Positions 1 to 64,000 of a stretch of DNA of 64,000 bases are shown here, piece after piece (positions within the stretch are counted from its first letter, which is position 1; each line of letters begins with the position of its first letter). A program made the translations under genes and the position numbers. The stretch is from Tyzzerella sp. (GTDB taxonomy: Bacteria > Bacillota > Clostridia > Lachnospirales > Lachnospiraceae). The DNA is taken from the NCBI GenBank assembly GCA_017465565.1, contig JAFTWA010000002.1, positions 27,164-91,163 of the forward strand, in the 5' to 3' direction. The notes beneath the pieces are model-generated. The model was given only the letters and a program-made list of their open reading frames with translations, did no database searches and was not told the origin of the DNA.

Positions 1-2279
1 ATCGTTTTATGATTGACAGTGACAAACATGAAAACATTCAGTCCATGGAAGATTTGCAGGAGATTAACCGCAGAATCGTGAAGCTTGGGGAAGAATTCCA
101 CAAGCCTGTTGTTGCAACCTGCGATGTGCATTTCTTAGAGCCTGAGGATGAGGTTTACCGAAGAATCGTCATGGCAGGACAGGGATTTACAGATGCGGAT
201 AATCAGGCTCCATTATATCTGCGCACGACGGAAGAGATGCTGGAAGAGTTCGCATATCTCGGCTCGCAAAAAGCGTATGAAGTGGTCGTGACGAATACCA
301 ATCTGATAGCAGACCAGATTGAAAAAATTTCTCCGGTAAGGCCAGACAAATGCCCGCCTGTGATTGAAGATTCGGATAAACAGCTCCGTGAAATCTGCTA
401 TAACAAGGCGCATAGTATGTATGGTGAAGACTTGCCGCCGATTGTAGTGGAACGTTTGGAGAGAGAACTAAATTCGATTATTTCCAATGGATTTGCCGTA
501 ATGTATATTATTGCGCAGAAATTGGTGTGGAAATCTGTTGAAGACGGATATTTAGTAGGTTCCCGTGGTTCGGTAGGTTCATCCTTCGTTGCAACCATGG
601 CGGGAATTACGGAGGTAAATCCTCTTAGTCCACACTATTATTGTACCGAGTGCCATTATAGTGATTTTGAGTCGCCGGAGGTGCGCAAGTACGCCGGTGG
701 CTGTGGCTGGGATATGCCAGATAAGAACTGTCCGGTGTGTGGAAAGCCACTTGTAAAAGATGGATTTGATATTCCATTTGAAACCTTCCTTGGATTTAAG
801 GGAAATAAAGAACCCGATATCGACCTTAACTTCTCGGGGGATTACCAGAGTAATGCCCACAAATATACAGAAGTAATCTTCGGAGATGGTCAGACCTTCC
901 GTGCGGGTACCATTGGTACATTGGCAGATAAGACGGCCTATGGCTATGTAAAGAATTATTACGAAGAGCGCGGTCAGGGAAAACGAAAATGCGAGATTGA
1001 GCGTTTGCTTCAGGGCTGTGTAGGAATCCGCAGAAGTACTGGACAGCACCCTGGCGGTATTATTGTACTTCCGATTGGTCAGGATATTAACTCCTTTACA
1101 CCGGTGCAGCATCCTGCAAACGATATGACGACGGATATCGTTACTACCCACTTTGACTATCACTCGATTGACCATAACCTGTTAAAACTTGACATTCTCG
1201 GTCATGATGATCCTACCATGATTAAATATCTGGAAGAATTGGTGGAACAGCTTACGGGGAAAAAATTCGTTGCAACGGATATTAAGCTGGATGACCCAGG
1301 GGTTATGAAGCTTTTTGCGGATACAAGTTCCCTTGGAATCACCCCGGATGATATCGGGGGCTGTCCAGTGGGCTGCCTTGGGATTCCTGAGTTTGGAACC
1401 GATTTCGTTATCCAGATGGTGGTAGATACAAAGCCGAAGACGTTGTCCGATTTGATTCGTATTTCAGGACTTTCTCATGGAACCGATGTGTGGCTGAATA
1501 ATGCGCAGACCCTAATTCAGGAAGGAAAAGCTACGATTTCTACCGCTATTTGTACCCGTGATGATATTATGACGTTCCTGATTAACAGCGGACTAGAAAG
1601 TGAACGTTCTTTTAAGATTATGGAGGCGGTTCGAAAAGGAACTGTGGCAAAGGGGAAATGTGGTAACTGGGCAGAATGGAAGGAAGATATGCTGGCACAC
1701 GGTGTACCGGACTGGTATGTCTGGTCCTGCGAGCAGATTAAGTACATGTTCCCGAAGGCCCATGCGGCAGCATATGTTATGATGGCCTACCGCATTGCCT
1801 ACTGTAAGGTATATTATCCGTTAGCTTATTATGCGGCTTACTTTAGTATCCGTGCCAACGCCTTTTCTTACGAGCTCATGTGTCAGGGAAAAGAAAAGCT
1901 GGAATATTACATACGCGATTACAAGAGACGAAGCAATACCTTGTCGAACAAGGAGCAGGATACCTTAAAGGACATGCGTCTTGTGCAGGAAATGTATGCG
2001 AGGGGATACGAATTCCTTCCAATTGATATTTACAAATCAAAGGCAACCAAGTTCCAGATTGTAGATGGGAAATTATTGCCACCGTTTAGTAGTATTGAAG
2101 GCATGGGAGATAAGGCGGCTGATGCGGTAGAATTAGCTGCGGCAGATGGGCCATTCCTGTCTTTGGATGATTTTAGGCAGCGTACGAAGGTGAGTAAGAC
2201 TGTCATTGATTTCATGGCAGATTTGGGGCTTTTTGGCGATTTGCCACAATCCAACCAATTATCATTATTTGATTTTTAA
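1..2279 (+). CDS. polC: DNA polymerase III PolC-type alpha subunit (partial, 3' part)
   Basis: This is the C-terminal half of the Gram-positive replicative polymerase, which extends DNA at the fork with the sliding clamp. The frame is open to the left edge, so the ATG at 9 is an internal methionine and the true start lies upstream. Full PolC is about 1,430-1,450 residues; about 757 are present, and the OB, PHP and exonuclease regions must lie outside. Visible marks are a GSRGSVGSS polymerase motif (about 555-585), a cysteine cluster (CTEC then CPVC, about 640-750) and the catalytic PDIDLNF segment (about 812-832). The extreme C-terminus reads QLSLF, which matches the clamp-binding pentapeptide. 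It converges on the cold-shock gene. Family identity is secure. Confidence 0.96.
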   Translation, partial: RFMIDSDKHENIQSMEDLQEINRRIVKLGEEFHKPVVATCDVHFLEPEDEVYRRIVMAGQGFTDADNQAPLYLRTTEEMLEEFAYLGSQKAYEVVVTNTNLIADQIEKISPVRPDKCPPVIEDSDKQLREICYNKAHSMYGEDLPPIVVERLERELNSIISNGFAVMYIIAQKLVWKSVEDGYLVGSRGSVGSSFVATMAGITEVNPLSPHYYCTECHYSDFESPEVRKYAGGCGWDMPDKNCPVCGKPLVKDGFDIPFETFLGFKGNKEPDIDLNFSGDYQSNAHKYTEVIFGDGQTFRAGTIGTLADKTAYGYVKNYYEERGQGKRKCEIERLLQGCVGIRRSTGQHPGGIIVLPIGQDINSFTPVQHPANDMTTDIVTTHFDYHSIDHNLLKLDILGHDDPTMIKYLEELVEQLTGKKFVATDIKLDDPGVMKLFADTSSLGITPDDIGGCPVGCLGIPEFGTDFVIQMVVDTKPKTLSDLIRISGLSHGTDVWLNNAQTLIQEGKATISTAICTRDDIMTFLINSGLESERSFKIMEAVRKGTVAKGKCGNWAEWKEDMLAHGVPDWYVWSCEQIKYMFPKAHAAAYVMMAYRIAYCKVYYPLAYYAAYFSIRANAFSYELMCQGKEKLEYYIRDYKRRSNTLSNKEQDTLKDMRLVQEMYARGYEFLPIDIYKSKATKFQIVDGKLLPPFSSIEGMGDKAADAVELAAADGPFLSLDDFRQRTKVSKTVIDFMADLGLFGDLPQSNQLSLFDF

Positions 2280-2311
2280 AATGGGACACCACTAAATTGA
2301 ATTGGGGACGT

Positions 2312-2371
2312 TAAATTGTCTTTTTTAGTCCCTTTTCCATAATTTTTAAGTGGATTTTTCTTTATGGCAAA
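2312..2371. repeat. Fragment of the long palindromic element family
   Basis: These 60 bases, just after polC, are nearly identical to an internal stretch of the large palindrome's right arm read in reverse (about 5632-5690) and similar to its left arm (about 4959-5019). The shared core includes TCTTTTTTAGTCC and AAGTGGATTTTTCTTTATGG. Neither end of the large element is present here, so this is a remnant or an internal piece. Like the two fuller copies, it lies between convergent genes (polC and the cold-shock gene). Confidence 0.75.
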
Positions 2372-2397
2372 ATACAAGTTTCTTAAACCATGAAAAT

Positions 2398-2427
2398 GGG
2401 GCGGTTCATATGAACTGCCCCTCTTTT
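2398..2427. terminator. Intrinsic terminator between polC and csp
   Basis: A 12-bp inverted repeat, GGGGCGGTTCAT with ATGAACTGCCCC and one wobble pair, is followed by TCTTTT on the plus strand. It suits polC. On the minus strand the hairpin is followed by ATTTTC, so it may also help end the cold-shock transcript. Confidence 0.8.
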
Positions 2428-2493
2428 AATCTCATTCCATCAATGCTTTTTATATATCAAACTACCATAATAAAAGGCAAATATAAATTGTGA

Positions 2494-2694
2494 TTAAAGT
2501 CTTACTACGTTGATTGCCTGTGGTCCTTTTGCACCTTCAATTAATTCGTATTGTACTTCTTGTCCTTCGTTTAATGTTTTATAACCTTCCATGTTAAGAC
2601 CTGTATAATGTACGAATACGTCGTTACCTTCTTCATCAGAGATGAATCCGTAACCTTTTTGGTTATTAAACCATTTAACTGTACCTTTACTCAT
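2494..2694 (-). CDS. cspA: Cold-shock protein (CspA family)
   Basis: A 66-residue single cold-shock domain that binds single-stranded RNA and DNA and melts RNA structure. The RNP1-like motif KGYGFIS and the RNP2-like motif DVFVHY are both present, and the length matches the family (65-70). A longer frame starts 30 bases upstream, but the ATG at 2694 is preceded by GGAGGACAG at good spacing and begins with the family-typical [10 protein letters not shown], so it was chosen. A promoter lies about 50 bases upstream (2745-2773), giving a leader of about 40 bases. The gene converges on polC and is divergent from ptsH. Confidence 0.96.
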
Positions 2695-2744
2695 AATTCT
2701 GTCCTCCCTCGTTAGATTGTACATTGTTAAAAAATTACCTATTC

Positions 2745-2773
2745 AGAGTAGCACAGGTCAAAAACCTTGTCAA
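2745..2773 (-). promoter_or_regulatory. Promoter of the cold-shock gene
   Basis: On the minus strand, TTGACA, a 17-base spacer and TACTCT lie upstream of the cold-shock start. It is the best sigma-A-type match in the gap. Confidence 0.75.
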
Positions 2774-2800
2774 TGACAAGATAAAAATCGTGAAAAAGTA

Positions 2801-2829
2801 TTGAAAAAGATGTAAAAGTATAAGATAAT
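2801..2829 (+). promoter_or_regulatory. Promoter of ptsH-ptsI
   Basis: TTGAAA, 17 bases, GATAAT, ending about 48 bases before the ptsH start. It is back to back with the cold-shock promoter. Confidence 0.7.
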
Positions 2830-2877
2830 AGTAGGTAGCATAGATGTCAAATCTAAGAGATAAAAGGAGAGAAAAAA

Positions 2878-3135
2878 ATGAAAGAATTTAGTTATGTAAT
2901 TACAGATGAATTAGGAATTCACGCAAGACCAGCAGGATTATTGGTGAAGGAAGCTGCAAAATTCCAGGCTGATATCAAAATTAAAAAAGGTGAAAAGGCA
3001 GCTGACGCTAAGAGAATCTTCGGAATCATGGGATTAGCAGCTAAAAAAGGCGATGAAATCATTATGACAGCTGACGGAGCTGATGAAGCAGAAGCAATCG
3101 CAGCTATCGAAGAATTCTTAAAAGCAAACTTATAA
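2878..3135 (+). CDS. ptsH: HPr phosphocarrier protein of the PTS
   Basis: An 85-residue HPr that carries phosphate from enzyme I to the sugar-specific EIIA proteins in the cytoplasm. The active-site histidine is His15 in GIHARPAG. The usual regulatory site in Firmicutes is Ser46 in the LKSIMG motif. Here the aligned segment reads AKRIFGIMG, so the serine position is arginine. That would prevent phosphorylation by HPr kinase and the classical CcpA co-repressor role. The gene has a good AGGAG site, its own promoter, and is followed 27 bases later by the preferred ptsI start. Function as a PTS carrier is secure; loss of the regulatory function is inferred from the missing serine. Confidence 0.96.
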   Translation: MKEFSYVITDELGIHARPAGLLVKEAAKFQADIKIKKGEKAADAKRIFGIMGLAAKKGDEIIMTADGADEAEAIAAIEEFLKANL

Positions 3136-3162
3136 AATTTAATATAAGGAATGGAAAGTAGT

Positions 3163-4785
3163 ATGATTACATTAACAGGTAAAAGCGTCTTTGGTGGCGT
3201 TGAAATCGGTAAGATCGCATTTTACAAAAGAAACAGCCAACAGATTAAGAGATGGCATGTAGATGATACAGAAGCAGAAGTGAATCGTTTTGAACTTGCG
3301 AAAGCGACTGCAGTTGGCCAGCTTCAAGGCTTACATGAAAAAGCGTTAAAAGATGTTGGTGAAGAGAATGCTATGATTTTTGAGATTCACCAGATGATGT
3401 TAGAAGATTTAGATTATCTTGAATCTATTCTTCATATTATCACAAATCAGGAAGTGAACGCAGAATATGCAGTTGCAACGACAGCGGACAACTTTGCAGC
3501 AATGTTTTCTGCAATGGATGATGCTTATATGCAAGGGCGTGCAGCTGACGTAAAAGACGTTTCAGAGCGTATCCTGAATATTTTGACAGGTGCAGGTAAT
3601 GCGGGATTCTCAACAGACGAGCCTGCAATTATCGCTGCAGATGATTTGGTTCCAAGTGAAACTGTACAGCTCGACAAAGAAAAGGTACTTGGTTTCGCAA
3701 CAATGTATGGTTCTTCAAATTCACATACAGCGATTCTTGCAAGAACAATGAATATTCCTGCAATCATTGGACTTGGTGAAGCATTAAAAGAAGAATATGA
3801 CGGAGCTTTTGCAATCATTGATGGTTTTGACGGAAAGGTTTACATAGATCCAGACGAAGAAACATTGGAAGCAATGAAGAAGAAACAGGCAGACGACCGT
3901 GCGAAAAAAGCCTTATTACAAGAATTAAAAGGTAAAGAAAACGTGACCAAGAGTGGTCAGAAAATCAATATTTATGCAAATATCGGAAATACATCGGATG
4001 TTGGTTCTGTACTTCAGAACGATGCCGGCGGAATTGGTTTATTCAGAAGTGAGTTCTTATATTTGGAAAATGATACATTCCCAACAGAAGAACAACAATT
4101 CCAGGTATACAAGACGGTTGCAGAAAATATGGCTGGAAAGAAAGTAATCATCAGAACACTGGATATCGGTGCTGATAAACAAGCAGATTACTTCAACCTT
4201 CCACACGAAGAAAACCCAGCACTTGGATATAGAGCAATCCGCATCTGCCTCACACAGACGGACATTTTTAAAACGCAATTACGTGCTTTGTTACGTGCAT
4301 CTGCATATGGACAGATTGCAATCATGTTCCCAATGATTATTTCAGTTGGTGAAGTAAAACGTATCAAAGAAATTATGGAAGAAGTAAAAGCTGAGTTAAG
4401 AGCAGATGGAATTTCATACAATGAAAATATCGAAACAGGTATTATGATTGAGACACCGGCAGCTGTTATGGTAAGCCACGAGCTTGCAAAAGAAGTTGAC
4501 TTCTTCAGTGTTGGAACGAACGATTTAACACAGTATACATTGGCAATCGACAGACAAAATCCAAAATTAGATGATTTCTATGACCCACATCATCCAGCAG
4601 TTCTTGCAATGATTAAGATGGCGGCAGACAATGCCCATGCGGAAGGAAAATGGATTGGTATCTGTGGAGAATTGGGTGCTGACTTAGAACTTACAGAAAC
4701 ATTCTTAAAGATGGGAATTGATGAATTATCAGTATCACCATCTATGATTCTTCCAGTTCGTAAGAAAGTAAGAGAAGCAGAATAA
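3163..4785 (+). CDS. ptsI: PTS enzyme I (phosphoenolpyruvate-protein phosphotransferase)
   Basis: Takes phosphate from phosphoenolpyruvate and passes it to HPr. The order of parts is an N-terminal HPr-binding helical region, the phosphohistidine domain with SNSHTAILAR (His188), then the PEP-binding barrel with IRTLDIGADK, GYRAIRICL, GTNDLTQY and the late cysteine motif GICGELG. An ATG 12 bases upstream (3151) is in frame, but the AAGGA sits directly against it. The ATG at 3163 has usable spacing and places the active histidine at the family position, so it was chosen, giving 540 residues. It is cotranscribed with ptsH. Its stop lies 14 bases before the large palindromic element, which supplies its terminator. 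Confidence 0.96.
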   Translation: MITLTGKSVFGGVEIGKIAFYKRNSQQIKRWHVDDTEAEVNRFELAKATAVGQLQGLHEKALKDVGEENAMIFEIHQMMLEDLDYLESILHIITNQEVNAEYAVATTADNFAAMFSAMDDAYMQGRAADVKDVSERILNILTGAGNAGFSTDEPAIIAADDLVPSETVQLDKEKVLGFATMYGSSNSHTAILARTMNIPAIIGLGEALKEEYDGAFAIIDGFDGKVYIDPDEETLEAMKKKQADDRAKKALLQELKGKENVTKSGQKINIYANIGNTSDVGSVLQNDAGGIGLFRSEFLYLENDTFPTEEQQFQVYKTVAENMAGKKVIIRTLDIGADKQADYFNLPHEENPALGYRAIRICLTQTDIFKTQLRALLRASAYGQIAIMFPMIISVGEVKRIKEIMEEVKAELRADGISYNENIETGIMIETPAAVMVSHELAKEVDFFSVGTNDLTQYTLAIDRQNPKLDDFYDPHHPAVLAMIKMAADNAHAEGKWIGICGELGADLELTETFLKMGIDELSVSPSMILPVRKKVREAE

Positions 4786-4848
4786 ATTTCAATTATTAAG
4801 GGACTGTTGCAAAATTAAAAATTCAAAAATATAATCAAGGGTTTTTAG

Positions 4849-4874
4849 CCACCACTTTTATGTGGTGGTTTTTT
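4849..4874 (+). terminator. Terminator in left arm, serving ptsI
   Basis: CCACCAC, a 6-base loop, GTGGTGG, then TTTTTT. It lies inside the left arm of the palindrome, 64 bases after the ptsI stop. Confidence 0.85.
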
Positions 4875-5775
4875 GTGAGATTTATACAGTGTTGCATACA
4901 AATTCATGTAAGTATTCTGGGATTTTCCTTATACGGAATTTTGGTTCTCCCAAGGAAAATAAATTGCCTTTTTTAGTCCTTTTTTCATATCTTTTAAGTA
5001 GATTTTTCTTTATAGCAAAAAAGTATTCTTAGATTCCAACAAATCCGCAAAAATTGTTAGCATGGAATATAAGTTTTTCTGCATAAGGAAAATCACAAAA
5101 TGAAATTCATCTTTCGATTCACATTTACTGTTGTGTGAAGTTAGTCCTTCAGCTGCAAGTTTCTCTAAAGTGTCCCATTCTCAAGAAGTTATACACATAC
5201 TTTAAACGGACTCACAGCCAAAAGTTCCACGGTCAGCATATGCGTGAAATAACATCGAGGGATTCTGTGAAAAGTCTTGCAACTGCAGTTCGGAAAATGT
5301 GCAAGCGCGAGAACATGTTTGAGTTTGCGAGTTTGTGAGCGCGCTTGCTAATATCATCTCCGAACGCAGTTGCGTAGCCTTTTCCAGAATCTGTCGCAAA
5401 GTTGTTGAACGCATATGCTGGCCGTGGAATTTTGTCTGTTTGAGCTGTTTTCCGTATGTGCTTTTTTGAGAATAGGGACACTAACAGAAACATAACAGCT
5501 TGCAGATAACTTCACACAACAGTAAATGTGAATCGAAAGATGAATTTCATTTTGTGATTTTCCTTATGTAGAAAAACTTATATTCCACGCTAACAATTTT
5601 TGCGGATTTGTTGGATTCTAAGAATACTTTTGTGCCATAAAGAAAAATCCACTTAAAAATTATGGAAAAAGGACTAAAAAAGACAATTTATTTTCCTTGG
5701 GAGAACCAAAATTTTGTATAAGGAAAATCCCAGAATACTTACATGAATTTGTATGCAACACTGCATAAATCTCAC

Positions 5776-5802
5776 AAAAAAACCACCACATAAAAGTGGT
5801 GG
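5776..5802 (-). terminator. Mirror terminator in right arm
   Basis: The exact mirror of the left-arm terminator, read on the minus strand after the substrate-binding protein gene. It makes the element a two-way transcription stop. Confidence 0.85.
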
Positions 5803-5858
5803 CTAAAAACCCTTGATTATATTTTTGAATTTTTAATTTTGCAACAGTTCCTTAGTCG

Positions 5859-6857
5859 CTATTCCGCAGCTTTCGTGGCAAATTCTGTACTTACTAGGTC
5901 TTCGTAAGGAGGACGGTCTGTAAGTTCACCTGCTGAATCTAATATATCCAGCAATAAGTCAAAGCTTTCTTCTTCGAACACCAGGTTTTCTTTCCAGGTA
6001 TCCTGCTCGTAATAACGAGTAATGATGGTCTCAAGTGTTTCCATATCTGTTTCTTTAAACTGAGGAGCAATCGCATAAGCAATGTCCTTTGGGGAATGGG
6101 ATTGTACATAAGCCATACCCTTCTGAAGTGCATTTGTAAAGCTTTGAATAATATCTGGATTTTCTTCTATATAACTTCCTTTTGCAGAAAATGCTGTGTA
6201 AGGAACATAGCCGCTATCTTCGCCTAGAGATGCCACAACATAGCCTTTGCCTGCCTTTTCAAGAGACGTGGCATGTGGCTCGAACTCCACTGTAAAATCG
6301 GCTTCACTATCTGGGAAGGCTGCAGCAGTAGAACCAAAGTCAATGCTTTGATTGATAGTGAGGTCTGTTTCAGGGTCAATGTCATTTTGTTTTAAAATGT
6401 ATTCAAATACCATTTGTGGCATACCGCCCTTTCGTCCGCCAAGTACATAAGAACCCTTCAAATCTTCCCAGGTAAAATCTGGCATTTCTTCGCGGGCAAC
6501 CAAGAAGTTTCCGGCACGCTGAGTCAACTGGGCAAAGTTGACAACATAGTCGTTAGCCCCTTCGTTATAGGTGTAGATAGAAGCTTCGGCACCCATGAAT
6601 CCGATATCAGCTTCGCCAGAAAGAACCGCAGTCATTGTCTTATCAGCGCCAAAGCCAGTGACAAGCTCCAAATCAATACCTTCTTCTACAAAGTACCCTT
6701 CTTCAATAGCAACATACATTGGCGCATAAAAAATAGAATGAGCCACTTCATTTAATACGACTTTTGTTAAACCGCTTTCTTCTTTTGGAGAACATGCAAA
6801 TAAAGAGGTAACAGCGAGAGCTGTTGTGAGAACAAAAGCAAATATACGCTTTTTCAT
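5859..6857 (-). CDS. ABC transporter substrate-binding lipoprotein, NMT1/THI5-like
   Basis: A 332-residue extracytoplasmic binding protein of the SsuA/ThiY/NMT1 type. The N-terminus is a lipoprotein signal with LFAC and the lipidated cysteine at residue 22. The fold-typical text FYAPMYVAIEEGYFVEEGIDLEL-like region follows at about 43-66 (key words APMYVA, GYF, EEGIDLE), then GADIGFMG-like EADIGFMG. Such proteins deliver sulfonates, nitrate or thiamine-pyrimidine precursors; the substrate cannot be told here. No permease or ATPase gene is next to it. The stop codon lies 7 bases from the large palindrome, where the rest of an operon could once have been. A 63-codon gene precedes it by 49 bases, likely cotranscribed. 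Confidence 0.88.
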   Translation of the reverse strand: MKKRIFAFVLTTALAVTSLFACSPKEESGLTKVVLNEVAHSIFYAPMYVAIEEGYFVEEGIDLELVTGFGADKTMTAVLSGEADIGFMGAEASIYTYNEGANDYVVNFAQLTQRAGNFLVAREEMPDFTWEDLKGSYVLGGRKGGMPQMVFEYILKQNDIDPETDLTINQSIDFGSTAAAFPDSEADFTVEFEPHATSLEKAGKGYVVASLGEDSGYVPYTAFSAKGSYIEENPDIIQSFTNALQKGMAYVQSHSPKDIAYAIAPQFKETDMETLETIITRYYEQDTWKENLVFEEESFDLLLDILDSAGELTDRPPYEDLVSTEFATKAAE

Positions 6858-6906
6858 AGAACCCCCATGTGAAAAATTCTTCTTTTTAATATATGAAGAA
6901 AATAAA

Positions 6907-7098
6907 TTATTGTTCCTTTTCCTCTATTTTGTCAGTAAATGGAACAGGCTTAAAATGGAAAATTTGATCATAGGCTTCCCATTCATCTCCAGACTGTGGA
7001 AGGGAAGGAATAAGTCCTGTGCAGTCTGTTGTAGAAGCAGCGTTGGTCAGATAATCATATGCATCAATCGTTTCTTGATTCTTCTTGTCTTTTTTCAT
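6907..7098 (-). CDS. Small protein of unknown function (63 aa)
   Basis: A 63-codon gene upstream of, and in the same direction as, the substrate-binding lipoprotein. GGAGA lies about 10 bases before the ATG. It is hydrophilic, with no signal peptide or membrane segment, lysine-rich at the start (MKKDKKNQ) and with a central TNAASTTDCTGLIPS stretch containing its only cysteine. I do not recognise the family. The tight spacing, good ribosome site and shared direction suggest a real gene in a two-gene operon. It could be a small cytoplasmic partner of the transporter, but nothing in the sequence proves that. Confidence 0.65.
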   Translation of the reverse strand: MKKDKKNQETIDAYDYLTNAASTTDCTGLIPSLPQSGDEWEAYDQIFHFKPVPFTDKIEEKEQ

Positions 7099-7181
7099 AT
7101 GAGATACTCTCCTTTTTTTGAAATAGTATGTTATGATGAATTAGCATAAACAAAAATGAGAATAGATATACTTAAAAATAC

Positions 7182-7210
7182 TGGACTTTAAAATTTCACT
7201 GTGTTAAAAT
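7182..7210 (+). promoter_or_regulatory. Promoter of the yerC-like gene
   Basis: TGGACT, 17 bases, TAAAAT, about 37 bases before the start codon. Confidence 0.6.
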
Positions 7211-7247
7211 GTGAAAGTAGATATCACCAGTAAAGGAGATTTGTGTT

Positions 7248-7538
7248 ATGGCGAAAAAATTAAAAACAGAATCAATTGATTTTTTGTTTGAAGCAATTTT
7301 GTGTTTGAAAAATAAGGAAGAATGTTATACATTTTTTGAAGATATATGTACCATCAATGAGCTATTATCGTTGACGCAGCGTTTTGAAGTTGCAAAGATG
7401 CTCAGAGAGCAGAAGACTTATCTGGAGATTGCTGAGAAGACAGGCGCTTCTACAGCGACAATCAGTCGTGTAAACCGTTCATTGAATTACGGTAACGACG
7501 GATATGATATGGTATTTGAGAGAATGCAAAAGAAGTAG
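7248..7538 (+). CDS. YerC/TrpR-family transcriptional regulator
   Basis: A 96-residue protein of the TrpR-like YerC/YecD family. It carries the family text ELLSLTQRFEVAKML (about 38-52) followed by a helix-turn-helix region with YLEIAEKTGASTATISRVNR (about 60-79). Family members are small DNA-binding proteins found widely in Firmicutes with poorly known targets; the tryptophan-repressor likeness is structural and does not imply tryptophan control. AGGAG precedes the ATG. The stop codon is embedded in a terminator hairpin shared with the convergent DUF1836 gene. Confidence 0.9.
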   Translation: MAKKLKTESIDFLFEAILCLKNKEECYTFFEDICTINELLSLTQRFEVAKMLREQKTYLEIAEKTGASTATISRVNRSLNYGNDGYDMVFERMQKK

Positions 7539-7559
7539 GAAATCCTACTTCTTTTTTTT
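7531..7559. terminator. Two-way terminator overlapping both stop codons
   Basis: AGAAGTAGGA and TCCTACTTCT pair and are followed by a run of T on the plus strand; the minus strand also ends in TTCTTTT. The stop codons of both convergent genes fall in or next to the stem, a compact arrangement. Confidence 0.85.
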
Positions 7560-8165
7560 GTCGTGTTTTTCATCAGCCGGAGCTGGCATTTCATCAATTA
7601 ACTTTTCAATTAATAATTTTTTTACGTATACATCGAGACTTAACGAGCAGATGAAGGAGAAGAATTGTAGTAATTCACGGTCTTCATCAGGTGCATCGGT
7701 AAATGTCTCTAACGAGTTGTTATACATAAGTTCTATGTCTTTTTGTAACAGTTTAGTCCGTTCTTTTTCAAAAGCACAAACTTCATCATAGACGTGAGCA
7801 ATGTTAATTTCACTGTCTGACTGGAAATACTTGTCTGTGATTGGATGAAGAAGCATTTCAATATCTTTCATGGATAAGATATTTTTGAAATAATAAATGA
7901 AAATAAGGAGTAACAAATGCTCCTTAGAGTATTTCTTCTTATTTGGCGCAGGAAGCAAATCGTTCTTCGCGTAATTGTTAATCATCGTTTTTGTAAGAAT
8001 TTTGTCATCCTCGTAGCGCTTTGTGGACTTTAACTGCTTTTCCATAAAGGAAGTCACTTGATCCATATATAAATCGATATTTGGAATATCTGTGGATTTA
8101 ACACAATCAACGCGGGACAGGCTCGCAAGTATACTGTTTAATAAATCATTTGTATCAATAGTCAT
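7545..8165 (-). CDS. DUF1836 domain protein, MerR-like HTH
   Basis: A 206-residue cytoplasmic protein matching the DUF1836 pattern: IDLYMDQV near residue 30, then KILTKTMINNYAKNDLLPAP (about 55-74) followed by KKKYSKEHL. The middle part looks like the winged helix of MerR-type regulators, so DNA binding is likely. The C-terminus is a helical region and a lysine-rich tail. It has its own promoter (8186-8214), is convergent with the yerC-like gene and divergent from pcrA. Its target is unknown. Confidence 0.85.
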   Translation of the reverse strand: MTIDTNDLLNSILASLSRVDCVKSTDIPNIDLYMDQVTSFMEKQLKSTKRYEDDKILTKTMINNYAKNDLLPAPNKKKYSKEHLLLLIFIYYFKNILSMKDIEMLLHPITDKYFQSDSEINIAHVYDEVCAFEKERTKLLQKDIELMYNNSLETFTDAPDEDRELLQFFSFICSLSLDVYVKKLLIEKLIDEMPAPADEKHDKKKK

Positions 8166-8185
8166 CTTATCACCTCAATATGCTT

Positions 8186-8214
8186 ATTATATAGTATTCA
8201 AAACGATATAACAA
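8186..8214 (-). promoter_or_regulatory. Promoter of the DUF1836 gene
   Basis: Minus strand: TTGTTA, 17 bases, TATAAT, about 21 bases before the ATG. Confidence 0.7.
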
Positions 8215-8238
8215 GAGTTAAGTGGAAAATTATTTTGG

Positions 8239-8267
8239 ATGACATTGGTTTGGAATTATACTATAAT
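8239..8267 (+). promoter_or_regulatory. Probable pcrA promoter
   Basis: A perfect TATAAT at 8262 lies 48 bases before the pcrA start. The best -35 at 17-base spacing is the weak ATGACA. Confidence 0.45.
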
Positions 8268-8314
8268 AGAGGTTACGGAATGATTGAGAATGAATGCAAA
8301 AGGAGTTAACCATT

Positions 8315-10552
8315 ATGAGCATTTACGATACATTGAATAACGAACAGAGAGAGGCAGTTTATCATACGGAAGGACCACTTCTTATTTTAGCAGGTGCGGG
8401 TTCTGGGAAAACCAGAGTTTTGACGCACAGAATTGCCTATTTGATTGATGAAAAAGGAGTAAATCCCTGGAATATTTTAGCCATAACCTTTACCAATAAG
8501 GCGGCAGGTGAGATGCGGGAGCGTGTGGACCGTATCGTGGGATTTGGCTCAGAAAGCATTTGGGTCAGTACGTTTCACTCTACCTGTGTAAGGATTTTGA
8601 GACGCCATATTGACCGTCTGGGATACAGCACGAATTTCACGATTTACGATGCGGATGACCAGAAGACCTTGATGAAGGACGTGTGTAAGCTTCTTCAGAT
8701 TGATACCAAGATTTATAAAGAGAGGGCGCTTCTCGCGGCGATTTCAGCGGCAAAAGACGAGATGATTATGCCGGACGAGTTTGAACTGAATGCGGCAGGC
8801 GATTACCACAAGCAAAAAATTGCCAAGGTTTACCGTGAATACGAAAAGCAGCTAAGGGCAAATAATGCACTGGATTTCGACGACTTGCTGGTAAAGACCG
8901 TACAGCTCCTGCAGACGCAGCCAGATATTTTGGAGTATTATCAGGAACGTTTCCGCTATATTATGGTGGACGAGTACCAGGATACGAACACTGTACAATT
9001 TAAGCTTATCAGCATCTTGGCGAAAAAATACCAGAATCTCTGCGTGGTAGGGGATGATGACCAGTCGATTTACAAATTCCGCGGTGCAAATATCAAAAAT
9101 ATCTTGAATTTTGAAAATGAGTTTGAGCATGCGCGCGTAATTAAATTGGAACAGAATTATCGTTCTACAGAAAATATTCTGAACGCTGCAAATGGTGTAA
9201 TCCGCAACAATTATGGACGTAAGGACAAATCTCTTTGGACCGAAAATGGGGAAGGAGATAAGATTAATTTCCACATGTTTGACAATGCGTATGATGAGGC
9301 AGACTATGTGGTAAGTGATATTAAAAGTCATGTGCGGGAGGGAATCCGTTCCTACAATGACCATGCTATTTTATATCGTACCAATGCCCAATCCCGTATG
9401 TTTGAAGAGCGGTTTGTGGCGGCAAATATTCCGTATAAAGTAGTTGGCGGCATTAATTTCTATGCGCGAAAGGAAATTAAGGATTTGCTGGCATATTTAA
9501 AGACGATTGACAATGGGATGGATGACTTGGCGGTCCGCCGTATCATCAATGTACCAAAACGTGGCATTGGTCTTACAACAATTAACCGTGTGCAGGAAAA
9601 TGCGATGGAGCGTGGAGTAGGCTTTTATGAGGCGCTTCTCACAGCAGATATGATTCCTGGTATTGGAAGAAGCGCAAGCAAGCTGACTTCTTTTGTTGCG
9701 CTGATTGAACACTTTAAAGAAAGTGCGAAGACCATGCTGGTATCAGAGCTCATGAAGGAGATTCTGGATTATACAGGGTATATTGAGGAACTGGAAGCGG
9801 AAAGTGAGGAAGAAGCACAGGCAAGGATTGAAAATATCGATGAACTTTTAAGTAAGATTGCCATTTATGAGGAATCCTGTGAGGATGAGGAGCCGACACT
9901 TAGTGGTTTCCTGGAAGAAGTGGCACTGGTGGCGGATATTGACAGTCTGGATGAATCGAATGACTATGTGGTGCTTATGACCTTGCATAGCGCGAAAGGG
10001 CTGGAATTTCCAGAGGTCTATCTGGTTGGCATGGAGGATGGTATATTCCCAAGCTATATGACAATCACGGCAGATGACCCTGCAGAAATTGAGGAGGAAA
10101 GACGTCTTTGTTATGTGGGCATTACGAGAGCCATGGAGAATCTGACGATGACCTGTGCAAAACGAAGAATGGTGCGTGGTGAAACCCAGTATAATAAGAT
10201 GTCACGTTTCCTAAAAGAGGTTCCTGTTCATTTGTTTGCTTCAAAAGGTAATCTGGATATAGATGTAGACAAGGAGAAACTCGAAAGCGCAAGACAGAAT
10301 GCTTATTTCCAGGCAAAGCAGGCGTTTCGTGCACAGGCATTTTCCACACCGAAGCCGGTGCAGAACTTTGGGACAAAGTCTGGCGAAGGCTTGAGTTATG
10401 ATGTGGGTGACCGCGTGAGACATATGAAATTTGGAGAAGGTTTAGTGCTTTCCATCGTTGCGGGAGGAAGAGATTACGAAGTAACGGTGGATTTCGATAG
10501 TGTAGGTGTTAAAAAAATGTTTGCAGGCTTTGCAAAGCTTCAAAAAATCTAG
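8315..10552 (+). CDS. pcrA: ATP-dependent DNA helicase PcrA/UvrD
   Basis: A superfamily 1A helicase that unwinds DNA 3' to 5' in repair and in rolling-circle plasmid replication. Visible motifs are Walker A AGAGSGKT (Lys32), motif Ia TFTNKAAGEM, Walker B VDEYQDTN, motif III GDDDQSIYKFRG, motif IV QNYRST, motif V TLHSAKGLEF and motif VI YVGITRA. The C-terminus has the PcrA-specific tail with GDRVRHMKFGEG. An in-frame ATG exists at 8294, but the AGGAG site lies between it and the ATG at 8315, so 8315 is the start, giving 745 residues, normal for the family. Confidence 0.96.
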   Translation: MSIYDTLNNEQREAVYHTEGPLLILAGAGSGKTRVLTHRIAYLIDEKGVNPWNILAITFTNKAAGEMRERVDRIVGFGSESIWVSTFHSTCVRILRRHIDRLGYSTNFTIYDADDQKTLMKDVCKLLQIDTKIYKERALLAAISAAKDEMIMPDEFELNAAGDYHKQKIAKVYREYEKQLRANNALDFDDLLVKTVQLLQTQPDILEYYQERFRYIMVDEYQDTNTVQFKLISILAKKYQNLCVVGDDDQSIYKFRGANIKNILNFENEFEHARVIKLEQNYRSTENILNAANGVIRNNYGRKDKSLWTENGEGDKINFHMFDNAYDEADYVVSDIKSHVREGIRSYNDHAILYRTNAQSRMFEERFVAANIPYKVVGGINFYARKEIKDLLAYLKTIDNGMDDLAVRRIINVPKRGIGLTTINRVQENAMERGVGFYEALLTADMIPGIGRSASKLTSFVALIEHFKESAKTMLVSELMKEILDYTGYIEELEAESEEEAQARIENIDELLSKIAIYEESCEDEEPTLSGFLEEVALVADIDSLDESNDYVVLMTLHSAKGLEFPEVYLVGMEDGIFPSYMTITADDPAEIEEERRLCYVGITRAMENLTMTCAKRRMVRGETQYNKMSRFLKEVPVHLFASKGNLDIDVDKEKLESARQNAYFQAKQAFRAQAFSTPKPVQNFGTKSGEGLSYDVGDRVRHMKFGEGLVLSIVAGGRDYEVTVDFDSVGVKKMFAGFAKLQKI

Positions 10553-10599
10553 TTTGCATAAATTTATAAAAACTACATATGGTAATATCAGTGCAATAA

Positions 10600-10608
10600 T
10601 GGTATAAT
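10600..10608 (+). promoter_or_regulatory. Extended -10 promoter
   Basis: TGGTATAAT is a perfect extended -10 box 46 bases before the small membrane protein start. No good -35 is seen, as is usual for this class. Confidence 0.6.
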
Positions 10609-10654
10609 ATTTGTATTATAGTTGAACTTGAAAAAGTGGAAAGGACGTGTTTTT

Positions 10655-10894
10655 ATGAATAAAATTGAAGATATGATTTCTGCAACAAAATTAAATGAAT
10701 TATTACACAAGAAGGATGAGTGTAAAGCAAAGAAAGTGATTCTTTGGATTCTTGCGGTTGTGGGTGCAGTAGCAGCGGTTGCAGCAATTGCTTATGCGGT
10801 ATATCGTTTCCTTACACCAGACTATTTAGAAGATTTTGAAGAAGAATTCGAAGATGATTTCGAAGACGATTGCTTCGATGAAGAAGAAATCTAA
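10655..10894 (+). CDS. Small single-span membrane protein with acidic tail
   Basis: A 79-residue protein. An N-terminal amphipathic part (KLNELLHKKDECKAKK) leads to one membrane segment (about 29-52, ILWILAVVGAVAAVAAIAY), then a tail with about 20 Asp/Glu in 27 residues. Proteins of this design are common in Lachnospiraceae, but I know no function. A TTG start 33 bases upstream is in frame, but AAAGGACG stands before the ATG at 10655, so that was chosen. It has its own promoter and terminator and is probably monocistronic. Confidence 0.75.
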   Translation: MNKIEDMISATKLNELLHKKDECKAKKVILWILAVVGAVAAVAAIAYAVYRFLTPDYLEDFEEEFEDDFEDDCFDEEEI

Positions 10895-10905
10895 GAACGC
10901 GTAAA

Positions 10906-10939
10906 GCTGTCGTGGATTATATTTCTACGACAGTTTTTT
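10906..10939 (+). terminator. Terminator after the small membrane protein
   Basis: CTGTCGTGG pairs with CTACGACAG across a 9-base loop, followed by TTTTTT. Confidence 0.9.
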
Positions 10940-10970
10940 CGTTGAAAAGAGAGTTGGAGGATTAATATAG

Positions 10971-12353
10971 ATGAAAAAAGGACAAGTATACGAGGGACTT
11001 ATTGAAAAAGTAGAATTTCCCAATAAGGGCATCGTGTCTGTTTCAGGGGAAGATAAAAAGGTTCTCGTGAAAAATGGAATCCCGGGACAGAAGGTTCGCT
11101 TTGCTGTCAATAAACTGCGAAAGGGCAAGGCAGAAGGAAGACTTTTAGAGGTGACAGAACAGTCACCGTTGGAGACAAGAGAGCCAGTCTGCAGCATTTT
11201 TCCAGCATGTGGAGGGTGCATGTATCAGACCATGTCCTATGATGAGCAGGTGAGAATGAAGGAGCAGCAGGTGAAAGAGATTCTGGATACTGCGATTGTA
11301 GGCGACTATATTTTTGAAGGGGTAAAGAAAAGTCCGAAAGAATTTGCTTACCGCAACAAGATGGAATTCTCATTTGGGGATGAGTATAAGGATGGGCCAC
11401 TTTCTTTGGGATTACATAAGAAAGGGAGCACATATGATGTTCTGACAGCACATGATTGTAAATTAGTGCACGAAGATATGACAAAGATTCTTGTCTGTGT
11501 TTTAGAGTATTTCAAAGAGAGAAATGTTGGCTACTATAAGAAGATGCAGCATGTGGGATATCTTCGTCATCTGCTCCTTAGACGCGGCGATATTACAGGT
11601 GAGATTTTAGTCAATCTGGTAACAACGACGCAGGAAGAGCATGACATGACACCGCTTGTGGATGCACTGCTTGAGCTTCCGTTAGAGGGTAAGATTGTTG
11701 GTATTCTTCATATTCTGAATGATTCTCTTTCTGATGTAGTTCAGAGTGATGAGACAAGGGTGCTTTTTGGACAAGATTATTTCTATGAGAAACTCCTTGG
11801 AATGGAATTTAAAATCACGCCGTTCTCCTTCTTCCAGCCAAACTCCAGAGCAGCAGAAGTACTTTACAGTACCGTGAGAGAGTATCTTGGAGACGTAAAA
11901 GGGAAAGTGCTTTTCGATTTGTTCAGCGGTACAGGAACGATTGGTCAGATTTTATCACCAGTGGCAGACCAGGTAATTGGTGTAGAAATCGTAGAAGAGG
12001 CGGTGGAAGCTGCCAATGAGAATGCGAAGCACAATGGAATTACAAACTGTAAGTTCCTAGCTGGAGATGTGTTCAAGGTCTTGGACGAAATTGAAGAAAA
12101 GCCGGACGTGATTGTGCTTGACCCGCCAAGGGACGGTGTCCATCCAAAGGCACTTCCTAAGATTCTGGATTATGGTGTGGATACCATTGTGTATATTTCT
12201 TGTAAGGTGACAAGTCTTGCTAGGGATTTGGAAATGCTGCAGGCGAGAGGCTATAAGGTTGTGAAGGCTGTGGCTGTAGACCAATTTGTTCACACGGTGC
12301 ATGTGGAGACCGTAGCATTGCTCCAAAGAGAGGCTATGGGTACAAAGAAATAG
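10971..12353 (+). CDS. rlmD: 23S rRNA (uracil-5-)-methyltransferase, RlmD/RlmCD family
   Basis: A 460-residue TrmA/RlmC/RlmD-family enzyme that methylates uridine carbon 5 in 23S rRNA using S-adenosylmethionine. An N-terminal TRAM-like region (1-60) is followed by Cys74, Cys80 and Cys83 in CSIFPACGGC, part of the iron-sulfur site. The SAM-binding motif is FDLFSGTGTIGQIL (about 320-333). The catalytic region has LDPPRDG and YISCKVTSLARDL, whose cysteine is the expected nucleophile. GGAGG precedes the ATG. The exact target uridine (747 or 1939, E. coli numbering, or both) cannot be read from the sequence. lrgA follows after 20 bases, so it may be cotranscribed. Confidence 0.92.
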   Translation: MKKGQVYEGLIEKVEFPNKGIVSVSGEDKKVLVKNGIPGQKVRFAVNKLRKGKAEGRLLEVTEQSPLETREPVCSIFPACGGCMYQTMSYDEQVRMKEQQVKEILDTAIVGDYIFEGVKKSPKEFAYRNKMEFSFGDEYKDGPLSLGLHKKGSTYDVLTAHDCKLVHEDMTKILVCVLEYFKERNVGYYKKMQHVGYLRHLLLRRGDITGEILVNLVTTTQEEHDMTPLVDALLELPLEGKIVGILHILNDSLSDVVQSDETRVLFGQDYFYEKLLGMEFKITPFSFFQPNSRAAEVLYSTVREYLGDVKGKVLFDLFSGTGTIGQILSPVADQVIGVEIVEEAVEAANENAKHNGITNCKFLAGDVFKVLDEIEEKPDVIVLDPPRDGVHPKALPKILDYGVDTIVYISCKVTSLARDLEMLQARGYKVVKAVAVDQFVHTVHVETVALLQREAMGTKK

Positions 12354-12373
12354 ACGATACGGAGGAAACTATC

Positions 12374-12727
12374 TTGAAATACATAAAACAATTCTTAATC
12401 ATTCTGGCAGTGACCTGCGTCGGTGAAATTTTAAAATTTTTTATACCGCTTCCAATTCCAGCCAGCATCTACGGACTGGTTATTATGTTGGCGCTGCTTA
12501 TTACACGCCGCGTGCGTTTGGAAAGTGTGAAGGAGACCGGGGAATTCTTGGTTGAAATTATGCCACTCATGTTTATTCCACCGGCAGTTGGGCTTATGGT
12601 GTCATGGAAACAATTGCAGCCGATCTTAATACCGGCACTTGTAATCATAGTCGTATCTACAGTTGTTGTAATGGCTGTGACAGGGAAGGTGACCGACTGG
12701 CTCACCAAGGAGAAAGGAGAAGCCTAA
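12374..12727 (+). CDS. lrgA: LrgA/CidA family holin-like membrane protein
   Basis: A 117-residue membrane protein with four predicted spans, the FFIPLPIPASIYGLVIMLALL signature split here as IPLPIPASIYG near residue 25-35, and VEIMPLMFIPPAVGLM near 57-72. LrgA/CidA proteins act with LrgB in cell-lysis control or export of small metabolites such as pyruvate or glycolate. The start is TTG, with GGAGG 8 bases upstream. The stop lies 2 bases before lrgB, so the two are translationally linked. Confidence 0.9.
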   Translation: MKYIKQFLIILAVTCVGEILKFFIPLPIPASIYGLVIMLALLITRRVRLESVKETGEFLVEIMPLMFIPPAVGLMVSWKQLQPILIPALVIIVVSTVVVMAVTGKVTDWLTKEKGEA

Positions 12728-12729
12728 GG

Positions 12730-13422
12730 ATGAATGAATTAGTATTGAGTTCAGCAACGATTGGGGTTGTGCTAAGCATCGCTGCATATGAAGTTGGCGT
12801 GTTTTTAAAGAAGAAAACGAATAGTCCAATCTGCAATCCGCTGTTAATTTCGGTTATTTTGGTCATTGCATTTTTGGCTGTTTTTCGTGTGGATTACGAA
12901 AGCTATAATAGCAGTGCAAAATATTTAAATTACCTGTTAACCCCAGCAACGGTGAGTCTTGCGATACCGCTTTATCAGCAGATAGAAAGTTTGAAAAAGA
13001 ATTTTGCTGCGATTATGCTTGGAATTTTATCGGGTGTGTTTGCCAGCCTGTTTTCAATTTTAGGTATGTCGATTCTTTTTGGACTATCACATGAGGAATA
13101 CGTTACCCTTTTGCCAAAATCTATCACGACAGCGATTGGTATGGGAGTCTCAGAAGAACTGGGCGGATATGTGACGATTACAGTTGCAGCGATTATTGTG
13201 ACGGGTATCTTGGGAAATATTATCGGGGAGGCAGTTTGCAAAATTTTCCGTATAAAGAATCCTATTTCCAAGGGGCTTGCGCTTGGAACCAGTGCCCATG
13301 CAATTGGAACGGCAAGAGCAATGGAAATGGGAGAGGTGGAAGGTGCCATGTCAAGTCTCGCCATTGTGGTGGCAGGACTTTGTACCGTAATCGTGGCTTC
13401 TGTATTCGCCATGTTTTGGTAA
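12730..13422 (+). CDS. lrgB: LrgB/CidB family membrane protein
   Basis: A 230-residue protein with several membrane spans, partner of LrgA. Family marks are YEVGVFLKKKTNSPICNPLL near the start (about 20-39), KSITTAIGMGVSEELGG (about 138-154) and GLALGTSAHAIGTARAMEMG (about 182-201). The frame is open further upstream inside lrgA, but the ATG at 12730 has AGGAG about 12 bases before it and begins the conserved text, so it was chosen. No terminator is obvious before the folT promoter. Confidence 0.92.
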   Translation: MNELVLSSATIGVVLSIAAYEVGVFLKKKTNSPICNPLLISVILVIAFLAVFRVDYESYNSSAKYLNYLLTPATVSLAIPLYQQIESLKKNFAAIMLGILSGVFASLFSILGMSILFGLSHEEYVTLLPKSITTAIGMGVSEELGGYVTITVAAIIVTGILGNIIGEAVCKIFRIKNPISKGLALGTSAHAIGTARAMEMGEVEGAMSSLAIVVAGLCTVIVASVFAMFW

Positions 13423-13440
13423 GCAAATGCTTTGTTTTTG

Positions 13441-13469
13441 TTGACCAGGCATAGGCCTTGTGATACAAT
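13441..13469 (+). promoter_or_regulatory. Promoter of the folate operon
   Basis: TTGACC, 17 bases, TACAAT, ending 22 bases before the THF riboswitch. Confidence 0.75.
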
Positions 13470-13490
13470 CACCAATGAGAATATAAAGAA

Positions 13491-13595
13491 GAAGCAGAGT
13501 AAGAATGTATGCGTTAAGTGCCAGACGGACGGGGAGTTGCCGATTGGACGAAAAGCGAAGGCTTGCGGTATATGTTCTGCATCCCGCTGCTGCAC
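13491..13595 (+). ncRNA. THF riboswitch upstream of folT
   Basis: The stretch matches the tetrahydrofolate riboswitch: GCGTTAAGTG near 13511, GACGGGGAGTTGCCG-like core, a CGAAAGCG-type turn, GCTTGCGGTAT and a closing CATCCCGCTGCTG at 13580-13593 that pairs with AGCAGAG at 13494. This class binds tetrahydrofolate-type ligands and lowers expression of folate uptake or synthesis genes in Firmicutes. Its position directly before folT is the classical one. Confidence 0.9.
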
Positions 13596-13616
13596 ATGAC
13601 AGATATGAGAAATTTG

Positions 13617-13659
13617 ATACCTGCTATGCGTAGCTTCGAGACTACTGCAAAGGAGGTAT
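13617..13659 (+). promoter_or_regulatory. Ribosome-site-hiding hairpin before folT
   Basis: ATACCT at 13617 can pair with AGGTAT at 13654, which contains the end of the AGGAGG ribosome site; an inner GTAG/CTAC helix supports it. With no T-run present, the riboswitch probably acts on translation. This is inference from pairing by eye. Confidence 0.55.
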
Positions 13660-13663
13660 TTTT

Positions 13664-14209
13664 ATGTTAATAAAACAATTTTCTGATTCTTACAAAGAAT
13701 TAAAGAATCTAAACACTTTAGTAATGACGGCACTTCTGATTGCTGTCGGAATTGTACTTGGATACTTCAGTATTCAAATTACAGATACAACGAAAATCGG
13801 CGTCTCATTTGTGGCGACCCAGCTTACGGCAACACTTTTTGGTCCAGTTGTTGGAGGTATAATGGGTGGTGTAGCCGATATTTTAAAATTCATCATTAAG
13901 CCAACAGGTGCATTTTTCTGGGGATGGACATTCAATGCAATTTTAGGCCCAGTGATTTATGGCATCATGCTTTATAAGAAGAGATTGACATTGGCAAGAA
14001 TTTTGATTTCTAAGATTGTAGTGGCAATCGTGGTAAATATGTTCTTTGGATGCCTTTGGTCTTCCATGTTATATGGCAAGGCGTTTTGGGTACTTATGGG
14101 AACGAAGGCAATCCAGCAGGTGATTCAGGTGCCAATTCAGTCTATTATTTTCTGGATGGTTGTAAAGGCACTTCAGAAAGCAAAGGTATTTCATCAACTT
14201 TCAAGATAG
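13664..14209 (+). CDS. folT: Folate ECF transporter S component FolT
   Basis: A 181-residue membrane protein with about five to six spans. It is the substrate-binding S component that takes up folates with the shared ECF module (EcfA, EcfA', EcfT), which is not in this window. Family features include LNTLVMTALLIAVGIVLGYF near the start and the GVVGGIMGGVADILKFI-like loop (seen as GGIMGGVADILKFI), then GAFFWGWTFNAILGPVIYG. The THF riboswitch upstream and thyA-folA downstream agree with folate as substrate. Confidence 0.93.
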   Translation: MLIKQFSDSYKELKNLNTLVMTALLIAVGIVLGYFSIQITDTTKIGVSFVATQLTATLFGPVVGGIMGGVADILKFIIKPTGAFFWGWTFNAILGPVIYGIMLYKKRLTLARILISKIVVAIVVNMFFGCLWSSMLYGKAFWVLMGTKAIQQVIQVPIQSIIFWMVVKALQKAKVFHQLSR

Positions 14210-14236
14210 ACAAGCCGTTTGAAAGTGTGTTACAAT
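14207..14236 (+). promoter_or_regulatory. Possible internal promoter for thyA
   Basis: TAGACA, 18 bases, TACAAT, starting in the last codons of folT. An ACTTTCAA/TTGAAAGT inverted repeat overlaps it. It could give thyA-folA transcription independent of the riboswitch. Confidence 0.4.
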
Positions 14237-14266
14237 GAAGAATAAGATTTTTAGGAGGCAAATGCG

Positions 14267-15115
14267 ATGAGTTATGCAGATAAAGTGTTTATAGATATGT
14301 GCCGTGATATTATTGATAACGGTGTGAGTACAGAAGGTGAAAAGGTTCGTCCGAAATGGGAGGATGGCTCTTATGCTTATACTGTGAAAAAGTTTGGTGT
14401 GGTAAACCGCTATGATTTGTCGAAAGAATTTCCAGCGCTGACACTTCGCCGTACGGGAATTAAGAGCTGTGTGGATGAACTATTATGGATTTGGCAGAGA
14501 AAGTCAAACAATATTCATGACCTTAAGCCACATATTTGGGACAGCTGGGCTGACGAGGATGGCTCTATTGGAAAGGCTTATGGTTATCAGATGAGCGTAA
14601 AACATCAATATAAAGAAGGTATGATGGACCAGGTTGACCGCGTCATCTATGATTTGAAAAACAACCCATACAGCCGTCGTATTATGACAAATATCTATGT
14701 ACATCAGGATTTGCATGAGATGAATCTCTATCCGTGTGCGTATAGCATGACTTTCAATGTGACAAAGAAACCAGGCAGCGATAAGTTAGTTCTGAATGCA
14801 ATTTTGAATCAGCGTTCACAGGACGTTCTTGCTGCAAATAACTGGAATGTATGCCAGTATGCAGTGCTTGTGCATATGCTTGCGCAGGTTTGTGATATGC
14901 AGGTTGGAGAATTTGTGCACGTTATCGCAGATGCCCATATTTATGACAAACATATTCCGTTGGTGGAGGAATTAATTTCGCGTGAACCACTTCCGGCACC
15001 AAAGTTCTGGCTGAATCCAGAAATCAAGGATTTCTATGATTTCACACCAGACGATGTGAGACTGGATGATTATGTGACAGGACCACAGATTAAGAATATT
15101 CCAATTGCGGTTTAG
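14267..15115 (+). CDS. thyA: Thymidylate synthase ThyA
   Basis: Makes dTMP from dUMP with methylene-tetrahydrofolate, giving dihydrofolate. The 282-residue protein has the RRTGIKSCVDELLWIWQRKS region (about 65-84), the arginine pair in SRRIM, the active cysteine in YPCAYS (Cys157) and QRSQDVLAANNWNV (about 184-197). The last motif normally reads QRSxDxxLGxPFN; the LG and PF positions differ here, so this is a diverged ThyA, but the catalytic cysteine, QRS and the asparagine are kept. AGGAGG precedes the ATG. The neighbour folA recycles the dihydrofolate produced. Confidence 0.92.
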   Translation: MSYADKVFIDMCRDIIDNGVSTEGEKVRPKWEDGSYAYTVKKFGVVNRYDLSKEFPALTLRRTGIKSCVDELLWIWQRKSNNIHDLKPHIWDSWADEDGSIGKAYGYQMSVKHQYKEGMMDQVDRVIYDLKNNPYSRRIMTNIYVHQDLHEMNLYPCAYSMTFNVTKKPGSDKLVLNAILNQRSQDVLAANNWNVCQYAVLVHMLAQVCDMQVGEFVHVIADAHIYDKHIPLVEELISREPLPAPKFWLNPEIKDFYDFTPDDVRLDDYVTGPQIKNIPIAV

Positions 15116-15126
15116 GAGGATATAAA

Positions 15127-15618
15127 ATGAATTTAATTGTTGCAGTAGATAAGAACTGGGCAATCGGTAAAGACAATAAATTGTTGGTTAGTATTCCGCA
15201 GGATATGAAGTTTTTCCGCGAGACAACAACTGGAAAAGTAGTTGTAATGGGGAGAAAGACTCTGGAAACATTTCCTGGTGGACAGCCATTGAAGAAGAGA
15301 ACGAACATTGTTCTGACTAGAGATAAAAATTATCAGGTAAAGGACGCCATTGTAGTTCATAATGTAGAGGAACTCATGGAAGAACTGAAAAAATATGACG
15401 AAGAAGAAATTTATGTAATCGGTGGAGAGAGTATTTACAGATTGCTTCTTCCATATTGTAAGGTTGCTCATATCACAAAGATTGACCATGCGTATGAGGC
15501 TGATACTTATTTTCCTAACTTAGATGAGATGGATGAGTGGGAAGTGACAGGTGTGAGCGAAGAACAGACATACTTTGATTTAGAATATGAGTTTGTGAGA
15601 TACGAGAGAGTGAAATAA
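15127..15618 (+). CDS. folA: Dihydrofolate reductase
   Basis: A 163-residue NADPH-dependent enzyme that restores tetrahydrofolate after ThyA. It shows the family text NLIVAVDKNWAIGKDNKLL at the start, then DMKFFRETTTGKVVVMGRKT (substrate and NADPH contacts, about 26-46), RTNIVLTRD and YVIGGESIYRLLLPYC (about 97-112). The glycine pair GG binds the cofactor. GGAGG lies 8 bases before the ATG, and the gene follows thyA by 11 bases in the same operon. Confidence 0.95.
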   Translation: MNLIVAVDKNWAIGKDNKLLVSIPQDMKFFRETTTGKVVVMGRKTLETFPGGQPLKKRTNIVLTRDKNYQVKDAIVVHNVEELMEELKKYDEEEIYVIGGESIYRLLLPYCKVAHITKIDHAYEADTYFPNLDEMDEWEVTGVSEEQTYFDLEYEFVRYERVK

Positions 15619-15650
15619 TACTTTTATAAATATCACGAAGGAGGGCATGC

Positions 15651-17378
15651 ATGAGAAAAATTACAGGAAATAAATTATTGGTTAAGGCTTTGAAGGAAGA
15701 AGGCGTTGACATCCTCTTTGGTTATCCGGGAGCATGTACCATCGATATTAGCGATGAATTATATAAACAGGACTATACAAAGGTTATCCTGCCAAGACAT
15801 GAGCAGGCTTTAGTCCATGCTGCAGATGCTTATGCGCGTTCCACAGGAAAGGTTGGCGTGTGTCTGGTAACAAGTGGACCAGGTGCAACGAACCTTGTCA
15901 CAGGTATTGCAACTGCGAATTATGACAGTGTGCCACTTGTGTGTTTTACAGGTCAGGTGGCAAGACATTTGATTGGAAATGATGCGTTCCAGGAAGTTGA
16001 TATCGTCGGCATCACAAGAAGTATCTGCAAGTGGGGTATCACAGTCCAAAGAAGAGAGGACCTTGGAAGAATTATCAAAGAAGCTTTCTATATTGCACGT
16101 TCTGGCCGTCCAGGTCCAGTTGTGGTTGACCTTCCAAAGGATGTAATGGGAGAGCTTGGAAGTCCTGATTATCCAGAGACAGTCAATATCCGTGGCTATA
16201 AGCCAAATCCAGGATTACATATTGGACAATTAAAACGTGCCATGAAGATGTTAAAGAAGGCGGAAAAACCGTTATTTTTAGCAGGTGGTGGCGTGAATAT
16301 TGCAGGTGCAAATGAAAACTTTACAAAGATTGTAGATATTACAAAGATTCCAGTAGTCACAACGATTATGGGGAGAGGTGCAGTTCCTACTGACCATCCA
16401 TTATTTATTGGAAATCTGGGTATGCATGGTGCTTATGCGTCAAATATGGCAGTTGGAGAATGTGATTTATTATTCTCAATTGGAACCAGATTCAATGACA
16501 GAATCACAGGTAAACTTCACGAATTTGCTCCGAAAGCACAGATTGTACATATTGATATCGATACGGGTTCAATCTCAAGAAATGTGCATGTGGATGTGCC
16601 AATCGTAGCGGATGCAAAGGAAGCAACTGAAAAGATGTTAGAATATGTGGAAGAGCAGGAGACAACAGAATGGCTTGCGCAGATAGAAAGCTGGAAAAAT
16701 GAGCATCCACTCATGATGAAAAACCAGACAACTTTAACTCCACAGAAGATTATCGAAACAATCAATGAAACATTTGATGAAGCAATTGTAGTAACAGACG
16801 TTGGGCAGCACCAGATGTTTACGACACAATATCTGGCATTGAATGAAAAGAAAAAGCTGCTTACATCAGGTGGACTTGGAACTATGGGATATGGTTTCCC
16901 TGGGGCAATTGGTGCACAGCTTGGTAACCCAGACGTTCCAGTTATTGCAATTTCTGGAGACGGCGGTATGCAAATGAATATTCAAGAATTTGCGACAGCA
17001 GTATTACAGGAACTTCCAGTGATTTTATGTGTATTTAACAATACATATCTGGGTATGGTTCGCCAATGGCAGAAACTGTTTTATGGAAAACGTTATTCTA
17101 TGACATGTCTTCGTTCTGGAAAAGCATGCGAAGGTAAGTGTGGAACGGAAGGCTGTGAATGTCCTCCATATACACCAGACTTTGTAAAGTTAGCAGAGAG
17201 CTATGGTGCAAAAGGTCTTCGTGTATTTAGTCCAGATGAAATTGCACCGGCATTTGAAGAAGCGTGCAAGAATACAAAAGGGCCAACATTGATTGAATTT
17301 ATCATTAATCCAGAAGAATTAGTGTATCCAATGGTAAAACCAGGCGGAACTCTGGAAGAACTACTTATGGATTGCTAG
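15651..17378 (+). CDS. ilvB: Acetolactate synthase large subunit
   Basis: The catalytic subunit that joins two pyruvates, or pyruvate and 2-oxobutyrate, in branched-chain amino acid synthesis, using thiamine diphosphate. The catalytic glutamate is in RHEQ (about residue 51). The diphosphate-binding motif runs GDGGMQMNIQEFATA and ends with NN. A cysteine-rich segment (residues 485-507, Cys486, 493, 497, 502 and 504) interrupts the usual text between GKRYS and PDFVKLAE; typical enzymes have only a short linker there. This could bind metal or an iron-sulfur cluster; that is inference. AAGGAGGGC precedes the ATG. ilvN follows after 17 bases. Confidence 0.96.
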   Translation: MRKITGNKLLVKALKEEGVDILFGYPGACTIDISDELYKQDYTKVILPRHEQALVHAADAYARSTGKVGVCLVTSGPGATNLVTGIATANYDSVPLVCFTGQVARHLIGNDAFQEVDIVGITRSICKWGITVQRREDLGRIIKEAFYIARSGRPGPVVVDLPKDVMGELGSPDYPETVNIRGYKPNPGLHIGQLKRAMKMLKKAEKPLFLAGGGVNIAGANENFTKIVDITKIPVVTTIMGRGAVPTDHPLFIGNLGMHGAYASNMAVGECDLLFSIGTRFNDRITGKLHEFAPKAQIVHIDIDTGSISRNVHVDVPIVADAKEATEKMLEYVEEQETTEWLAQIESWKNEHPLMMKNQTTLTPQKIIETINETFDEAIVVTDVGQHQMFTTQYLALNEKKKLLTSGGLGTMGYGFPGAIGAQLGNPDVPVIAISGDGGMQMNIQEFATAVLQELPVILCVFNNTYLGMVRQWQKLFYGKRYSMTCLRSGKACEGKCGTEGCECPPYTPDFVKLAESYGAKGLRVFSPDEIAPAFEEACKNTKGPTLIEFIINPEELVYPMVKPGGTLEELLMDC

Positions 17379-17395
17379 GAAGGAGGACGTGATTT

Positions 17396-17905
17396 ATGAA
17401 TTCGAATTTAAAAAAGAGATGGATTTCACTATTTGTAGAAAATCAGGTCGGTGTACTTCCTAAGATTTCAGGGCTTTTCTCAGGAAAGTTATATAACTTA
17501 GAAAGCCTTACTGTAGGGCCAACCGAGGATCCGACTGTTTCACGTATGACGATTGCGACATATAGTGATGATGAGACATTTGAGCAGATTAAAAAGCAGC
17601 TTAACAAGATGGTAGAAGTTATTAAAGTAATTGATTTCACGAACAGTTCTGTATGTATGAAAGAATTACTTTATGTAAAAGTTAAGAAGTGTACAAGAGA
17701 AGACAAGGAAGAGATTTTCCAGATTGCACAGTCTTTCAATGCGAAGATTGTTGATTACGGAAAAGACAGCCTGCTCTTAGAATTTGTACACTCAGCAACA
17801 AAAAATGATGCGATTATTAAGCTGATGAAAGAAGAATTCCAGACGATTGAAGTTGTTCGCGGCGGAAGCGTTGGAATTGAAGCAATTAATATGACACAGC
17901 GTTAG
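17396..17905 (+). CDS. ilvN: Acetolactate synthase small (regulatory) subunit
   Basis: A 169-residue regulatory subunit that activates IlvB and gives feedback inhibition, typically by valine. The N-terminal ACT domain reads WISLFVENQVGVLPKISGLF (about 10-29), with YNLESLTVGPTEDPTVSRM just after. The C-terminal half matches the usual ALS small-subunit domain (RGGSVGIEA near the end). AGGAGGACG is 6-10 bases before the ATG. It is cotranscribed with ilvB. Confidence 0.95.
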   Translation: MNSNLKKRWISLFVENQVGVLPKISGLFSGKLYNLESLTVGPTEDPTVSRMTIATYSDDETFEQIKKQLNKMVEVIKVIDFTNSSVCMKELLYVKVKKCTREDKEEIFQIAQSFNAKIVDYGKDSLLLEFVHSATKNDAIIKLMKEEFQTIEVVRGGSVGIEAINMTQR

Positions 17906-17916
17906 TTGAAAAAAGT

Positions 17917-17947
17917 AGAGTGCACTCTAAAATTTAGAGTGCACTCT
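17917..17947. promoter_or_regulatory. Paired palindromic operator before ilvE promoter
   Basis: The perfect 12-bp palindrome AGAGTGCACTCT occurs twice, at 17917 and 17936, 19 bases apart and linked by AAAATTT, so the whole 31 bases is itself a palindrome. It ends 1 base before the -35 box of ilvE. No T-run follows, so it is a poor terminator and a good candidate double operator for a dimeric repressor (TetR- or GntR-like spacing). The regulator is not identified. Confidence 0.6.
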
Positions 17948-17948
17948 C

Positions 17949-17977
17949 TTGACATTGTATAAAAAAAGTACGATAAT
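17949..17977 (+). promoter_or_regulatory. Promoter of ilvE
   Basis: TTGACA, exactly 17 bases, GATAAT, ending 37 bases before the ilvE start. It touches the paired palindrome. Confidence 0.85.
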
Positions 17978-18014
17978 AGCATTTAGATAAAAAGTACGAA
18001 TGGGGGAACTCGGT

Positions 18015-19040
18015 ATGAGTAACAAACAGATTGATTGGTCAAATTTAGGTTTCGGTTATATTCAGACAGATAAAAGATATGTTTCAAATTATAAAGATGG
18101 TGCGTGGGATGAAGGCGGCCTCACAGAAGATGCGAATATCGTGTTAAATGAGTGTGCAGGTGTACTTCAATATGCACAGACTATTTTTGAAGGATTAAAA
18201 GCATATAGAACAGAAGATGGACACATTGTAACATTCCGTCCTGACCTCAATGCACAGAGAATGGTAGACAGTGCAAAGAGACTGCAGATGCCACCATTCC
18301 CAGTAGAAAGATTTGTGGAAGCAGTAGAACAAGTAGTTGCGGCAAATGCAGATTTTGTTCCACCATACGGTTCAGGCGCAACCATGTATCTCCGTCCATA
18401 TATGTTCGGAAGTAATCCAGTTATCGGTGTAAAACCAGCAAGTGAATATCAATTCCGTATCTTTGCCACACCGGTAGGACCATACTTCAAAGGCGGTGCA
18501 AAGCCAATCACAATCCGTGTTTGTGATTATGACCGTGCAGCTCCGCATGGAACAGGTCATATCAAAGCTGGTCTTAACTATGCAATGAGTTTGTATGCAA
18601 TCGTAGATGCACATGAGCAAGGCTATGATGAAAATATGTATCTTGATTCTGCAACAAGAACAAAAGTAGAAGAAACAGGCGGGGCAAACTTTATCTTTAT
18701 CACAAAAGACGGCAAGCTTGTAACTCCGAAATCAGATACAATTCTTCCATCAATCACAAGACGTTCGCTTTGCCATGTAGCAAAAGAATATCTCGGCATG
18801 GAAGTGGAAGAAAGAGAAGTTTATTTATCAGAATTAGGAGACTTCGCAGAATGTGGTCTCTGTGGTACAGCAGCAGTTATTTCTCCAGTAGGAAAGGTAG
18901 TTGACCACGGTAAAGAAATCTGTTTCCCAAGCGGAATGGATGAAATGGGACCAATCACAAAGAAATTGTATGACACATTAACAGGTATCCAGATGGGCAG
19001 AATTGAAGCACCAGAAGGATGGATTCATGTAATTAAATAA
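18015..19040 (+). CDS. ilvE: Branched-chain amino acid aminotransferase
   Basis: A pyridoxal-phosphate fold type IV aminotransferase that performs the last step of valine, leucine and isoleucine synthesis with glutamate. Of 341 residues, the key regions are QTIFEGLKAYRTEDG (about 55-69), RPYMFGSNPVIGVKP, GTGHIKAGLNYA with the probable cofactor lysine, and the ECGLCGTAAVISPVG region near the end. An ATG at 18000 is in frame, but GGGGGAA sits between it and the ATG at 18015, so the latter was chosen. It has its own promoter, preceded by the paired palindrome, so it is controlled apart from ilvBN. Confidence 0.94.
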   Translation: MSNKQIDWSNLGFGYIQTDKRYVSNYKDGAWDEGGLTEDANIVLNECAGVLQYAQTIFEGLKAYRTEDGHIVTFRPDLNAQRMVDSAKRLQMPPFPVERFVEAVEQVVAANADFVPPYGSGATMYLRPYMFGSNPVIGVKPASEYQFRIFATPVGPYFKGGAKPITIRVCDYDRAAPHGTGHIKAGLNYAMSLYAIVDAHEQGYDENMYLDSATRTKVEETGGANFIFITKDGKLVTPKSDTILPSITRRSLCHVAKEYLGMEVEEREVYLSELGDFAECGLCGTAAVISPVGKVVDHGKEICFPSGMDEMGPITKKLYDTLTGIQMGRIEAPEGWIHVIK

Positions 19041-19052
19041 GATTTCGATAAG

Positions 19053-19085
19053 AGAGCACGATAAATTGTCGTGCTCTTTATTTTT
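19053..19085 (+). terminator. Terminator after ilvE
   Basis: AGAGCACGATA pairs with TGTCGTGCTCT over a short loop, followed by TTATTTTT. Confidence 0.9.
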
Positions 19086-19140
19086 GTAAATATTTGTGTT
19101 ATAATATAACGAACTATGGTTAGGAAATGGAGGTGTGCCT

Positions 19141-19896
19141 GTGGAGGCATACACAAGTTTTGCATCTGTCTATGATACGTTCATGGATAATATTCCATAT
19201 GAAGACTGGGCAGACTATCTGAAAGAACTGCTAACTGAATACGACATAAAGGACGGTCTCGTTCTGGATCTTGGCTGTGGAACTGGCAATATGACAGAGC
19301 TTCTGGCGGCGTCGGGTTACGACATGATTGGTATCGACAATGCAGAAGAGATGCTGGATATCGCCATGGAAAAGCGCGCAGCTTCAGGACACGATATCTT
19401 ATATCTTCTTCAGGATATGCGTGAGTTTGAACTCTATGGAACGGTAAAAGCCATTGTAAGCATCTGTGATTCCATAAATTATATTACTGAGGAAGAAGAC
19501 CTTTTAGAAGTATTCCGTCTGGCAAATAATTATCTGGACCCAAAAGGTGTATTTATTTTTGATTTTAATACAGTATATAAATACAGCGAAATTATGGGAA
19601 ACCAGACAATTGCGGAGGACCGTGAGGATTGTAGTTTTATCTGGGATAACTATTATTATGAGGATGAACAGATTAACGAGTATGAGCTGAGCCTTTTTAT
19701 CAAAGAAAAGGATTCGGATTTGTACCGCAAATATCAGGAAACCCATTTCCAGAAAGCATATGATTTGAAAACCATCCAGAGACTGGTGACAGAGTCTGGA
19801 TTAGAATATATTACAGCATATGATGCGTTTACAAGAAATGCTCCGACAGAGAAGAGTGAGCGCATCTACGTGATTGCGAGAGAACAAGGAAAATAG
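19141..19896 (+). CDS. Class I SAM-dependent methyltransferase
   Basis: A 251-residue cytoplasmic methyltransferase. The SAM-binding motif is LDLGCGTGNMTELL (about 41-54), followed by the acidic motif GIDNAEEML and a DMREF segment. The target is unknown; family members in Firmicutes next to hslO/nadE are usually annotated only as methyltransferases. The start is GTG at 19141, with GGAGG 7 bases upstream; an in-frame GTG at 19135 is too close to that site. TATAAT at 19100 is the probable -10. hslO follows after 15 bases, so the two are likely cotranscribed. Confidence 0.85.
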   Translation: MEAYTSFASVYDTFMDNIPYEDWADYLKELLTEYDIKDGLVLDLGCGTGNMTELLAASGYDMIGIDNAEEMLDIAMEKRAASGHDILYLLQDMREFELYGTVKAIVSICDSINYITEEEDLLEVFRLANNYLDPKGVFIFDFNTVYKYSEIMGNQTIAEDREDCSFIWDNYYYEDEQINEYELSLFIKEKDSDLYRKYQETHFQKAYDLKTIQRLVTESGLEYITAYDAFTRNAPTEKSERIYVIAREQGK

Positions 19897-19911
19897 AAAG
19901 AGGAAAATAAT

Positions 19912-20790
19912 ATGAAAGATTATATTGTAAGAGCAACCGCTGCAAATAATCAGGTGAGAGCATTTGCGGCGACAACAAGAGAGGTAGTGGAGACTGCGAG
20001 GGCAGCACACAATACGAGTCCGGTAGCGACAGCAGCACTGGGGAGACTTCTCACAGCTGGTGCGCTTATGGGAAGCATGATGAAGAATGAAAAGGACATG
20101 CTGACGATTAAGATTCAGTGTGACGGTCCGATTCAGGGACTCACCGTTACAGCAGATGTAGCTGGAAATGTAAAAGGATTCGTGGAAAATCCTGACGTGA
20201 TGCTCCCGCCAAGTAAAAAGGGAAAATTAGACGTAGCTTCCGCCTTAGGTCTGGGTGTTCTTAGTGTTATCAAGGATATGGGATTAAAAGAACCATATGT
20301 TGGGCAGACTATTTTGACAACAAGCGAAATTGCTGAGGATTTGACGTATTACTTTGCAACATCAGAACAAGTGCCATCGTCTGTTGGACTTGGGGTGCTT
20401 ATGGAAAAGGATAACACAGTAAAGCAGGCAGGTGGATTTATTATCCAGGTAATGCCTTTTGTGGAGGATGCAGTAGTTGATAAATTAGAGGCAAATATTG
20501 CAAAACTTGATTCTGTGACATCAATGCTGGATAAGGGATATTCTCCAGAAAAGATTTTGGAGACAGTGTTAGAAGGCATGGATGTGCAATATACAGATAC
20601 AATGCCGACAGCGTTTAACTGTAACTGCTCAAAATCAAGAGTGGAAAAAGCGTTAATCAGCATTGGCAAAAAAGATATTCAGGAAATGATTAATGATGGA
20701 AAGCCTATTGAAATGCATTGTCATTTCTGTAATACAAGTTACCAGTTTACAGTAGAGGAACTAAAGGACATACTAAAGAAAAGTAAATAG
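19912..20790 (+). CDS. hslO: Hsp33 redox-regulated chaperone
   Basis: A 292-residue holding chaperone that is switched on by oxidation. The C-terminal zinc site has all four cysteines: Cys237 and Cys239 in NCNCSKSR, Cys270 and Cys273 in CHFC. The N-terminal domain has ALGRLLTAGALMGSM (about 42-56) and GPIQGLTVTADVAGNVKGFV (about 72-91). The length is typical. It is followed 9 bases later by nadE, in a probable operon with the methyltransferase upstream. Confidence 0.96.
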   Translation: MKDYIVRATAANNQVRAFAATTREVVETARAAHNTSPVATAALGRLLTAGALMGSMMKNEKDMLTIKIQCDGPIQGLTVTADVAGNVKGFVENPDVMLPPSKKGKLDVASALGLGVLSVIKDMGLKEPYVGQTILTTSEIAEDLTYYFATSEQVPSSVGLGVLMEKDNTVKQAGGFIIQVMPFVEDAVVDKLEANIAKLDSVTSMLDKGYSPEKILETVLEGMDVQYTDTMPTAFNCNCSKSRVEKALISIGKKDIQEMINDGKPIEMHCHFCNTSYQFTVEELKDILKKSK

Positions 20791-20799
20791 GAGGCTCTT

Positions 20800-22716
20800 A
20801 TGAAACAGGGATTAGTAAAAGTAGCAGCGGCAACACCAAATATTCAGGTTGCAGAAGTAGATTATAACACACAGGAAATTTGTAAATTAATTGACGAGAC
20901 AGTGGCAAATGGAGCGAAAATCGTTGCATTTCCAGAACTTTGTATTACAGGCTATACTTGTGGAGATTTATTTTCACAAGATATTCTGCTCAAAAAGACA
21001 AAGAAAGCCTTGAAAAAAATCATTGCCCACACCATGGGAAAGGATGCTTTGATTTTTGTCGGACTCCCATACATGGTGCGCAACAAATTATATAATGTAG
21101 CAGCGGCAATCTGTAACGGCGAATTGCTTGGTATGGTAACCAAGACATTTCTGCCAAACTACAATGAATTTTATGAAATGAGACAATTTAAGGAAGGTCC
21201 TAAGAAAGCGGACTGGATTCAGTTTGAGGGAGAAAAAATTCCATTTGGACCACAAATTTTATTTGAATGTGAAGAAATGCCAGATTTAATAGTTTCAGCA
21301 GAAATCTGTGAAGATGTCTGGGCTCCGATTCAGCCAAGTATTATGGCTGCGACATGTGGAGCAACGATTATTGTAAACTGTTCTGCAAGCAATGAGACAG
21401 CAGGAAAGGACGCATACCGTAAGGCTTTGATTTGTGGACAATCTGCAAGACTGATTGCGGGATATGTTTATGCAAATGCAGGCGAAGGAGAATCTACGAC
21501 AGATGTAGTATTTGGCGGACACAACATAATCGCTGAAAACGGAACCATTTTAAAAGAAGCAGACCGCTATGTGAATGATACTATTTACAGCGAAATTGAC
21601 ATTGAGAGAATTGTAGGTGAAAGATGTAAAAATACTACGTTCCAAATGTCTGAAGATTATGCGGATTTAATAAAAGTTCCATTTTCTCTGAATGTAGAAG
21701 AGACGGAGATTACAAGAACATTTGAAGCGCTTCCATTCGTTCCAAGTAACGCAGAGGCCCGCAAAGAGTTATGTGAGGAAATCCTTACAATCCAGGCAAT
21801 GGGATTAAAGAAACGTCTTGCACATACCAATTGTAAGAGTGCAGTTGTAGGTATCTCTGGTGGCTTAGACTCTACGTTAGCCCTTCTTGTTACGGCGAAA
21901 GCATTTGATATGCTTGGAATCGATAGAAAATGCATTGAATCTGTTACGATGCCATGCTTTGGCACAACGGACAGAACCTACACAAATGCCTGCACTTTAA
22001 CACAGAAGCTGGGTGCAACACTCAGCGAAGTAAACATCAAAGATGCAGTTCGAATCCATTTCCGCGATATCGGACATTCAGAAGACCAGCATGACGTGAC
22101 ATTTGAAAATGCGCAGGCGAGAGAACGTACGCAGGTACTTATGGATATTGCCAATAAGACCAATGGTATGGTAATCGGTACCGGCGATATGTCGGAGCTG
22201 GCGCTTGGCTGGGCGACATACAACGGAGACCACATGTCTATGTATGGTGTAAATGCATCGGTACCAAAGACTATGGTGCGTCACCTTGTGCAATACTATG
22301 CAGATACTTGTGTGGATGAAGAGTTAAAAGCAGTGCTGCTTGATATTTTAGATACACCAGTAAGTCCTGAGTTATTGCCACCAGAGGAAGGGGAAATTGC
22401 CCAGAAAACAGAGGATTTGGTTGGCCCATATGAGCTGCATGATTTCTATCTGTATTACATGCTTCGCTATGGTTATACACCAAGCAAGATTTTCCGTCTT
22501 GCAAAGTTAGCATTTGCAGGTATGCATGATGAAGAAACAATCCTAAAATGGATGAAGACATTCTACCGCCGTTTCTTCTCGCAGCAATTCAAACGCTCGT
22601 GTGTTCCGGATGGACCAAAAGTGGGAACGGTTGCATTGTCACCACGTGGAGACCTTAGAATGCCAAGTGATGCATGCGCAGCAATATGGCTCAAGGATTT
22701 AGAAGGACTTAAGTAA
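20800..22716 (+). CDS. nadE: Glutamine-dependent NAD+ synthetase
   Basis: A 638-residue two-domain enzyme that makes NAD from nicotinic acid adenine dinucleotide, ATP and ammonia from glutamine. The N-terminal nitrilase-type glutaminase has FPELCITGY (catalytic Glu), KTFLPNYNEFYE (Lys) and SAEICEDVW (Cys). The C-terminal synthetase has the ATP loop VVGISGGLDSTLALL (about 350-364) and GTGDMSELALGWATYNGDH. Length matches the long, glutamine-using form. AGGAGG precedes the ATG. A terminator closes the operon. Confidence 0.96.
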   Translation: MKQGLVKVAAATPNIQVAEVDYNTQEICKLIDETVANGAKIVAFPELCITGYTCGDLFSQDILLKKTKKALKKIIAHTMGKDALIFVGLPYMVRNKLYNVAAAICNGELLGMVTKTFLPNYNEFYEMRQFKEGPKKADWIQFEGEKIPFGPQILFECEEMPDLIVSAEICEDVWAPIQPSIMAATCGATIIVNCSASNETAGKDAYRKALICGQSARLIAGYVYANAGEGESTTDVVFGGHNIIAENGTILKEADRYVNDTIYSEIDIERIVGERCKNTTFQMSEDYADLIKVPFSLNVEETEITRTFEALPFVPSNAEARKELCEEILTIQAMGLKKRLAHTNCKSAVVGISGGLDSTLALLVTAKAFDMLGIDRKCIESVTMPCFGTTDRTYTNACTLTQKLGATLSEVNIKDAVRIHFRDIGHSEDQHDVTFENAQARERTQVLMDIANKTNGMVIGTGDMSELALGWATYNGDHMSMYGVNASVPKTMVRHLVQYYADTCVDEELKAVLLDILDTPVSPELLPPEEGEIAQKTEDLVGPYELHDFYLYYMLRYGYTPSKIFRLAKLAFAGMHDEETILKWMKTFYRRFFSQQFKRSCVPDGPKVGTVALSPRGDLRMPSDACAAIWLKDLEGLK

Positions 22717-22724
22717 AAATTAAG

Positions 22725-22754
22725 AAAAAGGAAGGCGAAAGTCTTCCTTTTTTT
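22725..22754 (+). terminator. Terminator after nadE
   Basis: AAAAGGAAG pairs with CTTCCTTTT, followed by TTTTT. It abuts the pilus promoter. Confidence 0.9.
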
Positions 22755-22755
22755 G

Positions 22756-22784
22756 TTGACAAATTCTGGAAATTCATCTATAGT
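22756..22784 (+). promoter_or_regulatory. Promoter of the pilus operon
   Basis: TTGACA, exactly 17 bases, TATAGT, about 97 bases before the first pilus gene. It begins 1 base after the nadE terminator. The leader (22791-22880) has no obvious further structure. Confidence 0.8.
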
Positions 22785-22880
22785 GAACTTACTCTTCAAA
22801 AAGAGCAAATCTATTTTCAACGGGAGATTCATCCCAATTATCCAAAGTAAAAAGAATTCTATACGGAAAGGAGGGAAATA

Positions 22881-24164
22881 TTGAAGAAGAAATGGAAAAT
22901 ATTAATGGCGTTTTTGCTTTTGTTTGTTTTGGGCTTTCGCAGTGAGTCTGTTCAGGCAGCAGGCAGTACCGTTACGCGCTATGAAAGAACCTCGCAATTA
23001 GATCCTGAGAAATTGTTATATGTACACACAGGGATTTTCGAGGTGGACGGCATAACTGCTTTCTGTGCAGAGTGGACTAGGGGCGCACCATGGGTGGGTT
23101 CTCAGACGAGCGAGTGGATGCCGATTACGGACGATGAGTTTAGAAAGGTTCTGTACTATGGTTATAATGGGCCCATGGATAAGGGGTATACCTATGTAGA
23201 AACCTCCATGGCCGCTTCAGGGGCAAATGGTGCAGGAACCTGTTCCCTTGGCAGAATGATGCTTGAGGAAATTGCAGAATACGAATCACCGCCAAACTCA
23301 TTTAAAGCATGGCTGGTGGAAACCAACAATGGAAATACGCAGGATTTGGTTTTTTACACCGTAGTTGAAGGCGGTGACTTGCGTGTGAAGAAGGTTTCAT
23401 CGGATGTATCTATGACAGAAGGGAATACAAATTATTCGCTGGAAGGGGCTGTTTACGGAGTCTATTCGGACGCGGCTTGCGAGACATTAGTCAGTGAGCT
23501 GACGACAGACGCAAATGGAGAGACACCAACTGTTTTTGTTGAAACAGGAACTTATTATGTGAAAGAGATTAGTGCACCGGATGGTTTTCTGCTGAGTGAA
23601 GAAATCCAGGAAGTCGAAGTAGTTGCTTCGAGCACATGCGTTGTAACCATGGCAGATGCTCCGCAGACGGTGACTCCAGGGCTTTTGATTCAAAAGGTGG
23701 ATGCAGAAACAGGAGAGAATGTGCCACAGGGTACGGCTGTTCTGTCTGGAGCCCAGTTCCTTGTGAAGTTCTATGCTGGAAATTATGCGGACGGTGAGAA
23801 CCCAGAACTTGGCGGAGCCCAGGCAGATAAAGAGTGGATAATGCAGACAGACGTAAATGGACAAATTTTTATGAAGGATGAGTACAAAATTTCAGGAGAT
23901 GATTTCTGGAAAAACGAAGAGGGCGTAGCGGTGCTGCCGCTAGGGACAATAACGGTTCAGGAGATTGTACCACCAAATGGCTACCTGCTTAATTCCAACA
24001 TTTTTGTCCAAAAGATAGCGTGTGTTGAAACTGGTTATGAGGCGATTGAAGTCGCAGATTTTATATTTAAACTACCAGAAACCGGGTCAGGTCAAATGCT
24101 GGCAATTGCAATGACTGGAATCAGTTGTCTGGTATTAGGTACAAGAAAAACAAGGAGGCAATAG
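22881..24164 (+). CDS. LPXTG-anchored pilus tip/ancillary protein
   Basis: A 427-residue surface protein: signal peptide (1-27, ending VQAAG), C-terminal sorting signal LPETG, hydrophobic stretch and RKTRRQ tail. The N-terminal domain (about 30-165) resembles thioester adhesion domains: GITAFCAEWTRGAP with Cys62, VLYYGYNGP, and NGNTQDLVFYTV. Two SpaA/Cna_B-type domains follow (about 170-255 and 265-390), each starting like LRVKKV or LLIQKVD and ending with KEISAPDGF or QEIVPPNGY, where Lys and Glu can form isopeptide links. The start is TTG with GGAGGG before it. First gene of the operon and lacking a clear pilin motif, it is most likely the tip adhesin. Confidence 0.85.
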   Translation: MKKKWKILMAFLLLFVLGFRSESVQAAGSTVTRYERTSQLDPEKLLYVHTGIFEVDGITAFCAEWTRGAPWVGSQTSEWMPITDDEFRKVLYYGYNGPMDKGYTYVETSMAASGANGAGTCSLGRMMLEEIAEYESPPNSFKAWLVETNNGNTQDLVFYTVVEGGDLRVKKVSSDVSMTEGNTNYSLEGAVYGVYSDAACETLVSELTTDANGETPTVFVETGTYYVKEISAPDGFLLSEEIQEVEVVASSTCVVTMADAPQTVTPGLLIQKVDAETGENVPQGTAVLSGAQFLVKFYAGNYADGENPELGGAQADKEWIMQTDVNGQIFMKDEYKISGDDFWKNEEGVAVLPLGTITVQEIVPPNGYLLNSNIFVQKIACVETGYEAIEVADFIFKLPETGSGQMLAIAMTGISCLVLGTRKTRRQ

Positions 24165-24165
24165 A

Positions 24166-25872
24166 ATGAAGAATAAATTAAAAAGGTTAGGATGTGCAGT
24201 ATTGGCAATCTGCATGTTGACAGTAAGCCAGATGGCAATAGTGCTGGCGGCAGATACCGTTCAGGGAGTAGTAGATTTTGGAGATGGCGATGCAAGCATT
24301 ACCATTCAGGGAAATGGGGGACAAAGTCTTGCAGGAAAGAAATGGAAGCTTCACAGACTTTTTGATGTGGAAAATTCCGTGGAGCTAGAATCGGTGCAAT
24401 ACACATTTAACGAAAGCTATAAGGCTAGCTTGCAGAAAGTGGTTGCGGGGAAATTAAATCCAAACAAAGAAGCGGATGCAGTGACAGAATATGAAGTGAT
24501 TGACTATATACAAAGTCTGAATGCCCATGTGGCAGAAGGGGCGCAGGCAGAGCAGGAGCTGGAGGGAGCCTACAGCGATTACCGCTACTTTATTGAAGAA
24601 GTGGCAGCACAGTTAAAGGCAGATGGAGTGAATGGGGAGACTGTAAATGTAACGGACACAACGGCAGATAATACGGTGGTGTTAAAAGGGCTTCCATATG
24701 GATATTATATCATCGAAGATGTGACAGAGGTGCAGGACAAGCACACAGCGGCTTCCCTCTGCATTGTGACCACGGCAAATCCGGAAACGTCTATGAATGT
24801 GAAATCCGATTATCCAACAGTAACAAAGAAGATTCAGGAGGACGATGGGACAATCGGATGGAATGACATCGCTGATTTTGAGATTGGACAGACTGTGCCA
24901 TACAAATATGAATCTACGCTTCCGGACATGAATGGATACGACACCTATTATTATGCATGGCACGACATCATGGACGAAGCTTTGACTTTGCAGGAGGATT
25001 CGGCCAGGATTATGATTTCTGGAACTGTGGATGGTCAAGAGAAGATTTATCAATTATCAGAGGAGGAATTTTCTTTGGTGACAGCGCCAGAAAATGGAGT
25101 TACATTCCAAATCCAGATTAGTGATATTAAGAAGATTGTGGATAGAGAATTTCCACAGTTTAATAATCTTTCAGAAAATGTTTATGGGCAGAAAGTGACT
25201 GTTACATATAATGCAGTATTAAACGAAAAGGCAGCAGAAGGTACGGGGAGACCTGGATTTGAAAATGATGTGAGACTGGAATTTTCAAATAATCCAAATG
25301 GGACAGGGGCAGGACAGACCGGTTTTACACCTTGGGATACGGTTGTTTGCTTCACTTATCGTGTGGAGGGCGTGAAAGTAAATAGTAATGGTAAGACTTT
25401 GGCAAATGCCAAATTCAAGCTTTACTACGATGAGGAATGTACAAAAGAGGTCTTTGTAAAAACCATGGAGGGTGGATACTATGTCATTCACACCGATTCT
25501 GTAGAGTCACAAAATGCAGAAGATGCAGCAAGCATCTGTTCTGATACTTCCGGTGTATTCAAAATTTACGGGTTAGATGGCGGCACCTATTATTTGAAGG
25601 AGACAGAGGCTCCGGCTGGATACAGACCTATTTTGGATGCAATTAAAATCGAAATATCACCTTCCTTCCCGGAAGACAGAAATTCTTATGTGAAAGGGGA
25701 AGGTGCGACGGAAGCCGTGCTTGTGAAAGATGGATCGATTGCAATTTCGGTAGTTAATGAAATTGGGAAGAAGCTTCCAATTACTGGTTCCTATTTGATG
25801 CCGATTTTATTTGCAGCTGGAGCGGTATGCATTATCGCAGGAATGAAACTTGGAAAAAAGAAATATGAATAA
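24166..25872 (+). CDS. LPXTG major pilin (backbone subunit)
   Basis: A 568-residue SpaH/EbpB-type pilin with a signal peptide (1-29, ending VLAAD), three domains and a C-terminal LPITG signal, membrane span and KKKYE tail. The sequence SDYPTVTKK near residue 220-228 resembles the pilin motif (YPK-type) whose lysine is joined to the next subunit by sortase. A C-terminal Cna_B domain holds the E-box YYLKETEAPAGY (about 485-496). The sortase gene overlaps its 3' end by 8 bases. Size, motif and place in the operon all fit the pilus shaft. Confidence 0.88.
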   Translation: MKNKLKRLGCAVLAICMLTVSQMAIVLAADTVQGVVDFGDGDASITIQGNGGQSLAGKKWKLHRLFDVENSVELESVQYTFNESYKASLQKVVAGKLNPNKEADAVTEYEVIDYIQSLNAHVAEGAQAEQELEGAYSDYRYFIEEVAAQLKADGVNGETVNVTDTTADNTVVLKGLPYGYYIIEDVTEVQDKHTAASLCIVTTANPETSMNVKSDYPTVTKKIQEDDGTIGWNDIADFEIGQTVPYKYESTLPDMNGYDTYYYAWHDIMDEALTLQEDSARIMISGTVDGQEKIYQLSEEEFSLVTAPENGVTFQIQISDIKKIVDREFPQFNNLSENVYGQKVTVTYNAVLNEKAAEGTGRPGFENDVRLEFSNNPNGTGAGQTGFTPWDTVVCFTYRVEGVKVNSNGKTLANAKFKLYYDEECTKEVFVKTMEGGYYVIHTDSVESQNAEDAASICSDTSGVFKIYGLDGGTYYLKETEAPAGYRPILDAIKIEISPSFPEDRNSYVKGEGATEAVLVKDGSIAISVVNEIGKKLPITGSYLMPILFAAGAVCIIAGMKLGKKKYE

Positions 25873-26662
25873 AATATTTTTTGCGATAGGAATCCTGTGC
25901 TTTCTAGTTCCGTTTGGCTTACAGGCAATTGATGGAGAGGAGCAAAAGCATGTGATAGAGACTTATGAAACGGAATTAAAACTTTGCGGGATGGAAGAGA
26001 TTGCGGCTTGCATGGAAAACGCGGAAAAATACAATCAAAAGCTCTATGAATTACAGACAGCAGCAGTTGGAACGGCTCCAGAATATGCAGACTTCGACAT
26101 GGATTACAAAGCACAGCTGAGTTTGTCAGATACGGGAGTCATGGGGCATGTTCAGATTCCAAAGCTTGATTTGAAGCTTCCTCTTTACCACGGAACAGAT
26201 AAGGAGATACTGGCAAACGGCGTGGGACATTTGGAAGGAAGCAGTCTCCCAATTGGCGGCATCAATAGTCACTCGGTGCTCACAGGGCACCGGGGACTGC
26301 CAAGCGCCGAGCTTTTTACAAGATTAGATGAAATGGAACAGGGGGATACCTTTTTCCTTCTCGTATGTAATCAGACTATGGCATATCAGGTTGTGAGAAT
26401 TCGAGTGGTAAAGCCAGAAGATGTCAGTGCAATCAAAATTGAAGCGGACAAAGACCTTGTTTCGCTGGTTACATGCACTCCCTATGGTATTAATACCCAT
26501 CGTCTGATTGTGACAGGAGAACGTATAGAACTAGAAGATGAGGCAATTGAAGCTATAAAGCTGGAAGAAAGCCCAGAAAAAGAAACGACATATTGGCTTC
26601 TGATTCCTATTGTGATTTTGGTTGTCATAGTGATAGTAATTGTCAGAAAGAGGTGCAGATGA
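25865..26662 (+). CDS. srtC: Class C sortase (pilin polymerase)
   Basis: A 265-residue transpeptidase that joins pilin subunits through their LPXTG signals. The catalytic residues are His142 in LTGHRGLPSA, Cys204 in TCTPYGINTHR and Arg213. There is a membrane span at each end, as in class C enzymes; the second is the long valine- and isoleucine-rich stretch before RKRCR. The usual DPW/DPF lid motif ahead of the core is not evident (the region reads MDYKAQLSLSDTG). The ATG at 25865 overlaps the pilin stop and has only a weak GGAAAAAAG site, so translation is probably coupled. Confidence 0.9.
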   Translation: MNKIFFAIGILCFLVPFGLQAIDGEEQKHVIETYETELKLCGMEEIAACMENAEKYNQKLYELQTAAVGTAPEYADFDMDYKAQLSLSDTGVMGHVQIPKLDLKLPLYHGTDKEILANGVGHLEGSSLPIGGINSHSVLTGHRGLPSAELFTRLDEMEQGDTFFLLVCNQTMAYQVVRIRVVKPEDVSAIKIEADKDLVSLVTCTPYGINTHRLIVTGERIELEDEAIEAIKLEESPEKETTYWLLIPIVILVVIVIVIVRKRCR

Positions 26663-27240
26663 AAAGATACATAGTCATGTTAATTATAGTGCTGTTTGGC
26701 ACATATACACTATATGCGAATGCAGAGGAAGGCAGTGTGGAAATTACAATGCCGGAGGAAGCAGTGATCAGCTTCGCATATGCAAAGGTAGCTGATGTTG
26801 AAAATGGAAGCTATGTCCTAAAAGAAGAGTACAAGGAAAGTGGAGTGGATTTGAATCAACTGGGCAGTGCAAAGGAAATGGAAGAAGCGATACAAAGGCT
26901 CCAGCAGTTTCATACAAAAGAAAATTTTGTTCAGACAGGTGAATCGGGGAATGTAAAAATTCCGGATTTGGAAGAAGGTGTATATCTGATTGAGAGTCTT
27001 TCAAGTGATGAGTATCAGATATCACCAATGCTAGTCGCAGTGCCGGCATGGGATGTGGAAGCGGGAGAAATGTCTTATGATATTTCGGTTACGCCAAAAA
27101 TGGAAAAGATTCCCAAAAGCGTGCAAACGGGAGATGGCAGCAATACAAATATTTTTTCAGTCTTTTTTGTTGTTTCGTTAATAATTGTCGCAATATTGTC
27201 TTGCCAGAAGTATTTTACATGTGGTAGAATATCAGAATAA
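26659..27240 (+). CDS. Small pilus-associated protein with QTGD-type sorting signal
   Basis: A 193-residue secreted protein overlapping the sortase stop by 4 bases (ATGA). It has a signal peptide (1-22, ending NAEEG), one immunoglobulin-like pilin domain ([13 protein letters not shown] ... GVYLIESL), and the ending [10 protein letters not shown] followed by a membrane span and a short tail. The QTGD text replaces LPXTG. Similar (K/Q)TGD signals occur in Clostridia pilin-like proteins. It is probably the cell-wall base or a minor subunit; that is inferred from size and position. Confidence 0.75.
27201..27230 (+). promoter_or_regulatory. Promoter of leuCD
   Basis: TTGCCA, 18 bases, TAGAAT with an extended TG (TGGTAGAAT). 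It lies inside the last codons of the pilus gene, so leuCD need not depend on pilus transcription. Confidence 0.65.
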
Positions 27241-27266
27241 TATTCGAAACAAGGGAGGATCTAACA

Positions 27267-28541
27267 ATGGGAATGACAATGACACAGAAAATCCTCGCTG
27301 CACACGCAGGATTAGATTCAGTTGCCCCAGGGCAATTGATTGAAGCAAAGTTAGATGTTGTTATGGCGAATGATATTACAGGTCCTATGGCGGTGCCTGT
27401 ATTTAACAAAATGGCAGATAAGGTATTTGATAAAGATAAAGTAGTTTTAGTGCCAGACCATTTCACACCAAACAAAGATATCAAATCGGCAGAGAACTCA
27501 AAATCAATTCGTGAGTTTTCAAAATGCCAGTGCCTCAAGCACTATTTTGAAATTGGACAAATGGGAATCGAGCATGCAATTCTTCCTGAAAAAGGAATCG
27601 TAGTTGCAGGCGAATGTATTATCGGGGCAGACTCCCATACTTGTACATATGGAGCCCTTGGAGCGTTCTCGACAGGTGTAGGTACAACCGACATCGCAAC
27701 TGGAATGGCGACAGGTGAATTATGGTTTAAGGTTCCAAGTGCAATCAAATTCGTGCTTACAGGAAAACCAGGCAAATATGTAAGTGGTAAAGATATTATT
27801 TTACATATTATTGGACGTATCGGTGTAGACGGTGCATTATACAAATCTATGGAATTCGTTGGTGATGGTATCCAGTATCTTTCTATGGACGACCGTTTCA
27901 CAATGGCGAATATGGCAATTGAAGCTGGTGCTAAGAATGGCATCTTCCCAGTAGACGAAAAAGCAGAAAATTACATGAAAGAACACTCTGACAAAGAGTA
28001 TAAGATTTATACAGCAGATGATGATGCAGAGTATGATGATGTAGTGGAAGTGGATTTATCGCAGGTAAGACCAACAGTGGCATTCCCGCACTTACCAGGA
28101 AATGCAAAGACAATCGATGAAGTAGAAGCCATGGAACCAATCAAGATTGACCAGGTTGTTATTGGTTCTTGTACAAATGGAAGAATGGAAGATATGCGAC
28201 GTGCTGCAGCAGTCCTGAAAGGACATAAGGTTCATCCAGATGTTCGCGTGATGGTAATTCCAGCAACACAGAAGATTTACTTACAATGTATTGAAGAAGG
28301 CATTGTTACTACATTTATTGAAGCAGGATGTGCATTCAACACACCAAGCTGCGGACCTTGTATGGGTGGACACATGGGTGTTATGGCAGCAGGAGAAAAA
28401 TGTGTATCTACTACAAACCGTAACTTTGTAGGAAGAATGGGGCACGTAGATTCACTCATTTACCTTGCATCTCCAGAAGTGGCAGCAGCAAGTGCAATCG
28501 CAGGATGCATTGCAAATCCAGAGAAAGTAGGTGACAGATAA
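27267..28541 (+). CDS. leuC: 3-isopropylmalate dehydratase large subunit
   Basis: The aconitase-like subunit that isomerises isopropylmalate in leucine synthesis. The three iron-sulfur cysteines are Cys302 (GSCTNGR), Cys362 and Cys365 (SCGPCMGG). [13 protein letters not shown] and GVGTTDIA are also present. At 424 residues it is of the short LeuC/HacA type typical of Clostridia and archaea, not the about 466-residue E. coli type. GGGAGG precedes the start. leuD begins on the last base of the stop codon (TAATG). Confidence 0.96.
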
Positions 28542-29032
28542 TGAAAGCATTAGGACACGTTTTTAAATATGGTGACAACGTTGATACAGACGTAATCATT
28601 CCAGCTAGATATCTGAATTCTTTTGATGGAAAAGAACTGGCAAGCCATGCGATGGTTGACATTGACCCGGAGTTTGCTAAAAAAGTTCAGCCAGGAGACC
28701 TTATTGTTGCAAATAAGAATTTTGGATGTGGTTCTTCCAGAGAGCATGCGCCACTTTGTTTGAAAGAAGCAGGGGTTAGCTGTGTTATTGCAGAAACATT
28801 TGCGAGAATCTTTTACCGCAATGCAATTAATATTGGTCTTCCGATTATTGAATGCCCAGAAGCGGCAAGGGGTATTGAAGCGGGGGATGAAGTGGAAGTG
28901 GATTTTGACAGTGGTAAAATCTATAACCGAACAAAAGGAACCGAGTTCCAGGGTCAGGCGTTCCCAGAATTTATGCAAAAATTAATTGCAGCAGGCGGAT
29001 TGGTAAATTATACAAACAATAAGAGAAAATAA
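28541..29032 (+). CDS. leuD: 3-isopropylmalate dehydratase small subunit
   Basis: A 163-residue swivel-domain partner of LeuC. Family marks are [14 protein letters not shown] (about 14-27), [14 protein letters not shown] (about 60-73), which reaches into the active site, and [18 protein letters not shown]. It overlaps leuC by one base, giving coupled translation and equal amounts of both subunits. A terminator follows directly. Confidence 0.96.
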
Positions 29033-29040
29033 TTTTTTTG

Positions 29041-29078
29041 AAAAAGGATGCTGTAATTTAAACAGTATCCTTTTTTTT
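29041..29078 (+). terminator. Terminator after leuD
   Basis: AAGGATGCTGT pairs with ACAGTATCCTT (one wobble), followed by eight T. A TATAAT at 29094 just downstream is the likely -10 box of the next operon. Confidence 0.9.
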
Positions 29079-29131
29079 CTTGAAAGATTGTGTTATAATG
29101 TGGCAATTATAAGGATTTTAGGAGGAATGAC

Positions 29132-30418
29132 ATGAGTCAGGGAGCTAACAAAGGAAGGGCTATTGCCCTGCTTCCCATTGGAGTGTTTTTAGTAATTTTC
29201 CTGGGTTCAGGAATTATAATGAACGATTTCTATGCGATGCCTGCAATTGTAGCATTCTTGATTGCCTTAGCAGTCGCATTTATACAAAACCGCAGCTTAT
29301 CATTTGATGATAAAATTAAAGTAATTGCAAAGGGAGTAGGAGAAGAGAATATTATTACCATGAGTCTTATTTTCTTATGTGCAGGAGCATTCTCTGGTGC
29401 AGTTACAGCAGCAGGAGGGGTAGACAGTACCGTTAACTTTGGACTTTCTATTATGCCATCAAGTATTGCGGTAGTAGGTTTATTTGTAGTTGGATGTTTT
29501 ATTTCAGTTTCCATGGGAACATCCATGGGAACAATTGCAGCGCTTGCACCAATTGCGGCAGGCATCAGTGAGAAGACTGGATTTGCCATGGCGGTCTGTA
29601 TCGGCGCGGTAGTATGCGGAGCCATGTTTGGGGATAACTTGTCGATGATTTCAGACACTACAATTGCAGCAGTTAAAACGCAAGGCTGTGAGATGAAGGA
29701 TAAGTTTAAAGCGAACTTTTTCATCGTACTTCCAGCAGCACTTATCACAATTATCATTTTCCTGGTAATTACAAGCGGAAGCAGCTTTGAAATAGAAGAG
29801 AGTCTTACATACAATGTGTTGCAGATTTTACCATATATTGTTGTACTTGTTGGTGCTTTGATTGGTATTAACGTATTTATCGTGTTAATTGGTGGAACTG
29901 TATTATCTTTAATTGTAGGTATTGCAACAGGAACAATTGCAGTGTCAGATATGTTTACCGTTGTAGGTGACGGTGTAACAGGTATGTACGATATTACCGT
30001 TGTTTCTATTGTGGTAGCATGTATTGTTTCACTTGTAAAAGAATATGGCGGCATTCAATTTATTCTGGACTTAATTCGTTCGAAAATCAAAGGACGAAAG
30101 GGTGCAGAGATGGGAATTGCAGGACTTGCTTTAATGGTAGACTGCTGTACAGCGAATAACACAGTGGCTATCGTAATGGCTGGCCCAATTGCGAAAGAAA
30201 TTTCAGATGAATTTGGTGTAGACCCGAAGCGGTCAGCATCCCTTCTCGATATCTTCGCATCCGTAGGGCAAGGCATTATTCCATATGGAGCGCAATTATT
30301 ATCAGCAGCTACATTAACAGGATTGACACCATTTGCAATTATGCCATATTTATATTATCCAATTTTAATGGCAATCAGCGCAGTATGCGTTATCTTACTT
30401 AGGAAAGAGGGAAAATAA
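29132..30418 (+). CDS. Na+/H+ antiporter family protein (NhaC-like)
   Basis: A 428-residue inner membrane transporter with about eleven hydrophobic spans. The text SVSMGTSMGTIAALAPIAAGI (first half) and GAMFGDNLSMISDTTIAA (about 163-180) matches the NhaC/YqkI-MleN group of Na+/H+ or substrate/proton antiporters. A second-half copy, VDCCTANNTVAIVMAGPIA, lies near residue 335. The substrate is not readable. Only one base separates its stop from the thrC start, so it is cotranscribed with threonine synthase; a link to amino acid balance is possible but unproven. Confidence 0.85.
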   Translation: MSQGANKGRAIALLPIGVFLVIFLGSGIIMNDFYAMPAIVAFLIALAVAFIQNRSLSFDDKIKVIAKGVGEENIITMSLIFLCAGAFSGAVTAAGGVDSTVNFGLSIMPSSIAVVGLFVVGCFISVSMGTSMGTIAALAPIAAGISEKTGFAMAVCIGAVVCGAMFGDNLSMISDTTIAAVKTQGCEMKDKFKANFFIVLPAALITIIIFLVITSGSSFEIEESLTYNVLQILPYIVVLVGALIGINVFIVLIGGTVLSLIVGIATGTIAVSDMFTVVGDGVTGMYDITVVSIVVACIVSLVKEYGGIQFILDLIRSKIKGRKGAEMGIAGLALMVDCCTANNTVAIVMAGPIAKEISDEFGVDPKRSASLLDIFASVGQGIIPYGAQLLSAATLTGLTPFAIMPYLYYPILMAISAVCVILLRKEGK

Positions 30419-30419
30419 G

Positions 30420-31907
30420 ATGGAATTATTATATAAGAGTACAAGAAATGCAGAAAAAACAGTGACAGCTTCCGAAGCAATTTTAAAAGGACTTGCAGAT
30501 GATGGGGGCTTATTTGTGCCAGTCAGCATTCCAACATTGGATGTGACATTAGAGGAATTAAAGGAAATGTCATACCAGGAAACAGCGTATGAGGTTATGA
30601 AAAAGTTCCTCACAGATTTTACAGAGGAAGAATTGAAGGATTGTATTGCAAAAGCATATGATTCAAAATTTGATACAGAGGAGATTGCGCCGCTTGCAAA
30701 AGCAGACGGTACATATTATCTGGAATTATTCCACGGTGCAACGATCGCATTCAAGGATATGGCGTTATCAATCCTGCCACATCTTCTTACTACTTCTGCA
30801 AAGAAGAACCATGTAAAAAATGAAATCGTGATTCTGACAGCAACTTCAGGTGATACAGGAAAGGCTGCACTTGCAGGGTTTGCGGATGTAGAGGGAACAA
30901 AGATTATTGTTTTCTATCCAAAGAACGGTGTAAGCAAGGTACAGGAACTCCAGATGGTAACACAGAAGGGGGCAAATACGACCGTTGTTGCAATTCACGG
31001 CAATTTTGACTGTGCACAGAGCGGCGTGAAAGCTATTTTCGAAAATAAAGAGCTGGCAAAAGAGCTGGATGCGGCTGGCTATCAATTTTCATCAGCGAAC
31101 TCAATCAATATTGGGCGTTTAGTTCCACAGATTGTTTATTATGTATATGCATATGCAAAATTATTGCAGAATGAAGAAATTGCAGCTGGGGAGGAAATTA
31201 ACGTAGTTGTTCCAACCGGTAACTTTGGAAATATTCTTGCAGCTTATTTTGCAAAACATATGGGTATTCCAATTGATAAGCTTATCTGTGCATCAAATGA
31301 GAACAAGGTGTTATTCGATTTCTTCCAGACAGGAACTTATGATAAGAACAGGGAATTTATTTTAACGAATTCTCCATCTATGGATATTCTTATTTCAAGC
31401 AATCTGGAACGACTGATATATTTTATCGCGGGCTGTGACGCTGGGAAAAACAGTGAACTTATGAAGGCCCTGAAAGAAAAAGGTGTGTATGGGCTTACTG
31501 AGGATATGAAAGCAAATCTTTTTGATTTCGCAGCAGGATATGCGACAGAAGCAGAAGTAAGGGAAATGATTGCAGACATTTATAAGAAAACAGGGTATGT
31601 AATCGACACACACACAGCTGTTGCCGCAAAAGTGTGCAAAGCATATCAGGAAGAAAGCAAGGATACAAAGAAGACGGTAATTGCATCTACAGCAAGTCCA
31701 TACAAATTTGCAAGAAGCGTTATGACATCTATCGATGAGAAATATGATGCGTTGGAAGAATTTGATTTAATTGACGAACTCCAAAAAGTATCATGTGTGG
31801 ATATGCCAAATGCGATTAAAGAAATCAAAGACGCAGAGATTCTTCACACGAGAGAATGCGATGCAGATAAAATGGAAGCAACTGTAAAAGAGATTTTGAA
31901 AGTCTAA
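30420..31907 (+). CDS. thrC: Threonine synthase
   Basis: A 495-residue pyridoxal-phosphate enzyme that turns phosphohomoserine into threonine. The cofactor lysine is in HGATIAFKDMALS (about residue 105-117), and the substrate region is LTATSGDTGKAAL. The length and the early YKSTRNAEKTVTASEAILKG text fit the long form found in Clostridia, E. coli and fungi. GAGGG in the end of the antiporter gene serves as ribosome site. No strong terminator follows before the pckA promoter. Confidence 0.96.
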   Translation: MELLYKSTRNAEKTVTASEAILKGLADDGGLFVPVSIPTLDVTLEELKEMSYQETAYEVMKKFLTDFTEEELKDCIAKAYDSKFDTEEIAPLAKADGTYYLELFHGATIAFKDMALSILPHLLTTSAKKNHVKNEIVILTATSGDTGKAALAGFADVEGTKIIVFYPKNGVSKVQELQMVTQKGANTTVVAIHGNFDCAQSGVKAIFENKELAKELDAAGYQFSSANSINIGRLVPQIVYYVYAYAKLLQNEEIAAGEEINVVVPTGNFGNILAAYFAKHMGIPIDKLICASNENKVLFDFFQTGTYDKNREFILTNSPSMDILISSNLERLIYFIAGCDAGKNSELMKALKEKGVYGLTEDMKANLFDFAAGYATEAEVREMIADIYKKTGYVIDTHTAVAAKVCKAYQEESKDTKKTVIASTASPYKFARSVMTSIDEKYDALEEFDLIDELQKVSCVDMPNAIKEIKDAEILHTRECDADKMEATVKEILKV

Positions 31908-31952
31908 ATATTAGTTATAGATATATCTTATAAAAATATTTTTGTGAAAATA

Positions 31953-31982
31953 TTGACGAAGACGACTTGCATACTGTATAAT
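31953..31982 (+). promoter_or_regulatory. Promoter of pckA
   Basis: TTGACG, 18 bases, TATAAT, 50 bases before the pckA start. Confidence 0.75.
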
Positions 31983-32032
31983 GGGCGATAATTAGTGATT
32001 TACAAAAAAACAAAGAAAGAGGTTGATGAGAA

Positions 32033-33637
32033 ATGTCACAAATTAATTTAGAAAAGTATGGTATTACTGGAACTACTGAAATCGTATACAACCCTTCTTA
32101 TGAAGTATTATTCGAAGAAGAAACAAAAGAAGGCTTAGTAGGTTACGAAGTAGGCCAAGAAAGTGAACTCGGTGCTGTTAACGTAATGACAGGTATTTAT
32201 ACTGGTCGTTCTCCTAAAGATAAATATATCGTTATGGATGAAAACTCTAAAGATACAGTATGGTGGACAACAGATGAATATAAAAATGATAACCACCCAA
32301 TTTCAGAAGATGTATGGGCTGAGTTAAAAGCTCTTGCACAAAAAGAACTTTCTAACAAGAGATTATTCGTAGTTGATGCATTCTGTGGTGCTAACGCTGA
32401 TACAAGAATGGCAATCCGTTTCATCGTAGAAGTTGCTTGGCAAGCACATTTCGTAAAGAACATGTTCATCCAACCAACAGAAGCAGAACTTGCAAACTTT
32501 GAACCAGATTTTGTTATCTACAATGCTTCAAAAGCAAAAGTTGAAAACTACAAAGAATTAGGTCTTAATTCAGAAACAGCTGTAGCATTCAACATCACAA
32601 GCAAAGAACAAGTTATCATTAACACATGGTACGGCGGAGAAATGAAAAAAGGTATGTTCTCTATGATGAACTACTACTTACCATTAAAAGGTATTGCTTC
32701 AATGCACTGTTCAGCAAACACAGATATGAACGGTGAAAATACAGCTATTTTCTTCGGCCTTTCAGGAACAGGTAAGACAACATTATCTACAGACCCTAAA
32801 CGTCTTCTTATCGGTGATGACGAACACGGCTGGGATGATGATGGTGTATTCAACTTCGAAGGTGGATGCTACGCAAAAGTTATTAACCTTGATAAAGAAT
32901 CAGAACCAGACATCTACAATGCAATCAAACGTAACGCATTATTAGAAAACGTTACATTAGATGCAGAAGGTAAGATTGATTTCGCTGATGGAAGCGTTAC
33001 AGAAAATACTCGTGTATCTTACCCAATCAATCATATTGAAAACATCGTTCGTCCAGTGTCAGCAGCACCAGCAGCTAAGAATGTAATCTTCCTTTCAGCT
33101 GATGCATTTGGAGTACTTCCTCCAGTTTCAATCTTGACACCAGAACAAACAAAATACTACTTCTTATCTGGATTCACAGCAAAACTTGCTGGTACAGAAC
33201 GTGGTATTACAGAACCAACACCTACATTCTCAGCATGCTTCGGTCAAGCATTCTTAGAATTACATCCAACAAAATATGCTGAAGAATTAGTTAAGAAAAT
33301 GGAAGCTAATGGTTCAAAAGCATACTTAGTAAACACAGGATGGAATGGTACAGGAAAACGTATCTCAATCAAAGATACACGTGGTATCATCGATGCAATC
33401 CTTGATGGATCAATTGAAAAAGCTGATACAAAATCTATTCCATACTTCAACTTTGAAGTACCAACAGAACTTCCAGGAGTAGACACAAATATTCTTGACC
33501 CACGTAATACATATGCTGATGCAGCTGAATGGGAAGTAAAAGCAAAAGACCTTGCAGGACGTTTTGTTAAGAACTTTGCTAAATACACAACAAATGAAGC
33601 TGGTAAAGCATTAGTAGAAGCAGGTCCACAATTATAA
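32033..33637 (+). CDS. pckA: ATP-dependent phosphoenolpyruvate carboxykinase
   Basis: Interconverts oxaloacetate plus ATP and phosphoenolpyruvate plus CO2; in gut fermenters it often runs in the carboxylating direction. The 534-residue protein has [14 protein letters not shown] (about 53-66), [12 protein letters not shown], the metal-binding [17 protein letters not shown] region and the P-loop GLSGTGKTT (242-250). Its codon choice is strongly biased (mostly AAA, GAA, ACA, CCA), as expected for a highly expressed gene. AGAGG precedes the ATG. Three short repeats and a terminator follow it. Confidence 0.97.
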
Positions 33638-33653
33638 TTTTTAGCTTGAATTG

Positions 33654-33760
33654 GCGCTCCATTTGGTGGGGATTTCATTTGTAGTTTAGAATAGTGTTCC
33701 GCTTGGTGGAAATTCCATATGTGGCTTAAAAAGTGCTTCGCTTGGTGGAAATTCCATATG
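33654..33760 (+). repeat. Three short tandem repeats in the pckA 3' region
   Basis: Units of about 39-40 bases begin near 33654, 33694 and 33733. The last two share 22 identical bases, including GCTTGGTGGAAATTCCATATG less one base at the end; the first is diverged (ATTTGGTGGGGATTTCATTTG). Each core holds the small palindrome TGGAAATTCCA. There is no spacer diversity like that of CRISPR. The rest of 33825-33977 holds only a weak fruK promoter candidate (TAAAAT at 33914). Confidence 0.75.
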
Positions 33761-33771
33761 GAAAAAATTGT

Positions 33772-33826
33772 GCTCTCAGGCCCCAGTTATTTAAGAAAAG
33801 CGGGGCCTGGGAGTTTGTTTTTTGTG
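33772..33826 (+). terminator. Terminator after pckA
   Basis: CTCTCAGGCCCC pairs with GGGGCCTGGGAG (one wobble) across a 17-base loop, followed by TTTGTTTTTTG. Confidence 0.88.
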
Positions 33827-33977
33827 TATATGGAAAATAAAGCGCGAAAATGGGCATTTTTGAGTATTTTTGGGGCTTGGGATAACATTTTTTTTGTATA
33901 GGCCCCGATGTGATAAAATTTGTGAATAGTTTTATGTAAATAAATCTAATTTAATTAGTAAGAATGGTGGAAAAGGT

Positions 33978-34907
33978 ATGATTATCACTGTAACAATGAA
34001 TCCTGCAATCGACAAAACGGTATATATAGAAAAATTTGAGCATGGTGGCTTGAATCGTATAAAAAATGTAACTTTAGATGCAGGTGGAAAAGGAATCAAC
34101 GTTTCAAGAACAATCAAAGAACTTGGCGGCGAAAGCATCGCAACTGGTTTCTTAGGTGGAAATAATGGTGCAACTATCCAAAAAGTGCTAGAGGATGCTG
34201 GAATTACCACGGATTTTATCAAGATAGATGCAGAAACTAGAGTTAACACAAAAGTTGTAGAAGAAGATGGATGTGTGACAGAGTTGAATGAAGCAGGTCC
34301 TATCATGAGTGAAAAGCATCAAGTGTGGCTAACAGAACAGCTAATGGAATATGCGCAGAAAGAAAATCTTATTATTTTGTCAGGCAGTGTTGCACAAAAT
34401 GTTTCGAAAGCTATATATAAAGAAATTATAGAAAAAGTACACCTGCGAGGTGCAAAAGTGTTTGTGGATGCAGACGGCGAATTATTCTCAGAGGCTTTAA
34501 AAGCCAGGCCAGATATAGTGAAGCCAAATCAAGTGGAACTTGAAAAATATCTGGGACGAGAGCTTAGGAACGAACAAGACTACCTGGAAGCGGGGGAAAG
34601 TCTTCTTGATAAAGGAATTGAAATTGTTATCATTTCGCTTGGAGAAAAGGGCGCATATTTTATGTCAAAGAAAAGGGCATTATATTGTCCAGCAATACAA
34701 GTGGAAACTCACTCAACTGTTGGAGCGGGCGATGCCATGGTGGCAGCATTTTCTTATGGTTTAAATCATGGCTTGACTTTTGAAGAATGTGCAAAACGGG
34801 CTATCGCAACTTCAGCAGGAGCTGTGGCTACAGTCGGCACGAAACCGCCAAAACGAAAGGTGGTAAATCAGCTCCTTGAAAAAGTATGCGTAAACGTCAT
34901 ATGGTAA
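33978..34907 (+). CDS. fruK: PfkB-family 1-phosphofructokinase
   Basis: A 309-residue ribokinase-fold sugar-phosphate kinase of the FruK/LacC branch. The start ITVTMNPAIDKTVYI is typical. GGKGINVSRTIKELGG (about 36-51) binds the sugar, and THSTVGAGDAMVAAF (about 242-256) holds the catalytic aspartate and the anion hole. Fructose 1-phosphate is the most likely substrate, but tagatose 6-phosphate (LacC) cannot be excluded. No fructose PTS or FruR gene is next to it, which is unusual for fruK. The ribosome site is only AAGG close to the ATG. Confidence 0.88.
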   Translation: MIITVTMNPAIDKTVYIEKFEHGGLNRIKNVTLDAGGKGINVSRTIKELGGESIATGFLGGNNGATIQKVLEDAGITTDFIKIDAETRVNTKVVEEDGCVTELNEAGPIMSEKHQVWLTEQLMEYAQKENLIILSGSVAQNVSKAIYKEIIEKVHLRGAKVFVDADGELFSEALKARPDIVKPNQVELEKYLGRELRNEQDYLEAGESLLDKGIEIVIISLGEKGAYFMSKKRALYCPAIQVETHSTVGAGDAMVAAFSYGLNHGLTFEECAKRAIATSAGAVATVGTKPPKRKVVNQLLEKVCVNVIW

Positions 34908-34916
34908 AAAATACTG

Positions 34917-34945
34917 TTGAAAATTAAAGATGAGTGTCATATAAT
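34917..34945 (+). promoter_or_regulatory. Promoter of 6S RNA
   Basis: TTGAAA, 17 bases, TATAAT. It puts the RNA start near 34952. Confidence 0.8.
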
Positions 34946-34949
34946 GTTT

Positions 34950-35135
34950 TTAAGAGAACCTGGGATGTGCGAGGCTTCCGTTATTTTGAACCTACAATAC
35001 TTTAAACGGGAATCCTATATCTCTGTAATATGTCAGGCCTCCATTGTAGTGGAAGACAGAAAAGCAGATGCGGACACCCACCTAGCTGAGGCTAGGAGTC
35101 AAAATACGGGAAACGGCATTTTGGGGATATACTAA
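34950..35135 (+). ncRNA. ssrS: 6S RNA
   Basis: A gene-free stretch with its own promoter and terminator that matches 6S RNA. The ends pair (CCTGGGATGT at 34959 with GCATTTTGGG at 35116, including wobbles). The 3' half has GCGGACACCCACCT, an AGCTGAGG turn and GGAGTCAAAATACGG, as in Firmicutes 6S RNAs. A large internal bubble lies between. 6S RNA binds housekeeping RNA polymerase and acts as a promoter mimic when nutrients run low. Exact ends are estimated. Confidence 0.82.
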
Positions 35136-35141
35136 TGAGAA

Positions 35142-35170
35142 AGCAGTCGCGAAAGCGGCTGCTATTTTAT
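35142..35170 (+). terminator. Terminator after 6S RNA
   Basis: AGCAGTCGC, GAAA loop, GCGGCTGCT, then ATTTTAT. Confidence 0.82.
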
Positions 35171-35202
35171 ATACAGGAATCTTCTGCGTATAAAAATAAA
35201 GG

Positions 35203-35231
35203 TTTACTTTCTGCAAACGCAATGTTAGAAT
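35203..35231 (+). promoter_or_regulatory. Promoter of mntA-hepT
   Basis: TTTACT, 17 bases, TAGAAT, 30 bases before the mntA start. Confidence 0.6.
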
Positions 35232-35261
35232 TTTATTACATAAACATGTGGGGAAATAAAA

Positions 35262-35555
35262 ATGTCGGAAACAGGTATCAAAAAACAAGTGATTGACGAA
35301 ATAATTGAATTGGCACAAAAGTATCAAATTAAAAAGGTGATTTTATTTGGTTCTCGCGCGCGTGGAGATTATTACAAAACAAGTGATATCGATTTGGCTA
35401 TTGAAGGCGGCGATTCAGTTCGTTTTGCATTGGATGTGGATGAATTTACATCAACACTTTTGAAGTATGATATTGTAGACCTAAATGGAATTGTCCAAGA
35501 AGAGTTACTCCAATCAATCAAAAGAGAAGGAGTTGTTATTTATGAAAAAATTTGA
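35262..35555 (+). CDS. mntA: MntA-type minimal nucleotidyltransferase (antitoxin)
   Basis: A 97-residue minimal nucleotidyltransferase. The family motif GSx10DxD is complete: Gly30-Ser31, then Asp42 and Asp44 in GSRARGDYYKTSDIDLAI. In the studied MntA/HepT systems this protein adds AMP to a tyrosine of the HEPN toxin and so disarms it. It overlaps the next gene by 14 bases, the standard order of this toxin-antitoxin class. The ATG at 35262 has only a weak GGGGAAA site. Confidence 0.88.
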   Translation: MSETGIKKQVIDEIIELAQKYQIKKVILFGSRARGDYYKTSDIDLAIEGGDSVRFALDVDEFTSTLLKYDIVDLNGIVQEELLQSIKREGVVIYEKI

Positions 35556-35931
35556 GAATTTTTGTGCAGCATTTGAAAACTTAAAAGAAATCTATGATTA
35601 TGAGGAACCATATAGTAATATCGTTCTAACTGGGATGGTTGGTTTATATGAAATTTGTTTTGAACAATCATGGAAAACGATGAAAGAGATTTTGGCATGG
35701 AATGGAATTCCAGAGGGACAGACAGGTTCGCCAAGGCAGATATTGAAGTCTGCTTATCAGACAGGTATGATAAAAGACGAAGAACTTTGGTTAGAGGCGC
35801 TTGCTAGCCGAAATAACGTGACACATGCATACAATCATGTAATTGCAATTGAAATTGTAAGACAGACAAAAGAGAAATACTATCAAATGTTTTATGATTT
35901 GAAACAGGAAATAGAGACAAATTGGAAGTGA
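35542..35931 (+). CDS. hepT: HepT-like HEPN toxin
   Basis: A 129-residue all-helical HEPN protein of the HI0074/HepT family. The toxin motif Rx4HxY is complete as RNNVTHAY (Arg90, His95, Tyr97): the arginine and histidine make the RNase site, and the tyrosine is the AMPylation site in characterised systems. The frame is open further back inside mntA, but GGAG lies before the ATG at 35542, giving the family length. A terminator follows, so the pair is an independent two-gene unit. Confidence 0.87.
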   Translation: MKKFENFCAAFENLKEIYDYEEPYSNIVLTGMVGLYEICFEQSWKTMKEILAWNGIPEGQTGSPRQILKSAYQTGMIKDEELWLEALASRNNVTHAYNHVIAIEIVRQTKEKYYQMFYDLKQEIETNWK

Positions 35932-35935
35932 AAAT

Positions 35936-35985
35936 GAGGGGTCCAAGAGTAAAAAACTTGTGGGTGCCCCTCTTTCTCTTTTTTT
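35936..35985 (+). terminator. Terminator after hepT
   Basis: GAGGGGTCC pairs partly with GGGTGCCCCTC over an A/T-rich loop, followed by TTTCTCTTTTTTT. Confidence 0.8.
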
Positions 35986-36055
35986 GGGCAATATGTTGTC
36001 ATAGGAATATAACACAATTCATATAATACAAGAAAGAATGGACAAGAGATAGATA

Positions 36056-37360
36056 ATGAGAAATAAGGAAAAGGTAATGTATTATGTAGTAATTCTCGGT
36101 ATTTTCGCCCTGCTTACAGTTGTTCTACTACATAATATGTCAAGAACCCATACATACAATCAACAATATATAGAATCGAAACTCCCAGCAAGACTTCAGC
36201 AGGAAAGTGAAACAAACCCTGTCATCCGTGTGCTGATTAAGACAAATGGCTTTCAGGAAATAACACATACAAAAGTGGAACTGAGTGCAAGACAAGGTCT
36301 TACTGTAACAGCCGGCGAAACCATATTAGAATACGGACCGAACGAGGTGTTTTTAGTCCAGCCAGATAATGAATTATTCCGAAATGGCAGCATACGAGTA
36401 GAGGCAAAGGATACCACTGGAAAGATTACTGTATCAAGTCTCAATCGGGGTTATGGCACCCCTTCTTATCGTGGCAGTTTTGAATTGTTTTCCACTGCAG
36501 AAGGTATTGCGCTTGTGAATGAACTTCTGATGGAGGAGTATCTGTGTTCCGTAGTACCTAGTGAGATGCCAGCTTCTTATGAGATGGAAGCATTGAAAGT
36601 GCAGGCAATCTGTGCGAGAAGTTATGCGTACTGTCAAACAAGAGAATTATCTTATCCAGAATATAATGCCCATGTGGATGACAGCACCTTATTCCAGGTA
36701 TATGGAAATTCAAGAGAACAGGAATCTACAATTCAGGCAGTAAACGAAACAGCAGGAAGGAAATTGTGGCACCAAGGGCAAGTCGTGAAGACCTATTTTT
36801 ATTCAACTTCCTGTGGTCATTCGACAAGTATAGAAGCTTGGGGAAGCGCACTCACAGAGGAAAACCAGTATCTGAAGGGTGTCGCCATTTGTGACGAAAA
36901 TGGGAATGCATATGAGAAAGATTTGGCGTGGTTCAAATGGACAGCAGAGATACCAGCTCTGACCCTTCAAAATCTCCTTGAATTAAATACTGGCATGAAA
37001 ATTGGCACACTCCAAAGCGTGAGTATCACGAAGAGAGGTGTGGGAAATGTGGCGTTGGAACTGGTTGCAACCGGAACAGAAAATACGATTACAGTTCAGA
37101 CAGAAAATGATATACGTAGTGCTCTTGGCGGAAGTGGAGTCAAGATTACAAGGCAGGACGGAAGCACAATAAGCAGCAGTAGTTTACTTCCAAGCGCATT
37201 TTTTACTATTGAAAAAAATGGAGATAAATATATAATCAAAGGTGGAGGATATGGACACGGAATCGGTATGAGTCAGAACGGTGCGAATGAGATGGCGAAA
37301 GCTGGGAAGACTTATGAAGAAATCCTAACATTTTTTTATCCGGGCACAAAGGTGGAATAA
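36056..37360 (+). CDS. spoIID: SpoIID/LytB-domain protein
   Basis: A 434-residue membrane-anchored protein. One span (about 8-26) is followed by the SpoIID domain: EEYLCSVVPSEMPASYEMEA with the expected catalytic glutamate in PSEMP, ALKVQAICARSYAY, CGHSTSIEAWG and the closing GGGYGHGIGMSQNGA and LTFFYPGT. SpoIID is a lytic transglycosylase needed for peptidoglycan remodelling during spore engulfment. The domain is also found in non-sporulation proteins, so the role in sporulation is likely but not proven; no spoIIQ or spoIIID neighbours are seen. The next gene starts 2 bases after its stop. Confidence 0.85.
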   Translation: MRNKEKVMYYVVILGIFALLTVVLLHNMSRTHTYNQQYIESKLPARLQQESETNPVIRVLIKTNGFQEITHTKVELSARQGLTVTAGETILEYGPNEVFLVQPDNELFRNGSIRVEAKDTTGKITVSSLNRGYGTPSYRGSFELFSTAEGIALVNELLMEEYLCSVVPSEMPASYEMEALKVQAICARSYAYCQTRELSYPEYNAHVDDSTLFQVYGNSREQESTIQAVNETAGRKLWHQGQVVKTYFYSTSCGHSTSIEAWGSALTEENQYLKGVAICDENGNAYEKDLAWFKWTAEIPALTLQNLLELNTGMKIGTLQSVSITKRGVGNVALELVATGTENTITVQTENDIRSALGGSGVKITRQDGSTISSSSLLPSAFFTIEKNGDKYIIKGGGYGHGIGMSQNGANEMAKAGKTYEEILTFFYPGTKVE

Positions 37361-37362
37361 CC

Positions 37363-38184
37363 ATGAGAGAAATTCTAAAGAAAATTAATAAGATAATACT
37401 AAAAATTGGTGGAGACCATGTGAGTGCATACGCTGCACAGTCCGCGTTTTTTATGATGCTTTCTTTGATTCCTATGATTTTGCTCCTTATGACGATGGTG
37501 CGTTATACACCAGTCACACAAGGAGACATCATGGCTGTAGCCTACGAGGTGTTTCCAAGGACGATAAGCTCCACAATTATTTCAATTATAGACGAAGTGT
37601 ATAGTCAAACTGGAACGACAATCTCAATCTCTTTACTCATGGCATTCTGGTCGGCTGGAAAAGGTGTAATGGCAATTTCAAACGGTCTTAATACCATGCG
37701 GGGAATAACAGAAACGAGAAATTATATTTTTGTAAGACTGAGGGCAGCATTGTATACAGTTTTAATTCTTGTAGCAATTATCCTAAGTCTTGTACTTCTT
37801 GGTTTTGGTAACAGTATCAGTCTTCTGGTAAATCAATATATTCCAGTAATTCAGTATGTGATAGATTTTATTATTGAAATTCGTACGGCGACAACCATTT
37901 GCGTACTCATTATTGTATCTACTTGTATTTACCAGTTCCTGCCAAATAAAAAAGGAAAGATAAAATACCAGCTGCCAGGAGCAATTTTTAATGCCTTTGG
38001 CTGGACATTTGCATCATTTTTAATTTCAATGTACATGGATATTTTCAAAGGATTTTCCAATATGTACGGCAGCCTTACCACGATTGTGTTGATTATGCTC
38101 TGGCTGTATTTCTGTATGTATGTGACGCTTCTGGGAGGCGAAATCAATGTTTTACTGGCGGAACGTCTTGACATTGAAAATTAA
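37363..38184 (+). CDS. YihY/BrkB family inner membrane protein
   Basis: A 273-residue protein with about six membrane spans. The family text is AYAAQSAFFMMLSLIPMILLL (about 23-43, seen with key words AAQSAFF, LSLIP) and, near the end, GSLTTIVLIMLWLYFCMYVTLLGGEIN in pieces (MLWLY, LLGGEIN). It was once annotated as RNase BN, which is now known to be wrong for this family; the true role is unknown. It is two bases after the SpoIID-like gene and probably cotranscribed. The pheS promoter begins inside its end. Confidence 0.87.
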   Translation: MREILKKINKIILKIGGDHVSAYAAQSAFFMMLSLIPMILLLMTMVRYTPVTQGDIMAVAYEVFPRTISSTIISIIDEVYSQTGTTISISLLMAFWSAGKGVMAISNGLNTMRGITETRNYIFVRLRAALYTVLILVAIILSLVLLGFGNSISLLVNQYIPVIQYVIDFIIEIRTATTICVLIIVSTCIYQFLPNKKGKIKYQLPGAIFNAFGWTFASFLISMYMDIFKGFSNMYGSLTTIVLIMLWLYFCMYVTLLGGEINVLLAERLDIEN

Positions 38185-38195
38185 TATGTTAAAAT
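38168..38195 (+). promoter_or_regulatory. Promoter of pheST
   Basis: TTGACA, 16 bases, TAAAAT with an extended TG. The -35 box lies in the last codons of the yihY-like gene. Confidence 0.65.
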
Positions 38196-38252
38196 GAAAT
38201 GGTATTTGAATATTGAAAAGCAATGATCGTGTTTAGTAGTGCACTATTTTCT

Positions 38253-38463
38253 AACAGAGAGAGGGAATCAGCGGCTGGAAGTTCCCTTTAGTTCAGATAG
38301 GAATCGAATTTCCCACGGGAGCTGTATCTTTGAACCATAGATAATTGTAAAAGTAGAAGATAACGGATGCTGCACGTTACGCAGTCCGAGAGCCTGTAGT
38401 TTACAGGAATTAGGGTGGTACCGCGATTAACCTCGTCCCTTTTTAGGGACGGGGATTTTTTTT
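38253..38463 (+). promoter_or_regulatory. T-box leader controlling pheST
   Basis: The 312-base gap before pheS holds a T-box riboswitch that senses uncharged tRNA-Phe. The conserved T-box sequence AGGGTGGTACCGCG is at 38412. Stem I begins near AACAGAGAGAGGG (38253) and includes AGCGGCTGGAAG. The likely specifier is the UUC codon in GAATTTCCC near 38308-38316. It ends in the terminator CGTCCCT/AGGGACG with a run of eight T (38433-38463). Uncharged tRNA would favour the antiterminator and expression. Confidence 0.92.
38431..38463 (+). terminator. T-box conditional terminator
   Basis: CCTCGTCCCT, short T loop, AGGGACGGGG, then ATTTTTTTT. It overlaps the antiterminator. Confidence 0.9.
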
Positions 38464-38496
38464 ATTCATTTAATAACAAAAAGGAGAAATAAAAAA

Positions 38497-39513
38497 ATGA
38501 GTATGGAAACAATCAAAACTGAATGTCAGGCAGAACTCAATTTAGTGGAAGATGCAAAACAACTTGCAGATTTCTGGACAAAATATCTTAGCAAAACTGG
38601 CGAGGTCCAGAAACTAATGGGCGGAATTAAAAACGTGCCAAAGGAAGAAAAGAAAGCTTACGGACAGGCAGTAAATGAAATTAAAACTTGGGTGCAGGCA
38701 CTTTATGATGCGAAAAAAGAAGAAGTAGATAAAAAAGCAATGCTTGCCCGCTATGACGCAGAAACAGTGGACGTTACACTTCCTGTAAAGCATACAGAAG
38801 CTGGAAACCTTCATCCATTGACATGTATCAAAAATGAAATTATCGACGTATTTGCAGGTATGGGATTTGAAATCTTCGAAGGTCCAGAAATCGAAGATGA
38901 TGACCATAACTTTACAAGATTAAATGTATTAAAAGACCATCCATCAAGAGATATGCAGGATACTTTCTGGTTGACAGAAGATTTATTACTTCGTACACAT
39001 ACATCCCCTGGACAAATCCGTGTCATGGATACAGAAAAGCCACCTATCAAGGTGCTTGTACCAGGTAAGGTATTCCGTTCAGACAGTGATGCAACTCACT
39101 CACCAATGTTCAGCCAGATGGAAGGTCTGGTAGTAGATGAGCACATTACACTCTGCGATTTACAGGGTATGTTAGACCAATTCGTAAAAGCTTTATTCTC
39201 TGATGAAGCGAAGACAAGACTTCGTCCTTCCTACTTCCCATTTACAGAGCCATCTGTAGAAGTAGATGTCAGCTGTTTCAAATGTGGCGGCAAGGGCTGC
39301 TCACTCTGTAAAGGAACAGGCTGGATTGAAGTATTAGGCGGCGGAATCGTCAACAACAAAGTATTGGAAAACTGTAATATCGATTCATCAAAATATTCAG
39401 GTCTTGCATTTGGTATCGGTATCGAACGTATTGCAATGTTAAAATACGGTATCAATCACATGGGTAAATTATTTGAAAATGACATCGAATTCTTAAAACA
39501 GTTCAAAGCATAA
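38497..39513 (+). CDS. pheS: Phenylalanine-tRNA ligase alpha subunit
   Basis: The catalytic subunit (338 residues) that charges tRNA-Phe. An N-terminal coiled-coil arm (about 1-85) binds tRNA, then the class II core: GFEIFEGPEIEDDDHNF (motif 1 region), TDEEHSPMFSQMEG-like motif 2 (seen as THSPMFSQMEGLVVD) and the late GLAFGIGIERIAMLKYGI motif 3. A cysteine cluster (CFKCGGKGCSLCKGTGW) lies before motif 3, as in many bacterial PheS. AGGAG precedes the ATG. It is expressed with pheT under the T-box. Confidence 0.97.
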   Translation: MSMETIKTECQAELNLVEDAKQLADFWTKYLSKTGEVQKLMGGIKNVPKEEKKAYGQAVNEIKTWVQALYDAKKEEVDKKAMLARYDAETVDVTLPVKHTEAGNLHPLTCIKNEIIDVFAGMGFEIFEGPEIEDDDHNFTRLNVLKDHPSRDMQDTFWLTEDLLLRTHTSPGQIRVMDTEKPPIKVLVPGKVFRSDSDATHSPMFSQMEGLVVDEHITLCDLQGMLDQFVKALFSDEAKTRLRPSYFPFTEPSVEVDVSCFKCGGKGCSLCKGTGWIEVLGGGIVNNKVLENCNIDSSKYSGLAFGIGIERIAMLKYGINHMGKLFENDIEFLKQFKA

Positions 39514-39526
39514 GTCGGAGGGTATT

Positions 39527-41938
39527 ATGAAAGTTTTATATAGTTGGTTAAAAGAATATGTAGATATCGACATTCAGCCAAAAGAACTGGAAGAGAAGCT
39601 CTTCTCTGTCGGTTTCGAGGTAGAGGCGGTCGAATATTTAGGAGAAAATTTAGAAAACGTAGTAGTTGGCCAGATTACATCTATGGAACACTACGAAGGA
39701 ACACATTTACAAATCTGTCATGTGGACTGTGGCGATAAAGGGCACGACCACCTTATCTTAACAGGTGCAGACAACGTGTTTGTTGGAGCAAAGGTTCCAG
39801 CTGCTTTAATCGGTGCTAAGCTCCCATGTGGTCTTGAAATTCAACCAAGAAAAATGGTTGACATGATGTCATATGGAATGCTCTGTTCAGGTGAAGAGAT
39901 GGAACTCAACAAAGACTGGTATCCAGGAGCAGACGTAAATGGAATCATGATCTTAGCAGAAGACGCACCGCTTGGTATGGAAATGAGGGATTATCTTGAA
40001 TTAGATGATTACTTATTCGATATTTCTATCACAGCAAACCGTCCGGACTGTCAGTCAGTAATCGGTATTGCAAAGGAAGTGGCAGCAGCTCTGCGTAAAC
40101 CATTCAAAGCTCCAGATATGAGCTACACAGAAGACGGAACCGTAAACGGCGACATCAGCATCGAAGTTCTCGACAAAGAAACATGTCCAAGATACTTAGG
40201 ACACTATGTTTATGATGTAAAATACATGGAATCTCCACTCTGGATGAAGAGAAGACTGATTGCAGTTGGCCACAATGCAATCAACGCAATGGTAGACATA
40301 ACAAACTATGTATTAGTGGAAATTGGTCAGCCAATGCACGCATTTGACTTAAGCACATTAGAAGGTTCTTCTATCGTTGTAAGAAGAGCGGAAGAAGGCG
40401 AAGAGTTAGTAACATTGGATGAAAAGAACCGCGTGTTAAATCCAAACAACCTTTTAATCTGCGACAAGGTGAAAGCTGTTGGTCTTGCTGGTGTTATGGG
40501 AGGATTAAACAGTGAAATCAAAGAAAGCACAGTAGAGGTTTTATTTGAATCAGCGAAGTTCTTAAAGGATAACGTTCGTAAGACATCAAGAGGTTTAGGC
40601 CTTCGTTCAGATGCAGCAGCAAGATTCGAAAAAGGTATCGACGAATACACCGTAGAATGTGGTATGGCCCGCGCATTAAATCTTGTAGAAACATTGGGCG
40701 TAGCAAAAATCAGCTCAAGTCACTTTGATGTATCAGGCGGTGCTTCTACAGAAAAGAGAATTATCCAAGTAGAAACAGCGAAGGTAAACGATGTACTTGG
40801 TATCGTTGTTCCAGAAGAAGAAATGGTAAAAATCTTGAATGCGCTTCAATTCTATGTGGAATTAAATGACGGTGTTCTCACACTTGCAGTTCCACGATAC
40901 CGTGAAGATATCGAAACATATCAAGATATAGCAGAAGAGATTATCCGCGAATATGGATATGACAAGGTTGTTCCAACATTCCTTGATGATGCTAAGGTTA
41001 CAAATGGTGGCCTTAACAAATATCAATCAAAGGAACTCGGAGTAAAAGAATATTTATGCGCACAAGGATATTATGAAATCCAGACAATCGCTATGACAGC
41101 AAAAACTGATTTTGATATGTTCCTTATTCCAGAAGATGCAAAAGAAAGAGAAGTAGTAGAATTATTAAATCCTATCACAGAAAACTTAAGCATTATGAGA
41201 ACAATCATGGCACCATCTATGGTAAAAGTGATTGAAAACAATATTAAAAACGGCAATGAAGAGATGCATTTCTTCGAGCTTGCAAACATCTATCTTCCAA
41301 AGGCATTGCCACTCACAGAGCCACCTGTAGAAAAGAAAATCTTATGCCTTGGAACATGTGGCGTTAACGAAGATTTCTTCACATTAAAAGAAACATTGGA
41401 AGCCTTTGCAAGCAACAATGATTTAGAATTCTCTTACAAGAGAGGAGAAGTTCCATACCTACATCCAGGCAGAACAGCAGATGTTTACTGCAAGGGTGAA
41501 AAGATTGGACACTTCGGACAGTTACGCTACGAAGTAGTTGACAGCTTAAATATCGCTGGCGGTAAGAAAGCTGATACAAAGATTTTCATCGCAGAAATCG
41601 ATTACAGCACATTAAGCGGTTTGTTCAAAGAAGCAATCAAGTACGTTCCAGAAACAGGCTTCAAAGGAAATGCCCGTGATATCTCAGTATTAATCGACAA
41701 AGCTGTAGAATGTGGAACAGCAATCGATGCAATCAAAGCTTGCGATGAATTAATCAAGAAAGTAAGCTTATTCGATATCTTCGAAAGCGAAAAATTAGGC
41801 GCTGATAAGAAGAGCATGGCATTCAACATCCAGTTAGCATCAGCAACATGCGATGTGACAGATGAAATGACAGATAAAGTATTTGAAAAAGTAGTTGCAG
41901 CGCTCAGTGAACAATTCGGAGCGCAGATGAGAGTATAA
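39527..41938 (+). CDS. pheT: Phenylalanine-tRNA ligase beta subunit
   Basis: The 803-residue partner of PheS. Order: N-terminal domain starting VLYSWLKEYVDI, an EMAP/tRNA-binding OB fold (about 40-150, VVVGQITSMEHYEG), the B3/B4 editing region with ITANRPDCQSVIGIAKEVAA and VDITNYVLVEIGQPMHAFD, a B5 domain, the inactive class II-like core, and a C-terminal ferredoxin-type anticodon-binding domain (GNARDISVLID). The length is normal. It starts 13 bases after pheS with GGAGG. Confidence 0.97.
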   Translation: MKVLYSWLKEYVDIDIQPKELEEKLFSVGFEVEAVEYLGENLENVVVGQITSMEHYEGTHLQICHVDCGDKGHDHLILTGADNVFVGAKVPAALIGAKLPCGLEIQPRKMVDMMSYGMLCSGEEMELNKDWYPGADVNGIMILAEDAPLGMEMRDYLELDDYLFDISITANRPDCQSVIGIAKEVAAALRKPFKAPDMSYTEDGTVNGDISIEVLDKETCPRYLGHYVYDVKYMESPLWMKRRLIAVGHNAINAMVDITNYVLVEIGQPMHAFDLSTLEGSSIVVRRAEEGEELVTLDEKNRVLNPNNLLICDKVKAVGLAGVMGGLNSEIKESTVEVLFESAKFLKDNVRKTSRGLGLRSDAAARFEKGIDEYTVECGMARALNLVETLGVAKISSSHFDVSGGASTEKRIIQVETAKVNDVLGIVVPEEEMVKILNALQFYVELNDGVLTLAVPRYREDIETYQDIAEEIIREYGYDKVVPTFLDDAKVTNGGLNKYQSKELGVKEYLCAQGYYEIQTIAMTAKTDFDMFLIPEDAKEREVVELLNPITENLSIMRTIMAPSMVKVIENNIKNGNEEMHFFELANIYLPKALPLTEPPVEKKILCLGTCGVNEDFFTLKETLEAFASNNDLEFSYKRGEVPYLHPGRTADVYCKGEKIGHFGQLRYEVVDSLNIAGGKKADTKIFIAEIDYSTLSGLFKEAIKYVPETGFKGNARDISVLIDKAVECGTAIDAIKACDELIKKVSLFDIFESEKLGADKKSMAFNIQLASATCDVTDEMTDKVFEKVVAALSEQFGAQMRV

Positions 41939-41951
41939 TACTTGAATTTAC

Positions 41952-41983
41952 AAGGCGGAAGTTGAAAAATTTCCGCCTTTTTT
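41952..41983 (+). terminator. Terminator after pheT
   Basis: AAGGCGGAA pairs with TTCCGCCTT, followed by TTTT. Confidence 0.9.
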
Positions 41984-42007
41984 CTGTCAAAAAATAGGAA
42001 ATAGTAC

Positions 42008-42037
42008 TTGCTATAAATATAGTGTTTGTGGTATACT
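42008..42037 (+). promoter_or_regulatory. Promoter of rpsB-tsf with leader
   Basis: TTGCTA, 18 bases, TATACT with an extended TG (TGGTATACT). The leader to the rpsB start is about 117 bases. It contains repeated TTGCA and CAAAG blocks (CTTTGCAGG, CAAAGCAAAGAACGG, GTTGCAAAGAGG) that could pair and may hold an S2 autoregulatory site; this is not proven. Confidence 0.65.
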
Positions 42038-42160
42038 ATTAGCGTTGCAAAAAAACACATATATGGTTATCTTTGCAGGTGCCTAATTCTTTCAAAGCAA
42101 AGAACGGTTGCAAAGAGGGAAGTATATGGAAGAAAAAAACCAAAAAACGGAGGAAAGAAC

Positions 42161-42907
42161 ATGAACGTTATTTCAATGAAACAATTATTAGAAGCTGGTG
42201 TTCACTTTGGACATCAAACAAGAAGATGGAACCCTAAGATGGCTGAATACATCTACACAGAAAGAAATGGTATCCATATCATCGACTTACAAAAATCTGT
42301 AGGTAAAGTAGATGAAGCTTACAAAGCAATTTCTGACATCGCAGCTGACGGTGGTACAATCCTTTTCGTAGGAACAAAGAAACAAGCTCAAGACGCTATC
42401 CAGACAGAAGCTGAAAGATGTGGAATGTTCTACGTAAACGAAAGATGGTTAGGTGGTATGTTAACAAACTTCAAAACTATCCAAGGTAGAATCAACCGCT
42501 TAAAAGATATCGAAAGAATGTCAGAAGACGGAACATTCGAAGTTTTACCTAAGAAAGAAGTTATCGCTCTTAAGAAAGAATGGGAAAAACTTGAAAAGAA
42601 CTTAGGTGGAATCAAAGAAATGAAGAAAGTTCCAGATGCTATCTTCGTAGTAGATCCTAAGAAAGAAAGAATCTGTGTACAAGAAGCTCACACATTAGGT
42701 ATTCCACTTATAGGTATTGCTGATACAAACTGTGATCCAGAAGAATTAGACTTCGTAATTCCAGGTAATGACGATGCAATCAGAGCTGTTAAATTAATCG
42801 TTGCTAAGATGGCAGATGCTGTTATCGAAGCTAACCAAGGTGAAACAGGTGCTGAAGAAGTATACGAAGAAGTTGCAGAAGAAGTAGTAGAAGCAACAGA
42901 AGAATAA
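42161..42907 (+). CDS. rpsB: 30S ribosomal protein S2
   Basis: A 248-residue small-subunit protein. Family text: [20 protein letters not shown] (about 6-25), [35 protein letters not shown] and [15 protein letters not shown]. The C-terminus is a glutamate-rich tail of about 25 residues. The frame is open 135 bases further upstream, but that would include the promoter; AACGGAGGAAAG precedes the ATG at 42161. tsf follows after 37 bases, the usual order. Confidence 0.97.
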
Positions 42908-42944
42908 TCCTATTAAAAACTAATTAAAATTGGAGGAAATTATC

Positions 42945-44018
42945 ATGGCAATTACAGCAAGTATGGTAAAAGAATTAAGAGAAATGACAGGCGCAGGAAT
43001 GATGGACTGTAAAAAAGCTCTTACAGAAACAAACGGAGATATGGATGCAGCTGTTGAAGTGTTAAAGAAAAGCGGTGCTGCCAAAATGGCAAAGAAAGCT
43101 TCTCGTATTGCAGCTGAAGGTATCACACGTGTTGCATTCAATGACAACGAAGTAGTTGTTGCAGAAGTTAACTCTGAAACAGACTTTGTTGCAAAGAACG
43201 AATTATTCCAAGGCTTTGTACAATTAGTAGCGGACACAGCACTTGTTTCTGGCTTAAATGGTGGCAAGAACGGTGAAGATGTAGAAGCTCTTCTTGAAAT
43301 GAATGGTCTTAAGGATGCATTAATCGAAAAAACTGCTACAATCGGAGAAAAATTATCTGTACGTAGATTTGTAAAAATTTCTGGAGAATGTGTAGCTAGC
43401 TACCTTCATGCAGGTGGTAAGATTGGTGTAATCATTGCAGCAGATGGTGCAGCAGATGTAAAAGAAGCACTTACAAATGTTGCTATGCAAGTTGCAGCTA
43501 TGAAACCAGAATACATCAGTAGAGCAGATATCAATGATGCAGAGCTTGCAAAGATTAGAGAAATCATTATCGACTCTTCATTAAATGATCCAGCTAACCT
43601 TCCAAAACCAGTTTTACTTGGTTTAATCAGCAAAGCTTGTGAAGGAAAGATTTGGAGTGAAGAAGATATTGCTATCTACGAAGAACAAAAGAATAATAAG
43701 TATTTATTCAACTTCCTTTCAAATGAAGCAAAAGAAGCACTTGCATCTTTAGCTATGGCAGACAAAGAAAACATCATGACAAATAAGATTTTCAATGGTG
43801 CAATTGAAGGTCGTGTTTCTAAACAGTTAAAAGACATCTGCTTATTAGACCAAACATATGTAAGAGCAGAAGATGGAAAACAAACTGTTGCTGCATACCT
43901 TAAGTCTGTAAACAGTGCTCTTGTAATCAAGAACGTAGTTCGTTTCGAAGTAGGCGAAGGTATGGAAAAGAAAGTTGACGATTTCGCAGCAGAAGTTGCA
44001 GCACAAATGGGAAACTAA
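42945..44018 (+). CDS. tsf: Elongation factor Ts (with internal insertion)
   Basis: The guanine nucleotide exchange factor for EF-Tu. The N-terminal UBA-like part ([19 protein letters not shown]), the core [11 protein letters not shown] and [17 protein letters not shown] are all present. At 357 residues it is longer than the usual 290-310. The extra part is about 55 residues (about 229-285) between the PKP of [10 protein letters not shown] and [17 protein letters not shown]. It is acidic and helical in appearance ([25 protein letters not shown]). An ATG 15 bases upstream lies before the GGAGG site, so the start is 42945. Confidence 0.95.
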
Positions 44019-44042
44019 TCCCTACAATAAAATAGTCTTAGA

Positions 44043-44076
44043 AACGCCGAAAACTCGCGAGTTTTCGGCGTTTTTT
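44043..44076 (+). terminator. Terminator after tsf
   Basis: A perfect 30-base palindrome with arms AACGCCGAAAACTCG and CGAGTTTTCGGCGTT, followed by TTTT. Confidence 0.95.
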
Positions 44077-44106
44077 CATGTCTAAACGGTGTATAAATGA
44101 AAATTT

Positions 44107-44355
44107 GTGAATGCGACAGTTTCTTTTATTTCAATTTGCAGTTTATTGAGTGTTGACAATGTTAGTGATTATGTATATAATTTACAAAATCCTCAAACAT
44201 TCAAATCTTTATACTCGGCAGAATATAAAGATGGTCGAGAAATTATATCAGAATGTTTTTCTGGATATTATAGTAATGTAAATAACTGTTTTGCAAAAGA
44301 TTTTGTGAAAAGATGTATAGAATTACGAGGAGGGAACAGTAATGAAACGAAATAG
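44107..44355 (+). other. Possible gene remnant or leader ORF
   Basis: An 82-codon open frame with a GTG start and no ribosome site. A consensus promoter lies inside it, so a transcript from that promoter would miss the start. The later part (YSAEYKDGREIISECFSGYY) looks somewhat like real protein, so it may be a decayed gene. Its frame overlaps the next gene by 14 bases. Confidence 0.25.
44153..44181 (+). promoter_or_regulatory. Consensus promoter of the 63-aa gene
   Basis: TTGACA, exactly 17 bases, TATAAT: a full sigma-A consensus match. The expected start near 44188 gives a leader of about 154 bases, long for so small a gene. Confidence 0.85.
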
Positions 44356-44533
44356 TGAACGTGTTTATTGGATGACTAACAAAAGTTGGTATACAATTAA
44401 TCAAACGAAGGATTGTTTTGAACTAACTGATGAAGCGCCGCCTAGAGCTCGTAGAAGTTTTGCTATGTGGTCCCGACCTAAAAAAATGACCTTTAGAAGA
44501 TTTTTGCGAATTTGTAAATCACATATTAGATGA
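44342..44533 (+). CDS. Small basic protein of unknown function (63 aa)
   Basis: A 63-residue protein after a very strong GAGGAGGG ribosome site. It has YWMTNKSWYTIN near the start, then FELTDEAPPRARRSFAMW (about 26-43) and a basic end. The pattern (aromatic-rich start, LT-acidic-AP, basic RxSF-W stretch) resembles small hypothetical proteins of Clostridia, but I know no function. It has no membrane segment. It has a consensus promoter and a terminator, so it is a complete transcription unit. Confidence 0.65.
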   Translation: MKRNSERVYWMTNKSWYTINQTKDCFELTDEAPPRARRSFAMWSRPKKMTFRRFLRICKSHIR

Positions 44534-44539
44534 AAAAAG

Positions 44540-44588
44540 AATTGCTGTTACTACCGCTTTTTAGGTTTGGTGGTAACAGCAATTTTTG
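44540..44588. terminator. Two-way terminator
   Basis: AATTGCTGTTACTACC pairs with GGTGGTAACAGCAATT, followed by TTTTG on the plus strand and by CTTTTTTC on the minus strand. It serves the 63-aa gene and the convergent GH2 gene. Confidence 0.9.
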
Positions 44589-44592
44589 TCTT

Positions 44593-46389
44593 TTATCTCT
44601 TATATTTGCAATTTACTCTGCGGTTGTTAATCTCATTAATGATTTCTGGCTCAATCTTGAAGTTTCTATGAATATCCATTAAACCATTGATTTCTTGTTG
44701 TACATCCGTTGCCTGTGTATAGCAGAAACCGCATACATAAGGAAGCTTTTGTACGGTAGTTACAAGACTGTCAAAACGCTGGATGAAGTCTTCCGTGCCG
44801 TTTACCTTTGTGCCGTAGCCCCATCCTGCTTCGCCGTTGTTAAAAGCGATTCCGCCGAACTCACTGATAATCACTGGCTGTCCTTTGTATTCGTAGCCCT
44901 TAGCGAAGGCCTGTAAATTACAGTTGAAGCAGATTTTGTTTTCTAAAATTTCATCCTTATACTCTTCAAAACGTTCTCCTAAGTGCTCGGCATCCTGTAC
45001 ATAATCATGCAGTGTAATAATGTCAGATACCGTATGTTCCCAGCCATCGTTTACGATTACAGGACGCATGGTATCGAAGCTTTTTGTTAAGTAATAAATA
45101 GCTTCTGTAAAGTATTGTTCATTTCGTTTTGCACGAATACCTGATACTCCCCAAGATTCGTTGATTGGAGTCCATGTAATAATACAAGGGTGGTTATAGT
45201 TCTGTTTCACGATTTCCATCCACTCTGTCGCAAATTCTGTGACTGCGTAGTCGGAGAATTGGAAAGTAGAAGGAGCCTCACACCACACCAGCATTCCCTT
45301 CACATCGCACCAGTAGAGGAAACGTTCATCTTCTGTTTTTTGATGTTTGCGGAGACCATTATAACCCATAGCATGAATTTTATCAATGTCCTCAATAAGA
45401 GCTTCTTCACTTGGCGGTGTCAGGTGAGAATCCTCCCAGTATCCCTGGTCAAGAATCAAACGTTGGTATAAAGCACGACCATTGAGTAAAATTTCAGAAC
45501 CATCAATGCGGATTTCACGCATTGCAAAGTAAGAGCCAACCTCGTCTAAAACAGTCTGATTATCTAATACACGGAATTCGATGTCGTACAGGTGTGGTGC
45601 CTGAGGTGTCCATACATGTGCCGGATACACATAATTCTCGTTGTTTTTAAATGCCATATCTATCTTTGCACAGACATGGTCTGAAGTAAGTGCAGTATAC
45701 GTTTTATTTACCAGTGTTCCTTTGTAAGAGATGATAGTTTCTACCATCAAATCTCCGTTTAAACGGTTTTCTGGTGCAATTGCGTTTATTTCCAGTTCCA
45801 AGTAAAAGTCTGTTAGATTTGGAGTCATTTTCACAGAAGAGAGGCTAATCTTCGGAACATATTCTGTCCAGACTGTTTTCCAAATTCCCGTGGTTGGGAT
45901 GTACCAACAAAGATATACCTCGTTTAACCAACGCTGTTTTCCGCGTGGCTGCTGCATGTCGAATGAGTCCTCAACCTTAACCACTAACTCATTTTCCCCG
46001 TCTTTTACAAGCTTTGTGATATCAAAAGAAAATCTTGCATATCCACCGCGGTGGCTTCCTGCATATTGACCGTTCACCCATACTTTTGTTACAAAGTCAG
46101 AGCCTTCAAAGTGGATGATATAATTGTTATCCTCTAATTTACTCCCATCTACAAGTAACGTTCTGTGATACCAGATGTTATCGTGACGTGTCTCGTCCTG
46201 AATACCGCTGAGCTTGGTCTCGAAAGTAAAAGGTACTTGAATTTCAAGTTCGCTGTTAAAGTTTTCATACCATTTTTGAACTTCGCCTACATTCTGGTCA
46301 TCAAATCGAAAATCCCAAGTTCCATTTAAGTTTTCCCATTGTTTGCGGACAAACTGTGGTCTTGGATAGTCTTTTATGTAGCATTTCAT
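44593..46389 (-). CDS. Glycoside hydrolase family 2 protein
   Basis: A 598-residue GH2 enzyme of the beta-galactosidase/beta-glucuronidase superfamily. Order: jelly-roll sugar-binding domain (about 1-170, WYHRTLLV, GSHRGGYARFSFDIT), an immunoglobulin-like domain, and a TIM barrel. The acid/base is Glu411 in PINESWG and the nucleophile Glu510 in ISEFGG. It lacks a signal peptide, so it is cytoplasmic. The exact sugar is uncertain; it is shorter and more diverged than the UidA at the right edge. An ATG 15 bases upstream overlaps the GGAGGG ribosome site, so the start is at 46389. A divergent ArsR-type regulator lies upstream. Confidence 0.88.
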   Translation of the reverse strand: MKCYIKDYPRPQFVRKQWENLNGTWDFRFDDQNVGEVQKWYENFNSELEIQVPFTFETKLSGIQDETRHDNIWYHRTLLVDGSKLEDNNYIIHFEGSDFVTKVWVNGQYAGSHRGGYARFSFDITKLVKDGENELVVKVEDSFDMQQPRGKQRWLNEVYLCWYIPTTGIWKTVWTEYVPKISLSSVKMTPNLTDFYLELEINAIAPENRLNGDLMVETIISYKGTLVNKTYTALTSDHVCAKIDMAFKNNENYVYPAHVWTPQAPHLYDIEFRVLDNQTVLDEVGSYFAMREIRIDGSEILLNGRALYQRLILDQGYWEDSHLTPPSEEALIEDIDKIHAMGYNGLRKHQKTEDERFLYWCDVKGMLVWCEAPSTFQFSDYAVTEFATEWMEIVKQNYNHPCIITWTPINESWGVSGIRAKRNEQYFTEAIYYLTKSFDTMRPVIVNDGWEHTVSDIITLHDYVQDAEHLGERFEEYKDEILENKICFNCNLQAFAKGYEYKGQPVIISEFGGIAFNNGEAGWGYGTKVNGTEDFIQRFDSLVTTVQKLPYVCGFCYTQATDVQQEINGLMDIHRNFKIEPEIINEINNRRVNCKYKR

Positions 46390-46485
46390 GTCATTACCCT
46401 CCATTGACGTTTTGTAAATAAATAGTTATACTGTTATTATTGAGTGAAAATAATGTTTTTTCAATATAAATACAAAGTTTTTTGC

Positions 46486-46530
46486 TTGTTTAAACAATAT
46501 TACTGCATAAATACTGTTGTTTAGTTTGTT
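46486..46530. promoter_or_regulatory. Candidate operator between GH2 gene and its regulator
   Basis: A perfect palindrome TTGTTTAAACAA (46486-46497) is followed by two more TTGTTTA-like half sites (TTGTTTAG at 46518, TTGTTTTA at 46526). They sit between the divergent start codons, where the ArsR-type regulator would be expected to bind. Confidence 0.5.
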
Positions 46531-46571
46531 TTAGACATGAATATTGTATGTAAGAAAGGAACGGAGAGAGT

Positions 46572-47492
46572 ATGGCTACAATTATTTCGTACGATGTAAA
46601 AGAAAAGGAGAGAATATGTGAGCTGGGGAAAGCACTGTCGTCACCTGAAAGAGTGGAGATATTGCAGCTGCTTTACAACAACAGCATGATTATCGGAGAT
46701 ATTGCAAAGGCGCTTCAGCTTCCAGTGTCTAGTACTGCGTTTCATTTGAAAATGTTGGAGAAAGCAGGGCTAATTAGTATGAAAATGCAGCCTGGTACCA
46801 GAGGAAACCAGAAACTGTGCACAGGAAAAGCAGATTATATTAATATTGAGTTGGCAGGATATTCTTCGGAGGTGAGTGAAATTTTCAGTACAGAAATGCC
46901 GATTGGTGCATACACCAGCTGCCATGTGACACCGACCTGTGGACTTGGCGGAGTAGGGGATATCATAGGAAAGAGGGATTCAGAATACAGCTTTTATTAT
47001 CCAGAGAGGATGGATGCAGGGATTTTGTGGAGTTCGTCGGGATATGTAGAATATAAGTTTGCAAATGGTGTGCCAAATGAGAGGGCAGTCAAAACATTGT
47101 CTCTTTCTATGGAGATATGTTCCGAAGCACCAAAGTACGACGAGAACTGGAAATCGGACATTACGCTTTGGATTAACGGTGTGGAGTGCGCAACATGGAC
47201 CTGCCCGGGTGACTTTGGAGAACGCCGCGGACGACTGAATCCGTCTTGGTGGAAGAATGGGGATACCCAGTACGGTATGTTAGTGAACTGGAAGGTAAAT
47301 CATGATGGATGCTTTGTAAATGGGGAAAAAGTGTCAAGGGTGACGGTGGACAGATTAAATCTCCCTGCCCACTCTTATATTGCTGTGCGGATTGGCAATA
47401 AGAGGGATGCGAGATACATTGGAGGATTCAATCTGTTCGGGAAGACCTTCGGGGACTACGAACAGGGAATTATATTGACGGTGGAGTATTAA
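46572..47492 (+). CDS. ArsR-type HTH regulator with large C-terminal domain
   Basis: A 306-residue protein. The N-terminal winged helix (about 12-85) is ArsR-like: ALSSPERVEILQLLYNNSM, DIAKALQLPVSSTAFHLKML, EKAGLI. The remaining 220 residues are far longer than any simple ArsR protein and contain about six cysteines and several tryptophans (GILWSSSGYVEYKF, ITLWINGVECATW, GDFGERRGRLNPSWW). I do not recognise that domain with certainty; its beta-rich look suggests a ligand-binding jelly roll. It is divergent from the GH2 gene, so it probably senses the GH2 product. It converges on the next AraC gene with a palindromic element between. Confidence 0.75.
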   Translation: MATIISYDVKEKERICELGKALSSPERVEILQLLYNNSMIIGDIAKALQLPVSSTAFHLKMLEKAGLISMKMQPGTRGNQKLCTGKADYINIELAGYSSEVSEIFSTEMPIGAYTSCHVTPTCGLGGVGDIIGKRDSEYSFYYPERMDAGILWSSSGYVEYKFANGVPNERAVKTLSLSMEICSEAPKYDENWKSDITLWINGVECATWTCPGDFGERRGRLNPSWWKNGDTQYGMLVNWKVNHDGCFVNGEKVSRVTVDRLNLPAHSYIAVRIGNKRDARYIGGFNLFGKTFGDYEQGIILTVEY

Positions 47493-47499
47493 ACTCTGT

Positions 47500-47866
47500 A
47501 AGGGGCTGTTTCAAAATAAAGAAAACAAAGATTATAATATGAGGTTTTGTCCACATTGCGTGGTGATTTTTTCAATTGCAAGAAATCATGTGGCGATTTT
47601 CCATATACAAAAAAACCTGTTTGCAGTGCTAACACTTTTGACAAAACCCTTAGCATATCAGCACAATCATTTCCCATGAGGAAAAATTCACATAAGAAAT
47701 CATAAAAATCGGCAAAAAACAAGAATTTTTTATCCTTGGAGCATCAAAAATATTGCATATGGAAAATTGGAACATGATTTCTTGTGATTGCATAAAAAAC
47801 CACCACGCAATGTGGACAAAATCTCATATTATAATTTTTGTTTTCTTTATTTTGCAACAGCCCCTT
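47500..47866. repeat. Second palindromic element (0.37 kb)
   Basis: The 386-base gap between two convergent genes is filled by an inverted repeat. The arms are about 105 bases and nearly identical (left from AAGGGGCTGTTTC, right inverted AAGGGGCTGTTGC). Ends match those of the 1.05 kb element (GGG(A/G)CTGTTGCAAAAT). Each arm has a short CCAC/GTGG hairpin before a T-run about 50 bases in, as in the larger copy but weaker. Read in reverse, the middle (CTCCAAGGATAAAAAATTC ... GTGTTAGCA) is diverged but alignable to the larger element's arm (CTCCCAAGGAAAATAAATT ... TTGTTAGCA). It lies 7 bases from one stop codon and 12 from the other. Confidence 0.82.
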
Positions 47867-47878
47867 TTTATCTCTAAA

Positions 47879-48646
47879 TCAAATTTGGTACTTCGCATTT
47901 TTGCGCACTTGAAGTGGCGTTTTACCAGTATATTTCTTAAAAACCTTGCGAAAATAGGACGATGAACTAAAATTCAGTTTGCTGCTTATCTCTTCAACAG
48001 AAAGGCTGGTAGTAATAAGCAGTTCTGAAGCCTTTTCGCAAAAAATCTTTTGTTTCATTTCTACAGGTGTTTTCCCATATGCCTTTTTGAATATACCATA
48101 CAGACTAGATTCGCTGACTTTGCAATAATCTGCCACGTCGACAATATGAAACTCATCATGTGTATGCATGTAATCGAGAGCATTTTCTGCAATATCGTTA
48201 TAGCGCATAGATTCTTGTTCCATATTATCTAAAATTTCACCTAGAAAAATGTAAAGCTTTCCGACGGTAGTACAGTTTACGGACATGTCTTCTGATAGAC
48301 TGAGTAATATTTGTTCTGTTTCGGGAGAACAGTTGATTTTCTGCAATGTATAACTATGACTGTCAGTAATCGGGAAGTTTTGAAAGCGAAGGGAATCAAA
48401 TATAATCTGGTCTTCCTCATCTCCATACCAAAAGGACTGATACTTTAATCCCTTTGGAATATAGAAAATATCCCCTTCTGATACCGTAATTGTTTTGTTG
48501 CGTGATTTTAGTTTTGCACTTCCCTGAATCATGCGTGCAATGAAGTGCCCAGGAGAACCATTGGTTTTGTAATGGTCTGTAAAATAATATTTGTGACGCT
48601 GATATCTCCGAAAATAAAATGTATTCAAGAATTGTGTGTTATTCAA
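47879..48646 (-). CDS. AraC-family transcriptional regulator
   Basis: A 255-residue regulator: an N-terminal cupin-like sensor (FIARMIQGSAKLKSRNKTI, GDIFYIPKGLKYQ) and a C-terminal pair of helix-turn-helix motifs (IVDVADYCKVSESSLYGIFKK-type and VEEISSKLNFSSSSYFRKVFKK, then GKTPLQVRKN). The frame extends to 48721, but that region is the promoter. The TTG at 48646, preceded by AGGTGG, is downstream of the predicted RNA start, so it was chosen. Divergent from the sugar locus, it most likely controls it. Confidence 0.88.
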   Translation of the reverse strand: MNNTQFLNTFYFRRYQRHKYYFTDHYKTNGSPGHFIARMIQGSAKLKSRNKTITVSEGDIFYIPKGLKYQSFWYGDEEDQIIFDSLRFQNFPITDSHSYTLQKINCSPETEQILLSLSEDMSVNCTTVGKLYIFLGEILDNMEQESMRYNDIAENALDYMHTHDEFHIVDVADYCKVSESSLYGIFKKAYGKTPVEMKQKIFCEKASELLITTSLSVEEISSKLNFSSSSYFRKVFKKYTGKTPLQVRKNAKYQI

Positions 48647-48691
48647 CTCAAAAACACCACCTTTTTTAAGGAAAATTACCTTTTTTATTGT

Positions 48692-48721
48692 AGTATACTG
48701 TCTTGTTGGAAGGCGTGTCAA
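48692..48721 (-). promoter_or_regulatory. Promoter of the divergent AraC gene
   Basis: Minus strand: TTGACA, 18 bases, TATACT. It overlaps the plus-strand promoter at 48703-48731. Confidence 0.8.
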
Positions 48722-48731
48722 GAATTAAAAT
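48703..48731 (+). promoter_or_regulatory. Promoter of the sugar locus
   Basis: TTGTTG, 17 bases, TAAAAT, 37 bases before the first gene. It shares bases with the minus-strand promoter, so the two cannot be occupied at once. Confidence 0.55.
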
Positions 48732-48767
48732 GGAAATAGAAAATAAAAGGAGAGGAATGTATCAAAA

Positions 48768-49787
48768 ATGAGTGAAAATTTGTCGATCTTGTTTACAAGA
48801 CCGTGTGTAGCAGAATTATGTGAGCGTGGGCTCAAAGAGATAAATGAAAATGAAGTATTGGTAAAATTGGAGGTTTCCACAGTGAGCAGTGGAACAGAAA
48901 GAGCAAACCTGATTGGAGAAAAAAATGTAAGGCCATCTAAAAAAGAAGTGGAGATTCCATTTCCGCGTATCAGTGGATATAGTTCAGCAGGAATTGTAAT
49001 GGAAATAGGAGAAAAAGTAACAAGCGTAAAGGTTGGAGACCGAGTGGCAGTGTCTTGGGGGACACATAGCAAGTATGTGGTTATGGAGGAAAATAATATA
49101 CACAAGATATTAGACGATAGCGTAAGCTTTTCGGAAGCGGCTCTTTGGCAGATTGGCACATTCCCTATGGCGGCTATCAGAAAATGCAATCTCGAAATTG
49201 GAGAGTCAGCTATTGTTATGGGACTTGGTGTTTTGGGATTGGTAGGAATCAAGCTTTTACGTGCTGCAGGTGCTGCACCGATTATCGCAGTGGATCCAGT
49301 CGCAGAAAAAAGAGCGCAGGCTCTTGAAATTGGTGCGGATTATGCATTTGACCCATATGATCCGGATTTTGCGGAAAAGGTGAAAGAAGTAACTGACGGC
49401 GGCGTGAATGTTGCCCTTGAAATAACAGGAATCGGTGCAGGGCTGGATGGAGTTCTCGACTGTATGGCAAAGTTTGGAAGAGTGGCTCTGCTTGGCTGTA
49501 CGAGAGATAAGGAGTTTACTATTGATTACTATCGAAAAGTACATGGTCCTGGAATTTCTCTAATTGGTGCTCATACAAATGCCAGACCAAAAGTAGAGTC
49601 GTCGCGGGGAATGTGGACAACACATGATGACATTATGGCACTTCAGCGATTACATAGTTTAGGAAGACTTGATTTATCTAGCTTAGTAGAGGAAGTACAT
49701 TCTCCAGAGGAGGCACCGGAGGTTTATCACAGACTTGCAACGGAAAAAGCATTTCCATTGGTTCAATTTGATTGGGGGCGTTTGTAG
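48768..49787 (+). CDS. MDR-family dehydrogenase
   Basis: A 339-residue medium-chain dehydrogenase/reductase, similar to zinc-type alcohol dehydrogenases acting on sugar derivatives. The start VSSGTERANLIGEKN is typical of the group found with Gfo/Idh/MocA partners. The nucleotide-binding motif is VMGLGVLGLVGIKL (about 149-162), then AVDPVAEKR, which suggests NAD. The common catalytic zinc ligands are not clearly conserved. It is coupled to the next gene through a TAGTG overlap, so the two probably oxidise or epimerise the same sugar acid. Confidence 0.85.
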   Translation: MSENLSILFTRPCVAELCERGLKEINENEVLVKLEVSTVSSGTERANLIGEKNVRPSKKEVEIPFPRISGYSSAGIVMEIGEKVTSVKVGDRVAVSWGTHSKYVVMEENNIHKILDDSVSFSEAALWQIGTFPMAAIRKCNLEIGESAIVMGLGVLGLVGIKLLRAAGAAPIIAVDPVAEKRAQALEIGADYAFDPYDPDFAEKVKEVTDGGVNVALEITGIGAGLDGVLDCMAKFGRVALLGCTRDKEFTIDYYRKVHGPGISLIGAHTNARPKVESSRGMWTTHDDIMALQRLHSLGRLDLSSLVEEVHSPEEAPEVYHRLATEKAFPLVQFDWGRL

Positions 49788-50785
49788 TGAGAAAAATCAA
49801 AGTCGCACAAATTGGAATTAATTCCCTGAGTCACGCCCAGCAAGTTTGTGGCAGTATCAAGAAGCAGGATGATATCTTTGAGTTAGTAGGATATGCGCTT
49901 CCAGAGAATGAAAGAGAAAAATTTCCAAAAGTGGCAGCATTGTTGGATGGATATCCAGAAATGACTGTGGAAGAGATTCTGAATAACCCGAAAATCGAAG
50001 CGGTTGTGATTGAGACAGAAGAGATTTATCTAACGAAGTATGCGATTATGGCTGCAGAGCATAAAAAGCATATTCATATGGAAAAACCAGGTGGACTTAA
50101 GATAGCAGAGTTTGAAAAATTAATCTCGATTGTAAAAGAAAACGGCACTGTTTTCCATACAGGGTATATGTATCGTTACAATCCTTATATAAAAGAACTC
50201 ATGAAAAGCATTCAAGATGGAGAACTGGGAGAAATCATCAGTGTAGATGCGGAAATGAATTGTTTTCATAAGCCGGAAAATAGGCAATGGCTTTCTTGTT
50301 TTAAAGGCGGCATGATGTTTTTCCTGGGATGCCATTTGGTGGATTTTATTTTACAGATCCAGGGAAAACCAAACCGTGTGATTCCATTTATTAAATCTAC
50401 GGGTGTGGACGGTGTTACCTCTAAGGATTTTGCAACGGCAGTTTTTGAATATGACAATGCAGTTTCCACGGTAAAAACAACTGCCACAGAAATCGGTGGA
50501 TTTGCAAGAAGACATCTGGTAGTAACAGGAACGAAGAAGACGGTAGAAATCAGACCACTTGAAATGCTTGTTGAAGACAAACAGTTTACAGAAAGAACGG
50601 AATATACCAACCTGGAGCATTGGAGAGACCGTGGACAGTTCAGCAAAAGTGATATTCATGATCGTTTTGATGCGATGATGGCGGGATTTGCGGAGTTGGT
50701 TCGAGGAGAAAGGGAAAACCCTTACACTTACGATTATGAATTAGAATTATATAAGACTGTAATTGAGTGTTGCGGTGGAGAGTAA
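49787..50785 (+). CDS. Gfo/Idh/MocA family oxidoreductase
   Basis: A 332-residue NAD(P)-dependent sugar oxidoreductase. The N-terminal Rossmann part begins KIKVAQIGINSLSHAQQ (about 2-18); the substrate-site motif is HMEKPGGLKIAEFEKL (about 92-107) with the catalytic-type EKP; FHTGYMYRYNP and GCHLVDFI follow. The start is GTG at 49787, overlapping the previous TAG by one base; a frame extending to 49772 lies inside the upstream gene. Its precise substrate is unknown; the neighbours suggest a uronate or related sugar. Confidence 0.87.
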   Translation: MRKIKVAQIGINSLSHAQQVCGSIKKQDDIFELVGYALPENEREKFPKVAALLDGYPEMTVEEILNNPKIEAVVIETEEIYLTKYAIMAAEHKKHIHMEKPGGLKIAEFEKLISIVKENGTVFHTGYMYRYNPYIKELMKSIQDGELGEIISVDAEMNCFHKPENRQWLSCFKGGMMFFLGCHLVDFILQIQGKPNRVIPFIKSTGVDGVTSKDFATAVFEYDNAVSTVKTTATEIGGFARRHLVVTGTKKTVEIRPLEMLVEDKQFTERTEYTNLEHWRDRGQFSKSDIHDRFDAMMAGFAELVRGERENPYTYDYELELYKTVIECCGGE

Positions 50786-51577
50786 ATGGTGAAAGAATTA
50801 TTTTTTTTGGCAGAAGAGTACAAATATCAGAAAGAGCACGTAGTGGATTATAGCGGCCTACCAAGACCTCATTTTTGCATGGGATTTGTTTTAGAGGGGA
50901 AAGCAGAATTTCTTGACTGCGATAGAAATACGCGGATTGAGGTAAAGGCAGGGGAACTTATTTTCGTACCCATGATGTCTAAGTATGTGTCAGAGTGGAA
51001 AGGAAGTCCGAATATTAAATATATTAGTGTCCACTTTATATTAGACCATTCGGATATATTTAGCACGCAGCATAATTTTATATTGCAGACAGTGCAAATG
51101 GAAGATTCTAAGAAATTACAAGAAGAGTTTGAGTACATATTAAAGCATCACAGGAAAGATGAAGCGGGCCGGCTGGCGGCGCTTGGAAGACTTTATCATA
51201 TTTTAAGTATGATTTTACCGAACCTGAAGACTGAAAAAAGAAGAGAAGTGGATGAACGAATCAGCAGGGCAATTTCTTATATAGAACATCATTATAAGGA
51301 AAATATTACGGTGGAAGAAATGGCGAAAATCAGTGCCATGAGCGGTTCGCGTTTTTTTGACAGATTCAAGCAGAATGTGGGACAGACTCCAGTGGAGTAT
51401 TTGAACTACTATCGTATCAGTAAAGCAATCGTCTTACTGCTAAATGAAAAGGATATGTCTGTTGAAAATATCAGTGAAAGTGTAGGATTTGAATCACCAT
51501 CCTATTTTCACAGGATGTTCAAGCGAATCACGGGAAGAACACCCGGAGAGTATCGGAAAAATCCAATAGAAATGTAG
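50786..51577 (+). CDS. AraC-family transcriptional regulator
   Basis: A 263-residue regulator with an N-terminal cupin sensor (GFVLEGKAEFLDCDR, KAGELIFVPMMSKY) and a C-terminal AraC DNA-binding region (ISYIEHHYKENITVEEMAKI, FFDRFKQNVGQTPVEYLNYY, ISESVGFESPSYFHRMFKR, GRTPGEYRK). It starts directly after the stop of the upstream oxidoreductase, so it is in that operon. It is the second AraC regulator of the locus; the sugar or acid it senses is not known. Confidence 0.9.
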   Translation: MVKELFFLAEEYKYQKEHVVDYSGLPRPHFCMGFVLEGKAEFLDCDRNTRIEVKAGELIFVPMMSKYVSEWKGSPNIKYISVHFILDHSDIFSTQHNFILQTVQMEDSKKLQEEFEYILKHHRKDEAGRLAALGRLYHILSMILPNLKTEKRREVDERISRAISYIEHHYKENITVEEMAKISAMSGSRFFDRFKQNVGQTPVEYLNYYRISKAIVLLLNEKDMSVENISESVGFESPSYFHRMFKRITGRTPGEYRKNPIEM

Positions 51578-51687
51578 CTTTTGGTAGAATTGTTCAGTGG
51601 TTCGAGAGATTTGTGTATGTTTTTGGGTGTTTTGACGAAATAAAATAGAATTAAGCATGTATCATTTTTTGTAGGAGGAAAAGCAGA

Positions 51688-52671
51688 ATGAAAGCAGTAT
51701 TAGTAAATGATGACCGTTCTCTCAGATGGGATGACGTTCCAAATCCTATAGTGGGAGAAGAAGATGTTTTAGTGAAAATTGAGGCAGCAGCCTTGAACCG
51801 TGCAGATTTGATGCAAAGAGAGGGAGACTACCCACCACCACCAGGATGTCCGGATTGGATGGGTCTTGAGATTGCCGGAACGATTGTGGAAGTAGGACCA
51901 GTGGCAGCTGAGAAATCAAACTGGAAGATTGGCGATAAGGTTTGTGCGTTGCTCGGCGGTGGAGGATATGCCCAGTATGCAAATGTGAAATACGACATGT
52001 TAATGCCTGTACCAGAAAATTGTTCTATGGTGGAAGCGGCAGCAATTCCAGAAGCATTTGCAACTGCATATTTGAACCTTTTTATTGAAGGAAAGATTCA
52101 ACCAGGTAATACACTTCTTATGAATGCAGGGGCAAGCGGACTTGCCAGTGTCATTATCCCAATGGCAAAAGCATTTGGCGTAAGAGTTATCACAACAGTA
52201 TTAAATAAAGAAAAAGCAGAATCCATTAAACATTTAAATGCGGACATTGTGGTGAATACAGATGAGATGGATATTGTGGAAGTATTAAAGCAGCAATTGG
52301 AAGAAGGTCATTCTGTGGATGTAGCTATCGACTGCCTCGGCGGTGAAGTGATGGGAAAATGTCTTCCATATCTGACCCATGCAGCGCGCTGGATTATGAT
52401 TGCAGCTATGGCAGGCGGAAAGACAGAAATTGATTTGGTAAACATCTTCAAGAGAAATGTGCGTATCGTAGGAAGCACACTTCGTTCCAGAACACCACAG
52501 GTAAAGGCTGAAATCCTAGCCAGCCTGGTACGTGATGTGTGGCCAAAAGTAACAACTGGAGAGGTAAAACCAACAATTTATAAGGTTCTTTCAATTACAG
52601 AAGCAGAAGCTGCTCACGATATCCTTTATAGAGGAGAAAATGTAGGAAAAGTAGTGCTTACCGTGGAATAG
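51688..52671 (+). CDS. NAD(P)H quinone oxidoreductase-like MDR protein
   Basis: A 327-residue zinc-free MDR enzyme of the PIG3/quinone oxidoreductase group. Visible: ALNRADLMQREGDYPPPPG (about 35-53), GLEIAGTIVEVGP, NAGASGLASVIIPMAKAFG (nucleotide binding, about 146-164) and DVAIDCLGGEVMGK. The substrate is unknown; family members reduce quinones or alkenals with NADPH. AGGAGG is 6-8 bases before the ATG. The gap upstream (51578-51687) has no clear promoter. Confidence 0.87.
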   Translation: MKAVLVNDDRSLRWDDVPNPIVGEEDVLVKIEAAALNRADLMQREGDYPPPPGCPDWMGLEIAGTIVEVGPVAAEKSNWKIGDKVCALLGGGGYAQYANVKYDMLMPVPENCSMVEAAAIPEAFATAYLNLFIEGKIQPGNTLLMNAGASGLASVIIPMAKAFGVRVITTVLNKEKAESIKHLNADIVVNTDEMDIVEVLKQQLEEGHSVDVAIDCLGGEVMGKCLPYLTHAARWIMIAAMAGGKTEIDLVNIFKRNVRIVGSTLRSRTPQVKAEILASLVRDVWPKVTTGEVKPTIYKVLSITEAEAAHDILYRGENVGKVVLTVE

Positions 52672-52698
52672 AAAAACGAAAGGAAGAGGTCAAAACGT

Positions 52699-53562
52699 AT
52701 GAAAAAGAAGAGTAAATTTGATGTGTTTCCATACTTGCTCATATTACCGGTGGTGATATCCAGCGTGGTATTTAATTTTGGTCCATTTTTCAAAACAATT
52801 ATTTCTTCTGTGACTTTTACAGATATATACGGTAATTGGACAGGCTTTGCAGGAGACACGTTTTGGAGCATGATGTTTAAAAATGATGAATTCTGGATGA
52901 TTTTATGGAACACAATGAAGTTTGCATTGGCAAACTTTATAGGAACGTTTTTCATGGCAATGTTACTTGCGTTGCTTTCAGTGAAAAGAACAAAGCTTGG
53001 AAAGGTTTACCAGATGCTATATGCGCTTCCAGTTGCAATTGCTTCTGCCATTAGTTCTGTAATTTGGAAATCATTCTTTAGTCAGAACGGAATTCTAAAT
53101 TCATGGCTTGGCACGAATACTTCCTGGCTTGTGGATGTGGACAAATCCTTCTGGATTGTAACGATTGTTACTGTATGGTGTCACATTGCAGGTAGTTATA
53201 TTTATCTTCTGGCAGGTTTCCGTGGAGTGTCTGAGGATATTCAGGAAGCAGCTATTGTGGATGGGGCAAATGGATTTGTCAGAGCGGTAAAAATTATGAT
53301 ACCAATGGCATCTCCACAAATCTTCTTTGTATTATTTGTAAATATCGTAAATGCAATCAAGACATTTACACAGATTAAGTTATTGACGGGAGGCGGACCT
53401 GCAAAGTCAACGACAACGATTATGTATGATGTGTATGTGAGAGCGATTGAATTGGGAGAGTTTGAGTATGCATGTTGTCTTTCAATAGTACTCTTTGTCT
53501 TAATATTCCTGGTAACCCGAATACAGTTTATATTTGAAAATAAATTTGTACATTATGAATAG
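52699..53562 (+). CDS. ABC sugar transporter permease (MalF type)
   Basis: A 287-residue inner membrane permease with about six spans. The cytoplasmic coupling loop EAAIVDGANGFVRAVKIMIP (about 182-201) matches the EAA motif that docks the ATPase. The start reads KFDVFPYLLILPVVI, usual for MalF/UgpA-type permeases of carbohydrate uptake (CUT1) systems. It is 27 bases after the oxidoreductase gene and 15 before its partner permease. No ATPase is encoded nearby; such systems usually borrow a shared MsmX/UgpC-type ATPase. Confidence 0.92.
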   Translation: MKKKSKFDVFPYLLILPVVISSVVFNFGPFFKTIISSVTFTDIYGNWTGFAGDTFWSMMFKNDEFWMILWNTMKFALANFIGTFFMAMLLALLSVKRTKLGKVYQMLYALPVAIASAISSVIWKSFFSQNGILNSWLGTNTSWLVDVDKSFWIVTIVTVWCHIAGSYIYLLAGFRGVSEDIQEAAIVDGANGFVRAVKIMIPMASPQIFFVLFVNIVNAIKTFTQIKLLTGGGPAKSTTTIMYDVYVRAIELGEFEYACCLSIVLFVLIFLVTRIQFIFENKFVHYE

Positions 53563-53577
53563 GAAGGAGAGTGTGCT

Positions 53578-54387
53578 ATGAAAAAGAAAGAGTTTGCATT
53601 CGACCTCGTTAAAATTTTATTAGGTATCGCTTTGGTTTTACCGATTATTTTGGCGGCGTTTATTTCATTCATGCCAAAGGCAGATATCATGAAGATTCCT
53701 TTTGAACTGAATCTTAACAATGCTACATTGGAAAATTATATACATTCATTTACATATATGAATTTGGGTAATTATTTAAAGAACTCGTTTATTATGGTAG
53801 GAATTGAATTGCCTTGCAAGGCGTTCACAGCTTTGCTTGCTGCTTACGCATTTTCGCATTTTGAATTTCCAGGCAAAAATTTCCTGTTTACACTGCTTAT
53901 GACAGTTATGATGATTCCAGGAGAGGTAATCATCATGAGCCTCTACAAAATGATTATGAAATGGGGATTAATTGATACTTACGCAGGACTTACGATTACA
54001 AGTTTAGTTGACGTGGCGGCGGTGTTCATGTTACGCCAGAATATGCTGTCCATTCCAAAATCCCTTTATGAAGCAGCAAAAATTGACGGTTGTGGACGTA
54101 TGAAATATTTCTTCAGCATTCTGATTCCGTTATGCAAAACAGTGCTTGCAGCATATGCACTCAGAGGATTTATCAATATTTATAACAGTTACATGTGGCC
54201 ACTGTTGGTTACAACGAAAGATGAAATGAGAACCATTCAGACTGGGGTGGCGCAGCTTAGCTGGAGCAGTCATAGTGGGCTGGTATTGGCCGCGGCTATG
54301 ATTACATCTATTATTCCGTTAACGGTGTATTTCTTTGGAATGGATTCCATTGTAGAGGGTATGACTGCGGGAGCAGTAAAAAATTAA
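53578..54387 (+). CDS. ABC sugar transporter permease (MalG type)
   Basis: The 269-residue second permease, with about six spans. Its EAA loop is SLYEAAKIDGCGRMKYFFSI (about 161-180). The end, GAVKN, is typical of MalG-like proteins. It forms a heterodimer channel with the preceding permease in CUT1-class importers. GGAAGGAG lies before the ATG. Confidence 0.92.
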   Translation: MKKKEFAFDLVKILLGIALVLPIILAAFISFMPKADIMKIPFELNLNNATLENYIHSFTYMNLGNYLKNSFIMVGIELPCKAFTALLAAYAFSHFEFPGKNFLFTLLMTVMMIPGEVIIMSLYKMIMKWGLIDTYAGLTITSLVDVAAVFMLRQNMLSIPKSLYEAAKIDGCGRMKYFFSILIPLCKTVLAAYALRGFINIYNSYMWPLLVTTKDEMRTIQTGVAQLSWSSHSGLVLAAAMITSIIPLTVYFFGMDSIVEGMTAGAVKN

Positions 54388-54461
54388 AACAGACTCATAA
54401 CTGTATGTGAACGATATGCAGTTTATGATAAATGCAATTAAAATTGATGGAGGTAACGAAA

Positions 54462-55808
54462 ATGAAAAAGAGACTATTAGCAACAATTCTTGCGATTGTT
54501 CTTGTATGCTCAGGGCTGACAGCATGCGGTGGAAAAGGGCAAGATAATCAAGGAACATCTGGTAAAATTCAGCTTTCACTTTGGAGCACATATACTGAGG
54601 CAAGTAATGTAAAAATGGCTGAATTAGTAGCAAAATTTAATGCAGAAAGTGAAAAATATGAAGTGAAGATGGAGATTGGACAATCAGGTTCAGGAAACCG
54701 TCAGAAACTTGCTGCGTCTACACAAGAATATTATCCTTCTATGTTCATGGGAACGAATAATACAATCATTGAATACGCTGAATCAAAATATACAGCTCCA
54801 ATTCAGCAGTTCATCGATAATGACAGTGACGACTGGACAGCAGATATGTTAGGTGCTGTAAAAACTGGTTTCTCAGATACGGAAGGGAACCTTATCGGCG
54901 TGCCAGTAGGTAACAGTGTAAAAGGATACATGGTAAATATTGACTATTTAACAGAAGCTGGTTATGCGTTGGAAGACATGACAACTTTTGAAAAAATTGC
55001 GGAAGCAGCTCAAACTGCAAAACAAAAAGACATCTGTCAATATGGTTATATTCCATCTGATGGAACAAATATCCTTAATATGTTACTGTATCAAGGCGTA
55101 AACTTATTTGATGGTGGAGACGGATACACAGGAGATGTTACAAAATGTCTCTATGGAGAAGGGGAAACAAATAAATATTTAAAGAAGTATTGTGAAATCT
55201 TAGCAGGACTTTATAAGACAGAAGCAGCTATGAAAAATAGTAATGGTGCTGACGGTGGTATTACTACATTCGTAAATGGAAAAGCAATGTTCTGGGCAAC
55301 AACAAGCTCATTTGTATATGAATTTGCTGATGTGGAAATGGATTTCGAATGGGCATTCATTCCTTTCCGCGGAATTGATGATGATGCAAAATATACAGAC
55401 GTTGTATTTGCAGAAGGAACTGGAATCTTTATTGGAAACACAGGTGATGAAGCAGAAATGCAAGGTGCATATGAATTTATCAAATTCCTTGCAAGACCAG
55501 AAAATCAAATCTTCTGGTGTACATTCCGTGGTTACACACCATATACAAAAGAAGCGTTAGAAAGTCAAGATTGGATTACATGGAGAGATGCAAATCACCC
55601 AACAGCGGCAGCGTTAGAAGCACCTCTGCAAAATGAAAATATGACATTACGTTTTCCGAATGTAACAGTAATGTCAAAAGTGCTTACGGTTAATCAAGAA
55701 CTCACCAGTTACATTATGGCGGATCCTAATGGAGATATAGATGAATATATTAAACAAGCAACTGATTCCATTCAACAATCAGTTGATATGGCAAACGCTC
55801 GTAAGTAA
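54462..55808 (+). CDS. ABC sugar-binding lipoprotein
   Basis: A 448-residue extracellular solute-binding protein of family 1. The N-terminal signal ends in LTAC with the lipidated cysteine at residue 22. The fold text QLSLWSTYTEASNVKMAELV (about 35-54) and IGVPVGNSVKGYMVNIDYL (about 148-166) is typical. It captures the sugar for the two permeases upstream. The frame extends to 54432, but GGAGGT is placed for the ATG at 54462. The last base of its stop overlaps the earliest possible start of the next open frame. Confidence 0.92.
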   Translation: MKKRLLATILAIVLVCSGLTACGGKGQDNQGTSGKIQLSLWSTYTEASNVKMAELVAKFNAESEKYEVKMEIGQSGSGNRQKLAASTQEYYPSMFMGTNNTIIEYAESKYTAPIQQFIDNDSDDWTADMLGAVKTGFSDTEGNLIGVPVGNSVKGYMVNIDYLTEAGYALEDMTTFEKIAEAAQTAKQKDICQYGYIPSDGTNILNMLLYQGVNLFDGGDGYTGDVTKCLYGEGETNKYLKKYCEILAGLYKTEAAMKNSNGADGGITTFVNGKAMFWATTSSFVYEFADVEMDFEWAFIPFRGIDDDAKYTDVVFAEGTGIFIGNTGDEAEMQGAYEFIKFLARPENQIFWCTFRGYTPYTKEALESQDWITWRDANHPTAAALEAPLQNENMTLRFPNVTVMSKVLTVNQELTSYIMADPNGDIDEYIKQATDSIQQSVDMANARK

Positions 55809-55831
55809 TGATTGAGAAAGGGGAAATTGTG

Positions 55832-56881
55832 ATGAGGAAGATAAAATTCCTAAGAATTGTATCCATTTTATCACTTGCTTTAACTTTAGTTCTGACTGGC
55901 TGTAATGCCAGTCAGGCGAATTCAGAACAGGATGGCCCGGAACTAAAAGATTATGAGGCTTCTGTATTTGACCGCGAGCTGACAGAGGGAAAGATGGCAG
56001 TTTATTATATGTCATCAGGTCTTAACATTTCCACATGGTATAACTCGACTTCTGGTGGTGACTTAATGCTTCTTATTATGCCAGATGGTACAACAGCGTT
56101 ACTGGATTGTGGGCATCAGGGTGAAGGAGCACATGTAGTAAACCGACTGAAAGCGTTAGGTATCGATAAATTGGATTATTTTATTGTTTCACATCCACAC
56201 ACAGACCATATTGGAGGATATTCTATCGTAATGCGTCACATGGATGTTGGACATGTTTATATGCCTCCTGTGGAAGTAATGGAGCGTGCAGACAATGTCG
56301 GATTGCGTTTTATAGCAGATATTGAGGAAATGGGAATTCCATATACACATTTGGCATCAGGTGACACGTTTGAAATCGCAAAGGATGTGACAGTGAAGGT
56401 GTATAACCCAGAAATAGGGTTTGACGCAGACAAGAAAATCAACTTGAATGAATCTTCCCTCCTTATGAAATTCGTTTATAAAGAATCAAGTTTCTTGATG
56501 AATGGAGACATTTCTAATAATACGATAAAAGAAAATGGTTATGATACAGAAATTCAACTCGTAAATAAATGGGGAGATGAGCTTCAAGCAGATGTATCGA
56601 AGATTGGACATCATGGTAATGCAGACGCAATGAGTACATCAGAGTGGAGAGCTGCTGTCGATGCAAAAATTTATGTAACGATGTCAACTTTCCCACGTGA
56701 TTTGGCGGAACACATGAAAAACGTGAATGCAGGGGCAGTGTCGCTTAATACTGCATTGGACGGAGATCTTGTTATCTATACGGATGGAGATGGAACTTAT
56801 GATATTCAGGTTTCTAAAGACCGTACGATAGATGGTTATGAGCTCTTAGAAACCAAAGATGGCTTCATGCATGTGGAATAA
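55832..56881 (+). CDS. Secreted metallo-beta-lactamase-fold lipoprotein
   Basis: A 349-residue protein with a lipoprotein signal (LTGC, Cys24) and a metallo-beta-lactamase-fold hydrolase domain like that of ComEC/Rec2. The metal motif HPHTDHIGG begins at His121; further ligands are in MNGDIS and IGHHGNAD. A C-terminal region ends the chain. Metallo-hydrolases of this type can cut nucleic acids, phosphodiesters or lactones. In a sugar operon, an outward-facing one is unusual; lactone or phosphodiester cleavage on a glycan is possible but speculative. GGGGAA precedes the ATG at 55832. The next gene starts 17 bases later. Confidence 0.85.
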   Translation: MRKIKFLRIVSILSLALTLVLTGCNASQANSEQDGPELKDYEASVFDRELTEGKMAVYYMSSGLNISTWYNSTSGGDLMLLIMPDGTTALLDCGHQGEGAHVVNRLKALGIDKLDYFIVSHPHTDHIGGYSIVMRHMDVGHVYMPPVEVMERADNVGLRFIADIEEMGIPYTHLASGDTFEIAKDVTVKVYNPEIGFDADKKINLNESSLLMKFVYKESSFLMNGDISNNTIKENGYDTEIQLVNKWGDELQADVSKIGHHGNADAMSTSEWRAAVDAKIYVTMSTFPRDLAEHMKNVNAGAVSLNTALDGDLVIYTDGDGTYDIQVSKDRTIDGYELLETKDGFMHVE

Positions 56882-56898
56882 AGTAAGGAGGGATATTT

Positions 56899-59800
56899 GT
56901 GGAAATGAATCAAGAGATAACGAAAAATAAGAAAAAACTTCCGACAGGTTTAGTTATTTGTCTTGCAATTGTTATCGTATGTGCAGTAGTTTCGGCAGGA
57001 GCAATTATACTAAAAAATATTCCATCCTTCCAAAATAAAGAGATTTTAGGCACGATGGAAGTAGCAGACGCAGAAACTTTGCGAGAAGCGCTGCTGGCGG
57101 AGGCTGATTGTACCATAACATTGACCGAGGATATCGTTGTAAGAGAAGAACTCCTTGTGAATGGTACCAAAAAATTATGTGGTGATAAGAGTATCATTAT
57201 GGACACTAGCAATATCGGAAGTGGACAAAGTGTATGTGCCGTAAATGGCGGAGCAACTCTGGTACTTGATGGAGCAACCTTAGACGGTAATGGTGTTGTT
57301 AACGGACTTGGTGTTAAGGTTGGTGGAAAACTAACCTGTCTCTCAGGGGGAATTGTGTATGGTTATCCATACGGAATTACGACAGCAGGTTTTGTAGAAA
57401 TCGAAGATGTGACAATTGACAGAATTATGCATACTGCCATCTATGCTGAGTATGGTGGAGAAGTACATATGACTGGTGGTACGCTTACAAATAATGTGTA
57501 TGGTGTATCAGTTGCTTCTGGTGCATATATGAGTATTAGTGGAGATGCTGTTCTTACAAAGTCAAATGCCACAGTTGTAACAAACTATGGAAAAATGGAA
57601 ATTACAGGCGGTTCATATTCAGACTGTTTTGATAATGTAATTACAAATCAAGGTGAACTTTCAATTATTGGAGATGGCAATAAAAAAATTGAACTTGCTA
57701 ACAGTAAAAGGTCTGCAATTGTTTCGAAAAAGAATTCAAAGTTGACTGTAGAAAATTGTTATATGCATGACTTGGGGTTACATGCACTTGCAATTGAAAA
57801 GGGTAGTGAAGGAAGTCTGGTAAATTGCGTTATTGAAAGAACAGGAAAGAGTTCCTTCTATGCAAATAGTTCAACGCTTGCAATGAAAGATATAGAAATT
57901 TCAAGTGGTGAAAGCTATGGGCTTTCCGCTGTAAGTCAATCTAAGATAGAGATGGAAAACGTTACAATAAAGGACATGAAATCTCGTGGTGTCGGAATTG
58001 ACGAATCACAGTTGATTGCCAAAAATCTTGAAGTAAAGGATACAAAAAGCACAGGACTTTATGTAGTTGGTGAAAAAGCTGTTGTAGAAGTAGAAGGCTT
58101 AACGCTGGTAAAAAATGGTGCCAGCGCATTGGGAATTAAGTCTGGAAAAGTGAAAGCAAAAGACGTAACCATCGAAGAATCGAAAAATGAGGGTGTTTAT
58201 GTTGATAAAGAAGCAAAACTGGATATAGAAGATGCGAATATTCATAAAACAGGTATGCACAGCTTTATGAATTATGGAACAGCCACTGCGAAAAATATTA
58301 AGATTACAGATTCTAACAAAATCGGTATAAAAACATCAGATGGAAGTTCACTGACTATAAAAGATGTTGTTATTAAGAATGCAGCATCTCATGCGTTGTG
58401 CATAGAAAAAGACAGTGTTGCTAATGTTACCAATTGCGATATTGACAATGCAGGTAAGACAGGAAACAAAGCTGCAGTTTATGTTTCACAATCAAAATTG
58501 AACATGAAGCAATCAACGATTCATGATGTAGCAACTTATGCGATTGCTGCCAAGGATTGTAAAAAGGCTGATGAAAAAGTCGTAAACCTCAATGATATTA
58601 CAATCTCAAAAACAGAAGGTCATGGAATTGGAAACGTAGGTTCTTATGTGGTCGCAGGAAATATCAAAGTTTCTGAAACAAAAAGAGCGGGTATTTATAC
58701 AGAAGGTACTGACTCTATCACAAATATGAATCAAATAGAAGTGGTGAATGCCGGTACATGTGGTTTTGGTTTTAAGGCTGGAGAGATTACTGCAAGAAAC
58801 GTAACGATTACAACACCAACAAATGAAGGTGTCTATGTAATGAAGGACGCAAACGTAAAGAAACTTGATAATGCGGTTATTACAGACCCTGGAACACAAG
58901 GTGTTAACGTGGCAGGTGGAACAATCAATATTACAGTAGATAAGAAATATAATCCCGACAACACAAAAGAAAACGGTGTAACAGTTACAAATCCAAAATT
59001 GACTGGAATCAAATGTGTAGAAGGAACGATCAAGGCTCAAGGTGTGACAATTACAAATGCAAAAAATCATGCATTTGATGTAGAAAAAGGAAGTGTTGTT
59101 ACAGTAAATGGTTGTGAAATTGACAAAACCGGAAAAGCTGCTGTTTATGTCTTAGAATCAAAAATGACAATGAAAAATGCCAAGATTGATAATGCAGCGT
59201 CTTATGGTATTGGTGTGAGAGACAGTAAAAAAGCGGAGGGAAACGTTGTAAATCTTGACAATATTACGATTACAAATGCAGGCGAACGTGGTATTGGTAA
59301 TTTCAATTCTTATGTTGTAGCAGGAAACATAAAAATCTCTAATCCAAAGGGTGCAGGTATCTATACAGAAGGTATTGACTCTATTACTAATATGAATCAA
59401 ATAGAGGTTACAAATGCAGGAACATGTGGATTTGGCTTTAAGGCAGGAGAAATTACAGCAAGAAATGTAACAATCTTAAGTCCGACAGATGAAGGTATTG
59501 TTGTACAAAAAGATGCAAACGTAAAGAAACTTGACAATGTAACAATTAAAAATCCAGGAGCTCATGGTATTGCAAACTTTGGTGGAAACGTGAATGTTAC
59601 CGTAGACAAGAAGTATAATCCAGACAATACAAGTGGAAATGGTATCACGATTATAAATCCGGGAAAACATGGTATTTATCATGAAAAGGAAACAAACGGA
59701 ACAACAACACTTGCTCATGTATACATCTCAACTCCTAAAACAGGATATGGTATCTGGAATAGAGGTGGAAAAGTTACAGGAAGCAATGTGACAATTGAAA

Positions 59801-62800
59801 ATTCAAAATTGGCAGGTGTTAACATAAGCAAGGATGCGACAGTGAAACTTGACAATGCAAATATTATAAAAGCAGGCGACCAAGGAATTCTCTGTGATGG
59901 TACGTTAATAGTTACAAATGTTGTCAATTCTAAAAATGGTGTGACAATAACAGAACCAAAGACACATGGAATTTATCTCTCATCAACTGGCCGTATTGAA
60001 GGTGCAAAAGAAGGAGCGGCAGCAGTTGGTGTAGAAATTGTGAAAACTGGTAAAATAGGTATTTTAGCAGAAGGAAGTACCATCAAAGTGTCAGGTTTGA
60101 CTTTGAAAGAAATTGCAAGTCAAGGATTACAATTCAAAGGCGGTCAAGCTGAAATTTCAAACTTTAGCGTTGGAAAAACTGGTTCAGCAGCTGTAAAAAT
60201 CATAGACGGAGCAGATGTGAAATTGACAGATGGAACCATTTCTGCACATTCTTACGCAATTGCAACAGAAGGTGCAGTGGACATAGTTTCTAAGGTGAAA
60301 GCAACCAATGTAAAAGTAGAACGTGCAAATGAAGCATTTAAAGAAGAACTGGTTGCAGTTGGCGCTAATACAGAATTTACATTAGCTGGTGAAAAATCAG
60401 TTATTGATGGTAAAAATACAAAAGAAACCTCACAATTTACAGGAAGAGGTGTGCGCGTTTACGGAACATTTACGATGTACGATGGTACTATTTTGCGTAA
60501 CAAAGGTGGAAATGGTGCGGGAGTCAGAGTAGAAAAAGGTGCCACATTTACTATGAATGGTGGAACAATTAAAGAGAATGCGATTAGTGGCACGAGTAAA
60601 GGATTCGGAGCAGGTTTACTTGTTCAGGGAACATTTATTCTGAATGATGGAATTATTTCGAATCATGGTAGTGAAGGAACGCATATTAATGTAGAAGGTA
60701 CTGGTGTATGTTTGAGTGCAGACAGTGCAGTATTTACCATGAATGGTGGAGAAATCCGTGATAATTATGCAACAGCAGCAGGAGCAGGTGTTGCAATGGT
60801 AGATGGTAATGCCAATTACCCACAATTCACCATAAATGGTGGTAAAATTACAGGAAACCATACAACTGGAAGTGTAGGTGGAATTGTAGTTCGTACAGGT
60901 ATATTTACAATGAACGAAGGTGCAACTATTTCAGACAATACAGCCGCTAAATTGGCTGGAGGAATGTCCTTAGAAGGTTCTAGTAAGACAACATTTAATC
61001 TAAATGGAGGAACATTTGCAAATAATAGTTCTGGTACAGGTGGCGATGATATTTACTTATCAGGAAAAATCACACTGGCTAAAGCACTTACCGAGAAAGA
61101 TGTAATTTCCATAAAACCTTCTAGTTACACTGAGGGAAAAGTTATCGCTGTTAAGGGTGAAGAACTTACAGAAGATGAGTTTAAAACTTCTATGAAGTAC
61201 ATTTCGGTAGAACCAAATGGTACAACAAATTATATTGTGACGGATGAAGGAAAGCTTGGTCAAAGTCGTGTGAGATTGGAAGCGACAGGTCAAATTTACA
61301 GCAGTCTGGAAGACGCAGTAGCGGCAGCAAATGCAACATCAGAAAAAGACACAATCACTATTTTAGAAAACTTGACGGTTGCAGAATCAATTAAGATTAC
61401 AGAAAATGTAGAGATTGTGAGTGGCAAGACTGATATGGCAGTTACAATTATAGGAAGTGCCAAATTATCAGGAGATATGTTCCAAGTTGAAGCAGGAAAG
61501 AAACTTAACATTACTGGAACAGCTTCTGGCAAGATAGAACTTGTATGCAACAATTCTAACGTAAATGTAATCAAGAATAACGGTACATTAGAGATTACCT
61601 ATGTAAGCATAACTGGCGGAAAAATGGGTATCAATGTACAGTCAGGTGGTACTATGACTGCTTCTTATATTGAGGTATCAGGTACAGCCGCACAGGGTAT
61701 TTACTTTATAGGGGTAGGTGCAACAGGAACGATTTCTAACTTTATATTAGAAGAAAATGGTAGTGCAGCAGTACGTGTTATGGATGGTGCAAAAGTAACA
61801 TTAAATGATGGAACTATTTATGCTTATAATTATGGTATTGCAACAAGTGGTAAAAGTGAAACATATTCCGAGGCATCGTTGACGGATGTGAAGATTGAAA
61901 GAGCAAGCAAAGATGGTAAATATACTACGAATGCTTTGGTTTCGGTTGGTAATAATTCGAAATTAGAATTATATGATACAACAACATCTACAGAAGCAAA
62001 GACAGTTCTTGATGGTAAATATGCGGTAGATTCACATGCATATGAAGGTCGTGGTGTTGTGGTTGAAGATGCAGGTACATTCATCATGCATGGTGGAATC
62101 ATTCAGAATAATAAAGCGGACGTTTCAGCCGAAAGTGGAAATGGAAATGGTGCAGGTGTTTTATTAAAATCAGGTGCTTCATTTACTATGAATGGCGGAA
62201 CAATTCAAAATAATACTGCTAAAAATGGTGGCGGTGTTGCCATGATGAGTGGAACGAATGAAGAACCTGTATTTACAATGAATGGTGGTACGATTACAAG
62301 AAACCATGCAACAACCAATGCTGGTGGTGTTGCATTAAGTAATGGTATCTTTACGCTGAACGAAGGAGCTGCTCTTTCAGGAAACACAGCAGTGAAACTC
62401 GGTGGTGGAATCTCTATGGATGGTGGTGCTGCTACTGCAAGGCCTTCCTTTATCTTAAATGGTGGTACATTTGGTGAAAATACAGCTACAGAAGGTGGCT
62501 CAGATATGAATTGTACTGGTGGCTCAGCTAAGATTAAACTGCAGAAAGCACTTACATCGAATATTTATGTAAAACCAAATGCATATAATGATACTCGTGT
62601 AATGGCAGAAAAGAATGGTGCTATTTCGGATGAAGATTTTGCAGAATCTATGAAATATATTATTGTGGATTCAAATAATGGGGAAGAGTGGCATGTTGCA
62701 ACTACAGGTAAACTTGCTAAGACAGGTGCAATATTACAAACTGCTGATGCAAGTGTACATTATGCAAGTTTAAAGGACGCAATAAATGCAGCTGCAGAAG

Positions 62801-63480
62801 GAAGCACGATTAAGATTTGTGAAGATGTAACAATTACAGAAACAATCACAAAGCCACTAACACTCACAAGTGACAAAGCAGTTACGATTAAAGCGGCTGA
62901 TAACATGAAAGGGATTATGTTTAGCATTGCTACGGGGAAAACCATGAGTATTATTGGAGCAGCATCTGATAAAAAAATCAGTATTGAGGCTGGTCGATCT
63001 GGCCAAAATGTAATTCAAAGTTACGGAACTGCAAATCTTACAAATGTAAGTACCTCTGGTGGAAAGCGAGGCATTTATATAGGAGCTGGAAGCGTGAACT
63101 TGTCAGAAGTATCTATTTCAGATTGTACAAATGAAGGACTCCGTGTGGATGCAGGAGGAGTCAATGTTACTGCATCAGGATTATATATAGAAAACACAGG
63201 TTCGAATGGCGTGTATTTGAAAGGAGCAAGTGGTAACAAGGCCACAGGAACAATTTCGAATTTTGAGATTAAAGGAACTAGTTCGGCAGCAGTGAAGGTA
63301 GAAAATAGTGACTTAGAGTTGAAAAAGGGAAGAATTGAGACTAACACATATTGTCTTGTTACTAGTGATGCAAGTAGTCAATTAAATACAGAAGAAGTAA
63401 CAATCAAAACTACATTCGAAAAGCCATTTTCTATTAATGGAGATACTCCTAATAGTTATCAAAGTGTCACTTTTGAATAG
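56899..63480 (+). CDS. Giant membrane-anchored right-handed beta-helix protein
   Basis: A 2,193-residue protein starting at GTG after AAGGAGGG. A short positive N-terminus (KNKKK) and one span (about 16-38) anchor it with the rest outside. The body is beta-helix repeat: hundreds of short turns such as GVGIDESQLIAKNLEVKD, GIYTEG, AGEITARNVTI. Three modules open with a similar leader (LREALLAEADCTITL about 60; YSSLEDAVAAANA about 1470; YASLKDAINAAAEG about 1955). A 222-residue block is repeated in tandem (666 bases apart, for example around 58717 and 59383). A second class of repeat is rich in FTMNGGTI. No LPXTG or enzyme catalytic set is recognised. Likely a glycan-binding or -processing surface protein. 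Confidence 0.82.
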   Translation: MEMNQEITKNKKKLPTGLVICLAIVIVCAVVSAGAIILKNIPSFQNKEILGTMEVADAETLREALLAEADCTITLTEDIVVREELLVNGTKKLCGDKSIIMDTSNIGSGQSVCAVNGGATLVLDGATLDGNGVVNGLGVKVGGKLTCLSGGIVYGYPYGITTAGFVEIEDVTIDRIMHTAIYAEYGGEVHMTGGTLTNNVYGVSVASGAYMSISGDAVLTKSNATVVTNYGKMEITGGSYSDCFDNVITNQGELSIIGDGNKKIELANSKRSAIVSKKNSKLTVENCYMHDLGLHALAIEKGSEGSLVNCVIERTGKSSFYANSSTLAMKDIEISSGESYGLSAVSQSKIEMENVTIKDMKSRGVGIDESQLIAKNLEVKDTKSTGLYVVGEKAVVEVEGLTLVKNGASALGIKSGKVKAKDVTIEESKNEGVYVDKEAKLDIEDANIHKTGMHSFMNYGTATAKNIKITDSNKIGIKTSDGSSLTIKDVVIKNAASHALCIEKDSVANVTNCDIDNAGKTGNKAAVYVSQSKLNMKQSTIHDVATYAIAAKDCKKADEKVVNLNDITISKTEGHGIGNVGSYVVAGNIKVSETKRAGIYTEGTDSITNMNQIEVVNAGTCGFGFKAGEITARNVTITTPTNEGVYVMKDANVKKLDNAVITDPGTQGVNVAGGTINITVDKKYNPDNTKENGVTVTNPKLTGIKCVEGTIKAQGVTITNAKNHAFDVEKGSVVTVNGCEIDKTGKAAVYVLESKMTMKNAKIDNAASYGIGVRDSKKAEGNVVNLDNITITNAGERGIGNFNSYVVAGNIKISNPKGAGIYTEGIDSITNMNQIEVTNAGTCGFGFKAGEITARNVTILSPTDEGIVVQKDANVKKLDNVTIKNPGAHGIANFGGNVNVTVDKKYNPDNTSGNGITIINPGKHGIYHEKETNGTTTLAHVYISTPKTGYGIWNRGGKVTGSNVTIENSKLAGVNISKDATVKLDNANIIKAGDQGILCDGTLIVTNVVNSKNGVTITEPKTHGIYLSSTGRIEGAKEGAAAVGVEIVKTGKIGILAEGSTIKVSGLTLKEIASQGLQFKGGQAEISNFSVGKTGSAAVKIIDGADVKLTDGTISAHSYAIATEGAVDIVSKVKATNVKVERANEAFKEELVAVGANTEFTLAGEKSVIDGKNTKETSQFTGRGVRVYGTFTMYDGTILRNKGGNGAGVRVEKGATFTMNGGTIKENAISGTSKGFGAGLLVQGTFILNDGIISNHGSEGTHINVEGTGVCLSADSAVFTMNGGEIRDNYATAAGAGVAMVDGNANYPQFTINGGKITGNHTTGSVGGIVVRTGIFTMNEGATISDNTAAKLAGGMSLEGSSKTTFNLNGGTFANNSSGTGGDDIYLSGKITLAKALTEKDVISIKPSSYTEGKVIAVKGEELTEDEFKTSMKYISVEPNGTTNYIVTDEGKLGQSRVRLEATGQIYSSLEDAVAAANATSEKDTITILENLTVAESIKITENVEIVSGKTDMAVTIIGSAKLSGDMFQVEAGKKLNITGTASGKIELVCNNSNVNVIKNNGTLEITYVSITGGKMGINVQSGGTMTASYIEVSGTAAQGIYFIGVGATGTISNFILEENGSAAVRVMDGAKVTLNDGTIYAYNYGIATSGKSETYSEASLTDVKIERASKDGKYTTNALVSVGNNSKLELYDTTTSTEAKTVLDGKYAVDSHAYEGRGVVVEDAGTFIMHGGIIQNNKADVSAESGNGNGAGVLLKSGASFTMNGGTIQNNTAKNGGGVAMMSGTNEEPVFTMNGGTITRNHATTNAGGVALSNGIFTLNEGAALSGNTAVKLGGGISMDGGAATARPSFILNGGTFGENTATEGGSDMNCTGGSAKIKLQKALTSNIYVKPNAYNDTRVMAEKNGAISDEDFAESMKYIIVDSNNGEEWHVATTGKLAKTGAILQTADASVHYASLKDAINAAAEGSTIKICEDVTITETITKPLTLTSDKAVTIKAADNMKGIMFSIATGKTMSIIGAASDKKISIEAGRSGQNVIQSYGTANLTNVSTSGGKRGIYIGAGSVNLSEVSISDCTNEGLRVDAGGVNVTASGLYIENTGSNGVYLKGASGNKATGTISNFEIKGTSSAAVKVENSDLELKKGRIETNTYCLVTSDASSQLNTEEVTIKTTFEKPFSINGDTPNSYQSVTFE

Positions 63481-63502
63481 TAATATACAAACTAATAAAT
63501 GA

Positions 63503-63539
63503 ACAAGAGGATGCGGGTGACCGTCATCCTCTTGTGATT
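63503..63539 (+). terminator. Hairpin after the beta-helix gene
   Basis: ACAAGAGGATG pairs with CATCCTCTTGT across 11 bases; the T-run is short (GATTT), so it may attenuate rather than stop transcription into uidA. Confidence 0.6.
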
Positions 63540-63568
63540 TATCATAATAAGAACAAGGAGCACAGAAC

Positions 63569-64000
63569 ATGTTATATCCTATCGAAAATGAAATAAGACA
63601 AGTAAAAAACTTAAGTGGCATTTGGAAGTTTCGGAAAGAAGACAGATATAATCAAGGCGTAGATGAAAAATGGTACGAAAAACCTTTGACAGATTACATC
63701 GAGATGCCAGTTCCGGCAAGCTACAATGATATTACCACAGATAAGACACTTCGAGACCATGTGGGCTGGGTATGGTATGAGAGGGAATTTTCCATTCCAT
63801 ATGACTGGCAGAATAAAAGAATGGTGCTTCGTTTTGGCAGTGTGACACATCATGCGGTTGTTTATATCAATGGAAAAGAGGTTGTACGCCACAAAGGTGG
63901 ATTTCTTCCGTTTGAAGCAGAACTAAATGAGTATGTGAAAGCTGGACAGAACAGGGTAACTGTTGCAGTCAGTAATATGCTGGACCACGATTGTTTACCA
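63569..64000 (+). CDS. uidA: Beta-glucuronidase (partial, 5' end)
   Basis: The first 144 codons of a GH2 beta-glucuronidase, cut by the right edge. The start MLYPIENEIRQVKNLSGIW closely follows the E. coli UidA N-terminus, as do VGWVWYEREFSIP, RMVLRFGSVTHHAVVYING and HKGGFLPFEAEL. This is the sugar-binding jelly-roll domain; the catalytic barrel lies outside. AAGGAG is 8 bases before the ATG. It releases glucuronic acid from glucuronides. It sits 88 bases after the beta-helix gene in the same direction, so it ties this locus to glucuronide use. Confidence 0.92.
   Translation, partial: MLYPIENEIRQVKNLSGIWKFRKEDRYNQGVDEKWYEKPLTDYIEMPVPASYNDITTDKTLRDHVGWVWYEREFSIPYDWQNKRMVLRFGSVTHHAVVYINGKEVVRHKGGFLPFEAELNEYVKAGQNRVTVAVSNMLDHDCLP

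Follow-up and report, generated by a model that had tools for sequence, protein, structure and literature searches.

The window analyzed here is a 64,000-nt stretch of contig JAFTWA010000002.1 from a Tyzzerella sp. of the Lachnospiraceae. Within it, the gap at 4786-5858 is filled by a palindrome whose neighboring genes are convergent. On one side lies ptsI (plus strand, stop at 4785), and across the gap lies a transporter-type gene, a substrate-binding-protein-like ORF (5859-6857, minus strand); both names come from a reading of the translations. By self-comparison, positions 4797-5854 are self-complementary over 1058 bp, with 86% agreement overall. The features referred to below are the following:

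4797..5854, unstranded: whole palindromic element, with outermost bases TAAGG(G/A)ACTGTTGCAAAAT on both sides
4797..5143, plus strand: left outer arm, 96% complementary to the right arm
5507..5854, minus strand: right outer arm, 96% complementary to the left arm
4847..4870, plus strand: inward terminator-like hairpin in the left arm (consensus scan), facing ptsI transcripts
5781..5804, minus strand: inward terminator-like hairpin in the right arm (consensus scan)
5142..5421, plus strand: conserved core; its alignment includes 14 further copies, taken from its own and three other genomes of the genus
5256..5396, plus strand: apical hairpin, a match of covariance model R1 and itself one of the 15 model seeds
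5316..5333, plus strand: tip TGTTTGAGTTTGCGAGTT, a variant of the widespread TGTYTGAGCGNAGCGAGTT
5301-5309 and 5340-5348: GCAAGCGCG and CGCGCTTGC, respectively, read from the sequence
2312..2385, minus strand: solo element fragment of 74 bp, 92% identical (BLAST, C48:29475-29548)
47500..47866, unstranded: another related palindrome of the window, consisting of coreless arms and likewise in a convergent gap

When the outermost 345 bp of the two arms are aligned, they agree at 330 of 344 positions (96%) and differ at the other 14. Further inward, in 60-bp steps, agreement is 80% in a transition step and then 60, 72, and 56%. The original prediction had described a near-perfect palindrome without a gene, reaching from ptsI to the next gene, with near-identical outer and diverged inner arms, and this description is borne out (96% in the outer arms vs 56-72% in the inner ones). 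The span first given, 4800-5851, corresponds to a real palindrome but stops 3 bp short at each end. No convincing gene was found inside: the sole listed ORF of at least 80 aa encodes 86 aa (5233-5493, minus strand) and has no Pfam match, and no transposase gene appears in the ORF list, the Pfam search, or the frame comparison. A coding remnant in the core, suggested by one peptide-like frame seen by eye, was rejected, as it has no Pfam match and the open frames vary among copies. In the plasmid and phage record collections there is no DNA similar to the 1058-bp element. The minimum free energy of the palindrome as RNA is -705.2 kcal/mol, a value given without a shuffled comparison at that length. 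No Rfam family reaches its gathering score for the element in the window, and searches at E values up to 10 give weak matches only. Elsewhere in the window, Rfam models identify a THF riboswitch (RF01831, 13493-13591, plus strand), a T-box leader (RF00230, 38214-38443, plus strand), and a 6S RNA (RF00013, 34954-35131, plus strand).

A BLASTN search for other copies had been proposed as a check, and finding neither other copies nor conservation was named as a result that would speak against the element. The search returned 81 matches in the home genome, i.e., the genome carrying the window (62 contigs, 3.22 Mb, 88.6% complete), with many places matched on both strands, and the core proved to be conserved in relatives. 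Among the stretches fetched for these matches, 15 related palindromes of 367-1182 bp could be delimited, a count that leaves out partial copies, among them L013 (which begins at a contig end) and an arm pair in L029. Core-deleted copies are present at C40, C34, and window position 47500. Across the 41 genomes searched by BLAST, the element was matched in 5, the home genome included; in G003, G007, and G009 the core part alone of the 1058-bp query was matched, and in G002 fragments of at most 33 bp. The genus elements that we read outside the home genome measure 244-624 bp and are 70-80% self-complementary, and kilobase copies were seen in the home genome alone. The home genome also contains a 413-bp palindrome (L480:5478-5890, 62%) unlike the three family members compared. 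Another palindrome, of 230 bp (L479:1156-1385), holds several GGGGCC-containing hairpins and apparently represents another repeat family.

The empty counterpart of the locus is found in the sister species G008, whose ptsI is 87% identical. There, the short gap between the same two convergent genes lacks a palindrome and holds an ordinary terminator-like inverted repeat, and both flanks of the window copy match this empty site. After ptsI, G009 and G004 carry other genes, and the G003 contig breaks off shortly past ptsI, within sequence that by eye resembles the G003 palindrome L067. It is highly improbable that the palindrome is an assembly artifact produced by a false inverted join, because the home genome holds 15 related palindromes, a sister species retains the empty site, and some relatives have target-site duplications. 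In favor of an artifact, contigs C2, C5, C10, C26, and C29 do begin inside copies, but the arms of the window copy differ at 14 positions, its flanks match the empty site on both sides, palindromic copies with different sequence occupy other loci in the home and other genomes, and further assemblies contain relatives too, among them G256 and G071, each a single contig.

The suggestion that the locus holds a mobile element is supported by the many copies, by the empty site, and by the target-site duplications of some relatives. In G071, for instance, three copies have perfect duplications of at least 8 bp and a fourth matches at 6 of 8 positions. More broadly, 15 of 63 elements have a symmetric direct repeat of at least 7 bp, compared with a mean of 4.25 and a maximum of 8 in 40 shuffles, although in several of these 15 the repeat lies away from a clear element end and is probably due to chance. 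At the window copy no target-site duplication was seen, 48 of the 63 tested elements are without one, and the high-copy genomes G287, G277, and G288 show no shared duplication. Transposon-like tips GGGRCTGTTGCAAAAT are present at the ends of many copies, and homologous cores lie, by eye, within different end types. GGCTCTACAACAAATGTTGGG is found at the ends of both L030 and L034, relatives in G007, with an 8-bp repeat at L034 and 7 of 8 positions at L030 (by eye); these two may be of the ISL3 type, which has GG-starting ends and an 8-bp duplication. Nested insertion into the apex of another palindrome was considered and set aside because core-deleted derivatives fit better.

The delimited copies are concentrated between convergent genes. 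With ORFs called mechanically, the 15 palindromes of the home genome occupy 11 convergent, 4 co-directional, and 0 divergent gaps, and 8 of the 11 in convergent gaps end at most 20 nt from both stop codons. In the background, 31 of 350 gene pairs are convergent (unselected sample plus window, 464 kb; Fisher p 1e-8). Against such a concentration, the unselected sample contains 8 palindromes of at least 100 bp outside the window, only 1 of them in a convergent gap; L464 (strongly) and L472 (weakly) resemble the element family and lie in co-directional gaps, so that their inclusion gives 11 of 17 convergent. Inward terminator-like stems are present in both arms of the window copy, and several other copies have a similar stem in at least one arm. 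Judged from these sequence features, the window element is probably a two-way terminator. The two-way insulator proposed earlier is partly supported, by an inward terminator-like hairpin in each arm and by 11 of 15 copies in convergent gaps; its function stands as a prediction. Tip loci in other genomes occupy convergent gaps in 34 of 120 cases and divergent gaps in 15 of 120, and some tips fall inside a predicted ORF.

Arms and core differ in their mode of evolution. The two arms of a copy agree at 330/344, 334/345, and 338/344 positions in the three copies compared, against 267 to 317 of 341-343 positions between copies. Changes mirrored in both arms outnumber single-arm changes by 47 to 20 between the window copy and C32 and by 64 to 13 between C32 and C2a, and the corresponding counts between the window copy and C2a are 18 and 16. 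The leftover arm mismatches have no strand preference (13 vs 12 over the three copies). Together, the mirrored changes and the absent strand preference fit template switching, by which the pairing of hairpin arms can be fixed according to PMC8794818; the outer arms co-evolve inside each copy without strand bias, as this process would produce. For the core the relation is reversed: left and right sides agree at 56-72% in the window copy, while the window copy and C32 agree at 81-98% over the same steps. The idea that inner divergence is what keeps the palindrome stable is not supported; the inner part is a core conserved between copies and between species. For 39 of 52 predicted core pairs, the 15-sequence alignment includes at least one member in which both partners have changed and still pair.

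A covariance model built from the core, with 15 seeds including the window sequence, has matches in half of the ten genus genomes (5 of 10), with 9 loci in G000, 12 in G003, 2 in G007, 4 in G009, and 1 in G008 (opposite-strand matches merged). It also matches 13 of 250 sampled family genomes, the home genome included. Outside the genus there are 17 core-model loci, of which 16 were re-matched, 10 with the exact tip TGTYTGAGCGNAGCGAGTT and 6 with a variant; L075 was not re-matched by the core model, yet the exact tip is present. The exact tip was matched 59 times in 12 of 120 family genomes, compared with 1 reversed-control match, and 0 times in the home genome, whose tips are variants. In the named-genome collection, it occurs in at least 118 stretches, where we estimate that about 15 would be expected by chance in the whole collection. 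The hosts belong to several phyla and include Marinobacter, Variovorax, Flavobacterium, Flammeovirga, Luteimonas, Fusobacterium, and Clostridium. Among whole genomes, 17 chosen for carrying a tip have 1 to 69 exact matches each and 0 reversed-control matches, with 69 in Clostridium sp. KNHs205, 53 in Flammeovirga, 28 in Flavobacterium sufflavum, and 28 in a Marinobacter. Within three of these genomes, 16, 13, and 5 copies were aligned; their similarity extends over the unit and ceases beyond it.

Tip counts from viruses were discarded as support: of 87 viral stretches, 80 were examined, and 40 of their 80 tips fall within ORFs, with 36 of these 40 belonging to a single gene of one phage group. 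The related phage contigs L234, L237, L241, L250, L291, and L303 share the position of an intergenic tip hairpin, which lies between ORFs of 216 and 168 aa. A tip subtype flanked as GAGGAC-tip-CCGCAG recurs in unrelated hosts (L122, L196, L197, L210, L217, and others). GCGNAGC sequences are known to form very stable DNA mini-hairpins. None of the 17 tip loci submitted to Rfam reaches the gathering score of any family, six tip strings of 15-16 nt are absent from the literature searched, and no description of a tip-hairpin family was found in that literature, including an excerpt of PMC2267715. The apex of the element belongs to an apparently unnamed hairpin family with a near-fixed tip that is spread over several phyla, frequently at high copy number.

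The pairing beside the tip provides information on how this hairpin may act. A stem of at least 8 bp adjoins the tip at 86 of 122 loci, compared with 5.6% after partner shuffling; the corresponding values are 18 of 29 vs 11.5% in the family set and 16 of 34 vs 8.8% for viral loci. On the tip strand, G.T pairs outnumber A.C pairs by 45 to 4 over 30 bp on each side (126 loci that are not independent, p 8e-10), with 7 vs 0 in the family set and 9 vs 4 (not significant) at viral loci. Over 60 bp, the counts are 81 vs 34, with 22 vs 17 in the family set and 13 vs 6 at viral loci (both not significant), and an earlier count in 59 hairpins of the genus and family gave 71 vs 44. Because G.T exceeds A.C beside the tip, one strand probably functions, and the apical stem has probably been selected as a single strand, either RNA or ssDNA. 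As for the RNA source suggested earlier, the strand-specific wobble is the observation that bears on it, and the element may be one. In addition, at 17 of 86 loci (control mean 6.2, maximum 12) bases upstream are complementary to the loop of a hairpin further downstream, which weakly suggests a downstream pseudoknot in a subset of tip loci.

Long perfect palindromes are generally inviable, and the distribution of the SbcD profile (TIGR00619, cut-off 77.65 bits) may be relevant to how they are tolerated here. Within the genus, SbcD is below the cut-off or absent in 5 of 5 core-bearing genomes, four of which are <90% complete, and above it in 4 of 5 genomes without the core (Fisher p 0.048), G006 having neither. 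Among nine tip-bearing genomes outside the genus, SbcD exceeds the cut-off in five (G071, G139, G206, G277, and G287) and does not in four (G105, G276, G281, and G288); in five genomes outside the genus without the exact tip, it was detected in G011, G012, G013, and G044 and not in G021. The palindromes of 533-638 bp (73-76%) that G206 carries alongside its SbcD match argue against a simple tolerance rule. In E. coli, the hairpin that a 246-bp interrupted palindrome forms is cut by SbcCD (PMC3315005). Loss of SbcD, as judged from its profile, is a possible but weak explanation for the tolerance of palindromes in the genus, which, with ten genomes sampled, may offer a natural experiment on the limits to palindromes in bacteria.

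With moderate confidence, we interpret the element as a non-coding, non-autonomous, mobile giant hairpin whose core belongs to the cross-phylum tip family and which, lying mostly in convergent gaps, would act as a two-way terminator. The core is an imperfect hairpin with a near-fixed apical tip that would be recognized as a single strand, RNA or ssDNA, and in the home genome it is enclosed by long outer arms with transposon-like ends. An enzyme acting in trans would mobilize the element, DNA template switching within each copy would keep the outer arms complementary, and the inward terminators would bring about bidirectional termination in vivo between convergent genes; lack of the SbcCD hairpin nuclease may help such palindromes to be tolerated. 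A broader and more tentative proposal, which we regard as possible, is that cross-phylum mobile hairpins with a near-invariant 19-nt tip and diverging paired stems spread in single-stranded form (RNA or ssDNA) among bacteria and some phages, with machinery that is possibly host-encoded, and that some lineages, perhaps those without SbcCD, extend the arms into kilobase palindromes that take over the termination of convergent genes.

Other explanations account for part of these observations. One is that the core is a functional small RNA gene, either a host gene or an RNA parasite, with the dispersed copies as paralogues; in its favor are the strand-specific G.U-type wobble in the apical stem, the two-sided compensatory changes in the core, the recurrent internal-loop motifs (by eye), and the loop complementarity at 17 of 86 loci. 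We nevertheless consider this rather unlikely, given that in three sampled genomes numerous copies are scattered and their flanks differ, that the exact tip is patchily distributed among family genomes, that the Rfam matches are far below gathering scores, and that the region has 3 promoter-like sites where shuffled sequence averages 4.1; ssDNA is, moreover, also compatible with the G.T wobble. Also doubtful, and to a greater degree, is an ordinary MITE, an internally deleted insertion-sequence relic that is an inverted repeat over its full length and whose core has no function. One tip kept across phyla would be unexpected for such a relic, the core is better conserved than the arms, and homologous cores lie inside different end types, although the GGGRCTGTTGCAAAAT tips of many copies, the 8-bp duplications of some relatives, and the existence of core-deleted copies are MITE-like. 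A transposase of the PF13751 type, a candidate enzyme for GGGRCTGTTGCAAAAT ends, was rejected as a partner after no match was found in the 88.6%-complete home genome, where no autonomous partner sharing the element ends was seen in the PF13751 search made for that purpose. The 25 largest neighbor-protein clusters include no specific recurrent neighbor in named genomes: only two of them, generic and read as ABC-ATPase-like and acyl-CoA-ligase-like, come from named genomes, and the viral clusters reflect phage relatedness.

We regard as improbable a REP/REPIN-like hairpin mobilized by a RAYT (TnpA-REP) HUH transposase. The elements are palindromic, often intergenic, and present in high copy; several genomes have them as inverted pairs with a spacing of ~200 bp, the three high-copy genomes show no target-site duplication, and a Y1_Tnp match exists in 13 of 21 hairpin-bearing family genomes and 10 of 17 other tip-bearing genomes. 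The match is absent, however, from 8 of the 21 (G003, G008, G062, G073, G085, G124, G206, and G256) and from 7 of the 17, including G279 (19 tips), G281 (26), and G288 (28), and RAYT/Y1 as the mobilizer is unlikely with so many carriers lacking it. The home genome has a single RAYT-like Y1 protein of 266 aa (L348; C57, ~10308-10640) with its own inverted repeats of ~50 bp; the flanks of this locus differ from the element, and the tip is absent within it. In G024, short repeats adjoin a 279-aa RAYT-like gene (L345).

Dispersed palindromic repeats are already known; new here are the cross-phylum tip, a core that is shared by elements with differing ends, and the absence of any known enzyme. A hairpin family present in genomes of the Clostridium, Flavobacterium, and Marinobacter type at up to tens of exact tips each, with no Rfam entry and no obvious enzyme, would constitute a new class of bacterial dispersed repeat. 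Like MITEs, the elements are non-coding and intergenic, with terminal inverted repeats and, in some members, target-site duplications. Unlike MITEs, they are palindromic over their whole length, contain a conserved asymmetric core with a cross-phylum tip, and have several end types around one core, with no source transposase found in searches for PF13751 and Y1. With the REP/REPIN elements of TnpA-REP (RAYT), they share high-copy intergenic palindromes and inverted pairs, and REPs are processed as folded single strands (PMC8266576); the hairpins described here are far longer, keep a near-fixed apical sequence across phyla, and occur in many carriers without a Y1 match. Compensatory changes, a conserved loop, and strand-specific wobble are common to the structured non-coding RNAs of Rfam; covariation and one-strand G-U tolerance are indeed found in the core hairpin and are also compatible with ssDNA, whereas the many dispersed copies and the lack of a family at gathering score set our elements apart. 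Finally, integron attC sites are imperfect hairpins used as folded ssDNA, and, set against this general description, the present hairpins differ in that their core is conserved in sequence.
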